Source: Bacteroidaceae bacterium (lineage in GTDB: Bacteria > Bacteroidota > Bacteroidia > Bacteroidales > Bacteroidaceae). Taken from it: a DNA stretch of 41,357 nt. The translations under genes were made by a program, and so were the position numbers. The DNA lies in NCBI GenBank assembly GCA_024398595.1, contig JAKSIX010000019.1:1-41357 (forward strand), read 5' to 3'. How positions within the stretch are numbered: position 1 is the stretch's first letter; each line of letters begins with the position of its first letter. This document shows positions 1-41,357 of this stretch, one piece after another. The notes under the pieces are model-generated. The model did no database searches, was not told the DNA's origin, and saw only the letters and a list, made by a program, of their open reading frames with translations.

Positions 1-1149
1 TTCCTCTTCAGTAAGCAGTCCGTAGTTGATGAAAATCTTGAGCTTGTCCCATTTCTCCTCATAGTCCTTGCGGTCTTTCTTGAATATGGAATTGAGACGG
101 TCTGCGACTTTCTTCAGAATGTATCCGGAAATTTTCTTGACATTCGCATCGCTCTGCAAATACGATCTGGACACGTTCAAAGGTATGTCAGGCGAATCGA
201 TGACACCGTGCAGCAGGGTGAGGAAGTCAGGTACGATACCTTCTACCGAGTCTGTTACATATACTTGGTTGCAGTATAGCTGTATCTTGTTTTTCTGCAG
301 CTCAATGTTGTTCTTGATATGTGGGAAATAGAGTATTCCAGTCAGATGGAACGGGAAATCCACATTCAGATGTATCCAGAACAACGGTTCGTCTGACATG
401 GGGTAGAGGTCTCTGTAGAATTTGCGGTATTCCTCGTCTGTCGTATCGTTTGGAGCTTTTGTCCAGAGTGGGGCAGTATCGTTGATGATGTTATCCTGGT
501 CGGTCTCAACATTCTTGCCGTCCTTCCACTCTTTCTTCTTTCCGAATGCAATTGGAACAGGCAGGAATCTGCAGTATTTCTTCAACAGTTTCTCAATTTC
601 ATTCTCCTGCAGATATTCCTTGCAGTCGTCATCGACATACATTATGATATCTGTGCCGCGATCTTCCTTGTTGCATTCCTCCATTGTGAATTCAGGAGAA
701 CCGTCGCAGGTCCATTTTACAGCTTTTGCGCCCTCCTGATATGATTTGGTCACGATTTCCACCTTTTTGGACACCATGAAAGAGGAATAGAATCCAAGTC
801 CGAAGTGACCTATGATGGCATTTGCATCGTCCTTGTACTTCTCCAGGAAATCGTTGGCTCCCGAGAATGCTATCTGATTGATGTACTTCTCTATCTCGTC
901 TGCGGTCATTCCAATGCCACGGTCGCTTACGGTTACGGTCTTCTTGTCAACATTGACTTTTACGGTCAGGTCTCCAAGGTCTCCGCTGACCTGTCCCTTG
1001 GATGACAGCGTCTTGAGTTTCTGAGTGGCATCAACTGCATTTGAGACAATCTCACGCAGGAATATCTCATGATCGCTGTACAAGAATTTCTTAATTACCG
1101 GGAAGATGTTCTCGGTTGTTACTTCAATAGTACCTTTTTGCTTACTCAT
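1..1149 (-). CDS. htpG: Hsp90-family chaperone HtpG (C-terminal part outside window)
   Basis: ATP-dependent cytosolic chaperone of the Hsp90 family. The visible 383 residues run from the start Met (MSKQKGTIEV) through the N-terminal GHKL ATPase domain into the middle domain; the dimerisation domain lies beyond the window edge. ATP-site motifs are visible: E33/N37 in the REIVSNAVDA helix, DRGIGM at 76-81 (DNGIGM in many homologues) and the glycine-rich lid HFGLGFYS at 115-122. The middle domain has the expected FHLTGILYFP and NVSRSYLQ segments. The gene starts 40 bp after clpC on the same strand, and no TAnnTTTG box is seen in that gap, so the two are probably co-transcribed. The frame is intact to base 1. 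Identification is firm; only its length is unknown. Confidence 0.97.
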   Translation of the reverse strand, partial: MSKQKGTIEVTTENIFPVIKKFLYSDHEIFLREIVSNAVDATQKLKTLSSKGQVSGDLGDLTVKVNVDKKTVTVSDRGIGMTADEIEKYINQIAFSGANDFLEKYKDDANAIIGHFGLGFYSSFMVSKKVEIVTKSYQEGAKAVKWTCDGSPEFTMEECNKEDRGTDIIMYVDDDCKEYLQENEIEKLLKKYCRFLPVPIAFGKKKEWKDGKNVETDQDNIINDTAPLWTKAPNDTTDEEYRKFYRDLYPMSDEPLFWIHLNVDFPFHLTGILYFPHIKNNIELQKNKIQLYCNQVYVTDSVEGIVPDFLTLLHGVIDSPDIPLNVSRSYLQSDANVKKISGYILKKVADRLNSIFKKDRKDYEEKWDKLKIFINYGLLTEEE

Positions 1150-1189
1150 AGTCTATATCTGTTTTTTGTTCTTTAATATGACATTTTGT

Positions 1190-3733
1190 CTATGCCTGTG
1201 CTGACTGACTGATAATGCGTACTGCCAAATCGTCATTGTTCGGAGTGGTGTCAATCAACAGTGTATCTCCGTCAGAGCATTCTCCGTCTATGATTATCTG
1301 AGATATCCTGTCTTCAACACAGGTCTGGATTGCCCTCTTCAACGGACGTGCTCCATATTCCGAATCGAATCCCTTTCCTGCAATGTATTCAAGTGCCGCA
1401 TCGGTAAGCGACAGGCTGTAACCCATCTGCGACATCCGGGAGATAAGATTCGACAGTTCCAGCCGGACAATATTTACAGCGTCACTCTTGTCCAGTGTGT
1501 GGAACGTGATTATCTCATCAATTCTGTTGATGAATTCCGGGGCAAACGACTTGTTCAGAGATTTACGTATAAGTTCTTGTGCTACAGCTCCTTGTGTATC
1601 ACTTCCGGCACTGAATCCTATGCCGTTGCCGAATTCCTTGACCTGACGTGACCCTATATTGGAGGTCATTATAAGGATGGTGTTGCGGAAATCTACCGTG
1701 CGTCCGTTACTGTCGGTGAGACGACCTTCATCCATAACCTGAAGCAACAGGTTGTAGACATCGTTGTGTGCCTTCTCAATTTCATCGAGAAGTATGATGG
1801 AATATGGTCTGCGTCTGACTTTTTCTGTCAACTCGCCACCCTCATCATAACCTACATATCCCGGCGGAGCTCCGACCAGTCTGGATACCGTGAATTTCTC
1901 CATAAACTCGCTCATATCAACACGTATAAGCGCATCGGCACTGCCAAACATCTGTACAGCAAGTTCCTTGGCCAATAATGTCTTTCCAACGCCGGTGGGT
2001 CCAAGGAACAGGAAAGAGCCTATAGGCCTGTTCGGGTCTTTAATTCCTACACGTCCCCTCCGGATGGCTCTGGCAAGTGTGCTGATGGCATCGTCCTGCG
2101 ATATGACTTTGGCTTTCAGGGCATCTGCGAGTCCCTTGAGGCGTACATTCTCCTCTGCTGCTATTTTCTGTACAGGCACACCGCTTATCATTGATACGAC
2201 ATTGGCCACCTGTCCGGCATCTATCGGAGTTCTGGACTTTCTGGCCTCAATTTCCCATTTTCCGCGCATTTCATCCAGCTCGGACATAAGCCGTTTCTCC
2301 TGATCACGCAGGTTGGCAGCGAGTTCGAAATCCTGATTGTCGGCAGCCTTGTTCTTGTTGCCGCGTACAATGTCAATCTCTTTTTCCTTTTCGTCTATCT
2401 CTTGAGGCACAGACATGTTGAACAGGTGGGTACGCGATCCCGCCTCGTCCATCACATCGATGGCCTTGTCAGGAAAATTCCTGTCAGTTATGTATCGTTC
2501 AGAGTATTTCACGCAGGCCTCTATGGCATCATCCGTATAGATGACATTGTGATGTTCCTCGTACTTGTCCTTTATTGTCTGAAGAATCTGAAGCGTCTCG
2601 GATGGGGTGGTCGGGTAAACGGTTAGCATCTGGAAGAGGCGGTCCCGAGCTCCGTCTTTCTCTATGGACTTGCGGTACTCCTCGGTGGGAGTTGACCCTA
2701 TGCATTGCAGTTCTCCGTGTGACAACGCCGGCTTCAGCATATTGGCTGCGTCCATTGAACCCGGTGCGGAGCCTGCTCCTACGATAGTGTGGATTTCGTC
2801 AATGTAGAGTATGATGTCCGGATTGGCTTTCAGTTCTGAGATTATGGATCTCAGTCTCTCCTCGAACTGTCCGCGATATTTGGTTCCTGCCACAACCGAG
2901 GCCATATCGAGCGAAAGGACACGTTTGTTGAACAGTATGCGTGGCACTTGTCTCTTGATGATTCTCTCGGCCAGTCCTTCCACTATGGCGGTCTTTCCTA
3001 CGCCGGGCTCTCCTATGAGTATAGGGTTGTTCTTCTTGCGTCTGCTCAATATCTGGGCGAGACGCTCTATCTCTGTCTCACGTCCGATTACGGGATCCAG
3101 TTTGCCTTTTTCAGCCTGACCGGTAATGTCTGTACTGAAATTGTCAAGGACAGGAGTCTTGCTTCCTGCGCGGCTTGTGCTCTTTACCCTGGCTTCACTG
3201 TCTGTTTGCAGACCTGACATCCCTCCACCTGCAGGAGGCTCGTCACCATCGTCTTCCTCAGTGAATCCCATTCCCATACGCGTGTCCGGTTTGCAGGCCA
3301 GAGTGTCAATGGCGCGTTTGTAGTCAATTTTCTGAATATTCAAGGCTTTTGACGCATGTGACCTGCCATCGCGCAGCAATGCCAACAGGATATGTTCCGC
3401 ATCAACAGGGTCAGCTTTGAGCATCCTTGCCTCCAATACGCTTATTCTCAGAATCTTGATTGTATCGGACGTGGCTACTATATCGTTGAATGATGCGTAA
3501 GTGGAGTCGTATTGCGGCACTGCTGTCAGGTATTGCTCCATAGATTCCTTCAGCTGTATGATATCCGTGTCCAAGCGGGACAGCAAATCCATGGCACGGT
3601 TATTTCTGTCGCGTATCATACCAAGCACAAGATGTTCCGGCATAATGGCTCCGTTGTGCAGACGGTCCGCCTCTTCCTTGCCGTACAGGATGATTGCGTT
3701 GGCTTTATCTGATAGATGTCTTTCCATTTCCAT
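1190..3733 (-). CDS. clpC: AAA+ ATPase ClpC, ClpP-partner unfoldase
   Basis: Hsp100 unfoldase, 847 aa, normal family length. Order: Clp N-domain (about 1-145), acidic/glycine linker, AAA D1 with Walker A GEPGVGKT (241-248) and Walker B ILYIDE (308-313), UVR motif (about 468-485), AAA D2 with Walker A GPTGVGKT (578-585) and Walker B IILLDE (646-651). The UVR motif and an IGF tripeptide (705-707), at the site of the ClpP-docking loop, favour ClpC over ClpB. Oddity: the D1 segment normally reading ALERRFQ is ARDRLFQ (362-368), so the second Arg of the arginine-finger pair is Leu366, and the sensor region reads GSTPTEEYR instead of GATTLDEYR. D2 is canonical. A second in-frame ATG at 3727 is an equally plausible start. 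Divergent from gyrA and followed by htpG. Confidence 0.95.
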
Positions 3734-3746
3734 TTCTACAATATGG

Positions 3747-3754
3747 CAAAATTA
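3747..3754 (-). promoter_or_regulatory. Candidate -7 box for clpC-htpG
   Basis: On the minus strand this reads TAATTTTG, a full match to the Bacteroidetes TAnnTTTG box. The implied transcript starts near 3743, about 10 nt before the first clpC ATG and 16 nt before the second. No TTTG-like -33 element lies 19-21 bp away, so support is limited to the -7 box. Confidence 0.35.
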
Positions 3755-3912
3755 GATAAATAATTATCGTTCTGCCCATATCCCTACAAAAGCCATGCCA
3801 AAACTTTTCAACACAGGAATCCCGTCATATCTTATTAAAAAAGAATACCCGCACCTATAGCTTTAATTACGCTTTTTTAGTATCTTTACAACCGATATAA
3901 AACTAGACAACA

Positions 3913-6429
3913 TTGGAACAGGACAGAATTATCAGAGTGAACATTGAGGAGGAGATGAAGTCCTCTTACATTGACTATTCTATGTCGGTTATAGTAGCCC
4001 GTGCACTGCCGGATGCCAGGGACGGACTCAAACCGGTACACAGAAGAATTTTGTATAGTATGATGCGTGACGGTAATACGTCCGACAAGGGATACCGCAA
4101 ATCTGCCCGTACAGTAGGAGATGTGATGGGACACTTCCATCCGCACGGTGACTCATCAATCTATGGCGCGCTGGTAAGGCTTGCCCAGGATTGGTTTATG
4201 AGGTATCCTCTTGTAGATGGTCAGGGCAACTTCGGATCCATTGACGGTGACAGTCCTGCTGCTATGCGTTACACCGAGGCCAGACTGAAGAAACTGGGCG
4301 AGGAGATGATGGCCGACATAAAGAAGGATACTGTTGATTTTGCTCCGAATTACGACGATAAGGATATTGAGCCGGTGATTCTGCCTGCCAGTTTTCCGAA
4401 TCTGCTGGTCAACGGTGCTACGGGTATTGCCGTCGGTATGGCAACGAATATGCCTACGCACAACCTGACAGAGGTTATGGACGGATGTATTGCCATGGTA
4501 GACAATCCAGACATAGATGTTGAAGGTCTGATGCATTATATCAAGGGTCCGGATTTCCCGACAGGAGCTTATATATATGGTATATCAGGCATCAGGGATG
4601 CATACGAGACAGGTCGCGGCCGTATTGTGATAAGGGCTAAGACAGAAATTGAGTCCGGTGCGGCACACGAGAAGATTGTCGTTACGGAGATACCCTACAA
4701 TGTCAACAAGGCAGAGCTTATCAAATATATAGCCCAGCTGGTGACAGACAAGAAGATTGAAGGTATCAGCAATGTCAATGATGAGTCTGACCGTGAGGGT
4801 ATGCGCATTGTCATTGACATAAAGAAGGATGCCAATGCCAATGTCGTCCTGAACAAGCTGTTCAAGATGACCCAGCTTCAGTCCTCGTTCAGCGTAAACA
4901 ATATCGCCCTTGTCAACGGACGTCCCAAGTGCCTGAATCTGAGGGAACTGATCAAGTGCTTTGTGGAGCACAGGCACGAGGTTGTGATACGTCGTACAAA
5001 GTTCGACCTGAACGAGGCCCGTAAGCGTGCCCACATACTGGAAGGACTGATCATAGCTTCTGACAATATTGATGAGGTGGTGCAGATAATCAAGTCCGCC
5101 AAATCTCCGGATGCTGCTATCCAGGCCCTTATGGCAAGGTTCAATCTTGATGAGATTCAGGCTAAGGCCATCGTTGAGATGAGATTGCGCCAGCTGACAG
5201 GTCTGATGCAGGATCAGCTTCACGAAGAATACAACAATATCCTGAAGCTTATCAATGAACTGCAGGAGATTCTTGACAATCCTGAGAAATGCCGTGAGGT
5301 CATCAAGACCGAGATGCAGGCTGTCAAGGAGAAATACGGTGATGAGCGTAAGACTGAGATTGTAATGGCTTCCGAGGAATTCAATCCTGAGGATTTCTAT
5401 GCCGACGATGCGATGGTCATTACGATATCGCACAACGGCTATATCAAGCGTACCCAATTGACCGAATATCGTCTGCAGGCCCGTGGAGGGGTAGGTTCGC
5501 GTGGCAGCGACAAGCGTGACGAGGACTTCATTGAGCATCTGTTCACAGCCACTATGCACAATTACATACTCTTCTTCACTGAGAATGGTATGTACTACTG
5601 GATGAGGGTGTTTGATATTCCAGAGGGTGCCAAGAACTCAAAGGGTAGGGCGATACAGAATATCCTGAACATTGACCAGAGTAACAGGATTACTGCGTAT
5701 ATAGCGATTCCGTCATTCGAGGACGATGAATTCAAGAAAGGTCACTATATAGTGTTCTGTACAAACAACGGAACCATCAAGAAGACATCGCTGACCGAGT
5801 ACTCGACCCGACGCAAGGATGGAAACGGTATCCGTGCCATCAATCTGGTTGAGGGCGACAGGGTAGTGGATGTGCTTCTGACAAATGGAGAGAACGAACT
5901 GCTTGTCGCCAACAGCAACGGACGTGCGGTACGTTTCAATGAGAGTACGGTGCGGCCTGTGGGACGTACATCCATCGGAGTGCGCGGTATGACGCTTGAT
6001 GATGACGGCTCGGATCATGTTGTCGGCATGATTGCTGTCAACGATCCCGAGAATGAGACAATTCTGATTGTGTCAGAGCTTGGATACGGAAAGCGTTCCG
6101 ACATAGAGGATTACCGTAAGACAAACCGTGGAGCCAAGGGCGTCAAGACAATCAACATTACGGAGAAGACAGGAAAGCTGATTTCGATACAGATGGTTAC
6201 TGATGACAACAACCTGATGATAATAAACAAGTCAGGCATAGCTATCAGACTCGATGTGTCATCAATCCGTGTTATGGGTCGCGCCACACAGGGCGTGCGT
6301 CTCATAAATCTTGAGAAACGCGGTGACCAGATTGCTTCGATATGCAAGGTCGATTCAGATGAGAACGAAGAAGAGGTAGAAAGTGAAGTAGGAGGTGAAG
6401 AGGGTCTCAATAATAATGAGACAAATTAA
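3913..6429 (+). CDS. gyrA: DNA gyrase subunit A
   Basis: Catalytic A subunit of DNA gyrase, which introduces negative supercoils with GyrB; 838 aa. Landmarks: YSMSVIVARALPDARDG (22-38), HPHGD (76-80), catalytic Tyr120 in AAMRYTEARL (E. coli Tyr122), the coiled-coil tower, GyrA-box-like QARGGVGSRG opening the C-terminal beta-pinwheel, and an acidic tail. The start is TTG at 3913: an in-frame TAG at 3904-3906 blocks any upstream start and the next residues EQDRIIRVNIEEEMKSSYI match the family N-terminus. In the quinolone-resistance region the residue equivalent to E. coli Asp87 is Gly85, while Ser83 is kept (Ser81). No clear terminator precedes the TPR gene 47 bp downstream, so read-through is likely. 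Confidence 0.97.
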   Translation: MEQDRIIRVNIEEEMKSSYIDYSMSVIVARALPDARDGLKPVHRRILYSMMRDGNTSDKGYRKSARTVGDVMGHFHPHGDSSIYGALVRLAQDWFMRYPLVDGQGNFGSIDGDSPAAMRYTEARLKKLGEEMMADIKKDTVDFAPNYDDKDIEPVILPASFPNLLVNGATGIAVGMATNMPTHNLTEVMDGCIAMVDNPDIDVEGLMHYIKGPDFPTGAYIYGISGIRDAYETGRGRIVIRAKTEIESGAAHEKIVVTEIPYNVNKAELIKYIAQLVTDKKIEGISNVNDESDREGMRIVIDIKKDANANVVLNKLFKMTQLQSSFSVNNIALVNGRPKCLNLRELIKCFVEHRHEVVIRRTKFDLNEARKRAHILEGLIIASDNIDEVVQIIKSAKSPDAAIQALMARFNLDEIQAKAIVEMRLRQLTGLMQDQLHEEYNNILKLINELQEILDNPEKCREVIKTEMQAVKEKYGDERKTEIVMASEEFNPEDFYADDAMVITISHNGYIKRTQLTEYRLQARGGVGSRGSDKRDEDFIEHLFTATMHNYILFFTENGMYYWMRVFDIPEGAKNSKGRAIQNILNIDQSNRITAYIAIPSFEDDEFKKGHYIVFCTNNGTIKKTSLTEYSTRRKDGNGIRAINLVEGDRVVDVLLTNGENELLVANSNGRAVRFNESTVRPVGRTSIGVRGMTLDDDGSDHVVGMIAVNDPENETILIVSELGYGKRSDIEDYRKTNRGAKGVKTINITEKTGKLISIQMVTDDNNLMIINKSGIAIRLDVSSIRVMGRATQGVRLINLEKRGDQIASICKVDSDENEEEVESEVGGEEGLNNNETN

Positions 6430-6476
6430 ACCATATCGCCAAAAGAGATTCAAAGTGATATAAAACAAATAGTCAA

Positions 6477-7763
6477 ATGAAAAGAGTATTATTTATTTTA
6501 GTGTCGGTTCTGTGCTTCAGTGGCGTATCATACGCACAGCAGACCGAAAAGGAGATCAAACAGGCAATGAAGGAGGCAAATGCCGTTCTTAGAAGTGTCA
6601 AGACACAACTTGAAAGTGAGGATGGCAATATAAATGTTGCCAAAAGCTTGATTATTAAGGCTATGGATAATGAATACACAAAGAGTAATCCAGACACCTG
6701 GGAGCTTGCCGGTGATATATACAAGCAGCTCTTTTCAAACGAGAGTTTCAAGTCATCAAGGATGCAGCCGTATGATACTGTAGCAATGTATGACTATCTT
6801 GTCAAGATGTATGATTATTACAACCGTTGCGATTCCCTGCAGCAGATTCCCAATGAGAAGGGGAAGACTTCAACATCGTGTCGTGACAGGGTTGCTTCCA
6901 ATCTTGATGGAAACCGTACAGAGTTTATAAACGGCGGTATTTTCTATTTCAATCACCGTCGTGACTACGCCAAGGCTTACGAGATTTTCTCCAAATATTA
7001 TGAGATATGTGATATGCCGATGCTGAAGAGCTATACTGAGAGCAATCCGCAGTATGCAGAATATTCAAAGCAGTTCGCATACTTCACGACACTTTCAGCC
7101 AGAATGATGGAAGATTACAATAAGGTGCTGAAATTCTGCGATTTAGGAGTGGATGATGAAGAAAATGGCGAGCAGTGCTATCAGTTCAAGTGCGAGGCAT
7201 ATCAGCAGCTTAAGGATACTGTCAATTGGGTTAAGGCTCTTCAGGAAGGTATTGTGAGGTATCCGACATCGGATTATTATTATATGCAGCTTCTTGTCTA
7301 TTATGACAATACCGGTAAGATGGACGAGATGGAGCAGTTCGTAAACGCTATGCTTGAAAAGGATCCGGATAAATCCTACAACCATTACGTAAAGGGTTAT
7401 CTGTTACAGCAGCAGAAGAAGTACAAGGATGCAATTGAGGCATATAAGGTTGCGTTGGAAAAAGATCCAAATCTGATAGAGGCTAATATCAATCTTGGTT
7501 TGTGCTATATGTTTGACGCAAACGATTATATGGAGTCAAAATCCAATGTGAAATTCAATACTCCGGCATACAAGGAAATGATTGAGACCGAGAAGACATA
7601 TTACAAGAATGCGTTACCATTGTTTGAGAAAGTCAGAGAGCTTGCTCCGGACGATGCTGACAAATGGGGTCTCCAATTGTATTCAATCTATTACAAACTG
7701 GGTATGAATAAGGAAATGAATCAGATAGAGACAATTCTCAAGGCAGAGGGTATGCTTGACTGA
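6477..7763 (+). CDS. Secreted TPR-repeat protein
   Basis: A 428-aa protein with a clear signal peptide (MKRVLFILVSVLCFSGVSYA then QQ), so it is exported, probably to the periplasm. The C-terminal half carries tetratricopeptide repeats, clearest at DKSYNHYVKGYLLQQQKKY and KDAIEAYKVALEKDPNLIEA, followed by an NLGLCYMF repeat helix; the N-terminal half is helical and probably holds divergent repeats. TPR domains bind proteins, and no enzymatic motif is visible. Similar proteins are common in Bacteroidales downstream of gyrA, but the specific function is unknown. It lies 47 bp after gyrA and is followed by a hairpin terminator at 7782-7804. Confidence 0.85.
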   Translation: MKRVLFILVSVLCFSGVSYAQQTEKEIKQAMKEANAVLRSVKTQLESEDGNINVAKSLIIKAMDNEYTKSNPDTWELAGDIYKQLFSNESFKSSRMQPYDTVAMYDYLVKMYDYYNRCDSLQQIPNEKGKTSTSCRDRVASNLDGNRTEFINGGIFYFNHRRDYAKAYEIFSKYYEICDMPMLKSYTESNPQYAEYSKQFAYFTTLSARMMEDYNKVLKFCDLGVDDEENGEQCYQFKCEAYQQLKDTVNWVKALQEGIVRYPTSDYYYMQLLVYYDNTGKMDEMEQFVNAMLEKDPDKSYNHYVKGYLLQQQKKYKDAIEAYKVALEKDPNLIEANINLGLCYMFDANDYMESKSNVKFNTPAYKEMIETEKTYYKNALPLFEKVRELAPDDADKWGLQLYSIYYKLGMNKEMNQIETILKAEGMLD

Positions 7764-7781
7764 TAATCAGACTTCAAAGAG

Positions 7782-7810
7782 AAGGGCGATATTGAATCGC
7801 CCTTTTTCTT
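7782..7810 (+). terminator. Rho-independent terminator after the TPR gene
   Basis: Perfect 9-bp stem AAGGGCGAT (7782-7790) / ATCGCCCTT (7796-7804) with loop ATTGA, followed by TTTCTTT. It sits between the convergent TPR gene and bat operon end. The T-run favours the plus strand; on the minus strand the stem is followed by CTCTTTG, so use by the bat operon is possible but weaker. Confidence 0.8.
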
Positions 7811-7861
7811 TGCCCTTTATACTCTATTTAACATAATAGTTATTATGTAACAATTGCGGTA

Positions 7862-8428
7862 TTACGCTACTATTGAGTAGAACACTGAAATAATCAACAA
7901 TGTATATATCAGGCAGAATATACAATCCATGTCACTTATCAGATATCCTGTTTTTGTATATTCCGTATTTGATTCATTCCAATAGAATTTAAAGCTGTTA
8001 CGTGAGACAAGTCTCATTAGCAGATATGCGATAGTTGCAATTGCTGTTCCGATAAGGATTCCAATCAGACAGCCAGTCAAATCAACGACACCATTATATA
8101 CATATATGAATGAGTATATGGTTGCAATAATCAATAACAGATATGATAAATATCTGTAACGTAACAACCATATAAAAAATATGGCAAGACAGAATGCAAT
8201 AGACGCAGATGTGGCTGACGTGGCAATGTAACCGGCTGATAATATACTTGCCGGCACAGCCAACACCAGTGTTATGAAAACACGCAAGTAAGTTCTGAAG
8301 TCGTTATTTCTAAGTATTATGAATACCAAGAGTAAAAACAAAGGTATCCAGATGAATATCGATGAGAATATTCTTGAGAAATCATTTAAGAAAATGGAAT
8401 CACTCCTGCCAGATATCGTCTCAATCAT
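7862..8428 (-). CDS. Degenerate PAP2-like integral membrane protein, last bat-operon gene
   Basis: A 188-aa hydrophobic protein with about five transmembrane segments. Its layout resembles small PAP2 (type 2 phosphatidic acid phosphatase) proteins: an N-terminal amphipathic stretch, IWIPLFLLLVFIILRN, a helix followed by LLRYRYLS, then a segment SFIYVYNGVVDLTGCLIG that aligns with the family's SRIYLGVHYPxDxxxG motif. The catalytic motifs are missing: the KxxxxxxRP region looks deleted, PSGH/PSCH is replaced by TSATSA, and the SR...H residues are gone, although the Asp and Gly (VDLTG) remain. PAP2 relationship is my inference from memory of the family. It begins 12 bp after batE, so it is almost certainly co-transcribed. 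Alternative: an unrelated small membrane protein. Confidence 0.7.
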   Translation of the reverse strand: MIETISGRSDSIFLNDFSRIFSSIFIWIPLFLLLVFIILRNNDFRTYLRVFITLVLAVPASILSAGYIATSATSASIAFCLAIFFIWLLRYRYLSYLLLIIATIYSFIYVYNGVVDLTGCLIGILIGTAIATIAYLLMRLVSRNSFKFYWNESNTEYTKTGYLISDMDCIFCLIYTLLIISVFYSIVA

Positions 8429-8440
8429 CTGCTCACATTA

Positions 8441-9214
8441 TCAGATTATTTCCAAAGCGTCTACCGGTATCCAGCCCTCATTGCCGTCATTCAGCCTTAT
8501 CTCAACCCATTCCTTCATGCTTGAGTCAAGAACTTTGACCTTACGCCCGTCGTGAATGATGAACAGATCTGTGCCGTTTTCGTTCGGAGTGCTTTTTACA
8601 GTAACACTTGGAGACATTATTATAGCTGTCCCATTATTGGTCAGATTGTTTTTCTGTCTGGCTGCGAAGCACATTCCCAATACTGAAATTACAAGGCTTA
8701 TTATCGATATGCCGAATGATACCTTTTTCAGTGCGGTTTTATTACTGAGAACGAATATTCCTATAGCCAGAGCCATCAATACAATGAATGATATTGCCAG
8801 TATGCTCCATTGGTTGACATTCAGCGATGTTGATAAGCGGTTTATCCAAACTGTGATAAAAAACTCATTCACAGACACTTCCTTGTCAACAATCCTACTC
8901 CTTGCCAGTTCCAGGTTGAACTGTACATCGGAGTTTGACGGATCTATCAGATATGCACGCTCATAATTCAATATAGCCTTTGCAATCTGGTCCATCTTGA
9001 AATATGCATTCCCCAGATTCATGTACAATTCCTGTGAAATACCCTGTGTAGATAATATTTCCTCATAGATAGCGGCTGCGGTGGCATAATCTCCACTGAT
9101 ATATGAACTGTCTGCCATTTCTGATGAGACATAACGTACTTCATCTGATGACTGCGAATATACCGATACAGATGATATTGATATAATTAATGTCAGTAAT
9201 AATATCTTTCTCAT
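8441..9214 (-). CDS. batE: BatE: TPR and SH3-like membrane protein
   Basis: Member of the Bat (Bacteroides aerotolerance) cluster, 257 aa from the ATG at 9214; an in-frame TTG at 9226 overlapping the batD stop is a less likely start. Signal peptide (MRKILLLTLIISISSVSVYS), a TPR pair (YMNLGNAYFKMDQIAKAILNYERAYLIDP), two transmembrane segments (roughly 135-156 and 163-183), then a C-terminal bacterial SH3-like domain ending EWVEIRLNDGNEGWIP. Such SH3 domains usually bind peptidoglycan or peptides. The gene follows batD with a gap of a few bases and precedes the PAP2-like gene. Assignment rests on domain order and on its place in the cluster. Confidence 0.88.
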   Translation of the reverse strand: MRKILLLTLIISISSVSVYSQSSDEVRYVSSEMADSSYISGDYATAAAIYEEILSTQGISQELYMNLGNAYFKMDQIAKAILNYERAYLIDPSNSDVQFNLELARSRIVDKEVSVNEFFITVWINRLSTSLNVNQWSILAISFIVLMALAIGIFVLSNKTALKKVSFGISIISLVISVLGMCFAARQKNNLTNNGTAIIMSPSVTVKSTPNENGTDLFIIHDGRKVKVLDSSMKEWVEIRLNDGNEGWIPVDALEII

Positions 9215-9222
9215 ATTCCTTG

Positions 9223-11079
9223 TCAATGTTTAAGTGAACTTTCCATCTGTCCGATGACATTTGCCGCATTCTCGTAAATGTTGTCCATTCTGCCGGAATC
9301 ATCTCCTGGGGCATAACGTGCAAATTCGCAGTCCCCCATCAGTCCTACGAACTTGGATATAAGTTCTTCAGGCACGGACTTTTTCCTGAGTTCGGACTCG
9401 ATATTGTCTTTTGACAGATCCACTACCGGTATGGCCAGCTTATCGCTGATATAACCCCATAGTGCCTTCAGTACCTCATCGTAGAACTCATCCTTCCTGT
9501 TGCTGTTCATCAGCTTGAATGCTGACTTCAGACGGCGGGCAGCAACAGAGTTTGCTTTCTTGCGTTTGGTAAGAACTACATTTGCATTGTCCTTAATACG
9601 TTTTCTGCTTAAAGAAAGGACTATGCACAGTATCAAAAGCGGTGATATGACGAGTATCCAGAAGAGTTTTGAACCATATAGAATCCTGTCGGCCCTGAAG
9701 AGACGGCCGGATGTGGTGTGGAAGCGTACGTCTTGTCCGACATACTTCAAATCTTCCTTGCTGACATATCCGGTGGCGATTTGCGGAGCATCACTCCCCT
9801 CTCCTTTTTCTACATTGATAACATATTCCTTTGTGCTGAGTGTCTTATAAGTGCCGCTCTTGACATCGAAATACTGGAAGTTCAATGCTGGTATGGTGTA
9901 TTGTCCGGGATGCCTTGGAATTGCAAGATATTCAAAGACTTTGTTGCCGGACTGTCCGGATGTCTTCAATGAGAATCTGTTCTCCACCTTCGGATCATAT
10001 ATGTCGAAATCCTTAGGATATATGATTTCCGGAGTCTTGATAAGTTTCATATTACCTGTTCCTGATACAATGACCTGTATGGTAACAGCTTCGTTGGTCT
10101 TGATATTCTCGCTGCTGATATCTGAACTGATAGAGAACTCTCCTACTCCACCCATGAACGCATCGGTCTTGCCTGACGACGGTAATGGCTTTACGTGTAT
10201 CTTGATAGGGCTGGTAACAAGATTCTTGTTTGTCTCGATATATCTTCCACCGTTGAAGAACATATCAAATATATCGTCGCTCTGCACGGCCTGTGCTATT
10301 GTAGCCTCAAATGATGTGGCTGGTATCTCCAGGTCGCCGGACTGTTGTGGGAACAGCACATACTGACTCCATACGAGTGTCTGGTAGTTCCGTCCGTTGT
10401 AATGCTCCAGCTCAAACTCCTTATTTTGCGGTAATTCTATTTCCTGTACGTGGAAATTCTTCAAATCAGGCATTTTATTGCTGATGGAGCGGAGATTTAC
10501 AAGACTATAGACCTTGAATGTCAGCAGGAAGGCCTCCTGTTCGTAAACGTCTGTCTTGCTGACTATTGCACGCATGAATAAATCTGAACCGGATATGTTG
10601 CCATTGCCTGAACCTTGCAATTGGCTTTGTGCATTCTGTTGGGTGGTTCCGGAATTCTGATTCTGCGAGCCCTGTGCCTGCTGGTTATCGTCTCTCGGCA
10701 GTACCTTTATTTTTACAGAATTGGATGTGTATGTATTATTTCCAACCTCAATGGTTGCTCCCGGTATGGTATATTCGCCTTCCTCCAATCCTACCAGAAT
10801 ATATGTGTAGGTTATTGTAGAAGAGGATTCCATTTTACCGTTTATGATAGTAGTGCTGCTCCTTGTGGATTGGCTTGGACCTGACAGGACTGAAAGCCCG
10901 TCACCGACGGACTGGAGTCTCATCTTCTTGGCATTGGAGACATTTACCGTATACGTCAGCCGGAAATTATCTCCCAAGACAACTGCTTTCGGCGCTTGAG
11001 CTGTAAAAACGACATCTGAAGCCGCATTGACGGCTATTACACACAATGTCATTATTATAAGCGAGGCGAATCTTCTCAT
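9223..11079 (-). CDS. batD: BatD: large exported membrane protein of the Bat cluster
   Basis: 618 aa with a signal peptide (MRRFASLIIMTLCVIAVNA), a long beta-rich periplasmic region with several immunoglobulin-like blocks typical of BatD, a single transmembrane helix (about 471-488, LFWILVISPLLILCIVLSL) and a roughly 125-residue cytoplasmic tail rich in Lys/Arg. A Gln/Ser/Asn/Gly-rich linker lies near residues 133-160. The tail (DEFYDEVLKALWGYISDKL ... LSKDNIESEL) resembles the tail of the BatD-like protein at 13909-14988. BatD is thought to work with the vWA proteins BatA/BatB at the inner membrane; the biochemical role is not established. Starts 12 bp after batC. Confidence 0.9.
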   Translation of the reverse strand: MRRFASLIIMTLCVIAVNAASDVVFTAQAPKAVVLGDNFRLTYTVNVSNAKKMRLQSVGDGLSVLSGPSQSTRSSTTIINGKMESSSTITYTYILVGLEEGEYTIPGATIEVGNNTYTSNSVKIKVLPRDDNQQAQGSQNQNSGTTQQNAQSQLQGSGNGNISGSDLFMRAIVSKTDVYEQEAFLLTFKVYSLVNLRSISNKMPDLKNFHVQEIELPQNKEFELEHYNGRNYQTLVWSQYVLFPQQSGDLEIPATSFEATIAQAVQSDDIFDMFFNGGRYIETNKNLVTSPIKIHVKPLPSSGKTDAFMGGVGEFSISSDISSENIKTNEAVTIQVIVSGTGNMKLIKTPEIIYPKDFDIYDPKVENRFSLKTSGQSGNKVFEYLAIPRHPGQYTIPALNFQYFDVKSGTYKTLSTKEYVINVEKGEGSDAPQIATGYVSKEDLKYVGQDVRFHTTSGRLFRADRILYGSKLFWILVISPLLILCIVLSLSRKRIKDNANVVLTKRKKANSVAARRLKSAFKLMNSNRKDEFYDEVLKALWGYISDKLAIPVVDLSKDNIESELRKKSVPEELISKFVGLMGDCEFARYAPGDDSGRMDNIYENAANVIGQMESSLKH

Positions 11080-11091
11080 TGCTTCATTATT

Positions 11092-11847
11092 TTACCAATC
11101 CTTATCAAATGTGCCCTTTGGCTGTACCTGTATGGCTTGTTTTACACGTTCCTGAACATCTTTTTCGTCCTGCATGGCGGCTTGCAGCAACTGCTCGGCG
11201 TTTTCCTTTGACATATCGCTCTCCTGCTGTTCCTGCTGGTTTTGCTGTTCCTGCTGTTCCTGTTGCTGATCTTGATTCTGTTGCTGATTCTGCTGATCTT
11301 CCTTCTGCTGCTCCTGTTGCCGCTCCTGATTCTGTTGTTGCTGATTCTGCTGGTTTTGCTGCTGCTGTTTCAACTGATGCATAGCCAGAGCGAGATTATA
11401 CCGGGTCTCGTGATCATTCGGATTATTTCTCAATGCTTCCTGATATGCGGCTATTGCCTGGGCATAGTTCTGTGCCGCCTGCAGGACAGTACCCATATTG
11501 TGGTATGTCATCGCGGCTTTCTGCTTGAAATCATTCAGCTCTTTTTCTGATGCATTTGAGTCCGATAGTCTTCTGCGTTCAAGTTCCAATGCTGTGGCCG
11601 TTTCCTGGTATTGCTCCATGGCTTCTTTGGCCTTTTGCTGATAAAGGTATGCATTTCCTAAATTGTACCCGGCATTTATATTTGAAGAGTTCTTGTCAAT
11701 AGCCTTCAGGTAGTTTTCCTCTGCTTTTATATAAAGGCTGTCGGAATACAGTTTGTTGCCTTTTCTTACATATTCCCTATCGGTCCTTTGTGCTGACAGA
11801 GCAATCGGAGCAATCAGCACCAGCATCATCAAGAATTTTCTTCTCAT
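11092..11847 (-). CDS. batC: BatC: exported TPR protein with glutamine-rich tract
   Basis: 251 aa. Signal peptide (MRRKFLMMLVLIAPIALSA), TPR units around residues 22-90 and 113-152 (AGYNLGNAYLYQQKAKEAME; YAQAIAAYQEALRNNPNDHE), then an almost pure Gln/Asn/Glu tract at 161-209 and a short conserved-looking tail ending GTFDKDW. TPR-only BatC proteins are partners of BatB in this cluster. The ATG overlaps the batB stop by 4 bp (ATGA), which indicates translational coupling. The Gln tract is coded by mixed CAG/CAA codons, so it is maintained as protein rather than by simple slippage. Confidence 0.9.
   Translation of the reverse strand: MRRKFLMMLVLIAPIALSAQRTDREYVRKGNKLYSDSLYIKAEENYLKAIDKNSSNINAGYNLGNAYLYQQKAKEAMEQYQETATALELERRRLSDSNASEKELNDFKQKAAMTYHNMGTVLQAAQNYAQAIAAYQEALRNNPNDHETRYNLALAMHQLKQQQQNQQNQQQQNQERQQEQQKEDQQNQQQNQDQQQEQQEQQNQQEQQESDMSKENAEQLLQAAMQDEKDVQERVKQAIQVQPKGTFDKDW
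11221..11367 (-). repeat. Low-complexity Gln/Asn/Glu codon tract inside batC
   Basis: Degenerate CAG/CAA/AAT/GAA codon run coding residues 161-209 of BatC. On the plus strand it appears as ctgctgttg-type triplets. It is in-frame and uninterrupted. Such tracts can vary in length between strains. Confidence 0.85.
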
Positions 11848-12884
11848 TTTTCCCCTTCATTTTCAGAGTTGAACAGGCTGATGTTACGCAATCTGGCATT
11901 GCGGCTCTCACTGATGATGAGCTCTATTATCAGAAGTGCCAGAATAATCCATGCGATAATCTGGAACTGCTCATCGAATTCTGTAAATATTGTGGTCTCG
12001 ACATCATCCTTATTAAGATGATCAAGTTCTTTCTGCAATGCTTTCTCTGCGGAGTTTGTGTTATCGACATACATATATGCGCCACCGCCAGCTTCGGCTA
12101 TATCGCGGCACATCTGTTCATTCAAGCGTGTCACGATTACATTTCCGTCCTTGTCCTTACGGAATTCTCCGTTACGGCTACCTGGTATCGGAGTACCTGC
12201 CGGAGAGCCTACTCCAAGCACATACACTACGTGTCCGCTCTCGGCGGCAGCTTTCGCTGCCTCAACTGCTCCAGCCTCGTGGTTTTCACCGTCGGTGATG
12301 ACTATGACAGCCTTTCCTACGCTCTCATTCGGCGTGAAACTCCTGGAAGCCAGAGTCAAGGCTTCCTTGATGTTTGTTCCTTGTCGTGCTACCAATGATG
12401 GAGATATTGATTCAAGGAAAATTTTTGCTGAGATGAAATCGCTTGTAATAGGTAGCTGGACGAATGCATCGCCTGCGAATACGATAAGACCTATTTTATC
12501 GTCCTGAAACTGATCCACAAGATTTGAGATGATACGTTTGGATTTTTCCAGTCTGCTTGGAGCAACATCCTCCGCAAGCATTGAGTTGGAAATGTCAAGA
12601 CAGATTATCGTCTCTATGCCTGAGCGTACTACAGTATCCTGTCTTGAACCGAATTGAGGTCTGGCAAGCAGTATTCCCGATAGTGCAATCGCGGAAAATG
12701 CAAGCCAGAATTTGATTTTCGGACGCATTTCAGACGCATCCGGCATCAACTCACGGATTAACTCATAATCGCCATATTCTCTCAACATCCTTTTACGGCG
12801 AATACTGGAGATTATATGTACCGCAACCAGAACAGGAAGCAGTAACAACATATATAAATATTCCGGATTGGCAAATCTGAACAT
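11844..12884 (-). CDS. batB: BatB: membrane vWA-domain protein
   Basis: 346 aa. N-terminal transmembrane helices (about 8-28 and 57-75), a von Willebrand factor A domain with a full MIDAS metal site (D97-I-S99-N-S101; Thr in RQGTNIKEAL; Asp in VITDGEN), and a C-terminal transmembrane helix (about 312-330). LARPQFG just before the vWA domain is typical of BatA/BatB. The vWA domain is predicted to bind a divalent cation and mediate protein contacts at the inner membrane. MoxR AAA+ ATPases commonly act with vWA proteins, and moxR is the first gene of this cluster. Starts 13 bp after batA. Confidence 0.93.
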   Translation of the reverse strand: MFRFANPEYLYMLLLLPVLVAVHIISSIRRKRMLREYGDYELIRELMPDASEMRPKIKFWLAFSAIALSGILLARPQFGSRQDTVVRSGIETIICLDISNSMLAEDVAPSRLEKSKRIISNLVDQFQDDKIGLIVFAGDAFVQLPITSDFISAKIFLESISPSLVARQGTNIKEALTLASRSFTPNESVGKAVIVITDGENHEAGAVEAAKAAAESGHVVYVLGVGSPAGTPIPGSRNGEFRKDKDGNVIVTRLNEQMCRDIAEAGGGAYMYVDNTNSAEKALQKELDHLNKDDVETTIFTEFDEQFQIIAWIILALLIIELIISESRNARLRNISLFNSENEGEK

Positions 12885-12897
12885 GCTCGCTCCTTTT

Positions 12898-13896
12898 TTA
12901 TGGAATAGTCCTTAATATTGTCTGACGGAGAAGAATGTCTCCAAGCAGGGCCAGCAGCAGTATCCACGCGAACGGCTGGTATGCCTCTTCGTTCCTGCTG
13001 AATTCCTTGACCTGAAGTTTTGTGCGCTCCATCTTGTCTATCTCTTCATATACCTCTTTCAGCTTGCTGTTGCTTGTAGCACGGTAATATTGTCCGTTTG
13101 CTGTCTGGGCAATCTGACGAAGTACATTCTCATCAATCTCAACCGGCACATTTACGTATTGTACACCCATTGAAGTCTGCATAGGGTACGGTGCTGTGCC
13201 ATTTGTGCCGACACCTACCGTATATACCCTGATATCAAAGCTTTTTGCCATCTCGGCGGCGGTCAGTGGCGAAATCTCTCCCCTGTTGTTTGAACCGTCT
13301 GTCAGCAAAATGATTACCTTGGATTTTGCCTTGCTGTCCTTGAGACGGCTGATGGCATTCACCAGTCCCATACCGATTGCGGTACCGTCGTCAATTATTC
13401 CGCGTGCGGCAATATCACTGTTCACGCTATGGAACAGATTCAGCAGGACTGCGTGATCCACGGTAAGCGGACATTGTGTGAATGCCTCTCCTGCGAATAT
13501 TGTCAAGCCGATATTGTCATTAGGCCGACCGTTTATAAATTCCGAAGCCACTAATTTTGCGGCCTCTATTCTGTTCGGCTTCAGGTCCTCGGACAGCATA
13601 CTGGTCGAAACATCCACACAAAGCATTATATCAATACCCTCAATCTCAGTGTTCTGCCAGTTGTCAGTAGTCTGAGGCCTTGCCAGGATTATCGCCAGCA
13701 TGGCCAGGGCAACCATCCTCAGAATAAAGGGAACGTGTATCAGATAGTATTTGTAGCTTTTGGAAACATTCCTGTACGCTCCTGTATCCTGTATCAGCAT
13801 TGTCGCCCCACGTTTCCTGCCCTTCATCACATACCATATTGTGAAAGGTATGATGAGAAGCATCAGAAATAAATATGCGCTGTTTGCAAATATCAT
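12898..13896 (-). CDS. batA: BatA: membrane vWA-domain protein
   Basis: 332 aa, paralogous to BatB. Transmembrane helices at about 6-22, 56-73 and near 312-327; vWA domain with MIDAS residues D95-V-S97-T-S99, Thr in DDGTAIGMGL and Asp in LLTDGSNNRG. The sequence LARPQTTDNWQNTEIEG before the domain is characteristic of BatA. It precedes batB and follows the BatD-like gene by 12 bp. Both vWA proteins here keep complete metal sites, so the pair is likely functional. I infer a role with MoxR in envelope stress or assembly from family knowledge only. Confidence 0.93.
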   Translation of the reverse strand: MIFANSAYLFLMLLIIPFTIWYVMKGRKRGATMLIQDTGAYRNVSKSYKYYLIHVPFILRMVALAMLAIILARPQTTDNWQNTEIEGIDIMLCVDVSTSMLSEDLKPNRIEAAKLVASEFINGRPNDNIGLTIFAGEAFTQCPLTVDHAVLLNLFHSVNSDIAARGIIDDGTAIGMGLVNAISRLKDSKAKSKVIILLTDGSNNRGEISPLTAAEMAKSFDIRVYTVGVGTNGTAPYPMQTSMGVQYVNVPVEIDENVLRQIAQTANGQYYRATSNSKLKEVYEEIDKMERTKLQVKEFSRNEEAYQPFAWILLLALLGDILLRQTILRTIP

Positions 13897-13908
13897 TGTA
13901 AGTCGTAA

Positions 13909-14988
13909 TTAGAAGAACAGATAATAGATTTCCTTAAGTAGCATATAAAGCGTGAAACACGATGCGGCTGCCAGAAGAATCACTCCTGCCAACAATATTG
14001 CCCTCGCCTCCTTGCTGCGCTTCTGCTCAACTACAATTTCCTTTTCCTCGGGTTCCTTTTCGGGTTCTTCCGTATTCATGGTACCTTTTACGAACTCAAT
14101 GGCTGTCAGCAGGTTACGGTCATTTTCACCCAACAGAGGTTTCATCTTTGCGAATTTCACCAAATCGGCTGTTGAGAAAAGTTCGTTCAATTCACTTAAT
14201 GAATCCTTGTCGTCAATCTCTTTAAGGTGACTGATTATCTCATCGGATGTCATTTCAGTCGCATTGAACCCGAAACGCCCGTTCATATACTGGCGAATGG
14301 CATCAGTGAGTTCTGTATAATATCGCTTTGAGTCCTCTCCGTGTGCCAGCTGCTCGGTTCTGATACGTTCAATCTCAGCCAGAGCCACCTCGTGTGCAGG
14401 TTTCTGAGGCTCGACTTTGATTATGCGTATGATAGGCTTGTCATTTTTCCAACTGATGAACAGAAATATCGCTATCACCGCTACTGCGGCGAATATAAGC
14501 AGGTAAAACGTCGCGGACTTTACATCCTGCCATTGCAACGGCTGTTCCATTATGCCCTTCGGACCGAAGAACTGATCTGAATGCAGGGTATCGACATCAA
14601 ACATATAGACCACCAGTGACAGACCGTTATCGGCCTGATACGGCTTGCCGTCAACATCTACCTCGAATGGAGGTATGTAGAAAAATGCCGAGTCAAATGC
14701 CGTAACGGTATAGCTGCGTGTTACAGACATCTTTTTCTTGTGGTCAATGTACTGTGTGTCAGTCAATATGGGAGGAATAATCTCCAGTTTATCTACAATT
14801 GTGTCGCTGAATAATGGAAACGAAATCTGCTGTCCCGCATCGCAGGCGACAGATATATGAATCTGAGTCTGTTCTCCAATCCATATTGCCACAGAGTCAC
14901 ACGATGATTCAACCACGACGCCGGCCTTGGCGCACAGGGATGCAAACGTGATGGCAACTGCTACGAATATTTTGAATAATAATCTCAT
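13909..14988 (-). CDS. BatD-like / DUF4381-like membrane protein
   Basis: 359 aa from the ATG at 14988; an in-frame TTG at 14994 overlaps the preceding stop and is less likely. Signal peptide (MRLLFKIFVAVAITFASLCA), a short beta-rich periplasmic domain, a transmembrane helix (about 160-182), a cytoplasmic helical region (HEVALAEIERIR ... YYTELTDAIRQYMNGRFG ... MTSDEIISHL), a Glu-rich linker and a second transmembrane helix near the C-terminus. The cytoplasmic region resembles the BatD tail, so this looks like a short BatD relative. It sits between the DUF58 gene and batA, the usual position for such proteins in Bacteroidales. Function unknown. Confidence 0.8.
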   Translation of the reverse strand: MRLLFKIFVAVAITFASLCAKAGVVVESSCDSVAIWIGEQTQIHISVACDAGQQISFPLFSDTIVDKLEIIPPILTDTQYIDHKKKMSVTRSYTVTAFDSAFFYIPPFEVDVDGKPYQADNGLSLVVYMFDVDTLHSDQFFGPKGIMEQPLQWQDVKSATFYLLIFAAVAVIAIFLFISWKNDKPIIRIIKVEPQKPAHEVALAEIERIRTEQLAHGEDSKRYYTELTDAIRQYMNGRFGFNATEMTSDEIISHLKEIDDKDSLSELNELFSTADLVKFAKMKPLLGENDRNLLTAIEFVKGTMNTEEPEKEPEEKEIVVEQKRSKEARAILLAGVILLAAASCFTLYMLLKEIYYLFF

Positions 14989-14990
14989 TG

Positions 14991-15860
14991 TCAATTTCTT
15001 ATTGCAAACAATCCCATTAATGCCTTGACATAGTCCTGATCTGTCCTGATAGATACGGAATCTACCCTACTCTTTGTCAATGACTCCCTACGGCGTTCCT
15101 CAGACTCAATCCATTTTCTATGGTGCGCCTCACGTATGGCCTTGGATGATGTGTCAACGTACATATCGCATCCGTTCTCAGCATCCCTTACTTTCATAAG
15201 ACCTACATCCGGCAACTCCACAGCCCTGCGGTCATATACCTGTATGGAGACAACATCGTGTTTCCTGTTTGCTATGGTAAGGGCATTCCTGTAATCGTCA
15301 TCGGTTATGAAATCACTCAATACAAATGCCGTACAGCGTTTCTTGACTGCATTTGTAAGGAATTCCAGTGGTACCGATATGTTTGTACGGGTGCTTTCCG
15401 GCACAAAATCAATCAGTTCCCTGATCAGATACAATATATGCCTGCGTCCTTTCTGAGGCGGTATGTATTTCTCCACTTTGTCGGAAAAGAATACGAGACC
15501 GACCTTGTCGTTATTCTGGATTGCCGCAAATGCAAGAGTGGCGGCAATCTCTGTCACCATATCACGCTTCATACAACCAATCGAGCCGAAATGGAGACTG
15601 TTGGATACATCGACCAACAGCATGACCGTCAGTTCGCGTTCTTCCTCATACACCTTGATGTACGGGCGGTTCATTCTGGCTGTGACATTCCAGTCTATGT
15701 CACGCACATCATCCCCAAACTGATATTCCCGTACCTCGGAGAATGCCATACCATGCCCCTTGAAGGCCGTATGGTATTGTCCTGCGAATATGTTGTTGGA
15801 CAATCCGCGTGTCTTTATCTCAATCTTGCGAACTTTTTTTATCAGCTCACTTGTCTCCAT
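14991..15860 (-). CDS. DUF58-domain protein of the MoxR/Bat cluster
   Basis: 289 aa from ATG 15860 (METSELIKKVRKIEIKTRGL), chosen over an upstream ATG at 15884 that would overlap moxR, because METxE..KKVRxIEIKTR is the usual family start. DUF58 proteins are cytosolic vWA-like proteins encoded next to moxR. Visible motifs: GHGMAFSEVREYQFGDDVRDIDW (contains the conserved RxYxxGDxxRxIxW core) and LLVDVSNS, a DxSxS-type MIDAS. The gene lies 10 bp after moxR and 2 bp before the BatD-like gene. Presumably a partner or adaptor for the MoxR ATPase. Confidence 0.9.
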   Translation of the reverse strand: METSELIKKVRKIEIKTRGLSNNIFAGQYHTAFKGHGMAFSEVREYQFGDDVRDIDWNVTARMNRPYIKVYEEERELTVMLLVDVSNSLHFGSIGCMKRDMVTEIAATLAFAAIQNNDKVGLVFFSDKVEKYIPPQKGRRHILYLIRELIDFVPESTRTNISVPLEFLTNAVKKRCTAFVLSDFITDDDYRNALTIANRKHDVVSIQVYDRRAVELPDVGLMKVRDAENGCDMYVDTSSKAIREAHHRKWIESEERRRESLTKSRVDSVSIRTDQDYVKALMGLFAIRN

Positions 15861-15870
15861 AGACACTTGC

Positions 15871-16866
15871 TCAAGGAACCTCAACCTTATTGAGAATGCG
15901 GCTGATCAGCTCATCGGAACTGACATTGGCAGCTTCTGCCTCGTAGGACAGTCCGATACGGTGACGCAGTACATCGTGTGCGATGGCGCGTACATCCTCC
16001 GGAACGACATAGCCTCTGCGCTTGATGAAGGCGTATGCACGTGATGCCAGTGCCAGATTGATGGATGCACGTGGAGAACCGCCGAATGAGATGAGTTCCT
16101 TTATCTCCTTCAGACCATATTTTTCCGGATAGCGTGTTGCAAACACAATATCAGTAATGTACTGCTCGATTTTCTCGTCAAGATATACCATCTCGACTAC
16201 GGCTCTTGCATTCAGGATGTCGTCAGTCTTCATCACAGGGCGGATTGTACCTACCTCATGATGAATCTGCTGATGGATTATCTTCTTCTCCTCATCCAGT
16301 TTCGGGTAATCGATGATAGCCTTGAGCATAAAACGGTCAACCTGAGCCTCCGGCAGCGGATAAGTACCTTCCTGCTCTATAGGATTCTGTGTAGCCAGTA
16401 CGAGGAATGGCTTTGGCAGTGCAAATGTTTCCTTGCCAAGTGTTACCTGACGCTCCTGCATAGCTTCAAGCAGTGCGCTCTGCACCTTGGCAGGTGCGCG
16501 GTTTATTTCATCGGCCAGAATGAAGTTGGCAAACACAGGACCTTTCTTTACCTGGAATGTCTCGTCTTTCTGACTGTAAATCATTGTTCCTACCACATCG
16601 GCAGGCAACAGGTCAGGGGTGAACTGTATTCTGCTGAAACTGGCATCAATAAGTGAAGCCAAAGTCTTGATTGCAAGTGTCTTGGCCAAGCCGGGCACAC
16701 CTTCAAGGATAATATGTCCATCGGAAAGAAGTCCAATCAACAATGATTCTACAAGGTGTTTCTGGCCGATTATCACCTGATCCATTCCGGCCATCAGGTT
16801 AGTTACAAACGCGCTTTGACTCTCTATACGCCCGTTTAATTCCCTAATATCGAAATTCTCGCTCAT
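15871..16866 (-). CDS. MoxR-family AAA+ ATPase, first gene of bat operon
   Basis: 331 aa, normal MoxR length. Walker A GVPGLAKT (about 76-83), Walker B ILADEINRAPAKVQSALLEA with catalytic DE, the MQERQVT strand, sensor-1 region LATQNPIEQEGTYPLPEAQ and the DRF arginine region. MoxR ATPases act as chaperones in metal insertion or complex assembly, usually with vWA-domain partners, here DUF58, BatA and BatB. The following genes are closely packed on the same strand, which makes this the promoter-proximal gene of a nine-gene operon. Confidence 0.95.
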   Translation of the reverse strand: MSENFDIRELNGRIESQSAFVTNLMAGMDQVIIGQKHLVESLLIGLLSDGHIILEGVPGLAKTLAIKTLASLIDASFSRIQFTPDLLPADVVGTMIYSQKDETFQVKKGPVFANFILADEINRAPAKVQSALLEAMQERQVTLGKETFALPKPFLVLATQNPIEQEGTYPLPEAQVDRFMLKAIIDYPKLDEEKKIIHQQIHHEVGTIRPVMKTDDILNARAVVEMVYLDEKIEQYITDIVFATRYPEKYGLKEIKELISFGGSPRASINLALASRAYAFIKRRGYVVPEDVRAIAHDVLRHRIGLSYEAEAANVSSDELISRILNKVEVP

Positions 16867-16907
16867 ATTTATGTTTTTTATCTCGTTCTTGTCCCGTTGA
16901 GTGCCTT

Positions 16908-16943
16908 CAAAATTACAATAATACTGAATGATGTATTTTCAAA
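16908..16943 (-). promoter_or_regulatory. Candidate promoter of the bat operon
   Basis: Minus-strand TAATTTTG (16908-16915) is a full TAnnTTTG match. A TTTG lies at 16940-16943, but the 24-bp spacing is longer than the usual 19-21. The implied leader of moxR is about 38 nt. The -33 overlaps the T-run of the upstream terminator. Confidence 0.4.
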
Positions 16944-16964
16944 AAAAACTTAAATTGTTTTAAG
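16941..16964 (-). terminator. Terminator after the HU-LysM gene
   Basis: Minus strand: CTTAAA / TTTAAG 6-bp stem (16959-16964 and 16949-16954) with a 4-nt loop, followed by eight T. The stem is A/T only and therefore weak, but the T-run and position right after the last gene of the rpmB-ftsY-rimO operon fit an intrinsic terminator. Confidence 0.6.
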
Positions 16965-16967
16965 AAG

Positions 16968-18140
16968 TTATTTACGTACCAATACAGGAATCTTCAGATT
17001 CATTCCTACGCTGGTAGAATTGGCATCAGTTATCTTGTTGTACGCTGCGATATATGGCCATAACTTTTTCGTCCCATAGTATCGCAGGGATATTCTTGCC
17101 AACGTCTCTCCTGATTCAAGTACATGTGTGGCGAGGATTACATCAGTCATCCTGTATGACGTGGTATCGCTGACAGTGAATTGCGCGAGCGGTTTTGCCG
17201 CATCGGACTCTGTCAGTGTCAATTCCGTTTCCTGTGTCTTGCTTTCTGATGTCTGACTGACGTTTTCACTCTGTAGAATGCTGTCTGATTGTACGGCGGT
17301 TTCAGGTTCTTGTCCGTCTTTTGCGGTTTCCTGTACTGTGGCCGTATCAGCCAACCTTACAATATCCACAGACTTGACAGATGATTCCTTTGCGTTATCC
17401 GTACCGCTTCTCTCTACGAATTCCATACCTTTTCTCATGGTATGTATAATGTTCAGAGGCCATACACAATATGATACAATCAGGATAGTCAGCAGTATTA
17501 TACATACAGTCAACAGACTTCTGAACCTCCTTGCAGGCTTTGATTTGCTTTTTTTATCATTAGCGGATATGTCAGGCTCTGTTGGAACTGTGTCAGCTTC
17601 GGGCTCCGGCTTTGATTCAGGTTCTGATTCTGATTCAGGCTCTGATTCCTGTTCCGGTTCTTCCGCTTCTGATTTCAGCTCCGGTTCTGTTTCCTGTTCC
17701 AGTATCGGTTCCGGTTCTGCTTCGGTTCCCACTTCCGGTGTTGGCTCCGGTTCCGGATTATCAACTGCAAGCGTTTCCTGTTCTGGCGTGACAGACTTTT
17801 CTTTGGTTGCCTGTACTGGAGTGTCAATGAGAACGGTCTCAAAACTGTTGAAGGGCTTGTTTATGAAAGCCTTCAGTTCAGGCTCGGGAGTAAAAGAAAT
17901 TTTCTGATGTCCGTGAATTACAATCCTTTCTCCCGTATTGACATTGACGCTTTCCCTGTCACTTATCAGTATTTGTTTGAATGCACCGAACCCTTTAATA
18001 CGAACCTGCTCACCGGCAGAGACCTCTTCTGTTATTGTCTCAAAAAAAGATTTGACAAAAGCTGTGGAGACGCCTTTCCCAAGACCGGATACCTCACAGA
18101 AAAGTTCTGTAAGCTGAGATAGATTGATTTTGTTATCCAT
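16968..18140 (-). CDS. HU-domain / transmembrane / LysM fusion protein
   Basis: 390 aa with three parts. Residues 1-95 form an HU/IHF-type DNA-binding domain, with the saddle arm VRIKGFGAFK ... GERIVIHGHQKISFTPEPELK. Residues 118-190 are a Glu/Pro-rich linker. Residues 209-228 are a transmembrane helix (LLTVCIILLTILIVSYCVWP), preceded by a Lys/Arg patch (KKSKSKPARRFR) that places the N-terminus in the cytoplasm. After a Ser/Thr/Glu-rich stretch, residues 337-387 form a LysM domain (HVLESGETLARISLRYYGTKKLWPYI split by my reading), which binds peptidoglycan. The architecture suggests a bridge between nucleoid and cell wall. HU-like domains joined to SPOR domains are known in Bacteroidota, so envelope-linked HU proteins have precedent. 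Last gene of the operon, 3 bp after a stand-alone HU gene. Confidence 0.85.
   Translation of the reverse strand: MDNKINLSQLTELFCEVSGLGKGVSTAFVKSFFETITEEVSAGEQVRIKGFGAFKQILISDRESVNVNTGERIVIHGHQKISFTPEPELKAFINKPFNSFETVLIDTPVQATKEKSVTPEQETLAVDNPEPEPTPEVGTEAEPEPILEQETEPELKSEAEEPEQESEPESESEPESKPEPEADTVPTEPDISANDKKSKSKPARRFRSLLTVCIILLTILIVSYCVWPLNIIHTMRKGMEFVERSGTDNAKESSVKSVDIVRLADTATVQETAKDGQEPETAVQSDSILQSENVSQTSESKTQETELTLTESDAAKPLAQFTVSDTTSYRMTDVILATHVLESGETLARISLRYYGTKKLWPYIAAYNKITDANSTSVGMNLKIPVLVRK
17571..17790 (-). repeat. Degenerate hexanucleotide repeat coding a Glu/Pro/Ser linker
   Basis: On the plus strand the region repeats ggttcc/gattct-type hexamers (for example ttccggttctg and gattcaggctctgattc) that code alternating Glu-Pro and Glu-Ser residues 118-190 of the HU-LysM protein. 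It is in-frame throughout, so it forms an extended acidic linker and could vary in length by slippage. Confidence 0.7.
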
Positions 18141-18143
18141 AGC

Positions 18144-18416
18144 TTAATTGATCTTATCTTTCAGCAAAGCGCTGGGTTTATAATTCAGTGTAAGTTTTGG
18201 CGGTATCAGCATACGTTGTCCGTTACTGGGATTTACCGACACCCTTTCTTTCTTCTTCCTGACCTCAAGAATACCGAATCCGGATATACTTACTGAATCA
18301 CCTTCAGACCATGTCTTTTTCATGACAGAAAGTAAAATTCCAACCTGTCTGTCGGCCTCTTCGACAGTGAGCCCGCATTTGCCGGACAATGCTGTGAGAA
18401 ATTCCTTGTGGTTCAT
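18144..18416 (-). CDS. HU/IHF-family DNA-binding protein
   Basis: 90 aa from ATG 18416 (MNHKEFLTALSGKCGLTVEEA), which avoids overlap with rimO; a longer frame to 18470 would run into rimO and adds residues absent from HU proteins. Typical HU fold: N-terminal helix pair, then GDSVSISGFGILEVRKKKERVSVNPSNGQ and the terminal helix after IPPKLTLNYKPS. HU proteins bend DNA and package the nucleoid. It lies between rimO (16 bp upstream) and the HU-LysM gene (3 bp downstream), so two HU-fold proteins are made from one transcript. Confidence 0.9.
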   Translation of the reverse strand: MNHKEFLTALSGKCGLTVEEADRQVGILLSVMKKTWSEGDSVSISGFGILEVRKKKERVSVNPSNGQRMLIPPKLTLNYKPSALLKDKIN

Positions 18417-18432
18417 TTGCTTGAATATTAAA

Positions 18433-19731
18433 TCAGTCAACGGTTCCGTATAAATCAAAAGCCTCCGCACTGTCTATCCTGACATTGTAGAAATGTCCAC
18501 GGACAAGTCGTCGGCCTGCTGCCGGTATCAGGACTTCCGGGTCAACTTCCGGTGAGTCAAACTCTGTCCTTCCCACATAATACTCGCCTTCCTTCCGGTC
18601 TATGATTGTCTTGAATGTCTTTCCTGTTTTCTCCTGGGCAATCTGATATGAGATGTCCTGTTGGAGCCTCATAAGCATTGACAGGCGTGCCTGCTTGACA
18701 TCTTCAGGAACATCGTCTGTCAGATGCATCGCAGACCAGGTGCCGTCAACCTCACAGTATGCGAATGCCCCCATTCTCTCAAAACGTCCGGTACGTACGA
18801 AGTCCATCAACTGCTCAAAGTCATCTTCCGTCTCACCTGGGAATCCGACCATAAGCGTTGTCCTGATGTGTATTCCCGGTACTTCCGAACGGAAAGCATC
18901 AATCAGGTCGTAAGTCTGTGCGGCAGTGATATTACGTCTCATCCGTTTTAATACAGGATCGCTGATATGCTGCAACGCAATATCGATATATCTGCATACA
19001 TTATCCCTTTCTCTGATAACTCTCAGCAAGTCCATTGGAAAACTGTCAGGATAGGCATAGTGCAGTCTTATCCATTCAATTCCCTTAATGTCAGACAGCC
19101 GCTCGACCAACTCGGCAATCATTGGTCTGTGATAGCTGTCACGGCCATAGAAGGTCAAATCCTGGGCTATAAGCTGAATCTCTTTGACACCTTTTCCTGC
19201 AAGCAGTTCCGCTTCTGATAATATACTGTCAATGCTCCGCGACTTGTATGGACCTGTCATAATCGGTATCGCACAGTATGCGCATCCACGGCTGCATCCC
19301 TCGGCAATTTTCAGATATGCATAATGCGGCGGAGTCGTGATATGACGATCCAGTTCCAGCTCTGGGTGCCATACAGCCTTGATGTCTGTAAGAATACGGT
19401 TCCAGTCAAATTTTCCGTAGAATCCGTCGATTTCCGGTATCTCTGCCATCAGCTCCTTGCGGTATTTCTCAGACAGACATCCCATAACATATAGCCTGCC
19501 TATGTTCCCTCTCTTTTTAAGCTCACAGCATTCCAGAATCATATTTATTGATTCCTGCTGCGCGTCACCGATGAATCCGCAAGTATTGATAACTACGATT
19601 TCTCCTGCCGGAACAGACGGGTCATTGCGTACTTTCAAGCCGACAGCCTCGAACTGACGCATCAGTTTCTCGGAATCGACAAGATTCTTTGAGCACCCCA
19701 TCGTGATTACGTCAACAAAACCCTTTCTCAT
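18433..19731 (-). CDS. rimO: Ribosomal protein uS12 methylthiotransferase RimO
   Basis: Radical-SAM methylthiotransferase that modifies an Asp of ribosomal protein uS12; 432 aa, normal length. N-terminal UPF0004 domain with three cluster cysteines (C13 in GCSKN, C51 in NTCGF, C85 in MGCLSEKY), radical SAM motif CSRGCAYC (C146, C150, C153) and a C-terminal TRAM domain (about 370-432). The N-terminal hallmark VDVITMGCSKNLVDSE distinguishes RimO from MiaB. It begins 6 bp after the ftsY stop and is part of the ribosomal/secretion operon. Confidence 0.97.
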   Translation of the reverse strand: MRKGFVDVITMGCSKNLVDSEKLMRQFEAVGLKVRNDPSVPAGEIVVINTCGFIGDAQQESINMILECCELKKRGNIGRLYVMGCLSEKYRKELMAEIPEIDGFYGKFDWNRILTDIKAVWHPELELDRHITTPPHYAYLKIAEGCSRGCAYCAIPIMTGPYKSRSIDSILSEAELLAGKGVKEIQLIAQDLTFYGRDSYHRPMIAELVERLSDIKGIEWIRLHYAYPDSFPMDLLRVIRERDNVCRYIDIALQHISDPVLKRMRRNITAAQTYDLIDAFRSEVPGIHIRTTLMVGFPGETEDDFEQLMDFVRTGRFERMGAFAYCEVDGTWSAMHLTDDVPEDVKQARLSMLMRLQQDISYQIAQEKTGKTFKTIIDRKEGEYYVGRTEFDSPEVDPEVLIPAAGRRLVRGHFYNVRIDSAEAFDLYGTVD

Positions 19732-19737
19732 CTTGTC

Positions 19738-20694
19738 TCAATCATTTCCAAACAGAGAGTCAACGAATTCTGTGCGTGAGAACACCTGCAGGTCATCGGC
19801 CTTCTCGCCAAGTCCTACATATCTGACAGGAATGTGGAACTGGTCCGAGATACCTATCACGACACCTCCTTTGGCTGTCCCGTCAAGCTTGGTTATGGCC
19901 AATGATGTAACTTCCGTTGCCAATGTGAATTGCTTTGCCTGTTCAAACGCATTCTGTCCTGTGGAACCGTCAAGAACGAGCATCACCTCGTCAGGTGCAC
20001 CTGGAACGACCTTGCCCATGACGTTCTTTATCTTGGACAGTTCATTCATCAGACCGACTTTATTATGAAGCCTGCCCGCTGTGTCAATCAGTACGACATC
20101 GGCATTGGTGGCTATAGCTGAACTTACGGTATCGTATGCTACCGATGCCGGATCAGAGCCCATTTTCTGATGAATGACAGGAACATCAACCTTCCTGCCC
20201 CATTCCAGAAGCTGCTCGACCGCAGCGGCACGGAATGTATCTGCGGCTCCGAGAACAACCTTATAACCCTTCTGCTTGAAATGGTATGCAAGTTTGCCTA
20301 TTGTCGTAGTCTTGCCGACACCGTTTACTCCCACTACAAGTATGACGTATGGTCTGCGTCCGTCAGGTATGGAGAAATCTGTCTGATTCTCATTGTTGTT
20401 CTCAAGCAGCAGTTTTGATATCTCGTCACGCAGGATTGTATTCAATTCTTCTGCATTGAGGTATTTGTCGTGCTCTACACGCTCTTCTATCCTTTTGATT
20501 ATTTTCAATGTGGTCTCTACACCTACATCTGATGTAATCAGAACCTCCTCAAGATTGTCCAGTACTTCATCATCGACTTTTGATTTGCCGAACGTTGCTC
20601 TGGATAATTTCTGGAAAACACTTTCCTTGGTCTTTGCCAAACCTTGGTCAAGGACCTGCTTTTTGTCTCGTGAGAAAATAGAGAGTATACCCAT
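19738..20694 (-). CDS. ftsY: Signal recognition particle receptor FtsY
   Basis: SRP receptor GTPase that delivers ribosome-nascent chains to the membrane translocon; 318 aa from ATG 20694 (MGILSIFSRDKKQ). A longer in-frame extension to 20772 begins with residues unlike FtsY and is rejected. No long acidic A domain is present, as usual in Bacteroidota. NG domain: P-loop GVNGVGKTTTIGKLA, DTFRAAAVEQL, DTAGRLHNK, TKLDGTAKGG and the terminal GLGEKADDLQVF. Located after DUF4295 and before rimO. Confidence 0.96.
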   Translation of the reverse strand: MGILSIFSRDKKQVLDQGLAKTKESVFQKLSRATFGKSKVDDEVLDNLEEVLITSDVGVETTLKIIKRIEERVEHDKYLNAEELNTILRDEISKLLLENNNENQTDFSIPDGRRPYVILVVGVNGVGKTTTIGKLAYHFKQKGYKVVLGAADTFRAAAVEQLLEWGRKVDVPVIHQKMGSDPASVAYDTVSSAIATNADVVLIDTAGRLHNKVGLMNELSKIKNVMGKVVPGAPDEVMLVLDGSTGQNAFEQAKQFTLATEVTSLAITKLDGTAKGGVVIGISDQFHIPVRYVGLGEKADDLQVFSRTEFVDSLFGND

Positions 20695-20791
20695 AATTGT
20701 TGCGAAGTTAACAAATTCCAAAATACAAAACAAAGGAACGGCCGGATTAGACTCCGACCGTTCCATCAACACCTTATCTTTTACCGCTGAA

Positions 20792-20938
20792 TTACTTGAG
20801 AGCGTCCTTTAGGTTCTCTTCAGCAACAATCTGCTCAGTGAAAATGTATGCACCAGTCTTAGGTGATTTCTCCATCTTGATGACCTTGGCCATCTGTACC
20901 TTACCCGTACGAAGGGTAGCAACAACCTTTTTTGCCAT
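20792..20938 (-). CDS. DUF4295 small basic protein, probable ribosomal protein
   Basis: A 48-aa protein, ATG at 20938 and TAA at 20792-20794, starting MAKKVVATLRTGK and ending EENLKDALK. The block VIKMEKSPKTGAYIFTEQIV matches the Bacteroidota-specific DUF4295 family that always sits after bL33 and before ftsY. Its size, basic charge and position with bL28 and bL33 suggest a ribosome component; from memory, a Bacteroidota ribosome structure revealed an extra large-subunit protein of this kind (called bL38), but I cannot verify the match here. It starts 11 bp after the rpmG stop. Confidence 0.85.
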   Translation of the reverse strand: MAKKVVATLRTGKVQMAKVIKMEKSPKTGAYIFTEQIVAEENLKDALK

Positions 20939-20949
20939 AGTTTACGGAT

Positions 20950-21138
20950 TTACTTTATTTCGCGATGAACAGTAACCCTCTTCAGAATCGGGTTGTATTT
21001 CTTAAGCTCAAGTCTCTCAGGAGTGTTCTTCCTGTTCTTGGTAGTAATATAGCGCGATGTGCCCGGCATACCGCTATCCTTGTGCTCAGTGCATTCGAGA
21101 ATGACCTGAACCCTATTTCCTTTCACTTTCTTTGACAT
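20950..21138 (-). CDS. rpmG: Large-subunit ribosomal protein bL33
   Basis: 62 aa. [19 protein letters not shown] then [28 protein letters not shown] are the bL33 signature. Only one Cys (C16) is present, so this is the zinc-free form. Length and the conserved [21 protein letters not shown] core agree with the family. It lies between rpmB and the DUF4295 gene. Confidence 0.97.
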
Positions 21139-21157
21139 AGTACTGTACTCCTTGGAT

Positions 21158-21418
21158 TTAAGCGATTATTTTAATGTCCTTCCAGTCACAATAGCCATTT
21201 TCAACAGCCTCCTTGAGAGCGGCATCAAGGCCTTTCTTGTTTATAATCCTCAGGCCGGCTGCACTGAGGCGAAGGCTAATCCAACAGTCTTCCTCTACAT
21301 AATAGAACTTCTTGGTAAAAAGGTTGACCTCGAAAGTTCTCTTGGTTCTCTTTTTTGAATGGGAAACATTGTTGCCAACCATTGCCTTCTTACCGGTAAT
21401 CTGACAAATTCTCGACAT
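21158..21418 (-). CDS. rpmB: Large-subunit ribosomal protein bL28
   Basis: 86 aa. [27 protein letters not shown] is the bL28 N-terminus, followed by [12 protein letters not shown] and [20 protein letters not shown]. It lacks the CxxC pairs of the zinc form. First gene of the rpmB-rpmG-DUF4295-ftsY-rimO-HU-HU/LysM operon; a promoter with both boxes and correct spacing is present upstream at 21468-21499. Confidence 0.97.
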
Positions 21419-21467
21419 TTTATCTTAATTTTTTGTTCGTTTTTACTATAATCCCGAAAACAGGGTG

Positions 21468-21499
21468 CAAAATAACACCATTATTTGCTCATTTCCAAA
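21468..21499 (-). promoter_or_regulatory. Promoter of the rpmB-ftsY-rimO operon
   Basis: Minus strand: -33 box TTTG (21496-21499), 20-bp spacer, -7 box TTATTTTG (21468-21475; one mismatch to TAnnTTTG). The implied transcription start is near 21464, giving a leader of about 45 nt before rpmB. Confidence 0.6.
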
Positions 21500-21542
21500 C
21501 AAAACTGAATATTTTTTGCCCGAAATGATTCAAAACAGGTTC

Positions 21543-22565
21543 TCATATAACCGTATTTGAAAATATGGGGACGTCAATATTGCAGAAATCTCCATCTATG
21601 TATTTGTAATATCCGGTTATTCCAATCATTGCGGCATTGTCTGTCGTATATGAGAATCTTGGAATGAATACTTTCCAATGATATCTGGCTGCATGGTCAA
21701 GAAACGCCTCACGCAGACCGGTATTTGCCGATACGCCTCCGGCCACCGCCACCTGACGGATTCCGGTATCCTTGACGGCCATTCTCAGCTTCTTCATCAG
21801 AATATCGACTATCGTGCGCTCCAGACTGGCGGCAAGGTCTTCCTTGTGATGCTCCACAAAATCCGGATCCTCTGCGACCCAGTCCCTGAGATGATACAGG
21901 AACGATGTCTTCAATCCGCTGAAACTGTAGTTGTATCCGGCGATGTCCGGCTTGCTGAATGTGTATGCCTTGGGATTTCCCTGACGTGCGAGCCTGTCTA
22001 TTATCGGCCCTCCCGGATAACCGAATCCCATAACTTTGGAGCATTTGTCTATGGCCTCGCCTGCCGCATCGTCGATGGTCTGTCCCAGTATCGTCATCTT
22101 ATTGTAGGAATCGACCCTGACAATCTGGGAGTTGCCCCCGGATACCAGCAGACACAGGAATGGGAACTCCGGAGTGTCCGGATCCTCGCCTGGCTGCTTT
22201 ATGAAATGCGCCATTATGTGTCCCTGCAGGTGATTGACCTCTATCATAGGTATATTGAGACCTCTCGCAAATCCTTTTGCGAACGAAACACCGACCAGAA
22301 GCGACCCCATCAGACCGGGACCTCTGGTGAATGCCACGGCGGACAACTGCTCCTTTGTGACACCAGCTCTTTTCAACGCTGTGTCAACAACCGGCACTAT
22401 GTTCTGCTGGTGAGCTCTCGATGCAAGTTCCGGCACTACCCCACCATATTCTTCGTGTACCTTCTGGCTGGCGGTCACGTTTGACAGAAGTTCTCCGTCG
22501 CGCAATACAGCAGCTGAAGTATCGTCACAGGACGACTCGATTCCCAAGATATAGACGTTATCCAT
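21543..22565 (-). CDS. tsaD: tRNA threonylcarbamoyltransferase TsaD
   Basis: Catalytic subunit that transfers threonylcarbamoyl to A37 of ANN-decoding tRNAs, with TsaB/TsaC/TsaE; 340 aa. Start is ATG 22565 (MDNVYILGIESSCDDTSAAV); the frame extends to a GTG at 22577 with no family match. Motifs: GIESSCDDTS nucleotide-binding start, metal-binding HLQGH (in NHLQGHIMAH), LLVSGGNSQ, DDAAGEAIDKCSK and AGGVSANTGLR. All key residues are intact. Transcribed alone on the minus strand, divergent from the phenylacetate-CoA-ligase gene. Confidence 0.96.
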   Translation of the reverse strand: MDNVYILGIESSCDDTSAAVLRDGELLSNVTASQKVHEEYGGVVPELASRAHQQNIVPVVDTALKRAGVTKEQLSAVAFTRGPGLMGSLLVGVSFAKGFARGLNIPMIEVNHLQGHIMAHFIKQPGEDPDTPEFPFLCLLVSGGNSQIVRVDSYNKMTILGQTIDDAAGEAIDKCSKVMGFGYPGGPIIDRLARQGNPKAYTFSKPDIAGYNYSFSGLKTSFLYHLRDWVAEDPDFVEHHKEDLAASLERTIVDILMKKLRMAVKDTGIRQVAVAGGVSANTGLREAFLDHAARYHWKVFIPRFSYTTDNAAMIGITGYYKYIDGDFCNIDVPIFSNTVI

Positions 22566-22595
22566 CGTGAAAACCACCTTTTATCCAAATCGGCG

Positions 22596-22603
22596 CAAAG
22601 TTA
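22596..22603 (-). promoter_or_regulatory. Candidate -7 box for tsaD
   Basis: Minus-strand TAACTTTG, full TAnnTTTG match, placing the transcript start near 22592 and a 27-nt leader before the ATG at 22565. No good -33 box at the expected spacing. Confidence 0.45.
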
Positions 22604-22651
22604 CGATATTCTTTTTCTAATTTCGCGCAGGAATATCAAATCGGTGGAAAA

Positions 22652-23953
22652 ATGATTTGGAACAGGGAAATTGAATGTATGCCGCGTGAGAAGATGCGGG
22701 TGCTGCAGGGAGAGAAACTGAAACGTATTGTTGCGCATGCCTATAATAATTCACTGTTCTACAGAAGAAAGTTTGATGAATACGGAATAAGGCCGGAGGA
22801 TATAAGTTCCATAGACGATATAGTAAAGCTGCCGTTTACGGTAAAGCACGATTTGCGCGATAATTATCCGTTCGGTATGATGGCTGTGCCGATGTCGGAC
22901 ATCATACGCATACACGCCTCATCCGGTACTACGGGGAAGCCGATTGTTGTAGGATATACGGAAAAAGATTTGGAGAACTGGTCAGAGGCCGTTGCACGTT
23001 GCCTGACATCATTCGGACTGGATTCATCTGACCTTATACAGATAGCATACGGCTACGGGCTGTTTACAGGCGGTCTTGGGTTGCATTACGGTGTTCAGAG
23101 AATTGGGGCGACGGTAATTCCCGCAGGTACGGGGAACACGGTCAAGCAGCTGCAGATGATGTCTGATTTCAGTACATCGGCTTTGGCCTGTACTCCGTCG
23201 TATGCGATGTATATGGCTGAGAAGATGAATAAATACGACATTCCCGTTGATTCACTCTCGTTACGGATAGGAATATTCGGAGCGGAGCCATGGACAGAGA
23301 ATATGCGCCGTGAGATACAGGATAAACTGCACATCAAGGCGTACGACATCTACGGACTGACGGAAATCAGCGGACCTGGAGTAGGCGGAGAATGCGAGTG
23401 CCAGAACGGCATTCACATATCGGAGGACCTGTTTTATCCGGAGATTGTCGATCCTGTCACATTGGAGTCTGTTGGACCGGGACAGCGTGGAGAACTGGTA
23501 TTCACCACACTTGACAAATGGGGAATGCCGATGATAAGGTATCGTACACGCGATTTGACCACACTCAATTATGAAACCTGCGAATGTGGCCGTACGACTG
23601 TACGTATGGGCAAAATTCTCGGTAGAAGCGATGATATGCTTATTGTGAGGGGCGTAAACGTGTTCCCGTCGCAGGTTGAGTCAATATTGCTGGAATTCCC
23701 TGAATATGAGCCGTATTTCCTTATTGAGGTGGATAGGATCAACAATACCGACACGTTCCAGATTCAGGTTGAGGTGAAACCGGAATTCTATACAGACAAA
23801 ATCAACCAGCTTGTACGTATCAAGGAACGCTTGACCTCACGCATACAGAATGTCATTGGCATCCAGCCTGAAATAAAGATTGTACAGCCAAATACCATTG
23901 AACGTTCGACAGGCAAATCAAAACGTGCCATAGATCACCGTAAGTTTGAATAA
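22652..23953 (+). CDS. Phenylacetate-CoA-ligase-like AMP-forming enzyme
   Basis: 433 aa, ANL adenylate-forming superfamily. P-loop-like motif HASSGTTGKPIVVGYT (88-103), then the GLFTGGLGLHYGVQRIGATVIPAGTG block, IYGLTEISGPGVGGEC, the hinge/ligase motif YRTRDLTTL and the C-terminal GRSDDMLIVRGVNVFPSQVE are all typical of PaaK. It would activate phenylacetate or another aryl acid to its CoA thioester. In Bacteroidota this enzyme is paired with an ACT-domain protein, as here (15 bp downstream), and often with indolepyruvate oxidoreductase, which is not in this window. Substrate is therefore uncertain. Confidence 0.9.
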   Translation: MIWNREIECMPREKMRVLQGEKLKRIVAHAYNNSLFYRRKFDEYGIRPEDISSIDDIVKLPFTVKHDLRDNYPFGMMAVPMSDIIRIHASSGTTGKPIVVGYTEKDLENWSEAVARCLTSFGLDSSDLIQIAYGYGLFTGGLGLHYGVQRIGATVIPAGTGNTVKQLQMMSDFSTSALACTPSYAMYMAEKMNKYDIPVDSLSLRIGIFGAEPWTENMRREIQDKLHIKAYDIYGLTEISGPGVGGECECQNGIHISEDLFYPEIVDPVTLESVGPGQRGELVFTTLDKWGMPMIRYRTRDLTTLNYETCECGRTTVRMGKILGRSDDMLIVRGVNVFPSQVESILLEFPEYEPYFLIEVDRINNTDTFQIQVEVKPEFYTDKINQLVRIKERLTSRIQNVIGIQPEIKIVQPNTIERSTGKSKRAIDHRKFE

Positions 23954-23968
23954 AAAAACTTTCCAGTT

Positions 23969-24370
23969 ATGCTTATCAGACAAATATCAGTTTTTTTGGA
24001 GAACCGTAACGGTCAGTTTGCCGGGATAGCCAGACTGCTCGGCGAGAATAACATCAATCTCAGATGCTTTACTGTTTCCGAGAGTAATGATTTCGGACTG
24101 GCCAGAATACTTGTTGATAATGATGACATAGACAGGACCTATAACCTGCTGAAGTCAAAGTCGTACGGTGTCAGCATCAACAATGTCGTGTATCTCGAAA
24201 GCGGCAATGTTCCCGGGTCGATGGTCAAGGCTATGGACAAGCTGTCAGAGGCAGGCATCGCAATTGAGTATATGTATGCATACGCAGAGTCTGAGAGCAG
24301 TATATCGCATATTATAATACGTGCCGCCGACAATGAGGAACTGGCAGATCAGCTTATATCCGGGATTTAA
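23969..24370 (+). CDS. ACT-domain amino-acid-binding protein
   Basis: 133 aa made of two ACT units: MLIRQISVFLENRNGQFAGIARLL...NINLRCF and, after residue 70, PGSMVKAMDKLSEAGIAIEYMYAY. Stand-alone tandem ACT proteins bind small ligands, usually amino acids, and this type is regularly encoded next to paaK in Bacteroidales, suggesting it senses an aromatic amino acid or its product. No catalytic domain. Its last 17 bp overlap the end of the convergent LytTR gene. Confidence 0.9.
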   Translation: MLIRQISVFLENRNGQFAGIARLLGENNINLRCFTVSESNDFGLARILVDNDDIDRTYNLLKSKSYGVSINNVVYLESGNVPGSMVKAMDKLSEAGIAIEYMYAYAESESSISHIIIRAADNEELADQLISGI

Positions 24371-25109
24371 GCAATGAATCCCGGAAGTTCTTTCCTATCG
24401 GTATGACCGTTCCTGAAACAATCATGTCATCGCCGGTTATGGCGAATATCCGGTTCCTGTTTACGATGTAGGATCTGTGTGTCTGGACAAACATTGATTC
24501 AGGAAGCATAGAAAGTGTCTTCTTCAGGGTAAGAGATACAATTTCCTTGTCCGCTACAGAATGGATTATTATATGTTTTTCCATGCTCTGGATGAAAATG
24601 ATGTCATTCAGAAATATCTTCTTTACCGTACCGTCGGATGCCTTCAAATATATGTGCGACCTGCTTTCACATGACGTATAAATATCTGACGCGCTGTAAG
24701 ATATGATATTTTTGAGTCTCTCCTTCAATAAGGAATAGTATAGGAACATGGTTGGAACGGCTGTCAGATTGACTCTTATTATTCTTGCGCTGTCAGATTT
24801 ACATCGTAGTAGCGTACCGGTCAAAAATATACCGATAGTATTGACAATCAGCAGAATAAACGCTGCAAAGACAGCATATTCCCTGAATGCAAGCCCCGGT
24901 GATGCTGCGGAATCCCATTCGATGTTCTTGCCGGCCCAATAGCGCAATGCAACATCCATACATGCTATGGTCAGAAAGATGGAGGCAAATATGATAATAG
25001 AGACTCCGTATCCTGTCTGACTGTATAAATCATCGGATAGCAGTACATACAATGTATTAAATGCTGACAGAAGGAAAGGGATAAACAAGTACTTTAACGG
25101 CAATTTCAT
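24354..25109 (-). CDS. Membrane-anchored LytTR transcriptional regulator
   Basis: About 251 aa from ATG 25109 (MKLPLKYLFIPFLL); an in-frame GTG at 25139 would add ten residues. Four transmembrane helices occupy roughly residues 8-140, followed by a LytTR DNA-binding domain (about 155-250) with IYLKASDGTVKKIFLNDIIFIQS, FVQTHRSYIVNRNRI and VIPIGKNFRDSLL. There is no response-regulator receiver domain, so this is a membrane LytTR protein that may sense an envelope signal directly. Targets are unknown. It overlaps the convergent ACT gene by 17 bp. Confidence 0.88.
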   Translation of the reverse strand: MKLPLKYLFIPFLLSAFNTLYVLLSDDLYSQTGYGVSIIIFASIFLTIACMDVALRYWAGKNIEWDSAASPGLAFREYAVFAAFILLIVNTIGIFLTGTLLRCKSDSARIIRVNLTAVPTMFLYYSLLKERLKNIISYSASDIYTSCESRSHIYLKASDGTVKKIFLNDIIFIQSMEKHIIIHSVADKEIVSLTLKKTLSMLPESMFVQTHRSYIVNRNRIFAITGDDMIVSGTVIPIGKNFRDSLLKSRI

Positions 25110-25139
25110 AAAACGCTTGAAATCAGTTGTTTGAATCAC

Positions 25140-25299
25140 ACTATCCTTTCTGTGGCCACTTTCTTTATATGTGTGAATCCGTGTATGATACCGGCAGGTG
25201 ACTCATCAGTATCACATCCTCCCCTCAAGGGAGAATCCAGTCTGGAACGGACGGAACTCAAGTTTTGCATGCGAAACTTGAGTTGATTATTACGAATTT
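25140..25299. other. Intergenic region with two hairpins, no gene seen
   Basis: Together with the tRNA, the protein-free interval here is about 300 bp. The 160 bp between the LytTR gene and the tRNA hold no convincing ORF. Two inverted repeats are present: a 5-bp stem CTCCC/GGGAG (25219-25233) and a perfect 11-bp stem at 25255-25284 described separately. Nothing else is recognised. Confidence 0.6.
25255..25284. repeat. Perfect 11-bp inverted repeat downstream of tRNA-Ser
   Basis: AACTCAAGTTT (25255-25265) / AAACTTGAGTT (25274-25284) with the 8-nt loop tgcatgcg. It lies 15 bp beyond the tRNA 3' end. There is no T-run on either side, so it may be a tRNA 3' processing or termination stem, or a protein-binding palindrome. 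Confidence 0.7.
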
Positions 25300-25390
25300 G
25301 CGGAAAGAGTGGGATTCAAACCCACGGTACGGCTAGGCCGTACGCCGGATTTCGAGTCCGGTCCATTCGATCACTCTGGCATCTTTCCGC
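25300..25390 (-). tRNA. tRNA-Ser (anticodon CGA)
   Basis: A 91-nt class II tRNA on the minus strand. Acceptor stem GCGGAAA/TTTCCGC (7 bp), anticodon arm CCGGA-CTCGAAA-TCCGG giving anticodon CGA, long variable arm GTACGGC-CTA-GCCGTAC (7-bp stem) and T-arm GTGGG-TTCGAAT-CCCAC. A long variable arm with CGA means serine, reading UCG. CCA is not encoded; the base after the acceptor stem is A rather than the G discriminator usual for tRNA-Ser, so the exact 3' end deserves a check. Confidence 0.93.
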
Positions 25391-25392
25391 TA

Positions 25393-25424
25393 CAAAGGTA
25401 GTGCTTTTTGCGTATGTCTGCAAT
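25393..25424 (-). promoter_or_regulatory. Promoter of tRNA-Ser, adjacent to the mature 5' end
   Basis: Minus strand: -33-like ATTG (25421-25424), 20-bp spacer, -7 box TACCTTTG (25393-25400; full TAnnTTTG match). If the box is centred near -7, transcription starts at about 25389-25390, which is the first base of the mature tRNA. Confidence 0.65.
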
Positions 25425-25439
25425 AATGCGTGAAACTTT

Positions 25440-26192
25440 TTAATTGATGTCGGCATCATTCAAGACAGGAAATTTCGAACGGAAATGCACCAGACGTTCC
25501 ATATCAAGCGCTCCTGTGATGATTTGCGATTTGCTGTCCTCTGCCTTGACGACAGCCTCGCCATAGGGACTGATCAACGCTGTATGGCCCTCATATACAC
25601 CGAATTCATCCTGTCCTACTATATTGACTCCGGCCACGTACGCCTGGTTCTCTATGGCACGGGCACGCAACAGGATATCCCACGACAGCTGACGCTTTAC
25701 CGGCCAGTTGGCCACATAAATTGCAATATCGTAATCATCGCGGTTACGGCTGAAAATTGGAAAACGCAGATCGTAGCATACCTGTGGAAGTATCCTTACG
25801 CCACGGAACTCTATTATGCGCCTTTCTGAACCGGGTGTGATGAAACGGTTTTCTCCTGCGTAGGAGAACAGATGACGTTTGTCGTATGTCTGTACAGTCC
25901 CGTCCGGCCGGACGAAGCAGAACCTGTTGTAGAATCTGCCGTCCCAGCATATCAGGACACTGCCGGCGACTGCCGCATCCAGCTGATTGGACATTTTCTT
26001 CATCCAGCAGACTATCTGTCCGTCCATATCCTGTGCAAGCTCCATATTGCCAATGCACTGACCGGTTGCGAACATTTCAGGAAGAATGTATATGCCAGCA
26101 CCTGTACCTTGTCCTATAAGTCTTTCAACTTCCATCAATGTACTGTCAATGCCGGACATGCCGGCCTTGCATTGTACGAGTGATATCTTCAT
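25440..26192 (-). CDS. Nitrilase-superfamily amidohydrolase (omega-amidase type)
   Basis: 250 aa from ATG 26192 (MKISLVQCKAGMSG); the frame extends to 26258 but would overlap the upstream oxidoreductase. The Glu-Lys-Cys catalytic triad is visible: Glu in ILPEMFATG, Lys in YDKRHLFSYAGE, Cys in ILPQVCYDLRFPIFSRN. The sequence resembles YafV/Nit2 omega-amidases that deamidate alpha-keto-glutaramate or -succinamate, a repair/salvage role in the cytosol. Third gene of the HAD - Gfo/Idh - nitrilase group, 22 bp after the oxidoreductase; the three have no obvious shared pathway. Confidence 0.88.
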   Translation of the reverse strand: MKISLVQCKAGMSGIDSTLMEVERLIGQGTGAGIYILPEMFATGQCIGNMELAQDMDGQIVCWMKKMSNQLDAAVAGSVLICWDGRFYNRFCFVRPDGTVQTYDKRHLFSYAGENRFITPGSERRIIEFRGVRILPQVCYDLRFPIFSRNRDDYDIAIYVANWPVKRQLSWDILLRARAIENQAYVAGVNIVGQDEFGVYEGHTALISPYGEAVVKAEDSKSQIITGALDMERLVHFRSKFPVLNDADIN

Positions 26193-26214
26193 ACGTCTGT
26201 TTACAGGAATATTG

Positions 26215-27186
26215 TCAGTCCATAGGATATACCACGCCCCACTCTTTACGGAGTTCATCCATCTGTTTCATTACATCAAGCGTTTCCTGATGCGGCATAT
26301 AGGGTGATTCCAGCCATCCTTTTCCAATGGCGTCGAATGATGCGGTTACCTGATATTCATACCCTGTAATCTGTTTTTCAGGAGCTTTGTAAACCTCTAC
26401 AGGCTTATAATCCCTATAGACGGTGGCACACTCAGGACAATTGATATTATTTACTATTATATATCCTTCCGTGCCACATATCTGGCCGATACGGCCGCAC
26501 AGCCCCATAGTGCTTGCCTGCAGATTGGCCATACGGCCGTCTGCATATTCAAGGGATATGGCATCGTACATATCCATGCCGGTATTGCTCTTTATGCAGG
26601 CCGATGTAGTTCTGGCTATGTCAGTCCCGAAATACATCCTGCAGAAGTTCAGGCTATACACTCCCAAATCCAGCAATGCTCCACCGCACAGTTCAGGTTT
26701 CAGTATGCGTTCCTTGAATTCCATATAATAGCAGAGACTGGCATTCAGAAGCCGGGGCTCTCCTATTGCACCGTTGTCTATCAGTTCCTTGATTTTCAGA
26801 GAAAGGGGCATATATCTTGTCCATATAGCCTCTGTTATGAACACGCCTTTTTTATGCGCAAGATCAAGAAGTGCATCAGCCTGTCTGGCATTAGCCGTGA
26901 AAGCCTTCTCGCACAGGACCGGTTTTCCGGCTTCAATAGCCATTGACGAGTTGTCAAAATGGTGTGAGTGCGGAGTTGCTATATACACCAGATCCACATC
27001 AGGGTCATCAACGAGCTCTTTATATGAGCCGTAAGCCTTTTTGAATCCCCAATGCCCTGCAAAACTGCGTGCCTTTTCCAAATTACGTGACGCAACTGCA
27101 TATTTCATGTCCGGATTGAGACCTGTAAGCGTCTCAGCCATTTTGTCGGCAATCCATCCGGTGCCTATTATTCCAACATTTCCCAT
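26215..27186 (-). CDS. Gfo/Idh/MocA-family NAD(P)-dependent oxidoreductase
   Basis: 323 aa. N-terminal Rossmann fold with GIIGTGWIADKMAETL (5-20), then DLVYIATPHSHHFDNSSMAIEAGKPVLCEKAFTANA split across the EKP-type motif (here CEKAF, with the catalytic Lys). The C-terminal GFO_IDH_MocA domain includes GGALLDLGVYSLNFCR. Members oxidise or reduce sugars and inositols; dimeric dihydrodiol dehydrogenase-like proteins have this same layout. Substrate cannot be inferred. 34 bp after the HAD gene. Confidence 0.9.
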   Translation of the reverse strand: MGNVGIIGTGWIADKMAETLTGLNPDMKYAVASRNLEKARSFAGHWGFKKAYGSYKELVDDPDVDLVYIATPHSHHFDNSSMAIEAGKPVLCEKAFTANARQADALLDLAHKKGVFITEAIWTRYMPLSLKIKELIDNGAIGEPRLLNASLCYYMEFKERILKPELCGGALLDLGVYSLNFCRMYFGTDIARTTSACIKSNTGMDMYDAISLEYADGRMANLQASTMGLCGRIGQICGTEGYIIVNNINCPECATVYRDYKPVEVYKAPEKQITGYEYQVTASFDAIGKGWLESPYMPHQETLDVMKQMDELRKEWGVVYPMD

Positions 27187-27220
27187 TTGTCAAAAAATAT
27201 AAGTTTTCTATACTACATTG

Positions 27221-27856
27221 TCACCATACGGGTCTCAACACTTGTGTCAAATCTGTTCCCGGTACATACAGACGGGCATCTATGCCCAATTCTGCGGCAG
27301 CCTTGACATTTTTCGGCGAATCATCCACAAATACAGCCTGCGATGGCTTTATATCAATTTTGTCAAAGACCATGCGGAAAAACCCGGCACTTGGCTTGCA
27401 TACATGCATCTGATATGAGCAGAACAGATGTCTGAAGGTCTTTTCCAACGGAATGTCCGCATCGGCGAATAATCGGGAGCAATAGTCCAATGCAATAGGA
27501 TTGTTGTTGCTGAGCATATACATATCGCAACATTCCGACAGACGTTTCAGCAGTCCGGCTTTCTCCGTGTCTATACCGACAAGAAGAGATTCTATACATT
27601 CTTTTATAATGCCCGGCGTAGTACCCGGACGTGAACGGCTTATACATTCTGCGTACAGTTCATCGTCGCTGATAAGTCCCTCTTCGTAGCGGGCGAAGAA
27701 GCCCTGCGGATGGCAGGTGTCAATGAAATCCCGTACAGTCATGAAACCGGCCTGTGTGTAGAATGTGTCTATACATTTTGGCATGTCCAGATCAACAATC
27801 ACACCCCCCATATCCAACATTATGGCACGTACATCACTATTGTCTCCTAAAACCAT
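27221..27856 (-). CDS. HAD-family hydrolase
   Basis: 211 aa, subfamily with a helical cap (YihX/epoxide-hydrolase-N-like). Motif I is MLDMGGVIVDLD with the nucleophile Asp; the second Asp of the usual DxD is Gly, as in the DxGG subgroup. Motif II is YMLSNNNPIA, motif IV VFVDDSPKNVKAA. Probable small-molecule phosphatase, perhaps acting on sugar phosphates or FMN, substrate unknown. First gene of the minus-strand group with a -7 box 34 nt upstream. Confidence 0.88.
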   Translation of the reverse strand: MVLGDNSDVRAIMLDMGGVIVDLDMPKCIDTFYTQAGFMTVRDFIDTCHPQGFFARYEEGLISDDELYAECISRSRPGTTPGIIKECIESLLVGIDTEKAGLLKRLSECCDMYMLSNNNPIALDYCSRLFADADIPLEKTFRHLFCSYQMHVCKPSAGFFRMVFDKIDIKPSQAVFVDDSPKNVKAAAELGIDARLYVPGTDLTQVLRPVW

Positions 27857-27893
27857 AATTCTGTCAAAACAGTTTCCAAATCATACTCCACTG

Positions 27894-27901
27894 CAAACAT
27901 A
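27894..27901 (-). promoter_or_regulatory. Candidate -7 box for the HAD - Gfo/Idh - nitrilase group
   Basis: Minus-strand TATGTTTG, a full match to TAnnTTTG. It predicts a transcript start near 27890 and a 34-nt leader. No clear -33 box. Confidence 0.4.
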
Positions 27902-27980
27902 CACATAAAAGTTGTCATTCTGAATGTCATTTTCATAATAGTTCATAATAGTTTCTTACGGCCTGTTCGCTTTTATTTGC

Positions 27981-27988
27981 TAACTTTG
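27981..27988 (+). promoter_or_regulatory. Candidate -7 box for the lipoprotein gene
   Basis: TAACTTTG, full TAnnTTTG match, giving a leader of about 25 nt to the ATG at 28017. The -33 region has only a partial TTTC at 27952-27955 with long spacing. Confidence 0.45.
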
Positions 27989-28016
27989 CAACCGTAATTA
28001 TAAATCAACAAACGGT

Positions 28017-28478
28017 ATGAAAAAATCTTTTTTGACACTTTGCGCTGTTTTGGCGTGTGTGATGGGTTTTGTTGCTTGCAGCAGTAATGATGATGAAGAG
28101 AAAAAGGTATCTATTGTAGGCGGCTGGCAGGTAGAGTCAGCAACTGCAACTGCGCAGATAATGCCAACACCTATTCCTCTCACGGATATGGTAAAGGAAT
28201 ATGCCAGTGTGATTGTATTCAATGAGAACGGTACAATGCTGCCTGCAGAGATGTTTGAGAAATACACACTTGAGAACAATACCCTTACAATCGGGCTGAC
28301 GCAGGCAATAAGTACTCTTATCGGAATGGACAAGCTGACTTGCAATGTAGCTGAATTGACAGAGAAAACACTTTCAGTAAAGGCAGACAACATATCTATT
28401 GAAGTGATTCCCGGTACGCCAATGACAGTAAGCATTACAATGAACTTCACAAGAGTTCCCGAAAACGCCGCCAGATGA
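28017..28478 (+). CDS. Small lipoprotein, probably surface-exposed, lipocalin-like
   Basis: 153 aa. Signal peptide II (MKKSFLTLCAVLACVMGFVA) with lipidated Cys21. The residues after Cys are SSNDDEEKK, an acidic stretch matching the Bacteroidota lipoprotein export signal that sends lipoproteins to the cell surface. The mature part begins VGGWQVESATATAQIMP and alternates short beta-strand-like segments (SVIVFNENGTMLP, YTLENNTLTIGL), resembling small lipocalin-like domains of Bacteroides lipoproteins. No enzymatic motif. Monocistronic, closed by the terminator at 28520-28569. Function unknown. Confidence 0.8.
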   Translation: MKKSFLTLCAVLACVMGFVACSSNDDEEKKVSIVGGWQVESATATAQIMPTPIPLTDMVKEYASVIVFNENGTMLPAEMFEKYTLENNTLTIGLTQAISTLIGMDKLTCNVAELTEKTLSVKADNISIEVIPGTPMTVSITMNFTRVPENAAR

Positions 28479-28519
28479 CAACTATCAGGACTCCCGGTGA
28501 GACCTGAATGAACAATAGA

Positions 28520-28569
28520 AAAAAGCAATCCCGTCTTGATGACGCATCGTCAGGACGGGATTGCTTTTT
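28520..28569. terminator. Bidirectional terminator between convergent genes
   Basis: Perfect 16-bp stem AAAAAGCAATCCCGTC (28520-28535) / GACGGGATTGCTTTTT (28554-28569). The 18-nt loop can form an inner 5-bp stem TGACG/CGTCA (28540-28552). A-run on one side and T-run on the other make it an efficient intrinsic terminator for both the lipoprotein gene and the URO-D/GH67 operon. Confidence 0.92.
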
Positions 28570-28580
28570 GTATGACTGTC

Positions 28581-29642
28581 TCAGAGTCTGGAATTGGTAT
28601 CGCTGACGGCGGCAATCAGAGCATCAATATTCTCCTTCTTCGCACCCATAGGCAGTCCGCCGCCTGTACTCAGCATCAGACCGTGATGTGAACCGTTGGC
28701 TGCAATGTAATTGCTGACAACCTGCTTTGTGGTATCATATACCTCCTGCGGGTTATTGCCTGTCAGGAGCATAGGCGGTACATTCCCCATCAGCACAACC
28801 TTACCGCCTGCCAGGCTGCGTGATTCTGCAATATCCTGTATGTGCGTAAAGTTGAATACGTCAACTCCCATTTCCTCAAGGTGAGGATAGCAGGAATTGG
28901 ATGTAAAGTCATTGTGGAAATAATGATGTACCTCAGGAAATGCCGAGAAAATCTCCTTCATATACGGCATACAGAGTGTCGTGAAGTCATCAGGGCTGAA
29001 GTAGCCGCAGACATCATCAAGCACCATTATAGCCTTGGCCGTCTTTACGTTCTCCAGCTGGGCCTCAAGCCACAGTTTTACGCATTCGGTAGTTTTGCGC
29101 AGCAATGAGTCGGCAGCCTCAGGGTTAATCATCATAAACATCAGCAGCTGTGTCACTGTGAAGATGTGCGAAGCCACCGTAAACGGGCCACGCGCACATA
29201 CCATATAGACCTGTTCCCCTTCCGCCTCCATCATAGGCTGATACAGACGCTGCTGATTCAGCATAAACGGCATCATCCCGTCACGTTTGGGATCCGGCAG
29301 GCTCAGGTTCCTGAATATTGACTCAGCATTATCCAGATCCTCAGTCAGCGGATGCAGATGTGGCAGATTGTCGTCAAAGAAGCACATCGGACATCCGAAT
29401 CCGCTCGGCTCTGCCGTCATTCCATACTCAACCCACCAGCCCGGTATGAATACGGCCTCCGGAAAATCCTTGATTATTTTAAGATTGTCTTTGACAAACA
29501 CATCGTTACGTGCATAATAATCAATAAACGTGTGGCCGCAATAACCCGGAATCCACGGACTGTCAGCAATAAATACTACAGGAATCTTACTGTTTTTATG
29601 ATTGATGGTTTCCTCCATCAGCTTAATCTGGTCAGCATTCAT
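28581..29642 (-). CDS. URO-D-fold protein lacking the zinc-ligand cysteines
   Basis: 353 aa, uroporphyrinogen decarboxylase (URO-D) superfamily TIM barrel, of the divergent group distinct from heme HemE. The region matching the methyltransferase His-x-Cys motif reads HND (243-245), and the position of the third ligand reads STGGGLP (Gly328), so the zinc site of MtaA/CmuA-type methyltransferases is absent. Other superfamily features remain: ARGPFTVAS (150-158), VLMGNVPP (283-290). It follows the MtaA-like gene by 20 bp. Possible roles: a substrate-binding or non-zinc methyltransferase subunit. No signal peptide, so cytosolic. Confidence 0.82.
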   Translation of the reverse strand: MNADQIKLMEETINHKNSKIPVVFIADSPWIPGYCGHTFIDYYARNDVFVKDNLKIIKDFPEAVFIPGWWVEYGMTAEPSGFGCPMCFFDDNLPHLHPLTEDLDNAESIFRNLSLPDPKRDGMMPFMLNQQRLYQPMMEAEGEQVYMVCARGPFTVASHIFTVTQLLMFMMINPEAADSLLRKTTECVKLWLEAQLENVKTAKAIMVLDDVCGYFSPDDFTTLCMPYMKEIFSAFPEVHHYFHNDFTSNSCYPHLEEMGVDVFNFTHIQDIAESRSLAGGKVVLMGNVPPMLLTGNNPQEVYDTTKQVVSNYIAANGSHHGLMLSTGGGLPMGAKKENIDALIAAVSDTNSRL

Positions 29643-29662
29643 ATCTATATCGGTTTTTGGTT

Positions 29663-30652
29663 TTACAATTCATATCCGGCGGCTTTGAAGAAAGCCTCAA
29701 TGTTACATACCGGTGACATCGGTGGTACGTCGCATCCTGTTGACAGCACAAAATTATCATGTCCTTCCGCTATTTCCAACAGTTCGGAAACCTTCGCGGA
29801 AACCAGTTCCGGCGTACCCATCTTCATGACACCTACAGGATCGACATTACCCATCACAACTATGTCTGACGGCACTTGCCTGATTACTTCCGCCATATCA
29901 ATGCTGTTGCCGAAATGAAGTGCTGCGGCTCCGGATGCTGCCATCGCGTCTGTACATTGTCCCGAATTGCCGCAATTATGGAGAATCACGGCAAAAGAGT
30001 CATCCTGCACGTCATCGACTATACGTCTGACATATTCCGTTGAGTATGCCAGACAGTCATCATTTGACAACAATCCTGCTGCAGGCTCAGCCATCACTAC
30101 CCCTGCCGACCCGGCATCTTTGATTGCACGGACATATCCGCACAGGAATTCAGTGCATTTGTCCAATAGCTTTCGGGCAGTACCCGGCTCAATATACATA
30201 GCCATCATAAGCTCCGTCATATCATACAGACGGCCGGCAAGACTGAAAGGACCTATACAGCCACCGAACAGTGGCTGGGCAAGGGCTTCTGCCGCTAATC
30301 TGTTTGCTTTCAGATATTCCGGAACACGCGCCGTATCGAGCGATGGTATCTGCAACCTGCCAACATCATCGGCCGACTGCAGCAGACGGCCGGATACGGT
30401 AGGCACCTCACCCTGCTCAAACACCACACTTGCGCCAAAGGCCTCTGCCTCCACCGACAAATCCATTATTGTAGTTGATGCCACAGAATATGGAAAACGT
30501 CTGTACAATGCCATAACAGCATCACAGTGCGTCTGCCCGTCTGTGACGGCATCAATCACATGCCGTCCTATCAGTTCAATGCCGGGATGTGTCATAATCG
30601 GCAAGACGGGCACTCCCGACCTGTGCAGCAACTCTGCTATCGCTTTATTCAT
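29663..30652 (-). CDS. MtaA/CmuA-like corrinoid methyltransferase (URO-D fold)
   Basis: 329 aa from ATG 30652 (MNKAIAELLHRSG); a GTG at 30661 overlapping the GH67 stop is an alternative. Cobamide methyltransferase branch of the URO-D family: THPGIELIGR, TTIMDLSVEAEAFGASVVF (Asp64 region), FGGCIGPFSLAGRL, GNVDPVGVMKMGTP. The zinc ligands His225-x-Cys227 (ILHNCGNSGQ) and Cys307 (LSTGCDVPP) are intact. Family members move methyl groups between corrinoid proteins and thiols, or take them from O-methyl substrates. Placed directly after a GH67 alpha-glucuronidase, which suggests a methylated sugar acid as substrate; that is inference. Confidence 0.85.
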   Translation of the reverse strand: MNKAIAELLHRSGVPVLPIMTHPGIELIGRHVIDAVTDGQTHCDAVMALYRRFPYSVASTTIMDLSVEAEAFGASVVFEQGEVPTVSGRLLQSADDVGRLQIPSLDTARVPEYLKANRLAAEALAQPLFGGCIGPFSLAGRLYDMTELMMAMYIEPGTARKLLDKCTEFLCGYVRAIKDAGSAGVVMAEPAAGLLSNDDCLAYSTEYVRRIVDDVQDDSFAVILHNCGNSGQCTDAMAASGAAALHFGNSIDMAEVIRQVPSDIVVMGNVDPVGVMKMGTPELVSAKVSELLEIAEGHDNFVLSTGCDVPPMSPVCNIEAFFKAAGYEL

Positions 30653-30657
30653 CAGTA

Positions 30658-32745
30658 TCACTTTATGAGTCCGTACTCAGGAAGTGCATCCGGTGCCGGT
30701 GTCTCGTAATTGGATATACGGAGACGGAACTTGCGGAGATCATCGTACGAATGCTGCACGGGTGAGCAGTCCGATGGCAGTTCCATACCTGAAAACTGTT
30801 GGAAATAGCCTATGCAGGCATCCCTCCACCACAATGCATCTTTTGCCTGACGTATCAGTTTGTCGTTTATCTGATTCCAGCGCCAGTCATCAACGTATTT
30901 GCGTACCGATGCCCAAGTGTCAATATAAGCTGCGGCCGCGTTGATTCCATGCTGATATGTATGACACAGCGCATTCCAGAGTGTTTCGCCGTTTTTCATC
31001 GTATAATCCCACGGCAGATGGTGAAACCAGAGAATCAATTCCTCCGGACAGGTCTCTACGTTGTCATACAGCGATTTGAGAGGCTCGTGATACTGTGCCA
31101 CAGCACCACTTCCATTCATTGTGCGGTCAAATCCTATGCCATCGGCCGCAGCTTTGTGATAGAATGTCGGAGACCAGTCGCGCCGCATGGACTGTTCCCA
31201 TGGGCCGGGACCGTAATGGCCCGCACCGGCAAAGATATGATGCAGTCCGAGCGGCATCTCATAATGTACAGTATTCTCACGTGACGCAAGCATCAGTTCC
31301 GTAATCGGCCTGACGAACTTGGAATTGTCAGTGAATGTCTGCTTCAGCCATTCATCGGCAATCTGTTCGGATGTGAGTTCAGGATTCCAGGCCATACGGC
31401 CGAAAGCATACCAGTTGGCCTGTGCAAAATGATGTCCGCACCAGTTGACACTGTCTCCTATATTGGCTACACCGGCAATTGCAGACATACCATATTTCAG
31501 AACTTTTCCTTCTGTAACCTTGGCTACTGTAGAGCCCTCACCTCTCATATATGTATCGCTGTCCAGACATTCTTTCCACATAGGATGCAGATAAACCAGA
31601 TGATTGGAGTGTCCGAGATATTCCTGTGTGACCTGTACTTCAACCATCATCTTGGTTTTTTCCATCTGGCCGAACAACGGGCTGAACGGCTCGCGCGGTT
31701 GGAAATCTATAGGCCCGTTCTTTATCTGGATAATCACGTTACTGTGGAACTGGCCGTCAAGAGGCATGAATTCATCCACAGCCTGCATGGCGCGGTCTTC
31801 GGCTGTCGCGGCATATACAAATGCACGCCACATTACGATACCGCCGTAAGGTTTCAATGCATCGGCAATCATATTTGCACCGTCAGCGTGTGTACGTCCG
31901 TAATCCTGAGGACCTGACTGTCCTTCGGAATTGGCCTTGACCAGGAAACCTCCGAAATCAGGTATGATTGAATAAATCTCTGCTACCTTGTCATTCCAGA
32001 ACCGGATAACGTCCGCATCCAGAGGGTCGGAAGTACCCAATCCGGCCAGATGCTTCGGAGCGGCAAAGTTCAGTGAGAGATATACCTTGATTCCGTATGG
32101 ACGGAAAATATCAGCCAGTACCCTGACCTTTTCCAGATACTCCGGTGTCAGCATACAGGGATCGGCATTGACATTATTCAGAACTGTGGCATTTATGCCG
32201 ACAGAAGCATTTGCACGGGCGTATTCCTCATATTCTGGACGAACCCTGTCTGGCAGTTCCTCCCATTTCCACAATGACTGTCCGGCAAACCCGCGCTCGA
32301 CTGTCAGGTTGGGATTGTCCCAATGGTTCAGGATACGTACGTCAAATGCCGGTATTTCAGTCACTTGACCATCAGACATGATGCCATCCGTCTCTTGACG
32401 GCGCAACAGGTCATAGACACCATACAGGACACCGGTTTCCGTATTGGAATAAATGTGGATATCGTTTTTGGAGAACTCTATCCGATATCCTTCATTTCCA
32501 AGTTCAGGTTCAGCATCATTCAGCAGGAGACAGGAAACTGTCTGCTTCCCTTTCCAGTAATTATGAATCTCATTGTCAGCTATTGACATTGTAGATTTAT
32601 CCTCGGACAAAATCTGTGCCTTTCCTTCCGACAAGGAATGGAACCAGAGATTATGTCCGTTCACGTCACAGAGTTGTCCTGTTTTGCCGCATGATGATAT
32701 CATACCGGCAATTGCCACGATGAAAGTAAGTTCGCTAATTCTCAT
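30658..32745 (-). CDS. GH67 alpha-glucuronidase, lipoprotein
   Basis: 695 aa from ATG 32745; the longer frame begins with a TTG at 32772 inside the YigZ end. Residues 1-19 are a lipoprotein signal (MRISELTFIVAIAGMISSC), so the enzyme is anchored in the periplasm or outer membrane; the following GKTG is not an export signal. GH67 hallmarks: general acid in VKANSEGQSGP (Glu274), paired catalytic carboxylates in IKNGPIDFQPREP (Asp347) and VTQEYLG (Glu375). Their spacing (73 and 28) equals that of the characterised Cellvibrio enzyme as I remember it. It releases (4-O-methyl-)glucuronic acid from glucuronoxylan oligosaccharides. No SusC/SusD pair is nearby. Confidence 0.95.
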   Translation of the reverse strand: MRISELTFIVAIAGMISSCGKTGQLCDVNGHNLWFHSLSEGKAQILSEDKSTMSIADNEIHNYWKGKQTVSCLLLNDAEPELGNEGYRIEFSKNDIHIYSNTETGVLYGVYDLLRRQETDGIMSDGQVTEIPAFDVRILNHWDNPNLTVERGFAGQSLWKWEELPDRVRPEYEEYARANASVGINATVLNNVNADPCMLTPEYLEKVRVLADIFRPYGIKVYLSLNFAAPKHLAGLGTSDPLDADVIRFWNDKVAEIYSIIPDFGGFLVKANSEGQSGPQDYGRTHADGANMIADALKPYGGIVMWRAFVYAATAEDRAMQAVDEFMPLDGQFHSNVIIQIKNGPIDFQPREPFSPLFGQMEKTKMMVEVQVTQEYLGHSNHLVYLHPMWKECLDSDTYMRGEGSTVAKVTEGKVLKYGMSAIAGVANIGDSVNWCGHHFAQANWYAFGRMAWNPELTSEQIADEWLKQTFTDNSKFVRPITELMLASRENTVHYEMPLGLHHIFAGAGHYGPGPWEQSMRRDWSPTFYHKAAADGIGFDRTMNGSGAVAQYHEPLKSLYDNVETCPEELILWFHHLPWDYTMKNGETLWNALCHTYQHGINAAAAYIDTWASVRKYVDDWRWNQINDKLIRQAKDALWWRDACIGYFQQFSGMELPSDCSPVQHSYDDLRKFRLRISNYETPAPDALPEYGLIK

Positions 32746-32764
32746 ATTGGTGATATTCAGTAAT

Positions 32765-33418
32765 TTATGCAATTATCATATCCGGAGTACGCTGCGCTTC
32801 CGTAAGTTTGCCTATACGTTCCTGTACAGATCTGACATTGGACAGACGTGTACGGATAACCGTCTTGCAGTCAAACAGTCTGCCGGGCTGACTGTCGTGT
32901 CCGAACTGACCATAATCCTGTGATGCAATATTCAATCCCATATCCTTGACTATGCGCATAATATCGTTCATCACCGGATATGAGAACAACACTGTAATGT
33001 CTTTCTCAACGAAGCGCTCCACAATTTCAGATGCTTGTATAACGTCCGCAGCCGCCCTGCGGTATGCCTCAATCAATCCGCTTGTACCCAGCTTCACACC
33101 ACCGAAATAGCGCACTACAGCTATCAGTATATCAGTCAGATTGTTACTGTTAATCTGCCCTATTATCGGCTTGCCGGCAGTTCCTGACGGCTCTCCATTG
33201 TCATTTGCTCTCCATTCCTGACGTTCTGCCCCCAGCATATACGCATAGCACACATGACGCGCATCGTAATATTCCTTCTGTATGGCTGCAATATGCTCTT
33301 TTACCTCATCGGCACTACTTACAGGAAAAGCGAACGATATGAAACGGCTGCGCTGCTCCGTGAACTGGGACTCCACTTTCCCTTCAATTGTACGATAAGT
33401 GTCGATAACAACTTCCAT
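32765..33418 (-). CDS. YigZ/IMPACT-family protein
   Basis: 217 aa. UPF0029/IMPACT domain: RSRFISFAFPVSS, YYDARHVCYAYMLG, NDNGEPSGTAGKPIIGQI and VVRYFGGVKLGTSGLIEAYRRAA are the family signature, followed by a C-terminal DUF1949-like ferredoxin-fold domain. Cytosolic; the human relative IMPACT affects translational control, the bacterial role is unclear. Located 28 bp after DUF1015 and 19 bp before GH67, so it is likely part of the same transcript although not related in function. Confidence 0.92.
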   Translation of the reverse strand: MEVVIDTYRTIEGKVESQFTEQRSRFISFAFPVSSADEVKEHIAAIQKEYYDARHVCYAYMLGAERQEWRANDNGEPSGTAGKPIIGQINSNNLTDILIAVVRYFGGVKLGTSGLIEAYRRAAADVIQASEIVERFVEKDITVLFSYPVMNDIMRIVKDMGLNIASQDYGQFGHDSQPGRLFDCKTVIRTRLSNVRSVQERIGKLTEAQRTPDMIIA

Positions 33419-33446
33419 GTCACTGTCAGGACGTGTACCCCGAAAA

Positions 33447-34694
33447 CTAATCCAGAGAGTGAATAATCAGTCCCGAACGTAACTTAGGCTCAAACCACGT
33501 GGTCTTCGGTGGCATTATGTTACCGCTGTCAGCAATATCCATAAGTTGCTTCATTGACACCGGATAGAGTGCAAGCGCAGTCTTCATCTCACCGCTGTCC
33601 ACCCTGCGCTTCAGTTCGCCAAGTCCGCGTATTCCCCCTACAAAATCTATCCTGCTGTCTCTTCGCAAGTCCTTGATACCTAATATCCTGTCTAAAATCA
33701 GATTTGATGATATTGTAACATCCAGTACACCAATGGGATCACTGTCATTGTATGTGCCTGGCTTGGCGGTAAGCTTGTACCACTCTCCTTCCAGATAAAG
33801 TGAGAAAGTATGAAGTTCTGACGGCTTGAAAATGTCATTTCCTTTCTTCTCGACAACAAATTTCTCATCCAGAGCATTGAGGAACTCGGTCGGAGTCAGA
33901 CCGTTCAAGTCCTTGATTACACGGTTGTAGTCAATGATGGTCAACTGACTGGCCGGGAAACATACAGCCATAAAGTAATTGTATTCTTCCCTGCCTGTAT
34001 GATTGGGATTCAGTCGTGCTTTCTCTGCACCAACCAGTGCCGCAGCTGCTGAACGGTGGTGACCATCGGCAATATACAACGACGGAATCGCAGCAAACCG
34101 TTCCGTAATGCTCCTTATATCCTCGTCCTTGTCAATTATCCATAGCCTATGACGGAAACCGTCACCAGAAGCCACGTAGTCATATTCCGGTTTTGACACA
34201 ATGTATCGTGACACGATGGCATCAAGAACAGAATCGTCCGGATATGCGAAGAATACAGGCTCTATGTTTGCATTGTTCACGCGTACATGCTTCATCCTGT
34301 CCTCTTCCTTGTCGGCACGGGTCAGTTCGTGTTTCTTAATGTTACCTGTCAGATAATCATTGACATACGCCCCTACGACCAAACCATATTGTGTCTTGTC
34401 GTTCATAGTTTGGGCGTAGATATAATACTGCTCCTTCCCATCCTGGACCAGCCACCCGTTCTTTCTGAACTTTGCGAAATTTTCAGCGGCCTTTGCATAA
34501 ACTCTGGAATCTGTTTCAGCAGTACCTACAGGAAAATCTATCTCCGGCTTAATTATATGGTACAACGACATCTCATTATCGCCTGCCTCTGCGCGTGCCT
34601 CTTCTGAATCAAGCACATCGTACGGACGACTTTGAACTTTTTCTACGAGCTCTTTTGGTGGGCGTATGCCCCTGAATGGTTTTACTGTTGCCAT
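33447..34694 (-). CDS. DUF1015-family protein
   Basis: 415 aa from ATG 34694 (MATVKPFRGIRPPKELV); the frame extends upstream into the hairpin region and is not used. Family motifs: RPYDVLDSEEAR, LYHIIKPEIDFP and IADGHHRSAAA. DUF1015 proteins commonly neighbour serA/serC and are thought to act in serine or amino-acid metabolism; some relatives are kinase-like. Biochemical function is not known to me. It follows serA by 146 bp, across a hairpin and a -7 box. Confidence 0.9.
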   Translation of the reverse strand: MATVKPFRGIRPPKELVEKVQSRPYDVLDSEEARAEAGDNEMSLYHIIKPEIDFPVGTAETDSRVYAKAAENFAKFRKNGWLVQDGKEQYYIYAQTMNDKTQYGLVVGAYVNDYLTGNIKKHELTRADKEEDRMKHVRVNNANIEPVFFAYPDDSVLDAIVSRYIVSKPEYDYVASGDGFRHRLWIIDKDEDIRSITERFAAIPSLYIADGHHRSAAAALVGAEKARLNPNHTGREEYNYFMAVCFPASQLTIIDYNRVIKDLNGLTPTEFLNALDEKFVVEKKGNDIFKPSELHTFSLYLEGEWYKLTAKPGTYNDSDPIGVLDVTISSNLILDRILGIKDLRRDSRIDFVGGIRGLGELKRRVDSGEMKTALALYPVSMKQLMDIADSGNIMPPKTTWFEPKLRSGLIIHSLD

Positions 34695-34711
34695 ATTATA
34701 TACTTTTATAC

Positions 34712-34756
34712 AAAAAACCTCCGTTTCTCCATTATACAATCGGAAGCGGAGGTTTT
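34712..34756 (-). terminator. Hairpin with U-run between serA and DUF1015
   Basis: Minus strand: AAAACCTCCG (34747-34756) pairs with CGGAGGTTTT (34714-34723), extended by a few inner pairs, and is followed by a T-run (TTTTTT). It can end serA transcripts. It also lies at the predicted 5' end of transcripts from the -7 box at 34757-34764, so it might act as an attenuator or a protective 5' stem for DUF1015. Confidence 0.7.
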
Positions 34757-34764
34757 CAAAGTTA
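34757..34764 (-). promoter_or_regulatory. Candidate -7 box for DUF1015-YigZ-GH67 operon
   Basis: Minus-strand TAACTTTG, full TAnnTTTG match; predicted start near 34753, inside the hairpin arm, leaving a leader of about 60 nt. No -33 box at the right spacing. Confidence 0.4.
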
Positions 34765-34840
34765 TATAAAAAACTCAGAATCTGTTTTGAAATGTTCCAA
34801 TTAATCTTTTATAAAGTCTATCCAGCTGAAAAACAGATTC

Positions 34841-35761
34841 TTATCTGTTCACCATAAATTTTGTACAACCGTCATTAATAAAGCCTACAATCTGATTTGC
34901 TGCAGCCAAACCGGCGTTAATATTGGCCTCGGATGTCTGAGCACCCATTTTCTTGGGGGTCGAGAAGAATCTGTCAGCGAACAGTTCCGCAAACTTCCCA
35001 TTTGCAGCCGGTTGGATATCAGTGACAAATTTGAGGTCATCCCTTTTCTGCATCAGAGTAATCAGTTCCACTTCATTGATTATCTCCTTTCTGGCAGAAT
35101 TGACCAATACCGAATTCTTAGGCATCAGACTTACCAGTTTCTTTCCAATAGAGTTCTTTGTCTCATCAGTAGCCGGAAGATGAAGAGATATGACCTGACA
35201 AGTGCGGTACATATCTTCCACATTGTCAACGGCATGTACTCCTGCGGCCTCAATCACGTCCTTAGGGCAATATGCATCGTAGGCATATACATCCATCCCG
35301 AACCCCTTGGCAATACGTGCCACATTGCGTCCGACATTGCCAAATGCGTGTATGCCAATCTTTTTACCAAGCAGCTCACTTCCGGATGTGCCGTTATAAA
35401 AGTTGCGTACAGCATATACCAGCATACCGAATACCAACTCTGCCACAGCATTTGCATTCTGTCCGGGAGTGTTCATTACGCATACTCCGTGAGCGGTTGC
35501 AGATGCAAGATCCACATTGTCATATCCAGCACCGGCACGTACTACGATTTTCAGTTTCTTTGCAGCATCAAACACTTCATTATCAATCACATCGCTGCGG
35601 ATAATCATAGCATCTGCATCAGCTGCAGCTTCAAGAAGAGCCGATTTTTCAGTATATTTCTCCAAAAGTGCCAATTCAAATCCGGCCTTCTCTATAATGT
35701 CACGGATTCCGTCAACAGCAACTTTTGCAAAAGGCTTTGACGTAGCAACTAAGACTTTCAT
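34841..35761 (-). CDS. serA: D-3-phosphoglycerate dehydrogenase (type III, Lys variant)
   Basis: 306 aa, short form without ACT/regulatory domain. First step of serine synthesis from 3-phosphoglycerate. NAD-binding site GIHAFGNVGRNVARIAKGFG, substrate/NAD motif VRAGAGYDNVDL, LPATDETKNSIGKKL, NSARKEIINE with the catalytic Arg. The usual catalytic His position reads STPKKMGAQ, i.e. Lys instead of His, matching the Lys subgroup of type III PGDH. Follows serC by 13 bp, a typical serC-serA order. Confidence 0.93.
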   Translation of the reverse strand: MKVLVATSKPFAKVAVDGIRDIIEKAGFELALLEKYTEKSALLEAAADADAMIIRSDVIDNEVFDAAKKLKIVVRAGAGYDNVDLASATAHGVCVMNTPGQNANAVAELVFGMLVYAVRNFYNGTSGSELLGKKIGIHAFGNVGRNVARIAKGFGMDVYAYDAYCPKDVIEAAGVHAVDNVEDMYRTCQVISLHLPATDETKNSIGKKLVSLMPKNSVLVNSARKEIINEVELITLMQKRDDLKFVTDIQPAANGKFAELFADRFFSTPKKMGAQTSEANINAGLAAANQIVGFINDGCTKFMVNR

Positions 35762-35774
35762 ATTAATCTGATAA

Positions 35775-36839
35775 TTAATGTTTTGACTCGTATTCCCTCA
35801 TGCAGTCTATAAGTGCCTGTACGCTTTCTTCCGGCAGAGCATTATAGCACGATGCGCGGAAACCGCCTACTGAACGGTGTCCTTTAATACCGACCATACC
35901 CTTACCCTGTGCGAACTTGAGGAAATCTTCCTCCAGTTCCTTGTACTCTTCGTTCATTACCCAACAGATGTTCATGTACGAGCGGTCCTCCCCAACGGCA
36001 GTACCAACAAACAGCTTATTACGGTCAATCTCACTGTAGAGCATATCTGCACGAACCTTTGCACGTTTTGCCATCTCCTCTACGCCACCCTGAGCCTTAA
36101 GCCAACGGAGAGATTCCATAGCAGCATAGATTGTAAATGTTGGAGGCGTGTTGAACATTGAACCGTTATCGATATGGGTCCGGTAGTCCAGCATAGTCGG
36201 AATATAACGCTCCACCTTGCCGAGTGCATCGTTCTTCACAATGACGAACGCCATGCCTGAAGGAGCCAGATTCTTCTGTGCACCGCCATAGATGCAGCTG
36301 TACTTGCTGACATCCACAGGACGTGAGAAAATGTCGGATGACATATCTGATATCAAAGGAACAGGGCTGTCCGGATCCTTGCGTATCTCAGTACCGTAAA
36401 TGGTATTGTTGCTCGTGAAATGGAAATAATCCGCATCTGACGGAATCTCGAAATTCTTTGGAATATATGTGTAATTCTTATCCGCCGATGATGCGACCTC
36501 AATAACCTCGCCGAAAGCCTTTGCCTCCTTGATTGCCTTCTTTGCCCATACGCCAGTGTTCAGATATGCGGCTTTTCTGTTCAGGAAGTTAAAAGGAACG
36601 CGACAGAACTCCATACTTGCACCTCCTGCAAGAAACAGGACTGAATAGCCCTCCGGAACTGAAAGAATCTCCTTAATCAAAGCTGTAGCCTCATCTACTA
36701 CCGGCTGAAACTCCTTTGAGCGATGGCTGATTGACAATATGGATATACCAGTACCAGCGAAATCGTTTACAGCCTGTGCTGACTTCTCAATTACCTCCTG
36801 TGGAAGGACGGCCGGACCTGCGCAAAAATTATGCTTCAT
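35775..36839 (-). CDS. serC: Phosphoserine aminotransferase
   Basis: 355 aa from ATG 36839 ([13 protein letters not shown]), the family start; an in-frame ATG at 36869 lies inside the -7 box and is rejected. PLP enzyme converting 3-phosphohydroxypyruvate to phosphoserine. [45 protein letters not shown] and the PLP lysine in [15 protein letters not shown] are visible, plus [17 protein letters not shown] at the end. Paired with serA; phosphoserine phosphatase is not in the window. Confidence 0.97.
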
Positions 36840-36866
36840 TACAACAAGTTTTAGTTTTTGACGGTG

Positions 36867-36898
36867 CAAATGTACCCCCTATTTTTCATATTGCCCAA
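36867..36898 (-). promoter_or_regulatory. Promoter of serC-serA
   Basis: Minus strand: -33-like ATTG (36895-36898), 20-bp spacer, -7 box TACATTTG (36867-36874), full TAnnTTTG match. Predicted start near 36863 gives a leader of about 24 nt to ATG 36839 and excludes the upstream ATG at 36869. Confidence 0.65.
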
Positions 36899-36950
36899 TT
36901 AAAACAGCAAATTTCTATTCCTTGTTGAAAAATCGGTGCCAAGGATATGG

Positions 36951-36978
36951 ATTGAAATCGGGACAGCTTCTAATTTTG
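36951..36978 (+). promoter_or_regulatory. Candidate promoter of tex
   Basis: TAATTTTG (36971-36978), full TAnnTTTG match, with ATTG at 36951-36954 at a slightly short spacing of 16. Predicted start near 36982 gives an 18-nt leader before the ATG at 37000. Confidence 0.5.
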
Positions 36979-36985
36979 TGGTATT

Positions 36986-37015
36986 GAAATGAATGAGGTA
37001 TGGAAATGAATGAGG
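36986..37015 (+). repeat. 13-bp direct repeat spanning the tex start
   Basis: GAAATGAATGAGG occurs at 36986-36998 and 37003-37015 (offset 17). The first copy lies in the leader and carries an ATG whose short frame (MNEVWK, stop at 37007-37009) overlaps the tex start; the second copy codes the tex N-terminus. Confidence 0.85.
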
Positions 37016-39147
37016 AATACACAAGGATTATCAGTCGTGAGACCGGCATTGAAGCCTGGCGCGTAAACAACGTACTCAAGCTGTTGGATGGAGGTGCCAC
37101 AATACCTTTCATCAGCCGTTACCGCAAGGAGGCTACAGGTGGAATGGACGAGGTGCAGGTGTCTCAGATAAGCGATGCGCTGGAGCGTCTGCAAACAATA
37201 GACAAGCGTAAGGAAACCATACTGTCCTCCATTGGGAGTCAGGACAAGCTTACCCCGGAGTTACGCAAGCGTATTGAGAACTGCTGGAATGCAACCGAAC
37301 TTGAAGACATATATGCTCCGTACAAGCCGAAGAGACGTACGCTGGCATCCGTCGCACGTGAGAAAGGGCTGGAGCCTCTGGCAGACTTTCTGATGAAGCA
37401 GAACCGTTACGTGCCGTTGCATCAGGAGGCTGCAAAATATATCAGCCCGGAAAAGGGCGTTGGGTCAGAAGAAGATGCATTGAACGGAGCAATGCACATC
37501 ATAGCAGAGGATATATCTGTCGATGAGGGAGCACGCAACATAGTACGGGCCGCATTCCGTCGTGAGGCGAGAATATCAAGCCGCGTAATCAAAGGCAAGG
37601 AAAGCGATGCCCAGAAATACCGCGACTGGTTCGATTTCAGCGAACCCCTGTCGCGCTGTGCGTCGCACCGTCTGCTGGCAATGCGGCGCGGTGAGGCAGA
37701 AGGATTCCTGCGCGTGTCAATAGACATCAACGATGAAAAAACCTCCGATGCACTCTCCCACCGTTTTGTAAAAGGCGGCTCGGAAGCATCTGATTACGTA
37801 GATGAGGCCGTGCGCGACTCATACAGCCGTCTGCTGCAGCCGTCCATTGAGAATGAGTTCGCCGCGCTGTCCAAGGAAAAAGCCGATGCGGAGGCGATAC
37901 GCATATTCGCACGCAATCTGGAGCAGCTTCTGATGGCATCGCCTCTCGGTCAGAAAACGGTGCTCGGCATTGATCCGGGTTTCCGTACAGGCTGCAAGGT
38001 GGTCTGCCTGAACAGTGAGGGCGCCCTGCTCCATAATGAGACGATATTTCCGCATCCTCCTGTAAATCAGTCGCGCCAGGCAGCCGCAAAGATTCAGGCA
38101 CTTGTAGAGCAATACCATATCGAAGCCATTGCGATTGGCAACGGCACTGCCGGACGTGAGACCGTGGAATTTGTAAACGGTCTGCATCTGCCACACTCAG
38201 TACAGGTATTTTCTGTCAACGAGGACGGTGCATCGGTGTATTCTGCCTCAAAGACAGCGCGCGAAGAGTTCCCGGAATACGATGTGACTGTCCGCGGTGC
38301 CGTATCGATAGGCCGCAGACTGATGGATCCGCTGGCTGAACTGGTGAAAATAGACCCTTCCTCAATAGGTGTAGGCCAATATCAGAAAGATGTGAGCCAG
38401 ACCGACCTGAAACATTCACTCGACCAGACGGTAGTCAGCTGCGTAAACCGTGTGGGAGTGAACCTCAATACCGCCAGTATGCATCTGCTTACATACGTGA
38501 GCGGTCTCGGTCCGCAACTCGCGCAGAATATAGTCGATTACCGCAACGAGAACGGTGCCTTCAAATCGCGCAGGCAGTTGAAGGACGTTCCACGCCTCGG
38601 TCCCAAAGCATTTGAGCAATCCGCAGGATTCCTGCGCATACAGGGCGGGACAGAGCCTTTAGACAACTCTGCCGTTCATCCGGAGAGCTATGGCATAGTG
38701 CAGAAAATGGCCAAGGACTTGAACTGTACTGTCGATGAACTGATGCACAGCGCCGGACTGCGCTCCAAAATAGACATAAACCGCTATGTGACGGATACCA
38801 TAGGCATCCCTACCCTGACCGACATTATGAAGGAACTGGAGAAACCCGGCCTTGACCCGCGAGGTCCGCTACGCAAGTTTGAGTTCTCCGATGAGGTCCA
38901 CACCATTGAAGATGTCCGCGCAGGTATGGTATTACCCGGCATCATAGCCAACATTACCAATTTCGGCTGTTTCGTTGATATCGGTGTTCACGTGAAGGGT
39001 CTTATCCACATATCGCAACTGTCTCCCGGCCGTCGCATCAGTGACCCTACGGAAGTCGTATCGCTACAGCAGCAGATTCACGTCCGCGTCCTCGACGTTG
39101 ACATACCCCGCCAGCGCATCAGCCTGGCACTTGATACCGAACGATGA
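37000..39147 (+). CDS. tex: Tex-family RNA-binding transcription accessory protein
   Basis: 715 aa. Order: N-terminal helical Tex region (GATIPFISRYRKEATGGMDE), YqgF/RNase H-like domain (LGIDPGFRTGCKVV near 322), helix-hairpin-helix region (LTYVSGLGPQLAQNIVDYR; LKDVPRLGPKAFEQSAGF) and a C-terminal S1 domain (PGIIANITNFGCFVDIGVHVKGLIHISQ). Tex proteins bind nucleic acid and affect transcription; catalysis is not established. The stop overlaps the following esterase ATG by 4 bp. Confidence 0.96.
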   Translation: MEMNEEYTRIISRETGIEAWRVNNVLKLLDGGATIPFISRYRKEATGGMDEVQVSQISDALERLQTIDKRKETILSSIGSQDKLTPELRKRIENCWNATELEDIYAPYKPKRRTLASVAREKGLEPLADFLMKQNRYVPLHQEAAKYISPEKGVGSEEDALNGAMHIIAEDISVDEGARNIVRAAFRREARISSRVIKGKESDAQKYRDWFDFSEPLSRCASHRLLAMRRGEAEGFLRVSIDINDEKTSDALSHRFVKGGSEASDYVDEAVRDSYSRLLQPSIENEFAALSKEKADAEAIRIFARNLEQLLMASPLGQKTVLGIDPGFRTGCKVVCLNSEGALLHNETIFPHPPVNQSRQAAAKIQALVEQYHIEAIAIGNGTAGRETVEFVNGLHLPHSVQVFSVNEDGASVYSASKTAREEFPEYDVTVRGAVSIGRRLMDPLAELVKIDPSSIGVGQYQKDVSQTDLKHSLDQTVVSCVNRVGVNLNTASMHLLTYVSGLGPQLAQNIVDYRNENGAFKSRRQLKDVPRLGPKAFEQSAGFLRIQGGTEPLDNSAVHPESYGIVQKMAKDLNCTVDELMHSAGLRSKIDINRYVTDTIGIPTLTDIMKELEKPGLDPRGPLRKFEFSDEVHTIEDVRAGMVLPGIIANITNFGCFVDIGVHVKGLIHISQLSPGRRISDPTEVVSLQQQIHVRVLDVDIPRQRISLALDTER

Positions 39148-40700
39148 AAACGATTATACAAACACTGCTGATAATACTTGCACTATCCTCTTGCCACTCC
39201 AACAATCCATTGCAGATAAGAGTCGAGGGAGGCCTGATAGAGGGAACTGCAGATGAAGGTCTGAGCATATACAAAGGTATCCCGTTCGCCGCTCCTCCAG
39301 TCGGCGAACTGAGGTGGAAGGCTCCTCAGCCTGTACAGTCTTGGGATGGCGTTCTTGAGACCAGGGAGTTCGCTCCGAGTCCGATGCAGGCCGACACTAC
39401 ACTCAACACCAGCGAAGACTGCCTGTACCTGAATGTCTGGACACCAGCAAAATCGAAAAAAGACAGATTACCGGTTATGGTCTGGATTTACGGCGGAGGA
39501 TTTTCAATAGGCTCCACATCGTATCCCTATTCCGATGGAGCCGAACTTGCCCGCAAGGGAGTGGTTGTGGCCAGCATCGCATACCGTGTCGGATATTTGG
39601 GTTTCCTGGCACATCCCGAACTGTCAGCGGAAAACGCTGAAGGCGTGTCGGGCAACTATGGTCTGCTGGACCAGATTGCAGCGCTGCGCTGGATCAGAGA
39701 CAACATCGGTACATTCGGCGGAGATCCGTCCAATGTCACCATTTTCGGGCAGTCAGCCGGCGGAATCTCTGTCAGTATGCTTTGTGCGTCGCCATTGGCC
39801 AAAGGCCTGTTCAAACACGCAATTTCGCAGAGCGGCGGTTCGTTCAGCCCATGCAGGGAAGACTCCTATCCCGGAGAGAATATGAAAAGTCTGGAGATGG
39901 CAGAGTCCGACGGACTAAGGTATGCCCTGGAACTTGGAGCAAACAGCCTGACCGGACTGCGTTCACTTCCCGACACTGTATTCTCACGCCCCTACAATGC
40001 TACCGGCGGGGCATGGCCCATCATTGACGGCTATGTCATTCCCGATGACCAGTACAGACTCTATCAGGCCGGCAACTACAACGATGTAGATATACTTATC
40101 GGCTACAATTCCGACGAAGGCGAAAGCTTCACAGCCAGCGACTCTCTGACACACATAGGAAATGTCCGTCAGAGATTCGGCGAATACGCCTCACTGCTGC
40201 TTGATGCCTATCCCGTGACATCCAATCCCGTTCCCAAAAGCGGTCGCGACCTGCTTCGCGATGCCTCGTTCGGCTGGCATACCTGGGCTTGGGGATGCCT
40301 GCAGGCAGAAACAGGCAGTTCCAACGTATTTATGTACTATTTCGACAGACACGATGATAATGCCGTATCCGACATAGGTTCAGTCCACGGTTCCGAAGTC
40401 GCATACGTCTTCCAGCATACCGGGGATAGTCTGCCGGGAGACCAGGAACTGAAGCGTCAGATAGGTGACTACTGGGTCAATTTTGCCACAACCGGCAATC
40501 CGAATGCAGAAGGACTCCCCTATTGGCCCGCATTCACCAACCAGAGCCGACAGGTCATGTACCTGACCAATCAGGGCTCACACGCCGGCCCAGTCCCTGA
40601 TGCAAACTCGATGCTGGAACTGGACGGATATTTCGCCTCAAGACGAAAAATACGGCAACAGTTAAGACAAAAAGAAAGAACATATTCCGGCTGTCTGTAA
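39144..40700 (+). CDS. Type-B carboxylesterase, lipoprotein
   Basis: 518 aa, alpha/beta-hydrolase of the carboxylesterase type-B family. Lipoprotein signal with Cys17 (ILALSSC), so periplasmic or outer-membrane. Oxyanion hole YGGGF (116-120), nucleophile Ser204 in FGQSAGG, acid in NSDEGESF, His in SVHGSEVAYVF; EDCLYLNVW is the family signature. Substrate is probably an ester, possibly of plant or dietary origin, but not determined. Its ATG overlaps the tex stop (ATGA), so it is translationally coupled to tex, an unusual partner. Confidence 0.93.
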   Translation: MKTIIQTLLIILALSSCHSNNPLQIRVEGGLIEGTADEGLSIYKGIPFAAPPVGELRWKAPQPVQSWDGVLETREFAPSPMQADTTLNTSEDCLYLNVWTPAKSKKDRLPVMVWIYGGGFSIGSTSYPYSDGAELARKGVVVASIAYRVGYLGFLAHPELSAENAEGVSGNYGLLDQIAALRWIRDNIGTFGGDPSNVTIFGQSAGGISVSMLCASPLAKGLFKHAISQSGGSFSPCREDSYPGENMKSLEMAESDGLRYALELGANSLTGLRSLPDTVFSRPYNATGGAWPIIDGYVIPDDQYRLYQAGNYNDVDILIGYNSDEGESFTASDSLTHIGNVRQRFGEYASLLLDAYPVTSNPVPKSGRDLLRDASFGWHTWAWGCLQAETGSSNVFMYYFDRHDDNAVSDIGSVHGSEVAYVFQHTGDSLPGDQELKRQIGDYWVNFATTGNPNAEGLPYWPAFTNQSRQVMYLTNQGSHAGPVPDANSMLELDGYFASRRKIRQQLRQKERTYSGCL

Positions 40701-40738
40701 TTGAAGCCCGTCGTTGCCGGCTGTCGCAATGTCGAATG

Positions 40739-40780
40739 ACAAATCCCGCCCAAGCTGCAATTGCAGAGGGCGGGACTTGT
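40739..40780. terminator. Terminator-like hairpin between convergent genes
   Basis: 13-bp stem ACAAATCCCGCCC (40739-40751) / GGGCGGGACTTGT (40768-40780), one A/C mismatch, with loop containing palindrome CTGCAATTGCAG (40755-40766). GC-rich but with no strong T-run on either side. Separates the esterase from the convergent Rpn-type gene. Confidence 0.7.
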
Positions 40781-40802
40781 CCTGTGTATGCGGTGCAGAC
40801 GT

Positions 40803-41357
40803 TTACAACTCCGAAATCTGCTCCAGAGTCAGACCAGTCCATCTGGCAATGTTCTCAATCGGAACATTCTCGGCCTTCATCTTGCGGGCTGCATCAATTT
40901 TGCCCTGTTCAATTCCCTGTTCGATTCCCTTGGCAATGCCCTCTTCGCGGCCCTGCCTGATGCCTTTATCCAGGGCGGTGTCCAGCTCGCTGTTGCGGTT
41001 CAGAATCCAGCGCAGCTCGCTCTCGTACATTTCCTGATTCTCCTCACTCATACTCGCAAAGTTAATCACGCCGAATAATTTATCAAAATTTTCAGAACTG
41101 AATTCATCCGGACGGGCAGACATCCGCCCGGCGTTCTGAATCACGTACAATTGCTTCTCCAGGGCGTTGAGACGGCCCGGGTCATTGCCAAGCTTGGGCA
41201 GCTCGATGGTTATCAGATGCAGGTCATCGAAAAGCATTCCGTGAGGATGCTCATCATTGCGGATGCTGTAGCGGTTTATCACACGGGCATTGGACTCCAC
41301 ACCGGGCATTATGAAATCCATTATGCCTATCACATACACGGATATTCAACGAGTTGG
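40803..41357 (-). pseudogene. Rpn/PD-(D/E)XK nuclease family transposase-like protein, C-terminal part, probably frameshifted
   Basis: About 178 readable residues from YVIGIMDFIMPG to the stop at 40803, including LHLITIELPKL and a charged tail with GIRQGREEGIAKGIEQG repeats and the ending IARWTGLTLEQISEL typical of Rpn-family (PDDEXK transposase-like) proteins. The catalytic N-terminal part lies past the window edge. The only start codon in frame is a GTG at 41339, in mid-domain, and an in-frame TGA lies at 41346-41348. The upstream family sequence would continue in another frame (NSLNI then VYVIG), so a one-base insertion or two-base deletion near 41340 is likely. Could also be an end-of-contig error. 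Confidence 0.6.

Follow-up and report, generated by a model that had tools for sequence, protein, structure and literature searches.

The window analysed here is the whole of one contig (C11; 41,357 nucleotides) of a Bacteroidaceae genome of 2.21 Mb that is 98% complete. Its minus strand carries a single operon in which the gene of a GH67 alpha-glucuronidase is followed by the genes of two proteins of the URO-D fold, hereafter UROD1 and UROD2:

32765..33418, minus strand: YigZ/IMPACT-family protein, upstream of GH67 (PF01205)
30658..32745 (ORF start possible at 32772), minus strand: GH67 alpha-glucuronidase, probable lipoprotein (PF07488, PF07477, 1gqi)
29663..30661, minus strand: UROD1, URO-D fold, His228-Cys230-Cys310, proposed methyl-corrinoid:thiol methyltransferase (MT2) (PF01208, 4ay7 alignment)
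28581..29642, minus strand: UROD2, URO-D fold, His243-Asn-Asp245 and Gly328, proposed 4-O-methylglucuronate:corrinoid methyltransferase (MT1) (PF01208)

The coordinates and the gene order given by a first-pass annotation of the stretch (GH67, then the two URO-D-fold proteins) are confirmed by the positions of the ORFs. GH67 and UROD1 share 4 bp if UROD1 starts at its GTG (the next ATG leaves a gap of about 5 bp), UROD1 and UROD2 are separated by 20 bp, and the order GH67–UROD1–UROD2 is repeated in the genomes of relatives. The YigZ/IMPACT gene also lies upstream of GH67 in loci L127 to L131, L139 and L147, and is thus a conserved neighbour of the glucuronidase with no evident role in the pathway.

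Judged from its sequence, the glucuronidase is an ordinary member of its family, and only its neighbours are unusual. It scores 492 bits against PF07488 and 301 bits against PF07477, aligns with the alpha-glucuronidase structure 1gqi (E 4.7e-211) and has E283, D356 and E378 at the positions that we take to be those of the three catalytic acids. By eye, its N-terminus shows a signal-like start followed by a lipobox-like ISSC, so that the lipoprotein with a complete set of catalytic acids described at first pass holds, the lipoprotein nature being probable. The side group at issue, 4-O-methylglucuronate (MeGlcA), is common in plant xylan.

Active sites of UROD1 and UROD2

The sole Pfam match of both proteins is PF01208, URO-D (203.6 bits for UROD1, 137 bits for UROD2), and they are the only proteins of the genome to match it. 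Among the NCBIfam families, both match HemE, MtaA, MtbA, MtaA/CmuA and PRK06252 below the cut-offs, with 81.1 and 60.2 bits for TIGR01464 (HemE; cut-off 302.95) and 112.4 and 64.2 bits for TIGR01463 (MtaA/CmuA; cut-off 235.4), UROD1 being given first. These scores rule out an identity as HemE. The best sequence matches among solved structures are HemE proteins for both, as is the best fold match of the UROD2 model, which informs on fold only. CdmB is not among the fold matches listed for that model, which has no bearing on relatedness; in sequence, CdmB, a corrinoid methyltransferase of solved structure with kinship to the O-demethylases, is not closer to UROD2 (40 bits) than HemE is (88 bits).

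The two proteins differ at the active site. In UROD1, the H-x-C and the later C occupy the same alignment positions as in 4ay7, a methylcobalamin:coenzyme M methyltransferase of Methanosarcina, and are kept in 22/22 aligned UROD1 sequences; they are the ligands H225, C227 and C307 of the first-pass annotation, renumbered from the GTG. Neither cysteine is present in UROD2, which has H243, D245 and G328 instead. The H-N-D motif is found in 48/48 aligned UROD2 sequences and G328 in 47 of them, with one gap (five of the 52 loci described below, L166, L174, L175, L176 and L178, were left out as short, split or devoid of an ORF), while 20 of 21 further pieces keep H-N-D, again with one gap. The H-N-D...G site is thus conserved across Bacteroidales, Clostridiales, Chloroflexota and Acidobacteriota. 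Within the UroD superfamily, His-Cys-Cys occurs in S-methyltransferases, and O-methyltransferases lack one or both cysteines, which are replaced by a carboxylate or a non-ligand (PMC10418091). Since it keeps His-Cys-Cys, with zinc ligands predicted from the alignment, UROD1 fits the S-methyltransferase type; UROD2, by its sequence, has the lost cysteines of the O-methyltransferases.

Distribution in Bacteroidaceae and parts encoded elsewhere in the genome

The first-pass annotation listed a corrinoid protein, a reactivase and a sugar acid importer as missing from the window, and the genome was searched for them. A corrinoid protein of 234 aa, hereafter Corr, is encoded on another contig (G000:C89:49759-50463), unlinked to the operon; it has both B12-binding domains (PF02310 and PF02607) and the motif DLHDIGKN, so the genome is not devoid of corrinoid methyltransferase parts. 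No RACo-type reactivase (PF14574) was matched in this 98% complete genome, although RACo is present at some loci of relatives, and no importer for the freed sugar acid was identified in it. The other B12-binding matches are a MetH-like protein, a 720-aa frame, possibly methylmalonyl-CoA mutase to judge by its size, and a fourth below cut-off. The neighbours of Corr, an APH-kinase gene and an MFS gene, find no support as pathway parts, APH having no match and MFS at most 32 bits at the 52 UROD2 loci.

A MetH-activation-like protein (246 aa, partial PF02965; G000:C1:73489-74229) is likewise unlinked, downstream of genes that, by eye, resemble those of aspartokinase/homoserine dehydrogenase, a phosphoglycerate-mutase-like enzyme and threonine synthase. 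It also occurs in members of the genus without UROD1 and was not found in genome G104, although UROD1, UROD2 and Corr are present there. MetF-like and MetH-like genes (assigned by eye; PF02310, PF02965) are present, and UxaC was found in all 12 genomes of the genus that were examined.

We studied the distribution of these genes in 201 Bacteroidaceae genomes, 12 of them from the genus of the window. GH67 is frequent (97/201, including 12/12 of the genus), while UROD1 occurs in 16 genomes (E 1e-20). A UROD2 query (E 1e-10) returned 15 genomes, of which five, all of the same genus, have a true UROD2 (72–100% identity), the other ten being cross-matches to UROD1. Of the 16 genomes with UROD1, 15 also have a Corr relative with 46% identity or more, and no further genome exceeds 41% identity among the matches listed, best E first; the genome without a close Corr (G189, 87% complete) has the UROD1–UROD2 pair. 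Hence, UROD1 and Corr travel together, and the link with GH67 belongs to UROD2. Of the 11 genomes with UROD1 and no UROD2, six have a GH67, never in the 12–20 kb around UROD1 (0/11; some of these stretches are one-sided at contig ends), which discards UROD1 as the glucuronidase-linked part. Instead, a short PF02965 protein directly adjoins UROD1 in these 11 genomes, where its neighbours also include Corr, RACo, more URO-D proteins, GH29, GH95 and RhaT. In one Bacteroidaceae genome, Corr is fused to a homocysteine methyltransferase domain (PF02574). Corr frames of a length similar to that of this fusion are seen in two other genomes.

UROD2 loci across phyla

A search of genome contigs with the UROD2 alignment, in which two near-exact active-site peptides were required, so that conserved copies are favoured, yielded 52 loci: 23 from Bacteroidales (mostly from herbivore gut), 4 from Clostridiales, 22 from Acidobacteriota, 2 from Leptolinea (Chloroflexota) and 1 from Verrucomicrobia, the phylum being presumed from the organism name for some of them. 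Neighbours were counted up to 10 kb on either side of UROD2, on MAG contigs that are short; most neighbour names outside the Pfam-scanned set rest on phmmer similarity to a scanned relative, related loci are not independent and the counts ignore kinship. One locus, L178, had no UROD2 ORF in this count.

GH67 lies near UROD2 at 21/52 loci (13 Bacteroidales, 1 Clostridiales, 7 Acidobacteriota), for a chance expectation that we roughly estimate at about 1% or less per locus, given about one copy per genome of 2–6 Mb. Such recurrence across phyla rules out a chance adjacency of the glucuronidase and URO-D genes. The acidobacterial and clostridial GH67 score 484–530 bits against that of the window, vs. 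615–1413 bits for those of Bacteroidales, and gene order and orientation differ as well, which makes it unlikely that the pairing stems from a single recent transfer. UROD1 is present at 21/52 loci (weakly, at 76 bits, in the acidobacterial L167), Corr at 16, GH10 at 8 (two weak) and a MR_MLE relative at 5. UxaC is found at two loci, 34 and 54 bp from UROD2: one in Leptolinea (Pfam) and one in Clostridiales (phmmer to the former, 136 bits). Two others have a glucuronyl esterase, which overlaps UROD2 on the opposite strand in L156 (Pfam) and adjoins a split UROD2 in L174 (phmmer, 702 bits). GH67, UxaC and glucuronyl esterase have one common substrate, (4-O-methyl)glucuronate.

The other 31 loci, some on short contigs, show no GH67 within the DNA covered. 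These include eight Bacteroidales loci from ruminant forestomach with UROD2, Corr, a PF02965 protein and UROD1 (and a clear GH10 in six). Of 27 distant genomes with UROD2, 24 have a Corr relative with 42% identity or more (of 29 distant loci, L176, which shares its assembly prefix with L155, and L178 were left out).

A second sample comprised 121 genomes of one acidobacterial family, of which 32 have UROD2. At loci fetched from 20 new ones, we counted GH67 in 12 (an edge fragment in L224), Corr in 10 (a separate Corr search added an eleventh, L236), RACo in 9 and MR_MLE in 11; no GH67 was seen at the other eight, some on short contigs. The first-pass annotation had considered that the URO-D pair might occur equally often without glucuronidases, and proposed to look for GH67 next to these genes elsewhere. 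GH67 was indeed found near UROD2 in three phyla, at 21/52 and 12/20 loci, many of the rest showing none, and UROD1 by itself is generic. With a Corr cut-off chosen to exclude MetH (E 1e-38), Corr is present in 29/32 genomes with UROD2 vs. 39/89 without (Fisher p 1.9e-6, relatedness ignored).

Several of these loci bring further methyltransferases next to UROD2. The row of L234 reads MR_MLE, SDR, GH67, UROD2, Corr and RACo, followed by a gene whose product has a homocysteine S-methyltransferase domain; L231 and L235 also combine GH67, UROD2, Corr and RACo with such a gene. In L224, a pterin-binding methyltransferase (NF005719, 303 bits for a cut-off of 259) lies between UROD2 and RACo, while the neighbours at the equivalent position in L232, L238 and L243 matched no family. 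As predicted from these sequences, the first methyltransferase is constant and the second varies, being MtaA-like (Bacteroidales and, weakly, L167), of homocysteine type or of pterin type.

Proposed pathway and comparison with known systems

From the genes observed, with their folds, motifs, linkage and co-occurrence, we infer a route of which the substrate, direction of transfer, acceptor, uptake, cellular locations and reactivation step are all putative: the locus is quite likely part of a three-part corrinoid O-demethylase acting on MeGlcA, with the methyl group going to a thiol, probably homocysteine. GH67, presumably a lipoprotein outside the inner membrane, would free MeGlcA from xylan fragments, and MeGlcA would enter the cell through a presumed carrier. 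UROD2, the probable donor-side MeGlcA methyltransferase, would convert MeGlcA and Co(I)-Corr into glucuronate and methyl-Co(III)-Corr, the glucuronate passing to the UxaC present in the genome. UROD1, with its His-Cys-Cys zinc site, would then move the methyl group from Corr to a thiol, most likely homocysteine, to give methionine, while the separate MetH-activation-like protein (G000:C1:73489-74229) would keep Corr active. That UROD1 is likely the second, acceptor-side methyltransferase follows from its His-Cys-Cys pattern and from its tracking of Corr (15/16 genomes), and homocysteine is favoured as the thiol because of the homocysteine methyltransferase domains of the acidobacterial loci and of the PF02574–Corr fusion. 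The proposal of the first-pass annotation, in which GH67 frees MeGlcA and the URO-D pair demethylates it through a corrinoid, is thus well supported by these comparisons, while it had left the roles of the two proteins unseparated. More tentatively, at somewhat less than even chances, the whole might amount to a split methionine synthase in which MeGlcA replaces methyl-tetrahydrofolate, UROD2 stands for the folate domain and UROD1 for the homocysteine domain, next to separate corrinoid and activation proteins.

The acceptor could also be tetrahydrofolate, the same O-demethylase then feeding one-carbon metabolism and MetH. This reading, which we hold to be unlikely yet the most serious of the alternatives, draws on the pterin-binding methyltransferase found with UROD2 and RACo in L224, on SHMT adjoining UROD1 in L030 (Pfam; an unannotated 426-aa ORF takes this place in four more loci), on the MetF-like and MetH-like genes of the window genome and on the statement that bacterial systems pass the methyl group to H4folate (PMC10418091). 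It fits poorly with UROD1, whose pattern is that of S-methyltransferases in 22/22 sequences and whose annotated neighbours include no pterin-binding protein, and L231, L234 and L235 carry a homocysteine S-methyltransferase domain instead.

We consider it improbable that UROD2 takes its methyl group from another donor encountered when plant cell walls are broken down, for instance a methoxylated aromatic or a different methylated sugar, with GH67 as a mere pathway neighbour. Known O-demethylases of the superfamily do use methoxylated aromatics (PMC13222342), many loci lack GH67 and some neighbours plainly have nothing to do with the pathway (in L165, ribosomal protein S1); nonetheless, three families acting on (4-O-methyl)glucuronate (GH67, UxaC and glucuronyl esterase) recur by UROD2 in distant phyla, and no aromatic-pathway family was found among 44 chosen neighbours at UROD2 loci (Pfam). 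Finally, a role without methyl transfer, e.g., the decarboxylation of uronates, is suggested by the Pfam name (PF01208 includes uroporphyrinogen decarboxylase) and by HemE topping the solved-structure matches, but is very improbable given the scores against HemE (81 and 60 bits for a cut-off of 303), the His-Cys-Cys of UROD1 and the corrinoid protein, RACo and methyltransferase domains to which the URO-D genes are linked or with which they co-occur.

Among the literature matches listed, mostly outside the subscription literature, none described a MeGlcA-demethylating enzyme or a corrinoid O-demethylase for sugars in its title or the start of its abstract. Enterobacter asburiae reportedly releases methanol from methylglucuronoxylose, a report not met among these matches. 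UROD2, a family that is widespread and keeps its active site, is a direct candidate for this step in bacteria of gut and soil. If MeGlcA demethylation holds true, corrinoid O-demethylation would reach beyond aromatics to sugars, providing a new route for the use of a common methylated plant sugar, the breakdown of xylan and hemicellulose would be tied to B12 and methionine, and the UROD2 family would mark genomes making full use of MeGlcA; should the split methionine synthase be real as well, xylan eaters of gut and soil would make methionine from the methyl groups of hemicellulose.

Three-component corrinoid O-demethylases are known from acetogens (MtvB, OdmB and VdmB), along with the Cdm system for chloromethane (PMC13222342). 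The proposed system resembles these in its first methyltransferase of the UroD superfamily, its small corrinoid protein, its second methyltransferase and, at some loci, RACo. In contrast, its proposed donor is a sugar acid, UROD2 shows low similarity to CdmB, and the second methyltransferase, where it can be named, is MtaA-like or of homocysteine type, with one of pterin type (L224). UROD1 shares its family and His-Cys-Cys positions with the methylcobamide:coenzyme M methyltransferases MtaA and MtbA and with the Mlp proteins of type 1 mlp clusters (PMC10418091), but differs from them by scores below the NCBIfam cut-offs, by the lack of RACo in the genome and by its linkage to a glycan gene; the grouping typical of type 1 mlp clusters (Mlp2 and Mlp3, corrinoid protein and Ram together) is not seen, there being neither RACo nor an adjoining corrinoid gene. 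Lastly, the corrinoid module, the separate donor and acceptor methyltransferases, the activation-like domain and the coupling of demethylation to methionine are reminiscent of MetH and of the MtgC/MtgD glycine betaine system (PMC12478193), from which the proposed pathway would depart in having a xylan sugar as donor and separate URO-D-fold proteins as modules.

Gene clusters with URO-D-fold proteins

The stretches listed here lie in other genomes, except for the last, a separate part of the window itself (UROD1, proposed methyl-corrinoid:thiol methyltransferase; UROD2, proposed 4-O-methylglucuronate:corrinoid methyltransferase; PF02965, MetH-activation domain):

L026:3457-5957 and L139:9674-12522, two relatives: PF14587 GH30-type glycosidase immediately adjoining UROD2
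L037:2488-10722, G149, of a genus other than that of the window: GH29 fucosidase, corrinoid protein, UROD1, PF02965 protein, RhaT-like carrier, GH95 and a further URO-D protein, in a single stretch
L034:5445-12221, G180: consecutive genes for a URO-D protein, SSF symporter, corrinoid protein, UROD1, PF02965 protein and RACo (corrinoid reductive activase)
L159:1787-11219 and L175, both of Leptolinea: genes for oligopeptide-type ABC transporters, accompanied by three that encode URO-D-family proteins
Window 8441-16866: Bat aerotolerance operon-like genes, i.e., von Willebrand and TPR proteins and a MoxR ATPase, named by eye from translations

The glycosidase beside UROD2 is perhaps a glucuronoxylanase. 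The L037 cluster is a candidate system for demethylating methylated fucose or rhamnose. The Leptolinea clusters, of which L159 continues with the glucuronate-using enzyme UxaC after the URO-D and transporter genes, possibly hold more than one methyl-sugar demethylase each.

The PF02965 activation-like protein and MetH

Short PF02965 proteins are present in five of the seven sampled members of the window organism's genus that lack UROD1, and the MetH-like frames of such members are short, so that MetH too may use the activation-like protein. At L191:7490-13111, its gene comes after others that resemble those for aspartokinase/homoserine dehydrogenase and threonine synthase (identified by eye).

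A 357-aa partner of the corrinoid protein

In several Bacteroidaceae genomes, a 357-aa protein adjoins the corrinoid protein or is fused to it (L065-L070, L071-L073); its copies in L067 and L068 returned no Pfam match when scanned. An SSF symporter lies near the pair (scanned in L068), and the L073 fusion also includes a homocysteine S-methyltransferase domain. The arrangement in L065-L073 looks like a corrinoid methyltransferase system.
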